Positions 1 to 12,691 of a stretch of DNA of 12,691 nt are shown in pieces. The stretch covers positions 1 to 12,691 of the forward strand of contig JAQVDA010000012.1 of NCBI GenBank assembly GCA_028698535.1, written 5' to 3'. Position 1 is the stretch's first letter; the number at the start of each line of letters is the position of its first letter. The stretch comes from Bacilli bacterium. Lineage in GTDB: Bacteria; Bacillota_I; Bacilli_A; RF39; UBA660. The notes beneath the pieces are model-generated. The model had not been told where the DNA came from. It did not search any database and worked only from the letters and a program-made list of their open reading frames with translations. Both the position numbers and the translations under genes were made by a program.

Positions 1-669
1 AAAGAGGTAACTTTAAAGGGGATTAAACAAGCGTCTAAACAAGCCCATTCTTTTAATCAAAAATATCAATCATGGCAAGATTTAGTAAATAACGCTGCCC
101 AACAAGAAAACTTCTTTGAAGATTATACTAGTGTTAAAACTAAAATGGTATTATATATTATGCTTGGTTTAATTCCGTTAGTTTTTTTAAACTTAAATTT
201 TTATATTAATCCCGCGTGGATATTTTCCATTATTATGATTGGTGTTTTAAGTTTAATGTATATTACTACTTTTACTAAAAGAACGAAAAAAGGTCATGAT
301 CATTATTATAAATGGCAAGCATTTAAGCGCTTTTTACTTCACTTTGGTCGTCTAGATGAAAAAGAACTACCCGATATTATGTTATGGGAAAAATATTTAG
401 TCTATGCGACTGTTTTAGGGGTAGCGACTAAGTTAGAAAAAGCGATGCGAATAAAATTACAAACCCAGGATATTAGTCCTGCTGTTTTATCTAATTATAC
501 TTTCTTGCACTTAAGTCATGAATTAACTACTACTTCTATTATTAATAATATTAATCACACCATCTCTTCGGTCGTTAGATCAAGCGCTACTTCTGAATCG
601 GGTTTTGGTGGTGGCGCATCAGCTGGTGGTGGTGGCTTTGGTGGTGGTGGCGGTGGCGGCCGTTTCTAA
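1..669 (+). CDS. DUF2207-type predicted membrane protein, C-terminal part (5' truncated)
   Basis: The reading frame is open from the first base, so this is the last 222 residues of a longer protein; the ATG at 145 is probably internal. Two hydrophobic segments (visible residues about 50-66 and 73-91) are separated by a few residues. A soluble region follows with the pattern WQAFKRFLLHFGRLDEKELP, then WEKYLVYATVLGVATKLEKA, and the chain ends in a glycine-rich tail closing with GGGGGRF. This order of paired membrane helices, a KRFL/WEKYLVYA soluble domain and a poly-Gly tail is what I know of DUF2207 (YciQ-like) membrane proteins, whose function is not established. The family's N-terminal extracellular domain would lie upstream of the window. 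The gene converges on the next one with only two bases between the stop codons. Family assignment is good; function is unknown. Confidence 0.8.
   Translation, partial: KEVTLKGIKQASKQAHSFNQKYQSWQDLVNNAAQQENFFEDYTSVKTKMVLYIMLGLIPLVFLNLNFYINPAWIFSIIMIGVLSLMYITTFTKRTKKGHDHYYKWQAFKRFLLHFGRLDEKELPDIMLWEKYLVYATVLGVATKLEKAMRIKLQTQDISPAVLSNYTFLHLSHELTTTSIINNINHTISSVVRSSATSESGFGGGASAGGGGFGGGGGGGRF
598..666 (+). repeat. GGN-rich tract encoding the glycine-rich C-terminal tail
   Basis: This is a run of ggt/ggc codons interrupted by a few Phe, Ala and Ser codons. It encodes the low-complexity tail of the DUF2207-type protein and is by far the most G-rich stretch in the window. Because it is in frame, is a known feature of the family and ends at the stop codon, it is coding repeat rather than a separate element. 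Such tracts can vary in length between strains. Confidence 0.8.
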
Positions 670-671
670 GC

Positions 672-908
672 TTATGTTTTAATAATGAGTTTACCATCAT
701 ACTTATCCTGGTAACTTTCTAAAAAAGCCGTTAAAAGCGGTTGGTTAATTAAGGTTAAGTTTTTACCGTTTAAGATGATGTTTTCAATCTTATACTCATC
801 AATAATAGTAAAAACTTTTCTTTTTAAATCAGTTAATGTTGTCTCATCTAAAATACCACTTAAGTTAATTATTAGTGTTTCTTTTGTATATTCCATTTCT
901 ACTTTCAT
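672..908 (-). CDS. Short SpoIIAA-like STAS-domain protein lacking the phosphorylatable serine motif
   Basis: This 78-residue protein aligns without gaps, from memory, to the first two thirds of anti-sigma-factor antagonists such as SpoIIAA: a beta strand LIINLSGILD (12-21), helix TTLTDLKRKVFTIIDEY (23-39), strand IENIILNGKNL (41-51), then the position of the family's DSSG motif. At that position it has N55-Q56-P57-L58, so the serine normally phosphorylated by the partner kinase is absent. It also ends about 35 residues before a typical STAS domain (roughly 110 residues). The start is ATG at 906-908, preceded by AAGGAG (complement of 915-920). It is convergent with the upstream membrane protein gene and divergent from the MurT-like gene. 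No cognate anti-sigma factor or kinase is visible. The STAS fold is an inference; the function is unknown. Confidence 0.6.
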   Translation of the reverse strand: MKVEMEYTKETLIINLSGILDETTLTDLKRKVFTIIDEYKIENIILNGKNLTLINQPLLTAFLESYQDKYDGKLIIKT

Positions 909-929
909 TTTTTTCTCCTTTTGCTTTTC

Positions 930-938
930 ACTATAACA
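930..938 (-). promoter_or_regulatory. Extended -10 promoter for the STAS-like gene
   Basis: Read on the minus strand this is TGTTATAGT: a TG, one base, and a -10 hexamer with one mismatch to TATAAT. It lies 21 bases upstream of the ATG, giving an expected 5' leader of about 15 bases. Only a weak -35 (TTTATA-like, around 954-959) is visible. Confidence 0.5.
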
Positions 939-995
939 TATAAGATTATTTCATATAAAACATCCGACAAAACTAGTTAAAAAAAGCAAAATTCA

Positions 996-1004
996 TGTTA
1001 TAAT
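996..1004 (+). promoter_or_regulatory. Extended -10 promoter for the MurT-GatD-like operon
   Basis: The sequence is TGTTATAAT, a perfect TATAAT hexamer (999-1004) with an upstream TG. A weak TTAAAA -35 may lie at 977-982, spacer 16. The expected transcription start (about 1011) falls on the first base of the ribosome binding site GAGGTG (1011-1016), so the leader before the ATG at 1022 would be only about 11 bases. Confidence 0.65.
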
Positions 1005-1021
1005 TATTTTGAGGTGTAAAT

Positions 1022-2356
1022 ATGCGGAAGGTAATAGCTATTATCCTAGGTAAAATAGCTAAACAAGTATTAAAAAGAAGAGATGGTGGTAGTGCTTATC
1101 CTGGTGCTTTAGCCAAAAAAATATGTCCCGATATCTTAGAGGTCTTGATTCGTCCTAAATTAATCGTGGCGGTGACCGCTACTAACGGGAAAACATCAAC
1201 GGCTACCATTATTACTAATATGTTAAGTCAAAATGGCTATACGGTGGGTTTTAATTCCTCAGGTACCAATACTGATAATGGTGTTATTACTTTACTAATT
1301 GATAGTTGTAATTTAAAAGGTCAGGTGGTAAAAGATGCCTTAGTTTTAGAAGTTGATGAGCGACATACTAAAGAAGTGTTTAAACATCTGCAACCCGATT
1401 ATTTAATTATCGGAAATATCACCCGCGATCAAGCGCCCCGTAATGGTCATTTGGATGTTGTCATGACGGCGATGAAACAAGCCTTAAATGATAATATGCA
1501 TTTAATCGTTAATGGTGATGACCCGCTGATTAATAAGTTAACTCTAAATCACAAAGGTAAAATTACTTACTATGGTGTTAGTAAAAACGAAGCTTCTTAT
1601 GTTAAAGCGCGAGTTACTAATTTAGATATTGCTTATTGTCCCAAATGTCACGCCCGTCTAGAATTTAAATACTTTCATTATAGTAATACCGGTGATTACC
1701 TTTGCCCTAATGGCGATTTTAAAAGGCCTAAAATTGATTATGAGGCGACTAAAATTAATTACCGTTATAAGCATTTTTATATTAATGATCAAATTAAGTT
1801 ACCAATGCAAAATGATATTTTATTTCATATCTATAATACCATGGCGGCTTTTACCTTAAGCCAATTAATTGGTTTAAAACCAGAAGATGTAATTGCGAGT
1901 TTAAAGAATTTATCTTTTTCTATTATTCGCTTTGAGAAATTAAAACTGGATAATCGTCCTTGTACCGTTTTATCTTGTAAGAATGAAACCCCTAATAGTT
2001 ACGATCAATCATTATTATATATAAAGCGTCATAGAGAAAAGAAAACCGTGGTGATGGGCTTTAATCGGGTTTGTTCGCGATATACCTGGAGCGATTTAGG
2101 TTGGTTATGGGATGCGGACTTTGAGGTTTTAAAGGACAGTAATATTGATAAAATAGTTTGTGTTGGTAAATTTGCATATGATGTTGCGACTAGATTAATT
2201 TATGCGGGTATTAATACCGATGATATTATTATTTGTCAGACGCTTGATCAAGCCATTAAAATCATAAGGAAAAAAACCAAGGGACCAATTTATGCGGCTT
2301 TAAATTTTGATATTGTAAGACAATTTGCAACTGAGGTAAAAGAGGTGACTTTATGA
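1022..2356 (+). CDS. murT: MurT-like Mur ligase family protein with degenerate zinc ribbon and C-terminal motif
   Basis: MurT is the ATP-dependent Mur-ligase-fold subunit of the MurT-GatD complex, which amidates the alpha-carboxyl of D-Glu in lipid II at the cytoplasmic membrane face. At 444 residues this protein is of usual length. It has the P-loop TATNGKTST (K57), EVDE, N-I-x-RDQ, the NGDDP motif, a zinc-ribbon insert (C206, C209, C228), IYN in the central domain, RFEK, and the C-terminal DUF1727 end WLWDADFE. Two departures stand out. The fourth ribbon Cys is replaced by G231 (codon ggc, one base from tgc), and the conserved D-N-x-A-D-G-type stretch is replaced by residues 348-357, with only D358 kept before GWLWD. 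It overlaps the GatD-like gene by four bases (ATGA), which suggests coupled translation and a complex. Family membership is clear; that it still amidates lipid II is doubtful given its partner. Confidence 0.85.
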   Translation: MRKVIAIILGKIAKQVLKRRDGGSAYPGALAKKICPDILEVLIRPKLIVAVTATNGKTSTATIITNMLSQNGYTVGFNSSGTNTDNGVITLLIDSCNLKGQVVKDALVLEVDERHTKEVFKHLQPDYLIIGNITRDQAPRNGHLDVVMTAMKQALNDNMHLIVNGDDPLINKLTLNHKGKITYYGVSKNEASYVKARVTNLDIAYCPKCHARLEFKYFHYSNTGDYLCPNGDFKRPKIDYEATKINYRYKHFYINDQIKLPMQNDILFHIYNTMAAFTLSQLIGLKPEDVIASLKNLSFSIIRFEKLKLDNRPCTVLSCKNETPNSYDQSLLYIKRHREKKTVVMGFNRVCSRYTWSDLGWLWDADFEVLKDSNIDKIVCVGKFAYDVATRLIYAGINTDDIIICQTLDQAIKIIRKKTKGPIYAALNFDIVRQFATEVKEVTL

Positions 2357-3078
2357 AAATAGTTATTGCTCATTTATACTACGACTTAATGAATTTATAC
2401 GGTGAAAGTGGTAATGTTAAAGCCTTAAAGAAGTATTTAGAAGAACAAGGCGTTAAAGTAACGATTAAATTTTTATCGTTAAACGATACCATGGATTTTG
2501 CTACTTATGATTTTGTTTATATTGGGGCTGGTTCTGAAAATAACCGTTTATTAGTCTTAAAGGATTTAAAACGTTATCAAAAAGATATAAAGCGGTTTAT
2601 TGATGAGAATAAATTTATTCTCGCGACTGGTAATGCTCATGAAATATTTGGTCAATATATTATTGATCTTAATCATAAAAAACATAAAGCCTTAAGTATT
2701 TTTGATTATTATGCGAAAGATGTTGATTTTCGGATTGTTGATGAAGTTTACTTTGAAACGCCCTTAGTTAAGAAACCCCTAATTGGTTTTCAAAATCAAG
2801 CGTCTATCTTAAGGGATAATCCCCATCCTTTATTTACCGTTATTATGGGGGTCGGTTCTTACCCAAATAGTAAAACCGAGGGTTTTAGATACCATAATTT
2901 TTATGGGACTTATATTACGGGGCCATTACTAATTAGAAATCCGCATTTTACTAAATATTTAGTTAAAACCATATTAAAAAACAAGTATCCCGATTATAAA
3001 TATAAAAATATTAATAAAAACATTGAAGAGACGGCCTACCGGAATTTTACTAAACATCTATTAAGTATTAAACAATAA
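2353..3078 (+). CDS. gatD: GatD-like class I glutamine amidotransferase homologue lacking catalytic Cys and His
   Basis: GatD supplies ammonia from glutamine to MurT. The protein (241 residues, normal length) follows the family throughout: N-terminal YYDLMNLYGESGNVKAL, an IGAGSE turn (58-63), the nucleophile-elbow region, IGFQNQ, a GVGS..NSKTEGFRYHN stretch, and GTYITGPLLIRNPH. However, the elbow that normally reads C-G-G-Y-Q-x-x-G is G93-N-A-H-E-I-F-G100, and the catalytic His in GTYLHGP is T189. The chain contains no cysteine at all, so it cannot be a conventional Cys-His glutaminase. The flanking residues are well conserved and the frame is intact, which argues against sequencing error or recent decay. 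It starts in the MurT-like stop (ATGA) with GAGGTG at 2342-2347. I infer a non-catalytic partner or a changed reaction; the symbol marks homology only. Confidence 0.85.
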   Translation: MKIVIAHLYYDLMNLYGESGNVKALKKYLEEQGVKVTIKFLSLNDTMDFATYDFVYIGAGSENNRLLVLKDLKRYQKDIKRFIDENKFILATGNAHEIFGQYIIDLNHKKHKALSIFDYYAKDVDFRIVDEVYFETPLVKKPLIGFQNQASILRDNPHPLFTVIMGVGSYPNSKTEGFRYHNFYGTYITGPLLIRNPHFTKYLVKTILKNKYPDYKYKNINKNIEETAYRNFTKHLLSIKQ

Positions 3079-3097
3079 GATAATCGGTGTGATAAAG

Positions 3098-3748
3098 ATG
3101 GCTGATATGCATTTAAAAATTGATGATACCTTATACCCGGTGATTATTAACCGTAAATATAATAAAAACACCTATATTCGGGTAAAAGATGATTTAAAAA
3201 TTTATGTTTATACTAATTACTTAATGACTAAACAAGATGTCAAGCAATTGTTAACTAATAATTCATTAAGTATTAAACGGATGTTGATAAAACAAAACAT
3301 GCGTCAACAAAGACAACAAGATTTTTATTATTTAGGCACCCGATATGATGTTGTTATTATTCCTAAGTTAAAAGATATTACTATCACTGATAATAAAATA
3401 TTAATTAATGATAATGCCAAGATTAATAAATGGTATCAAAAACAAGCACTTATAATCTTTAATGAACGCTTAGAACATTTATTATTATCTTTTCCGAGTA
3501 ATTTTACTAAACCTAAGCTTAGAATTAGGAAAATGACTACTCGCTGGGGCGTCTGTAATCGTAAAGATAAAAATATTACTTTAAATTTAGAGTTAATTAA
3601 AAGAGACATCAAATTAATTGATTATGTTATTATCCATGAACTATGTCATTTTATCCATCCCAATCATTCAGTTGCTTTTTGGGATTTAGTTAGTCAATAT
3701 CAACCGGATTATAAAATATTAAGAAAAAAATTAAAAGATTTATCATAA
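3098..3748 (+). CDS. YgjP/DUF45 (M48-type) zinc metallopeptidase family protein
   Basis: The 216-residue protein carries the zinc-metallopeptidase signature H180-E-L-C-H184 followed by HPNHSVAFWDLV, with H190 the likely third zinc ligand. Upstream is the family motif RKMTTRWGVCNRK, then ITLNLELI before the helix holding HELCH. This combination identifies the YgjP-like (DUF45) branch of M48/SprT-like peptidases, usually about 220-240 residues, whose physiological substrate is not established. There is no signal peptide or membrane segment, so it should be cytoplasmic. I chose ATG 3098 over GTG 3089 because the GGTG at 3086-3089 then lies 8 bases upstream as ribosome binding site; GTG 3089 would have none. 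It sits 19 bases after the GatD-like gene and 17 before the rRNA methylase, so is probably cotranscribed. Confidence 0.8.
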   Translation: MADMHLKIDDTLYPVIINRKYNKNTYIRVKDDLKIYVYTNYLMTKQDVKQLLTNNSLSIKRMLIKQNMRQQRQQDFYYLGTRYDVVIIPKLKDITITDNKILINDNAKINKWYQKQALIIFNERLEHLLLSFPSNFTKPKLRIRKMTTRWGVCNRKDKNITLNLELIKRDIKLIDYVIIHELCHFIHPNHSVAFWDLVSQYQPDYKILRKKLKDLS

Positions 3749-3765
3749 ATAGATAGGATGATTAA

Positions 3766-4500
3766 ATGCTAATTACTAGTTTAGATAATGCCAAAGTAAA
3801 ACATTGGTGGAAATTAAATCAAAAAAGATATCGTCATCAACAAAAACAGTTTTTAGTGGAAGGGATGCATGGCGTTCTTGAGGCCTGTAAGTGTAATCGG
3901 GTTCTTGATCTTATTTTAGAACAAGATGTTATCTTTCCAACCCAATTAAATCCCATCTATGTAACAAAAGATATTATCAAGAAAATATCTAATCTTACAT
4001 CGCCCCCGGATGTTATGGCTGTCTGTGCGATTAAAGATGAGGAAGAATTAATTGGGAGTAAGTACTTATTATTAGATGGCATCCAAGACCCGATTAACTT
4101 AGGTGTTATTATTAGAAGTGCGGTAGCCTTTAATATTGATACCATTGTTCTAGGGGCTAATACGGTTGACTGTTATAACCCCAAAGTAGTAAGAGCTACC
4201 CAAGGAATGCTTTTTCATCTTAATATTATTCGTCAAGATTTATTAAATGTAATTCCTATTTTAAAACAAAAGGGTATTTCTGTTATTGGGACTAAAGTTA
4301 CTCATGGTGAAGATATTAGAAACCTTAATCTTAAAGATAATTATGCCTTGGTGGTAGGTAATGAAGGTAGTGGGGTAAGTGATGAAACCCTAGCCTTATG
4401 TGATGATATTATTTATATTGATATGAGTGCCAAATGTGAAAGTTTAAATGTGGGAGTAGCAGCCAGTATCATTCTTTATGAATTAAATAAAAGGAGTTAA
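3766..4500 (+). CDS. TrmH/SpoU-family RNA 2'-O-methyltransferase (RlmB/YsgA-like)
   Basis: This SPOUT-class enzyme should methylate a ribose 2'-OH in rRNA (or tRNA) using S-adenosylmethionine. The N-terminal part (1-95) has the substrate-binding domain pattern of RlmB-like proteins: TSLDNAKVKHWWKL, then QFLVEGMHGVLEA. The C-terminal SPOUT domain has all three motifs: motif 1 D104-GIQDPIN111-LG-VIIR117, motif 2 VVGNEGSGVS (G198-N-E200), and motif 3 ESLNVGVAASIILYE (E225, N228). R-A-T-Q-G-M-L-F-H-L is the usual RASMGALFHLP-like segment. At 244 residues it has the normal length. Its coding end contains AAGGAG (4491-4496), the ribosome binding site of rimM one base downstream. The exact nucleotide modified cannot be read from the sequence, so I give no symbol. 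Confidence 0.88.
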   Translation: MLITSLDNAKVKHWWKLNQKRYRHQQKQFLVEGMHGVLEACKCNRVLDLILEQDVIFPTQLNPIYVTKDIIKKISNLTSPPDVMAVCAIKDEEELIGSKYLLLDGIQDPINLGVIIRSAVAFNIDTIVLGANTVDCYNPKVVRATQGMLFHLNIIRQDLLNVIPILKQKGISVIGTKVTHGEDIRNLNLKDNYALVVGNEGSGVSDETLALCDDIIYIDMSAKCESLNVGVAASIILYELNKRS

Positions 4501-4501
4501 A

Positions 4502-4999
4502 ATGACTTATATTTTAATTGGTAAAATTACTAATACCCATGGTATTAAAGGGGAACTAAAAATTTTAAGTGATTTTAAGTTTATTAAAGCGGTATTAAAG
4601 CCAGGTGCGAAAATATATGTTGGTGATTCTAAAGAGACTAAGGAAATTATCCGTTATCGACCCCATAATAATGAACATCTAGTTACCTTTTTAAATGAAG
4701 AAGATATTAATCAAGTAATTAATTATAAAAATCAAGCCGTTTATATAAAAAGAACGGATTTATGTTTACCGAAGGGTCAATATTTAGATAGTGATTTAAT
4801 TGGTTTAAAGGTATATGCAAATAATCAATATCTTGGTATAATAGAGGCCATAAGAAGTATTCCCGGAAATCCAATTATAGAAATAGTAACTCATGATCAA
4901 AAAAAGGTTTTAATGCCTTATCATCAAGACTTTATTGTTAGGCTTGATTTAACTAAAAAGATAATAGAAATTAAAACCATTAAAGGATTGATAGAATGA
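4502..4999 (+). CDS. rimM: Ribosome maturation factor RimM
   Basis: RimM binds ribosomal protein S19 and helps mature the head of the 30S subunit. The N-terminal RimM domain begins with the family signature G7-K-I-x-x-x-H13-G-I-K-G-E18. The C-terminal PRC-barrel domain starts about residue 93 (LDSDLIGLKVY), with IIEAIRSIPGNPIIEI and the end motif VLMPYHQDFIVRLD. The length of 165 residues fits the family (about 165-180). The start is one base after the methyltransferase stop, with AAGGAG inside that gene, and the stop overlaps the trmD start by four bases (ATGA). The rimM-trmD pairing is widely conserved; here the usual rpsP and KH-domain genes are not immediately upstream and are replaced by the methylase and peptidase genes. 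Confidence 0.95.
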   Translation: MTYILIGKITNTHGIKGELKILSDFKFIKAVLKPGAKIYVGDSKETKEIIRYRPHNNEHLVTFLNEEDINQVINYKNQAVYIKRTDLCLPKGQYLDSDLIGLKVYANNQYLGIIEAIRSIPGNPIIEIVTHDQKKVLMPYHQDFIVRLDLTKKIIEIKTIKGLIE

Positions 5000-5661
5000 A
5001 AATTGATATTTTAACTTTATTCCCATCTATGTTTACTAACTTTCTTTCTGAATCTATTATTAAGAGAGCCCTTAATAGTAACAAAGTAATGATTAATATT
5101 CATAATATTAGGGACTATTCATTAGATCCACACCGTAAAGTAGATGATTATCCTTTTGGTGGTGGTTCCGGTATGGTTTTAATGTGTGAACCAATATTTA
5201 GAGCTGTGGAAGCTTTAAAAAGTGATGATAGTAAAGTTATCCTAATGAGTCCCACTGGTCAACCATTTCATCAAAACACAGCCGTTACCTTAAGCCAAGA
5301 ACAACATTTAATTATTATCTGTGGCCACTATGAAGGCTTTGATGAGCGAATTAAAACCCTCGTTGATTTAGAAATTAGTATTGGGGATTTTATTGTTACT
5401 GGTGGTGAATTACCTAGTATGTTAATTATTGATGCGGTGGCAAGATTAATTAATGGGGTTATAAATAAGGAATCTTTAGTCCACGAATCTTTTAATGATA
5501 GTTTACTAGATTATCCTAATTATACGAAACCACGCATATTCAGAGGTTTAGAAGTCCCCGTGGTATTACTAAGTGGTAATCATCAAGCTATTAAAAAATG
5601 GCGTCAGGAAGAAAGAATAAGAATCACTAAGGAAAAAAGACCTGATTTATTAAAGGAGTAG
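4996..5661 (+). CDS. trmD: tRNA (guanine-N1)-methyltransferase TrmD
   Basis: TrmD makes m1G37 next to the anticodon of tRNAs, using S-adenosylmethionine, to prevent +1 frameshifting. Characteristic segments are MKIDILTLFPSMF, the loop RKVDDYPFGGGSGM (GGGSG at 55-59), the trefoil-knot motifs MSPTGQPF and GHYEG (110-114), IGDFIVTGGELP (GGELP 136-140), DAVARLINGV, and ESFNDSLLDYPNYTKP. The C-terminal HQAIKKWRQEERI is the conserved tail. At 221 residues it is a little shorter than the usual 230-250 but complete. The start overlaps the rimM stop (ATGA), so translation is probably coupled. AGGAG near its 3' end serves the next gene. Confidence 0.96.
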   Translation: MKIDILTLFPSMFTNFLSESIIKRALNSNKVMINIHNIRDYSLDPHRKVDDYPFGGGSGMVLMCEPIFRAVEALKSDDSKVILMSPTGQPFHQNTAVTLSQEQHLIIICGHYEGFDERIKTLVDLEISIGDFIVTGGELPSMLIIDAVARLINGVINKESLVHESFNDSLLDYPNYTKPRIFRGLEVPVVLLSGNHQAIKKWRQEERIRITKEKRPDLLKE

Positions 5662-5664
5662 GTT

Positions 5665-6066
5665 ATGAAAAAAAAGAATCTTAAAAAATGGATGGAGGCA
5701 CCACCCCGTTATCGGTTAATTAAAAGAAAAACTGATCAACCATTTAATGTTAGTAAACTAATTGATTTTGATGGTTATTTAATTGAGCCAAAACAAAAAA
5801 TAAGTGATGATGTGATTAAAGTGCGCACTTTAATTATTGTCTCTCCCATCTTAATTATTCAGTTACTAGTTAAAAAGGGAGAACGTAAGAGCGAATTAGA
5901 AAGGCGTTGTCAACAAAGGTTAAAAGATTGTCAGGAATTATTAAACGCTAAGGATAAAGAGATTAAAAAAAGAGATCATATTATTGAATTATTAAAGCGG
6001 GAATTAAGGCAACTAAGTTTAAATATTATTGATGTGAAAACGAACACGTCAAGGCGCACTAAATAA
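5665..6066 (+). CDS. Unrecognised small protein with one hydrophobic segment and a charged coiled-coil tail
   Basis: I do not recognise this 133-residue protein. It begins with a very basic stretch (MKKKNLKKW), followed by an extended polar region to about residue 52. Residues about 53-68 (VRTLIIVSPILIIQLLV) are a short hydrophobic segment that could be one membrane helix. Residues 69-116 are rich in Lys, Glu and Arg, with heptad-like Leu/Ile spacing (LERRCQQRLKDCQELL, IIELLKRELRQL), suggesting a coiled coil. The basic tail ends in SRRTK. The start ATG is preceded by GGAG and lies 3 bases after trmD, so it is in the trmD operon, in the gap that normally separates trmD from rplS. Its membership of the operon and normal codon pattern support a real gene; membrane location is an inference. 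Confidence 0.75.
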   Translation: MKKKNLKKWMEAPPRYRLIKRKTDQPFNVSKLIDFDGYLIEPKQKISDDVIKVRTLIIVSPILIIQLLVKKGERKSELERRCQQRLKDCQELLNAKDKEIKKRDHIIELLKRELRQLSLNIIDVKTNTSRRTK

Positions 6067-6071
6067 AATTC

Positions 6072-6100
6072 TTGCGGAAATTATATAAATATGATAATAT
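6072..6100 (+). promoter_or_regulatory. Promoter for rplS
   Basis: A TTGCGG -35 (6072-6077) is followed by a 17-base spacer and TGaTAATAT (extended -10, hexamer 6095-6100). An alternative hexamer GATAAT (6093-6098) overlaps. Transcription would start near 6107 and leave a leader of about 55 bases before the rplS ATG. Confidence 0.5.
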
Positions 6101-6162
6101 CGTAGGTGTTATAAAAAAATAATTTTTATATATAATATTATTAATTGATGGGAGTGATATCG
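6101..6162 (+). promoter_or_regulatory. rplS 5' leader with an AT-only hairpin
   Basis: This leader is longer than those of the other units here. It contains an AT-only inverted repeat (ATAAAAA 6111-6117 with TTTTTAT 6123-6129) and the palindrome ATAATATTAT (6132-6141). A GGGAGTGAT ribosome binding site (6150-6158) sits 4 bases before the ATG at 6163. Firmicutes rplS genes are known to carry a small L19 leader structure; I cannot match this sequence to it, so regulation by the ribosomal protein is only a possibility. Confidence 0.35.
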
Positions 6163-6507
6163 ATGAATATTATTGATAAAATAACAAAACAACAAATAAA
6201 TCCGCACATTCCTGAGTTTAGAGTTGGGGATACCGTTAAAGTTGACCTTAAGATTACGGAAGGAAAAAGAGAAAGAATTCAAACTTATGATGGTATTGTG
6301 GTAGGTCGTAAAGGAACTGGTATTAGTGAAACTTTTACGGTTCGTAAGATATCTTATGGGATTGGTGTGGAAAAAACATTTCAACTTCATTCTCCAAACA
6401 TTGCTAAAATAACGGTTACTAAAAAGGGCCGTGTTAGACGGGCTAAGCTTAATTTCTTACAAAAAATAGTTGGTCAATATCGTATTAAAGAAAGAAATAA
6501 GGCCTAG
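6163..6507 (+). CDS. rplS: 50S ribosomal protein L19
   Basis: L19 lies at the 30S-50S interface of the ribosome. The 114-residue chain matches the family from end to end: MNIIDKITKQQ, PEFRVGDTVKVDLKI, the RERIQTYDGIVVGRKGTGI segment, the near-invariant SETFTVRKISYGIGVE, LHSPNIAKI and GRVRRAKL. The ATG at 6163 is chosen because L19 proteins begin with MNxIDxI and GGGAGTGAT sits just upstream; TTG 6145 and ATG 6148 would add residues overlapping this ribosome binding site. The last codons and the TAG stop form part of a terminator hairpin. The gene seems to have its own promoter in addition to read-through from trmD. Confidence 0.97.
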   Translation: MNIIDKITKQQINPHIPEFRVGDTVKVDLKITEGKRERIQTYDGIVVGRKGTGISETFTVRKISYGIGVEKTFQLHSPNIAKITVTKKGRVRRAKLNFLQKIVGQYRIKERNKA

Positions 6508-6518
6508 CCTTATTTTTT
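6495..6518 (+). terminator. Intrinsic terminator overlapping the 3' end of rplS
   Basis: A perfect 9-bp stem AAATAAGGC (6495-6503) / GCCTTATTT (6507-6515) with a 3-base loop is followed by a T run (6513-6518). The rplS stop codon TAG (6505-6507) begins in the loop. The lepB ribosome binding site starts two bases after the T run. It should reduce transcription from rplS into lepB. Confidence 0.8.
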
Positions 6519-6530
6519 CAAGGAGCTATC

Positions 6531-7049
6531 ATGAAAATATTTAAGGAACTATTCTCGTATTTTTTAATCATTATAGTAGTAATCCTTTTACGTAGTTTTA
6601 TCATTACCCCTGCCCAGGTAGTTGGTAATTCTATGCAACCAAATTTAAATAATGGTGATATAATTTTGCTTAATAAAATCAGTTATCGTTTTTATGATAT
6701 TAACCGTTTTGATATTGTAGTTATTAAATATGCTGCTTCAACACCGCTTGTTAAAAGAGTAATTGGGTTACCTGGTGAGAAAGTGGCCTATTTAGATAAT
6801 AAATTATATATTAACAATATCTATGTTAAAGAGCCGGTTTATCTTAAGGGTACTACTGATGATTATGCTTTAGATAATGATTATATCCCCGATAATTATT
6901 ATTTTGTCGTTGGTGATAATCGTAATAATACTATTGATAGTCGTACAATCGGGTTAATTAAAAGAGAAGATATCATCGGTAAAACAAACTATATTATTTA
7001 TCCTTTTCCGCGCTTGGGACAAATTGAAAGGCTAAGTAAAGGAGATTAA
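6531..7049 (+). CDS. lepB: Signal peptidase I
   Basis: This membrane-bound serine protease cleaves signal peptides from exported proteins. Residues about 7-27 (LFSYFLIIIVVILLRSFII) form the single N-terminal membrane anchor. The catalytic serine is S34 in GNSMQPNL, the general-base lysine is K75 in LVKRVIGLPGE, and the closing family motif is GDNRNNTIDSR. At 172 residues with one anchor it is of the Gram-positive type. AAGGAG (6520-6525) lies 5 bases before the ATG, directly behind the rplS terminator, so there is no room for a separate promoter in the gap. Expression should depend on terminator read-through or a promoter inside rplS. lepB between rplS and rbgA is a recurrent order in Bacilli. 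Confidence 0.95.
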   Translation: MKIFKELFSYFLIIIVVILLRSFIITPAQVVGNSMQPNLNNGDIILLNKISYRFYDINRFDIVVIKYAASTPLVKRVIGLPGEKVAYLDNKLYINNIYVKEPVYLKGTTDDYALDNDYIPDNYYFVVGDNRNNTIDSRTIGLIKREDIIGKTNYIIYPFPRLGQIERLSKGD

Positions 7050-7050
7050 G

Positions 7051-7899
7051 ATGAATATTAATTGGTATCCAGGTCATATGGCTAAAGCGAAAAGAAATAT
7101 TACGATGAATTTAAAATTAATTGATTTAATATTTGAAGTCATTGACGCCAGAATACCTGATGCTTCTAAAATAAAAGATCTTGATGATTGGTTAAAAGGG
7201 AAACCAAAAATTTTAATTATATCTAAATATGACTTGTGTGACAAGGTGGAAACTGATAAATGGCTTAAATATTATAAACAACAGGGGCACTTAGTTATTG
7301 GTTTAAATTTAACTAATCAACAAGCCGTTAAAGATTTAATTAAACTAACTAATCAAGTTATGACTAATACTATTTTAAAAAGAAAAGAGAAGGGGTTACT
7401 AAAACGTAAACACCGGGTTTTAGTGGTTGGTATTCCTAATGTTGGCAAATCGACCTTAATTAATCAATTAGTTGGTAAAAGAGCCACCCGAGTTGGTAGT
7501 AAACCAGGAATGACTAAACACTTGAACTGGATTAGAATCAGTGACCACCTAGAATTATTAGATTCGCCAGGGTTATTATGGCCTAAGTTAGAAAATGAAA
7601 CCGTAGCTTTTAATTTAGCTATAACGGGGGCGATTAAAGAGGAACTGATACCCGAAGATCAGGTTGGTATTTACTTATTAAAGTTCTTAAACAAATATTA
7701 TCCAGAGCGTTTAAAAAAGCGTTATGACTTAGAGATAATTAATCAAGATGATATTGAGGCTACTATGACAGCTATTGGTCAAAGACGTGGTTTATTAACT
7801 CAAGGTGGTAATGTTGATTATGACCAAGTCTATAAAGTTATTCTTCAGGATTTTAAAAATAATTGTTTTGGTGGTGTAACTCTTGATCGATTTGTATGA
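7051..7899 (+). CDS. rbgA: Ribosome biogenesis GTPase RbgA (YlqF)
   Basis: RbgA is a circularly permuted GTPase needed for a late step of 50S assembly. The N-terminus NWYPGHMAKAKR is diagnostic. The G motifs appear in permuted order: G4 S58-K-Y-D61, then G1 G127-IPNVGKST135, then the G2/switch region GSKPGMTKH and G3 D171-S-P-G174. The C-terminal domain has AITGAIKEEL, YYPERLKKRY, IGQRRGLL and GGNVDYDQ, as in the Bacillus protein. At 282 residues it is of normal length. G4 is SKYD rather than the usual NKxD, a change at the guanine-recognition Asn. It lies one base after lepB, and its last 17 bases overlap rnhB. Confidence 0.95.
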   Translation: MNINWYPGHMAKAKRNITMNLKLIDLIFEVIDARIPDASKIKDLDDWLKGKPKILIISKYDLCDKVETDKWLKYYKQQGHLVIGLNLTNQQAVKDLIKLTNQVMTNTILKRKEKGLLKRKHRVLVVGIPNVGKSTLINQLVGKRATRVGSKPGMTKHLNWIRISDHLELLDSPGLLWPKLENETVAFNLAITGAIKEELIPEDQVGIYLLKFLNKYYPERLKKRYDLEIINQDDIEATMTAIGQRRGLLTQGGNVDYDQVYKVILQDFKNNCFGGVTLDRFV

Positions 7900-8494
7900 A
7901 TATGAAAAAGAACTATATCAACAGGGATTTAAATATATTGGGGGTATTGATGAGAGTGGGCGGGGACCGATTGTAGGACCCGTGGTAGCCGCTTGTGTTG
8001 TTTTACCAACAGATTTTACCTGTAATGGTTTAACTGATTCAAAAAAGTTATCCGCTAAAAAAAGGGACTTATTTTATGATATTATTATAGAGAGGGCAAT
8101 AGGTGTTGGTATTGGTATTGTTGAGGCAGCGACTATTGATAAGATTAATATTTATGAAGCGACTAAAAAGGCTATGCGCATGGCTTTAGATAACACTAAG
8201 TGTCAAGTTGATTATGTTTTAATTGACGCGATGAAACTAGATTTAACGATTCCCTCCGAAGCCATCATTAAAGGTGATAGTAAAAGTATTTCTATCGCGG
8301 CGGCATCAGTTATTGCGAAAGTAACCAGAGATCGCTTAATGATAGAGTTAGATCAACAATATCCGCAATATAATTTTAAAAAACATAAAGGTTATCCCAC
8401 CAAAGAAAATTTACGCCTTTTAAAAGAATATGGAGTAATTAAAGAACACCGTTTAAGTTATAAACCGGTACAGGAAGTATTAAAAAAGGATTAA
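7883..8494 (+). CDS. rnhB: Ribonuclease HII
   Basis: RNase HII removes ribonucleotides from DNA by cutting RNA-DNA hybrids. The 203-residue protein has the family motif GID23-E24-SGRGPIVGP, TDSKKLS (51-57), the third acidic residue D115 in IDAM, and D132 in KGDSKSISIAAASVIAKVTRDR, completing the DEDD set. HKGYPTKE and EHRLSYKP close the domain. The start is a TTG at 7883 inside rbgA: GGTGGTG (7870-7876) is 6 bases upstream, no in-frame ATG lies before the conserved motif, and the N-terminal extension has the usual length. The 17-base overlap with rbgA suggests translational coupling. The rbgA-rnhB pair is conserved in Firmicutes. Confidence 0.94.
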   Translation: MIDLYEYEKELYQQGFKYIGGIDESGRGPIVGPVVAACVVLPTDFTCNGLTDSKKLSAKKRDLFYDIIIERAIGVGIGIVEAATIDKINIYEATKKAMRMALDNTKCQVDYVLIDAMKLDLTIPSEAIIKGDSKSISIAAASVIAKVTRDRLMIELDQQYPQYNFKKHKGYPTKENLRLLKEYGVIKEHRLSYKPVQEVLKKD

Positions 8495-8530
8495 TTATTA
8501 ATTTAGTGAATGAATATATATAGGTATTAG

Positions 8531-8559
8531 TTGACAGTTTAAAATGAAAAGTGTATAAA
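8531..8559 (+). promoter_or_regulatory. Consensus sigma-A promoter of topA
   Basis: A perfect TTGACA -35 (8531-8536) is separated by 17 bases from TATAAA (8554-8559), one mismatch from consensus. Transcription should start near 8566, giving a leader of about 20 bases. AAGGAAGTGA (8570-8579), one mismatch from AAGGAGGTGA, is the ribosome binding site. This is the best promoter in the window and rules out the in-frame GTG at 8551 as the start. Confidence 0.8.
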
Positions 8560-8586
8560 TATCTAAACAAAGGAAGTGAACTAATA

Positions 8587-10596
8587 ATGTCTAATATTGT
8601 TATTGTTGAATCACCTAGTAAATCAAAAACAATTGGTAAATACTTAGGTAAAAACTATCAAGTAATTTCTAGTATGGGTCATATTAGAGATTTAGCAACT
8701 ACTGGTAAGTTTGGTTTAGGGGTTAATCTTGAAGATAACTTTAAACCTAATTACATCCCGATTAAAGGTAAGAAAAAAGTAATTGCGGATTTAAAGAAAG
8801 CCGTATCAAAAGTGACCAAGGTTTTTCTAGCGACTGACCCAGATCGTGAGGGTGAAGCCATTAGCTGGCACTTAAAGGATGCTTTATCCTTAGCGGACCA
8901 TCAATATGAGCGAGTCACCTTTAACGAAATAACCAAAGACAAAATAATAGAAGCTTTTAATAATACGCGCCCAATAGATGATAATTTAGTTAAATCACAA
9001 GAAGCCCGTCGTATTTTAGATCGTATTATTGGTTTTCGGTTAAGTAAATTAATGCAAAGTAAAACGGGGGGTCGTAGTGCGGGACGCGTCCAATCGGTAG
9101 TATTAAAATTAATTGTTGACCGAGAAAGAGAAATAGAAGCGTTTACTAGTGAGGAATATTGGACTATCACGGCTAACTTTCCGCAATTTACCGCTGAATT
9201 AGAAAAGTATAAAAATAAAAAAATAAAGATTAATAATGAATTAGAAGCAGACGAAATTAAAAATAAATTATCACATGCTTTTAAGATTGTCAGTATTGAT
9301 AAAAAGGTCAAAAAGAAGCAAGCGAGAATGCCTTTTATTACTAGTACGCTACAACAAGAAGCCTCTTTGAAACTTAATTTTGGGGCCAAAAAAACCATGT
9401 CACTCGCGCAAAAACTATACGAAGGTATTGAACTTAAAGATGAAACCGTTGGTTTAATTACTTATATGCGAACTGATTCAACTAGACTATCAGATGAATT
9501 TGTGCAAGATACTCTAGCCTTTATTAAACAACAATATGGTAAAGAGTATGTTGGTACTTACCGTAAGTTAAAAACTAAATCCCATGTTCAAGATGCTCAT
9601 GAGGCTATTCGGCCAACTAGTATTAATCGCACTCCAGACTCATTAAAACCTTATTTAACGAACGAGGAATATAAATTATATCATCTTATCTACGCTAGAG
9701 CGCTCGCTTCATTAATGAAAGAGGCCCAAGTAGCCCACACTAGTGTTATTTTAGAAAACAATGACTATTTATTTAAAGCAACCGGTCAAGAACAACAATT
9801 TGCTGGTTATTTAAAGGTCTATCAAGATTATGAAGACAGTAAAGATAAAGTATTGCCACCTCTTGATCAATATCATACATCCGTTATCGTCGCTGAAAGT
9901 ATTGATAAGAATCAGCATTTTACTAAACCACCTAGTCGTTATACGGAAGCTAAACTAATTAAAGAAATGGAAGAGTTAGGGATTGGTCGTCCTTCTACCT
10001 ATGCGAAAATAATTGATACGATTAAGGAAAGAAGTTATGTTAGTCTTACTGATAAAAGATTTCAACCAACGGAAATGGGTATTGTAACTAACGATAAATT
10101 ACAAGCGTTTTTTCATGAATTAATCAATGTGAAATATACGGCTCAGATGGAAACCGATTTAGATAAAATAGCTGATGGCAATATCATCTGGTATGAATTA
10201 TTAGCTAATTTCTACGCCCGTTTTGAGCCGATAGTTAATAAAGCCTTTGAAGAGATGCCTAAAGAAGAACCCCCACAAGCTGGTATTGATTGCCCGTTAT
10301 GTCAAAAACCATTAGTAATTAGAAAGGGTAAATATGGTGAATTTACCGCCTGTAGTGGTTTCCCTGCTTGCCGATATATTAAAGAAAAGACCAAAGAAAT
10401 TATTTGCCCTTGTCCAAAATGTGATGGTAATATGATAACAAAGCAAACTAAAAAAGGGAAAACCTTCTATGGCTGTGATAATTATCCAAAGTGTGATTAT
10501 GCCCTATGGTATAAACCAACTGGCAAGAAGTGCCCAACTTGTGGCGAATTAATAGTGGAAAAAAATAATGAACTTAAATGTTTACAATGTGATTAA
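8587..10596 (+). CDS. topA: DNA topoisomerase I (type IA)
   Basis: TopA relaxes negative supercoils through a covalent 5'-phosphotyrosine intermediate. The 669-residue protein starts with the Toprim motif IVIVESPSKSKTIGKYLG and has the metal-binding D84-P-D86-R-E88-GE. Further motifs are SQEARRILDRIIGFRLS, GRSAGRVQSV, the catalytic Y293 in GLITYMRTDST (with R295), AHEAIRPT, and SRYTEAKLIKEMEELGIGRPSTYA. Three C-terminal zinc ribbons follow: the first uses C569, C572, C589 and C595, the second begins CPCPKC and ends NYPKC, and the third is CPTC...CLQC at the very end. ATG 8587 is chosen from the strong ribosome binding site and the conserved N-terminus. It has its own promoter. The dprA gene often found just upstream of topA in Firmicutes is absent. 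Confidence 0.97.
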   Translation: MSNIVIVESPSKSKTIGKYLGKNYQVISSMGHIRDLATTGKFGLGVNLEDNFKPNYIPIKGKKKVIADLKKAVSKVTKVFLATDPDREGEAISWHLKDALSLADHQYERVTFNEITKDKIIEAFNNTRPIDDNLVKSQEARRILDRIIGFRLSKLMQSKTGGRSAGRVQSVVLKLIVDREREIEAFTSEEYWTITANFPQFTAELEKYKNKKIKINNELEADEIKNKLSHAFKIVSIDKKVKKKQARMPFITSTLQQEASLKLNFGAKKTMSLAQKLYEGIELKDETVGLITYMRTDSTRLSDEFVQDTLAFIKQQYGKEYVGTYRKLKTKSHVQDAHEAIRPTSINRTPDSLKPYLTNEEYKLYHLIYARALASLMKEAQVAHTSVILENNDYLFKATGQEQQFAGYLKVYQDYEDSKDKVLPPLDQYHTSVIVAESIDKNQHFTKPPSRYTEAKLIKEMEELGIGRPSTYAKIIDTIKERSYVSLTDKRFQPTEMGIVTNDKLQAFFHELINVKYTAQMETDLDKIADGNIIWYELLANFYARFEPIVNKAFEEMPKEEPPQAGIDCPLCQKPLVIRKGKYGEFTACSGFPACRYIKEKTKEIICPCPKCDGNMITKQTKKGKTFYGCDNYPKCDYALWYKPTGKKCPTCGELIVEKNNELKCLQCD

Positions 10597-10608
10597 GGAG
10601 CCTATATA

Positions 10609-11043
10609 ATGAATAAAAAAAAAATTATTTATCTTGATTATATTTATCAATTAGGATACTTAGATTGTGATAATAATTTTAAGCGGGTGAAAGTAGGTAC
10701 TATGTCCGATATAGATTGCTTAACGATGCGTTATCAAAGTGTTAATCAATTAGTTGCTGATCTTAACTTAGACATTACCGACATAGCATCCCCCTTTGAA
10801 ATAAGGTCTTGTTGTGGCCCGGAAAGATATAAGGTTTTTTATCGCCATGGTGATGAGAATTACCGTGCTTTATTAAAAAGAGCGTTTCGGGATATACTTA
10901 ATGATAAAGAGGAATATTTAGAAGAATTTATTAACCTAATTAATCAAGCTGATAATTTAGCTTTAAGAAAAGGTATTAATGCGCATAATGAATATTTAAA
11001 AACTAACTTATCAGAACTTAATTATAATATTTATAAAATTTAA
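10609..11043 (+). CDS. Unrecognised 144-residue soluble protein
   Basis: I do not recognise this protein. It is predicted soluble, without signal peptide or membrane segment. Visible parts are an N-terminal strand KKIIYLDYIYQLGY, a polar central region with SVNQLVADLNLDI, then FEIRSCCG with adjacent cysteines, YKVFYRHGDENYRALLKRAFRDIL, and an acidic helical stretch EEYLEEFINLINQ. No zinc-ligand or catalytic pattern is obvious. The start ATG is supported by AAGGAG (10595-10600) overlapping the topA stop codon, so the gene is probably cotranscribed with topA. The general layout (strand, helix near a Y-x-S/L-x-x-L segment, a strand ending VFYR, then helices) loosely resembles the next gene product, but this is by eye only. 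Confidence 0.75.
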   Translation: MNKKKIIYLDYIYQLGYLDCDNNFKRVKVGTMSDIDCLTMRYQSVNQLVADLNLDITDIASPFEIRSCCGPERYKVFYRHGDENYRALLKRAFRDILNDKEEYLEEFINLINQADNLALRKGINAHNEYLKTNLSELNYNIYKI

Positions 11044-11061
11044 TTAAAGGGGCGATATTAA

Positions 11062-11856
11062 ATGGATAACAAATTAATCGGTAAGGGCACAAAAGGTTAT
11101 GTAAGTATTATTTATATAACACAAAATGAAGAAACAATATTACCAACACCTGTCGCTGGTCCTATTAGAAATCTTGATGCACAAATTGGTACTTTCGTAA
11201 GCCAAGATGCTTATCAAAATTATTTACAACAACAAGGATTTATAAAACCAGGACAAAGAATCAAAAAGATTGTGTTAGTTTATCGTGCCAAGGGTGAAAA
11301 TAGATATCTTGATGTTTTATATCAAAATGATTATCAACATTTTAATAAGATGTTAGAAGCTATAGAAAAAAAACTCTATTACCCTGATGAATATGAATCA
11401 GCTTCCATATTTGATATTATCCGTGATACTTTTCCTAATGTTGATTTACAAACCCTTAACAAAGTATTTATCAAGCCACGGGCTCAACATAACCAAAAAT
11501 TACAAACTTTAGCGAGCGCGCTTATTATCTCTAAACGGAATAATGAACCCTATCTGGATATTTTAGAACAACTATTAGATGCCTTATTATATAACAGACC
11601 TCAACCAAAAGGCCCTTATGACCAACCTCATCCGCGGATTAAATACAGCGAAATAAGACGATTATATACTTTACTACAAGCTAATAAATTGCCCCAAAAA
11701 GAGCCCACCCAACTAACTATTCATGATGTTATTTCTTCCCCATTAAAATCAGTTAGTAATCCTAGTATTGATCAATGTCGTGAAGAAATAAGAAGGATTT
11801 TAGAAATGGATGCTCCTCAAAACCCCAAAGATAATCCAAAAGGTAAAAGTAGGTAA
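11062..11856 (+). CDS. Unrecognised 264-residue soluble protein
   Basis: I do not recognise this protein. It is predicted cytoplasmic and has no membrane segment. The N-terminal half shows YVSIIYITQNEE, IGTFVSQDAYQNYLQQQGF, and KKIVLVYRAKGENRYLDVLYQND, suggesting mixed strands and helices. Then come EYESASIFDIIRDTF and a helical region around residues 150-180. The last 70 residues are Pro- and Gln-rich in places (RPQPKGPYDQPHPR), end with a helix CREEIRRILEMD, and finish in a low-complexity tail of Pro, Lys and Asn. The ATG has a weak GGGGCGAT ribosome binding site (11049-11056) and lies 18 bases after the previous gene. Its last codons form the 5' arm of a terminator. Function unknown. Confidence 0.78.
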   Translation: MDNKLIGKGTKGYVSIIYITQNEETILPTPVAGPIRNLDAQIGTFVSQDAYQNYLQQQGFIKPGQRIKKIVLVYRAKGENRYLDVLYQNDYQHFNKMLEAIEKKLYYPDEYESASIFDIIRDTFPNVDLQTLNKVFIKPRAQHNQKLQTLASALIISKRNNEPYLDILEQLLDALLYNRPQPKGPYDQPHPRIKYSEIRRLYTLLQANKLPQKEPTQLTIHDVISSPLKSVSNPSIDQCREEIRRILEMDAPQNPKDNPKGKSR

Positions 11857-11872
11857 TACTTTTACCTTTTTT
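11838..11872 (+). terminator. Intrinsic terminator overlapping the end of the 264-residue protein gene
   Basis: A perfect 14-bp stem (AAAAGGTAAAAGTA, 11838-11851, with its complement at 11857-11870) has a 5-base loop GGTAA and ends in a six-T run (11867-11872). The stop codon TAA (11854-11856) lies in the loop, and the stem's 5' arm encodes the C-terminal residues. The partly symmetrical A/T flanks could also work for the minus strand. It closes the topA transcription unit. Confidence 0.85.
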
Positions 11873-11873
11873 A

Positions 11874-11882
11874 TGTTAAAAT
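11874..11882 (+). promoter_or_regulatory. Extended -10 promoter for xerC
   Basis: TGTTAAAAT has an upstream TG and a hexamer with one mismatch to TATAAT. It starts two bases after the terminator T run. Transcription would start near 11889, on the GGTGAT ribosome binding site (11889-11894), leaving about 9 bases before the ATG. No good -35 is visible because the terminator stem occupies its place. Confidence 0.5.
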
Positions 11883-11897
11883 AAAGATGGTGATAAG

Positions 11898-12691
11898 ATG
11901 AATCGCTCTCTTAAATCATATTTAGATTATTTACAGTATCAAAGAAATTATTCTCCTCACACCATTGTTAATTATCAAAAAGATATTTTAATCTTTTTAA
12001 ATTTTATTAAGGCTCAAAATATAAGTCCGCTTACGGTTCAGTATTCAGATATTAGATTCTTTTTAATGGACTTATATAATAAAAAGTATTCAAGAAACAG
12101 TATTGCCCGTCATCTTAGTTCGTTACGTAGTTTTTATAACTACTTATTACAAGAAAATAAAATTACTGTTAATCCCTTTTTATTAGTTTCTTCTCCTAAA
12201 TCGGAACACCGCTTACCTAAGTTTTTATACGAAGAAGAATTAACCCAACTATTTTCCATTCCTAATATAAATCAACCTACTGGGCAAAGGGATTTATTAA
12301 TCCTGGAGTTATTATATGCGACTGGTATTAGAGTATCAGAGTTAGTCAATATTAAAATCAATGATATTTATTTCCATAATAAAACCATTAAAGTCTTAGG
12401 TAAGGGTCAAAAAGAAAGAATTGTGGCTTATGGTGACTATTGTGAAGATATCCTGAAACAATATTTACATGATGGACGTTTAGCTTTATTAAAAAATAAC
12501 CAAACCGATATATTATTATTAAATTATCGGGGGCATCCTTTAACTGATCGCGGGGTCCGGTTAATCATCACTAATCTTATGAAAAAGGCTTCTCTTAATA
12601 CCAAGATAAGTCCGCATACCCTAAGGCATACTTTTGCTACCCACATGTTAAATGAAGGGGCTGACTTAGTAACTGTTCAAGAACTATTAGG
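11898..12691 (+). CDS. xerC: Tyrosine recombinase XerC (3' truncated by window end)
   Basis: XerC acts with XerD at dif to resolve chromosome dimers. The visible 264 residues comprise the N-terminal SAM-like core-binding domain (SYLDYLQYQRNYSPHTIVNYQKDI, then RNSIARHLSSLRSFYNYL) and most of the catalytic domain. Catalytic residues seen are R145 in ATGIRVSEL, K169 in LGKGQKER, and H240 and R243 in SPHTLRHTFATHML. The frame runs off the end after GADLVTVQELLG, so the last His and the nucleophilic Tyr are not visible. Downstream position relative to topA, with one gene usually between them in Bacilli (topA-trmFO-codV/xerC), and the VQELLG ending favour XerC over XerD, but the split is not certain. 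The ATG follows GGTGAT (11889-11894). Confidence 0.85.
   Translation, partial: MNRSLKSYLDYLQYQRNYSPHTIVNYQKDILIFLNFIKAQNISPLTVQYSDIRFFLMDLYNKKYSRNSIARHLSSLRSFYNYLLQENKITVNPFLLVSSPKSEHRLPKFLYEEELTQLFSIPNINQPTGQRDLLILELLYATGIRVSELVNIKINDIYFHNKTIKVLGKGQKERIVAYGDYCEDILKQYLHDGRLALLKNNQTDILLLNYRGHPLTDRGVRLIITNLMKKASLNTKISPHTLRHTFATHMLNEGADLVTVQELL

Follow-up and report, generated by a model that had tools for sequence, protein, structure and literature searches.

The lipid II isoglutaminyl synthase MurT/GatD, described in Staphylococcus aureus, Streptococcus pneumoniae and Streptococcus pyogenes (PDB entries 6gs2, 6h5e, 6fqb and 9sq9), is the closest known counterpart of the protein pair analysed here; S. 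aureus and S. pneumoniae both depend for their viability on the amidation that it carries out, and drug-target work presumes that GatD is a glutaminase. The S. aureus subunits are inactive with any donor when taken alone (PMC3266927); glutamine is no longer deamidated when GatD bears C94A, H189A or R128A (PMC5871853), and the catalytic triad of GatD includes a residue of its partner, MurT D349 (PMC6113224). In the C94G mutant of S. aureus GatD, glutamine-dependent amidation is abolished and the ammonia-dependent activity is unaffected at pH 8.5, while at pH 7.5 ammonia is used neither by the wild-type enzyme nor by C94G (PMC3266927, Table 2 for the latter). A MurT loop lying over the GatD active site has been considered a possible ammonia conduit; in S. 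pneumoniae, Ala at MurT Asp139 or Glu143 has only minor effects on activity, D136A and D139A alter the MurT/GatD ratio, and Asp136 and Arg140 matter for activity (PMC6085368).

The murT-gatD locus of the window

The DNA analysed here (the window) is a stretch of 12,691 nucleotides from a Bacilli bacterium (GenBank assembly GCA_028698535.1, contig JAQVDA010000012.1). On its forward strand, a murT-like gene (1022..2356; 444 aa, Mur_ligase_M and MurT_C domains) overlaps by 4 bases a gatD-like gene (2353..3078; 241 aa, Pfam GATase_3) which encodes a glutaminase-dead GatD. The product has the fold of GatD over its full length; the catalytic Cys (C94 in S. aureus) is replaced by Gly at codon 93 (2629-2631), the catalytic His (H189 in S. 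aureus) by Thr at codon 189 (2917..2919), within the motif GTYITGP, and Cys is absent from all 241 residues. The nucleophile elbow is accordingly remodelled to G-N-A-H-E-I-F-G (codons 93-100; 2629..2652). A preliminary description of this DNA had claimed the loss of both catalytic residues and of every Cys from a full-length GatD, in an intact frame overlapping murT, and all of this is borne out. The match to Pfam GATase_3 (57 bits, cut-off 27) attests homology only, the catalytic residues being absent; the scores against the NCBIfam equivalogs are below their cut-offs both for GatD (NF045636; 150.2 bits, cut-off 400) and for MurT (NF045635; 206.3 bits, cut-off 800).

The partner has kept its ATP site, with the P-loop T-N-G-K-T-S (codons 54-59; 1181..1198), the P-loop Lys K57 and the Mg-binding Glu E110, and it has also kept the Asp completing the GatD triad (codon 358, 2093..2095; equivalent to S. 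aureus MurT D349), the third member of the shared triad. The loop R-D-Q-A-P-R-N-G-H (codons 135-143; 1424..1450), whose placing toward GatD is taken from PMC6085368, carries Pro and His where canonical MurT has Asp139 and Glu143. In the zinc-ribbon of this MurT, C206, C209 and C228 are kept and the fourth position is Gly (CPNGD, window 1703-1717); of the canonical and variant MurTs as defined below, 26 of 31 and 100 of 131, respectively, have Cys there. Elsewhere in the window, a topoisomerase I gene is followed downstream by two ORFs (10609-11043, 144 aa, and 11062-11856, 264 aa) with zero Pfam matches at E 0.01.

Extent of the clade

From 240 ORF hits, removal of those shorter than 150 aa and of duplicates left 168 distinct GatD ORFs, which fall into two classes without intermediates: 32 have both the catalytic Cys and His (canonical), 136 have neither (variant), and none has just one. 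Residue 93 of the variants is Gly in 133, Glu in two and Ser in one; residue 189 is Ile, Leu, Val or Thr in 132 of the 136, and never His. A MurT ORF lies on the same strand at most 300 bases away for 161 of the 167 GatD ORFs other than that of the window.

The state is fixed among the closest homologues. A search with the window protein gave 1113 homologues; in the best 120 of these, residue 93 is invariably Gly, and residue 189 is Ile in 111 proteins, Leu in 6, Val in 2 and Thr in a single one, that of the window. Of the 698 found from a Massiliimalia protein, the best 120 have Gly in 120 of 120 cases and no His. The check proposed in the preliminary description, whether the changes are fixed in homologues, thus returned Gly in all 240 proteins listed and His in none; both lists being ranked by similarity, they speak for fixation and not for prevalence. 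In the window's family a GatD match occurs in 61 of 145 sampled genomes, and the 68 GatDs read in 60 of them (one weak match, G124, was left out) comprise 66 with neither residue and two canonical ones (L037 and L039). In a sample of the class, 43 of 296 genomes have a GatD match, 20 variant and 23 canonical, and among named genomes the best 80 of 590 relatives comprise 72 variant and 8 canonical proteins. The variant loci include those of Massiliimalia massiliensis strain Marseille-P2963T and M. timonensis strain Marseille-P3753, a genus placed by NCBI in the Oscillospiraceae. The glutaminase-dead GatD is thus fixed throughout a large clade, many bearers of which come from animal guts; the loss noted in the preliminary description stands, and its scope, a single protein, was too narrow. 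No description of a Cys-less GatD clade was found in literature titles and abstract openings, which scarcely covered subscription journals and preprints. MurT/GatD itself is known; what is apparently new is the natural GatD clade without glutaminase residues and with co-changed MurTs.

Some diversity within the clade deserves mention. In two GatD homologues (L237:1968-2750, genome G183, and L238:1983-2750, genome G194) Glu takes the place of the catalytic Cys and Arg that of the His, in the motifs A-I-E-Q and G-T-Q-L-R-G-P, with the partner MurT loops RDHVERQSD and RDHIERQSD; judging from the residues, a salt bridge replacing the catalytic pair is possible. Two GatDs, both variant, are present in 8 of the 60 family genomes (G027, G063, G085, G086, G099, G112, G143 and G144), and in several of them one copy is a member of a separate subfamily (for instance L048 and L049, with the MurT loops RDSMHRNAH and RDSIKRNGH), which suggests that duplication and divergence have affected the glutaminase-dead pair itself. 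In the second-subfamily GatDs L041, L043 and L046, the first oxyanion loop reads GPMSE or GSMTE, without the LYYD start, and their MurTs have GTNGK[TS] P-loops.

Origin and selection

On trees of MurT plus GatD, of MurT alone and of GatD alone, a single change is needed (SH-aLRT 98, 94 and 92, respectively), the GatD catalytic columns having been excluded from every tree using GatD and the MurT loop columns from the MurT-alone tree; on these quick and unrooted trees, some branches of which are long, one origin of the variant state is favoured, though not proven. In the 25 closest of 33 close pairs of variant GatDs, dN is about 0.02-0.21, dS 0.27-3.4 and dN/dS 0.04-0.33, in pairs that share members and in reading frames taken from stop to stop; no pair includes the window's own gatD, and the nearest relative fetched for it shows 62% identity. 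Variant GatDs are under purifying selection, as judged from these close pairs of relatives, and the selection for a role other than glutaminase activity that had been surmised from the single sequence gains in this way the support of relatives in the same state.

That the protein of the window is a product of decay or an artefact, whether a pseudogene, an assembly error or a chance loss, might be suspected from the in-frame stops present in a few relatives; such an explanation, countered by the intact frame, by a cluster of four members on three contigs to which the window protein belongs, by the 136 ORFs in the same state and by the low dN/dS, is extremely improbable. Nor has glutamine-dependent chemistry been lost in general: the sole PF00117 GATase found in the window's own genome, which we take to be CTP synthase, retains its Cys in the glutaminase motif GICLGMQ, and the loss is therefore specific.

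Residues changed and kept in GatD

Around the lost nucleophile the variants share an elbow of their own, T92-G93-N94-[AS]95-x-[ED]97-x-F99-G100, with the following occurrences in 136 proteins: T92 131, G93 133, N94 122, [SA]95 128, [ED]97 116, F99 124 and G100 125. Among 236 variant columns, with a mean top-residue frequency of 0.52, G93 ranks 6th and T92 9th in conservation, so that the dead elbow seems more conserved than a bare scaffold needs; the strained turn of the elbow is probably the reason why Gly is favoured at 93. Four residues invariant in the canonical proteins (32/32), the oxyanion-hole Gly94, Gln97, T153 and G161, are replaced in most or nearly all variants, the oxyanion-hole Gly mostly by Asn. 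H149 and G151, equally invariant in the 32 canonical proteins, are mostly replaced (of the 136 variants, 16 still have the His and 25 the Gly), and Asp18 (32/32 canonical) has become Glu in 99 variants and is still Asp in 32.

The residues involved in MurT contact or gating have instead been kept: N196, P191 and G190 in all 136 variants, G17 in 134, N21 in 131, Y16 in 125 and G20 in 119. Arg127, which corresponds to the glutamine-sequestering R128, is retained in 105 of 136, and this retention hints at a ligand. A shifted nucleophile was looked for among the GatD columns compared: in none of those at least 80% conserved in the variants is Cys or Ser the most frequent residue. Residue 95, where 67 of the 136 have Ser and 61 have Ala (Ala in the window), cannot be a shared nucleophile.

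Changes in the MurT partner

The MurT loop has changed in step with GatD: Asp139 is present in 31 of 31 canonical partners and in 0 of 131 variant ones, Glu143 in 31 of 31 versus 3 of 131, and Leu138 has become Pro in 84 of the 131. Asp136 and Arg140, important in S. pneumoniae, are both retained in the MurT of the window and in the variants; given the minor effect of the alanine substitutions at Asp139 and Glu143 in the former organism, the loss of these two residues need not imply a new route. The P-loop Lys, the Mg-site, the negative-gate and the interface residues are retained in variant MurTs (K57 in 129, E110 in 128, D136 in 128, R140 in 126, K320 in 130, D358 in 109, W361 in 127 and D364 in 128 of 131), and in the N-x-D-D-P stretch N164 and D167 are each found in 127 of 131. 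The K-N-P-x-G region is altered and the ATP site retained. Many variant MurTs (e.g. L074 and L076) have the P-loop GSSGKGS instead of GTNGKT, while the ATNGKTS of the window is near canonical; the P-loop of FolC, GTNGKGS, resembles the GSSGKGS form.

A new and conserved elbow, the replacement of H149, G151 and T153 in most variants, and a MurT changed in its loop and K-N-P-x-G region with its ATP site kept, would all suit a pocket and loop that take another amine, an amino acid or a polyamine instead of ammonia, to be joined to the D-Glu alpha-carboxyl; MurT is, after all, a Mur ligase, and the usual reaction of that family is the addition of amino acids. Such an amine on the D-Glu alpha-carboxyl is required in group B or glycine-substituted peptidoglycans. 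We consider this explanation rather unlikely: the replaced residues are only supposed to form the pocket lining, a donor other than ammonia is purely hypothetical, and the conservation of the elbow may merely preserve a strained backbone turn. In its bolder form, which we hold to be unlikely, the clade would be a new amide ligase, with the dead GatD as donor-binding and gating subunit and a non-ammonia amine placed onto the alpha-carboxyl of the stem-peptide D-Glu; if true, it would be a candidate for the ligase starting the bridge in group B peptidoglycans, an enzyme which, to our knowledge, represents a gap. No usable description for group B peptidoglycan was found in the papers searched, PMC3749518 and PMC4155827 among them; for RF39, an m-DAP peptidoglycan has been predicted, which speaks against the attachment of another amine, in a source (PMC10868615) whose searched text makes no mention of GatD or MurT.

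Cell-wall link and genomic context

A match to MraY occurs in 142 of 145 family genomes (132 above cut-off); for the class sample the figures are 130 of 296 and 121. In the class sample, all 20 variant genomes have such a match and the variant is found in none of the 166 genomes lacking it, an association (Fisher p 2.9e-8) which ignores relatedness, 15 of the 20 variant genomes coming from one family. Within the window's family, no association between GatD (61 matches) and MraY above cut-off was detected (3 of 13 genomes below, 58 of 132 above; p 0.24); since Mur ligase matches are present in 12 of the 13 genomes below cut-off, all but G047 (13 of 14 checked, with G131 added), this within-family test says little. 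Walls are likely to be general in the family, and the absence of a GatD match from 84 of 145 genomes, though 142 have MraY, indicates that the function is dispensable there. The window's own genome has four Mur ligase domain matches, MurT included; in the variant genomes G055 (81% complete) and G074 (90%) there is one Mur ligase match beyond MurT, that of G074 being a fragment.

The MraY match in every variant genome of the class sample, like the MurT core kept at N164 and D167, argues against a GatD turned into a regulatory or ligand-sensing subunit (for glutamine or another metabolite, for example), whose MurT would act on another envelope carboxylate. The retained Arg127, an elbow conserved without catalysis and the P-loops that in many variant MurTs have shifted to forms such as GSSGKGS would suit a sensor; on balance, we regard this role as decidedly unlikely.

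No conserved third gene was found beside the pair in 60 distinct variant loci (out of 72, the remainder duplicating other loci); besides murT, the commonest neighbour family occurs in 10 of the 60, on the opposite strand. Genes which we take, from their sequences, to encode FtsQ/DivIB-like proteins, MurB and MurG lie in 6 of the 60 loci each, at most 4.5 kb downstream and on the other strand; they are absent from the window. This context bears on the idea that glutamine-derived ammonia is supplied in trans by a separate glutaminase docking on the pair: a local source would solve the difficulty that the S. aureus enzymes do not use ammonia at pH 7.5, and the lack of a conserved third gene makes it very unlikely.

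A variant and a canonical GatD were never found in the same genome, be it in the 60 genomes of the family, in the 43 of the class (the two samples overlap) or in 12 reached through loci, many of these genomes being incomplete. The search for a second, intact murT-gatD recommended in the preliminary description likewise found none in the window's own genome, 80% complete, nor beside the variant elsewhere. Such a lack of coexistence is better explained if the canonical enzyme was replaced than if a function was added.

Proposed function of the pair

Because the same Gly has been fixed, the GatD-MurT contacts kept and the loop rebuilt, the pair is best read as a free-ammonia amidotransferase without glutaminase, its MurT using the ammonia and its GatD being indispensable as a structural partner; to this we give about an even chance of being correct. 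MurT would activate a carboxylate with ATP, most likely the D-Glu alpha-carboxyl of a lipid-linked cell-wall precursor, and ammonia, from solution or from another enzyme, would attack the activated carboxylate; GatD would no longer produce ammonia, MurT being presumably inactive without it as structural subunit, and the MurT-GatD loop may have been rebuilt so that outside ammonia can enter. In this picture we infer that the two proteins form a complex, what the acceptor is, that ammonia is the donor, and what the loop change is for. Among the options offered in the preliminary description, those of a structural partner and of direct ammonia use match the behaviour of S. aureus C94G (PMC3266927). 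The failure of the S. aureus enzymes to use ammonia at pH 7.5 implies that a cytoplasmic ammonia enzyme needs further adaptation and, together with the over-conserved elbow, it makes another donor, or a ligand that is sensed, conceivable.

Comparison with known systems

A large natural clade that keeps GatD without its glutaminase chemistry separates the scaffold role of this subunit from its catalytic role, and the homology-based name "glutamine amidotransferase" is probably wrong for the variant proteins. The state of D-Glu in the wall is relevant to what the host receptor NOD1 senses (PMC11132681), and for gut-bacterial walls it can now be tested in Massiliimalia, a named genus for which strain genomes exist.

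Compared to the lipid II isoglutaminyl synthase of S. aureus, S. pneumoniae and S. pyogenes, the variant pair lacks the catalytic Cys and His, has a new elbow motif and mostly Asn in place of the oxyanion-hole Gly, and in the MurT loop it has lost Asp139 in 131 of 131 proteins and Glu143 in 128 of 131. S. aureus C94G bears the identical Cys-to-Gly change; it is, however, a laboratory point mutant, whereas the clade is natural and carries many co-changes. The archaeal MurT-like proteins are likewise without a GatD glutaminase partner, but in the archaea bearing MurT-like proteins only, the gatD gene is absent, while in the variant clade it is kept and catalytically dead (PMC11915815). A bacterial parallel can finally be drawn to the carbamoyl-phosphate synthetase I of land vertebrates, whose class I glutaminase domain has no catalytic Cys and which runs on free ammonia (PMC7657897); it differs from the variant pair in being an animal enzyme, with a fused domain and another substrate.
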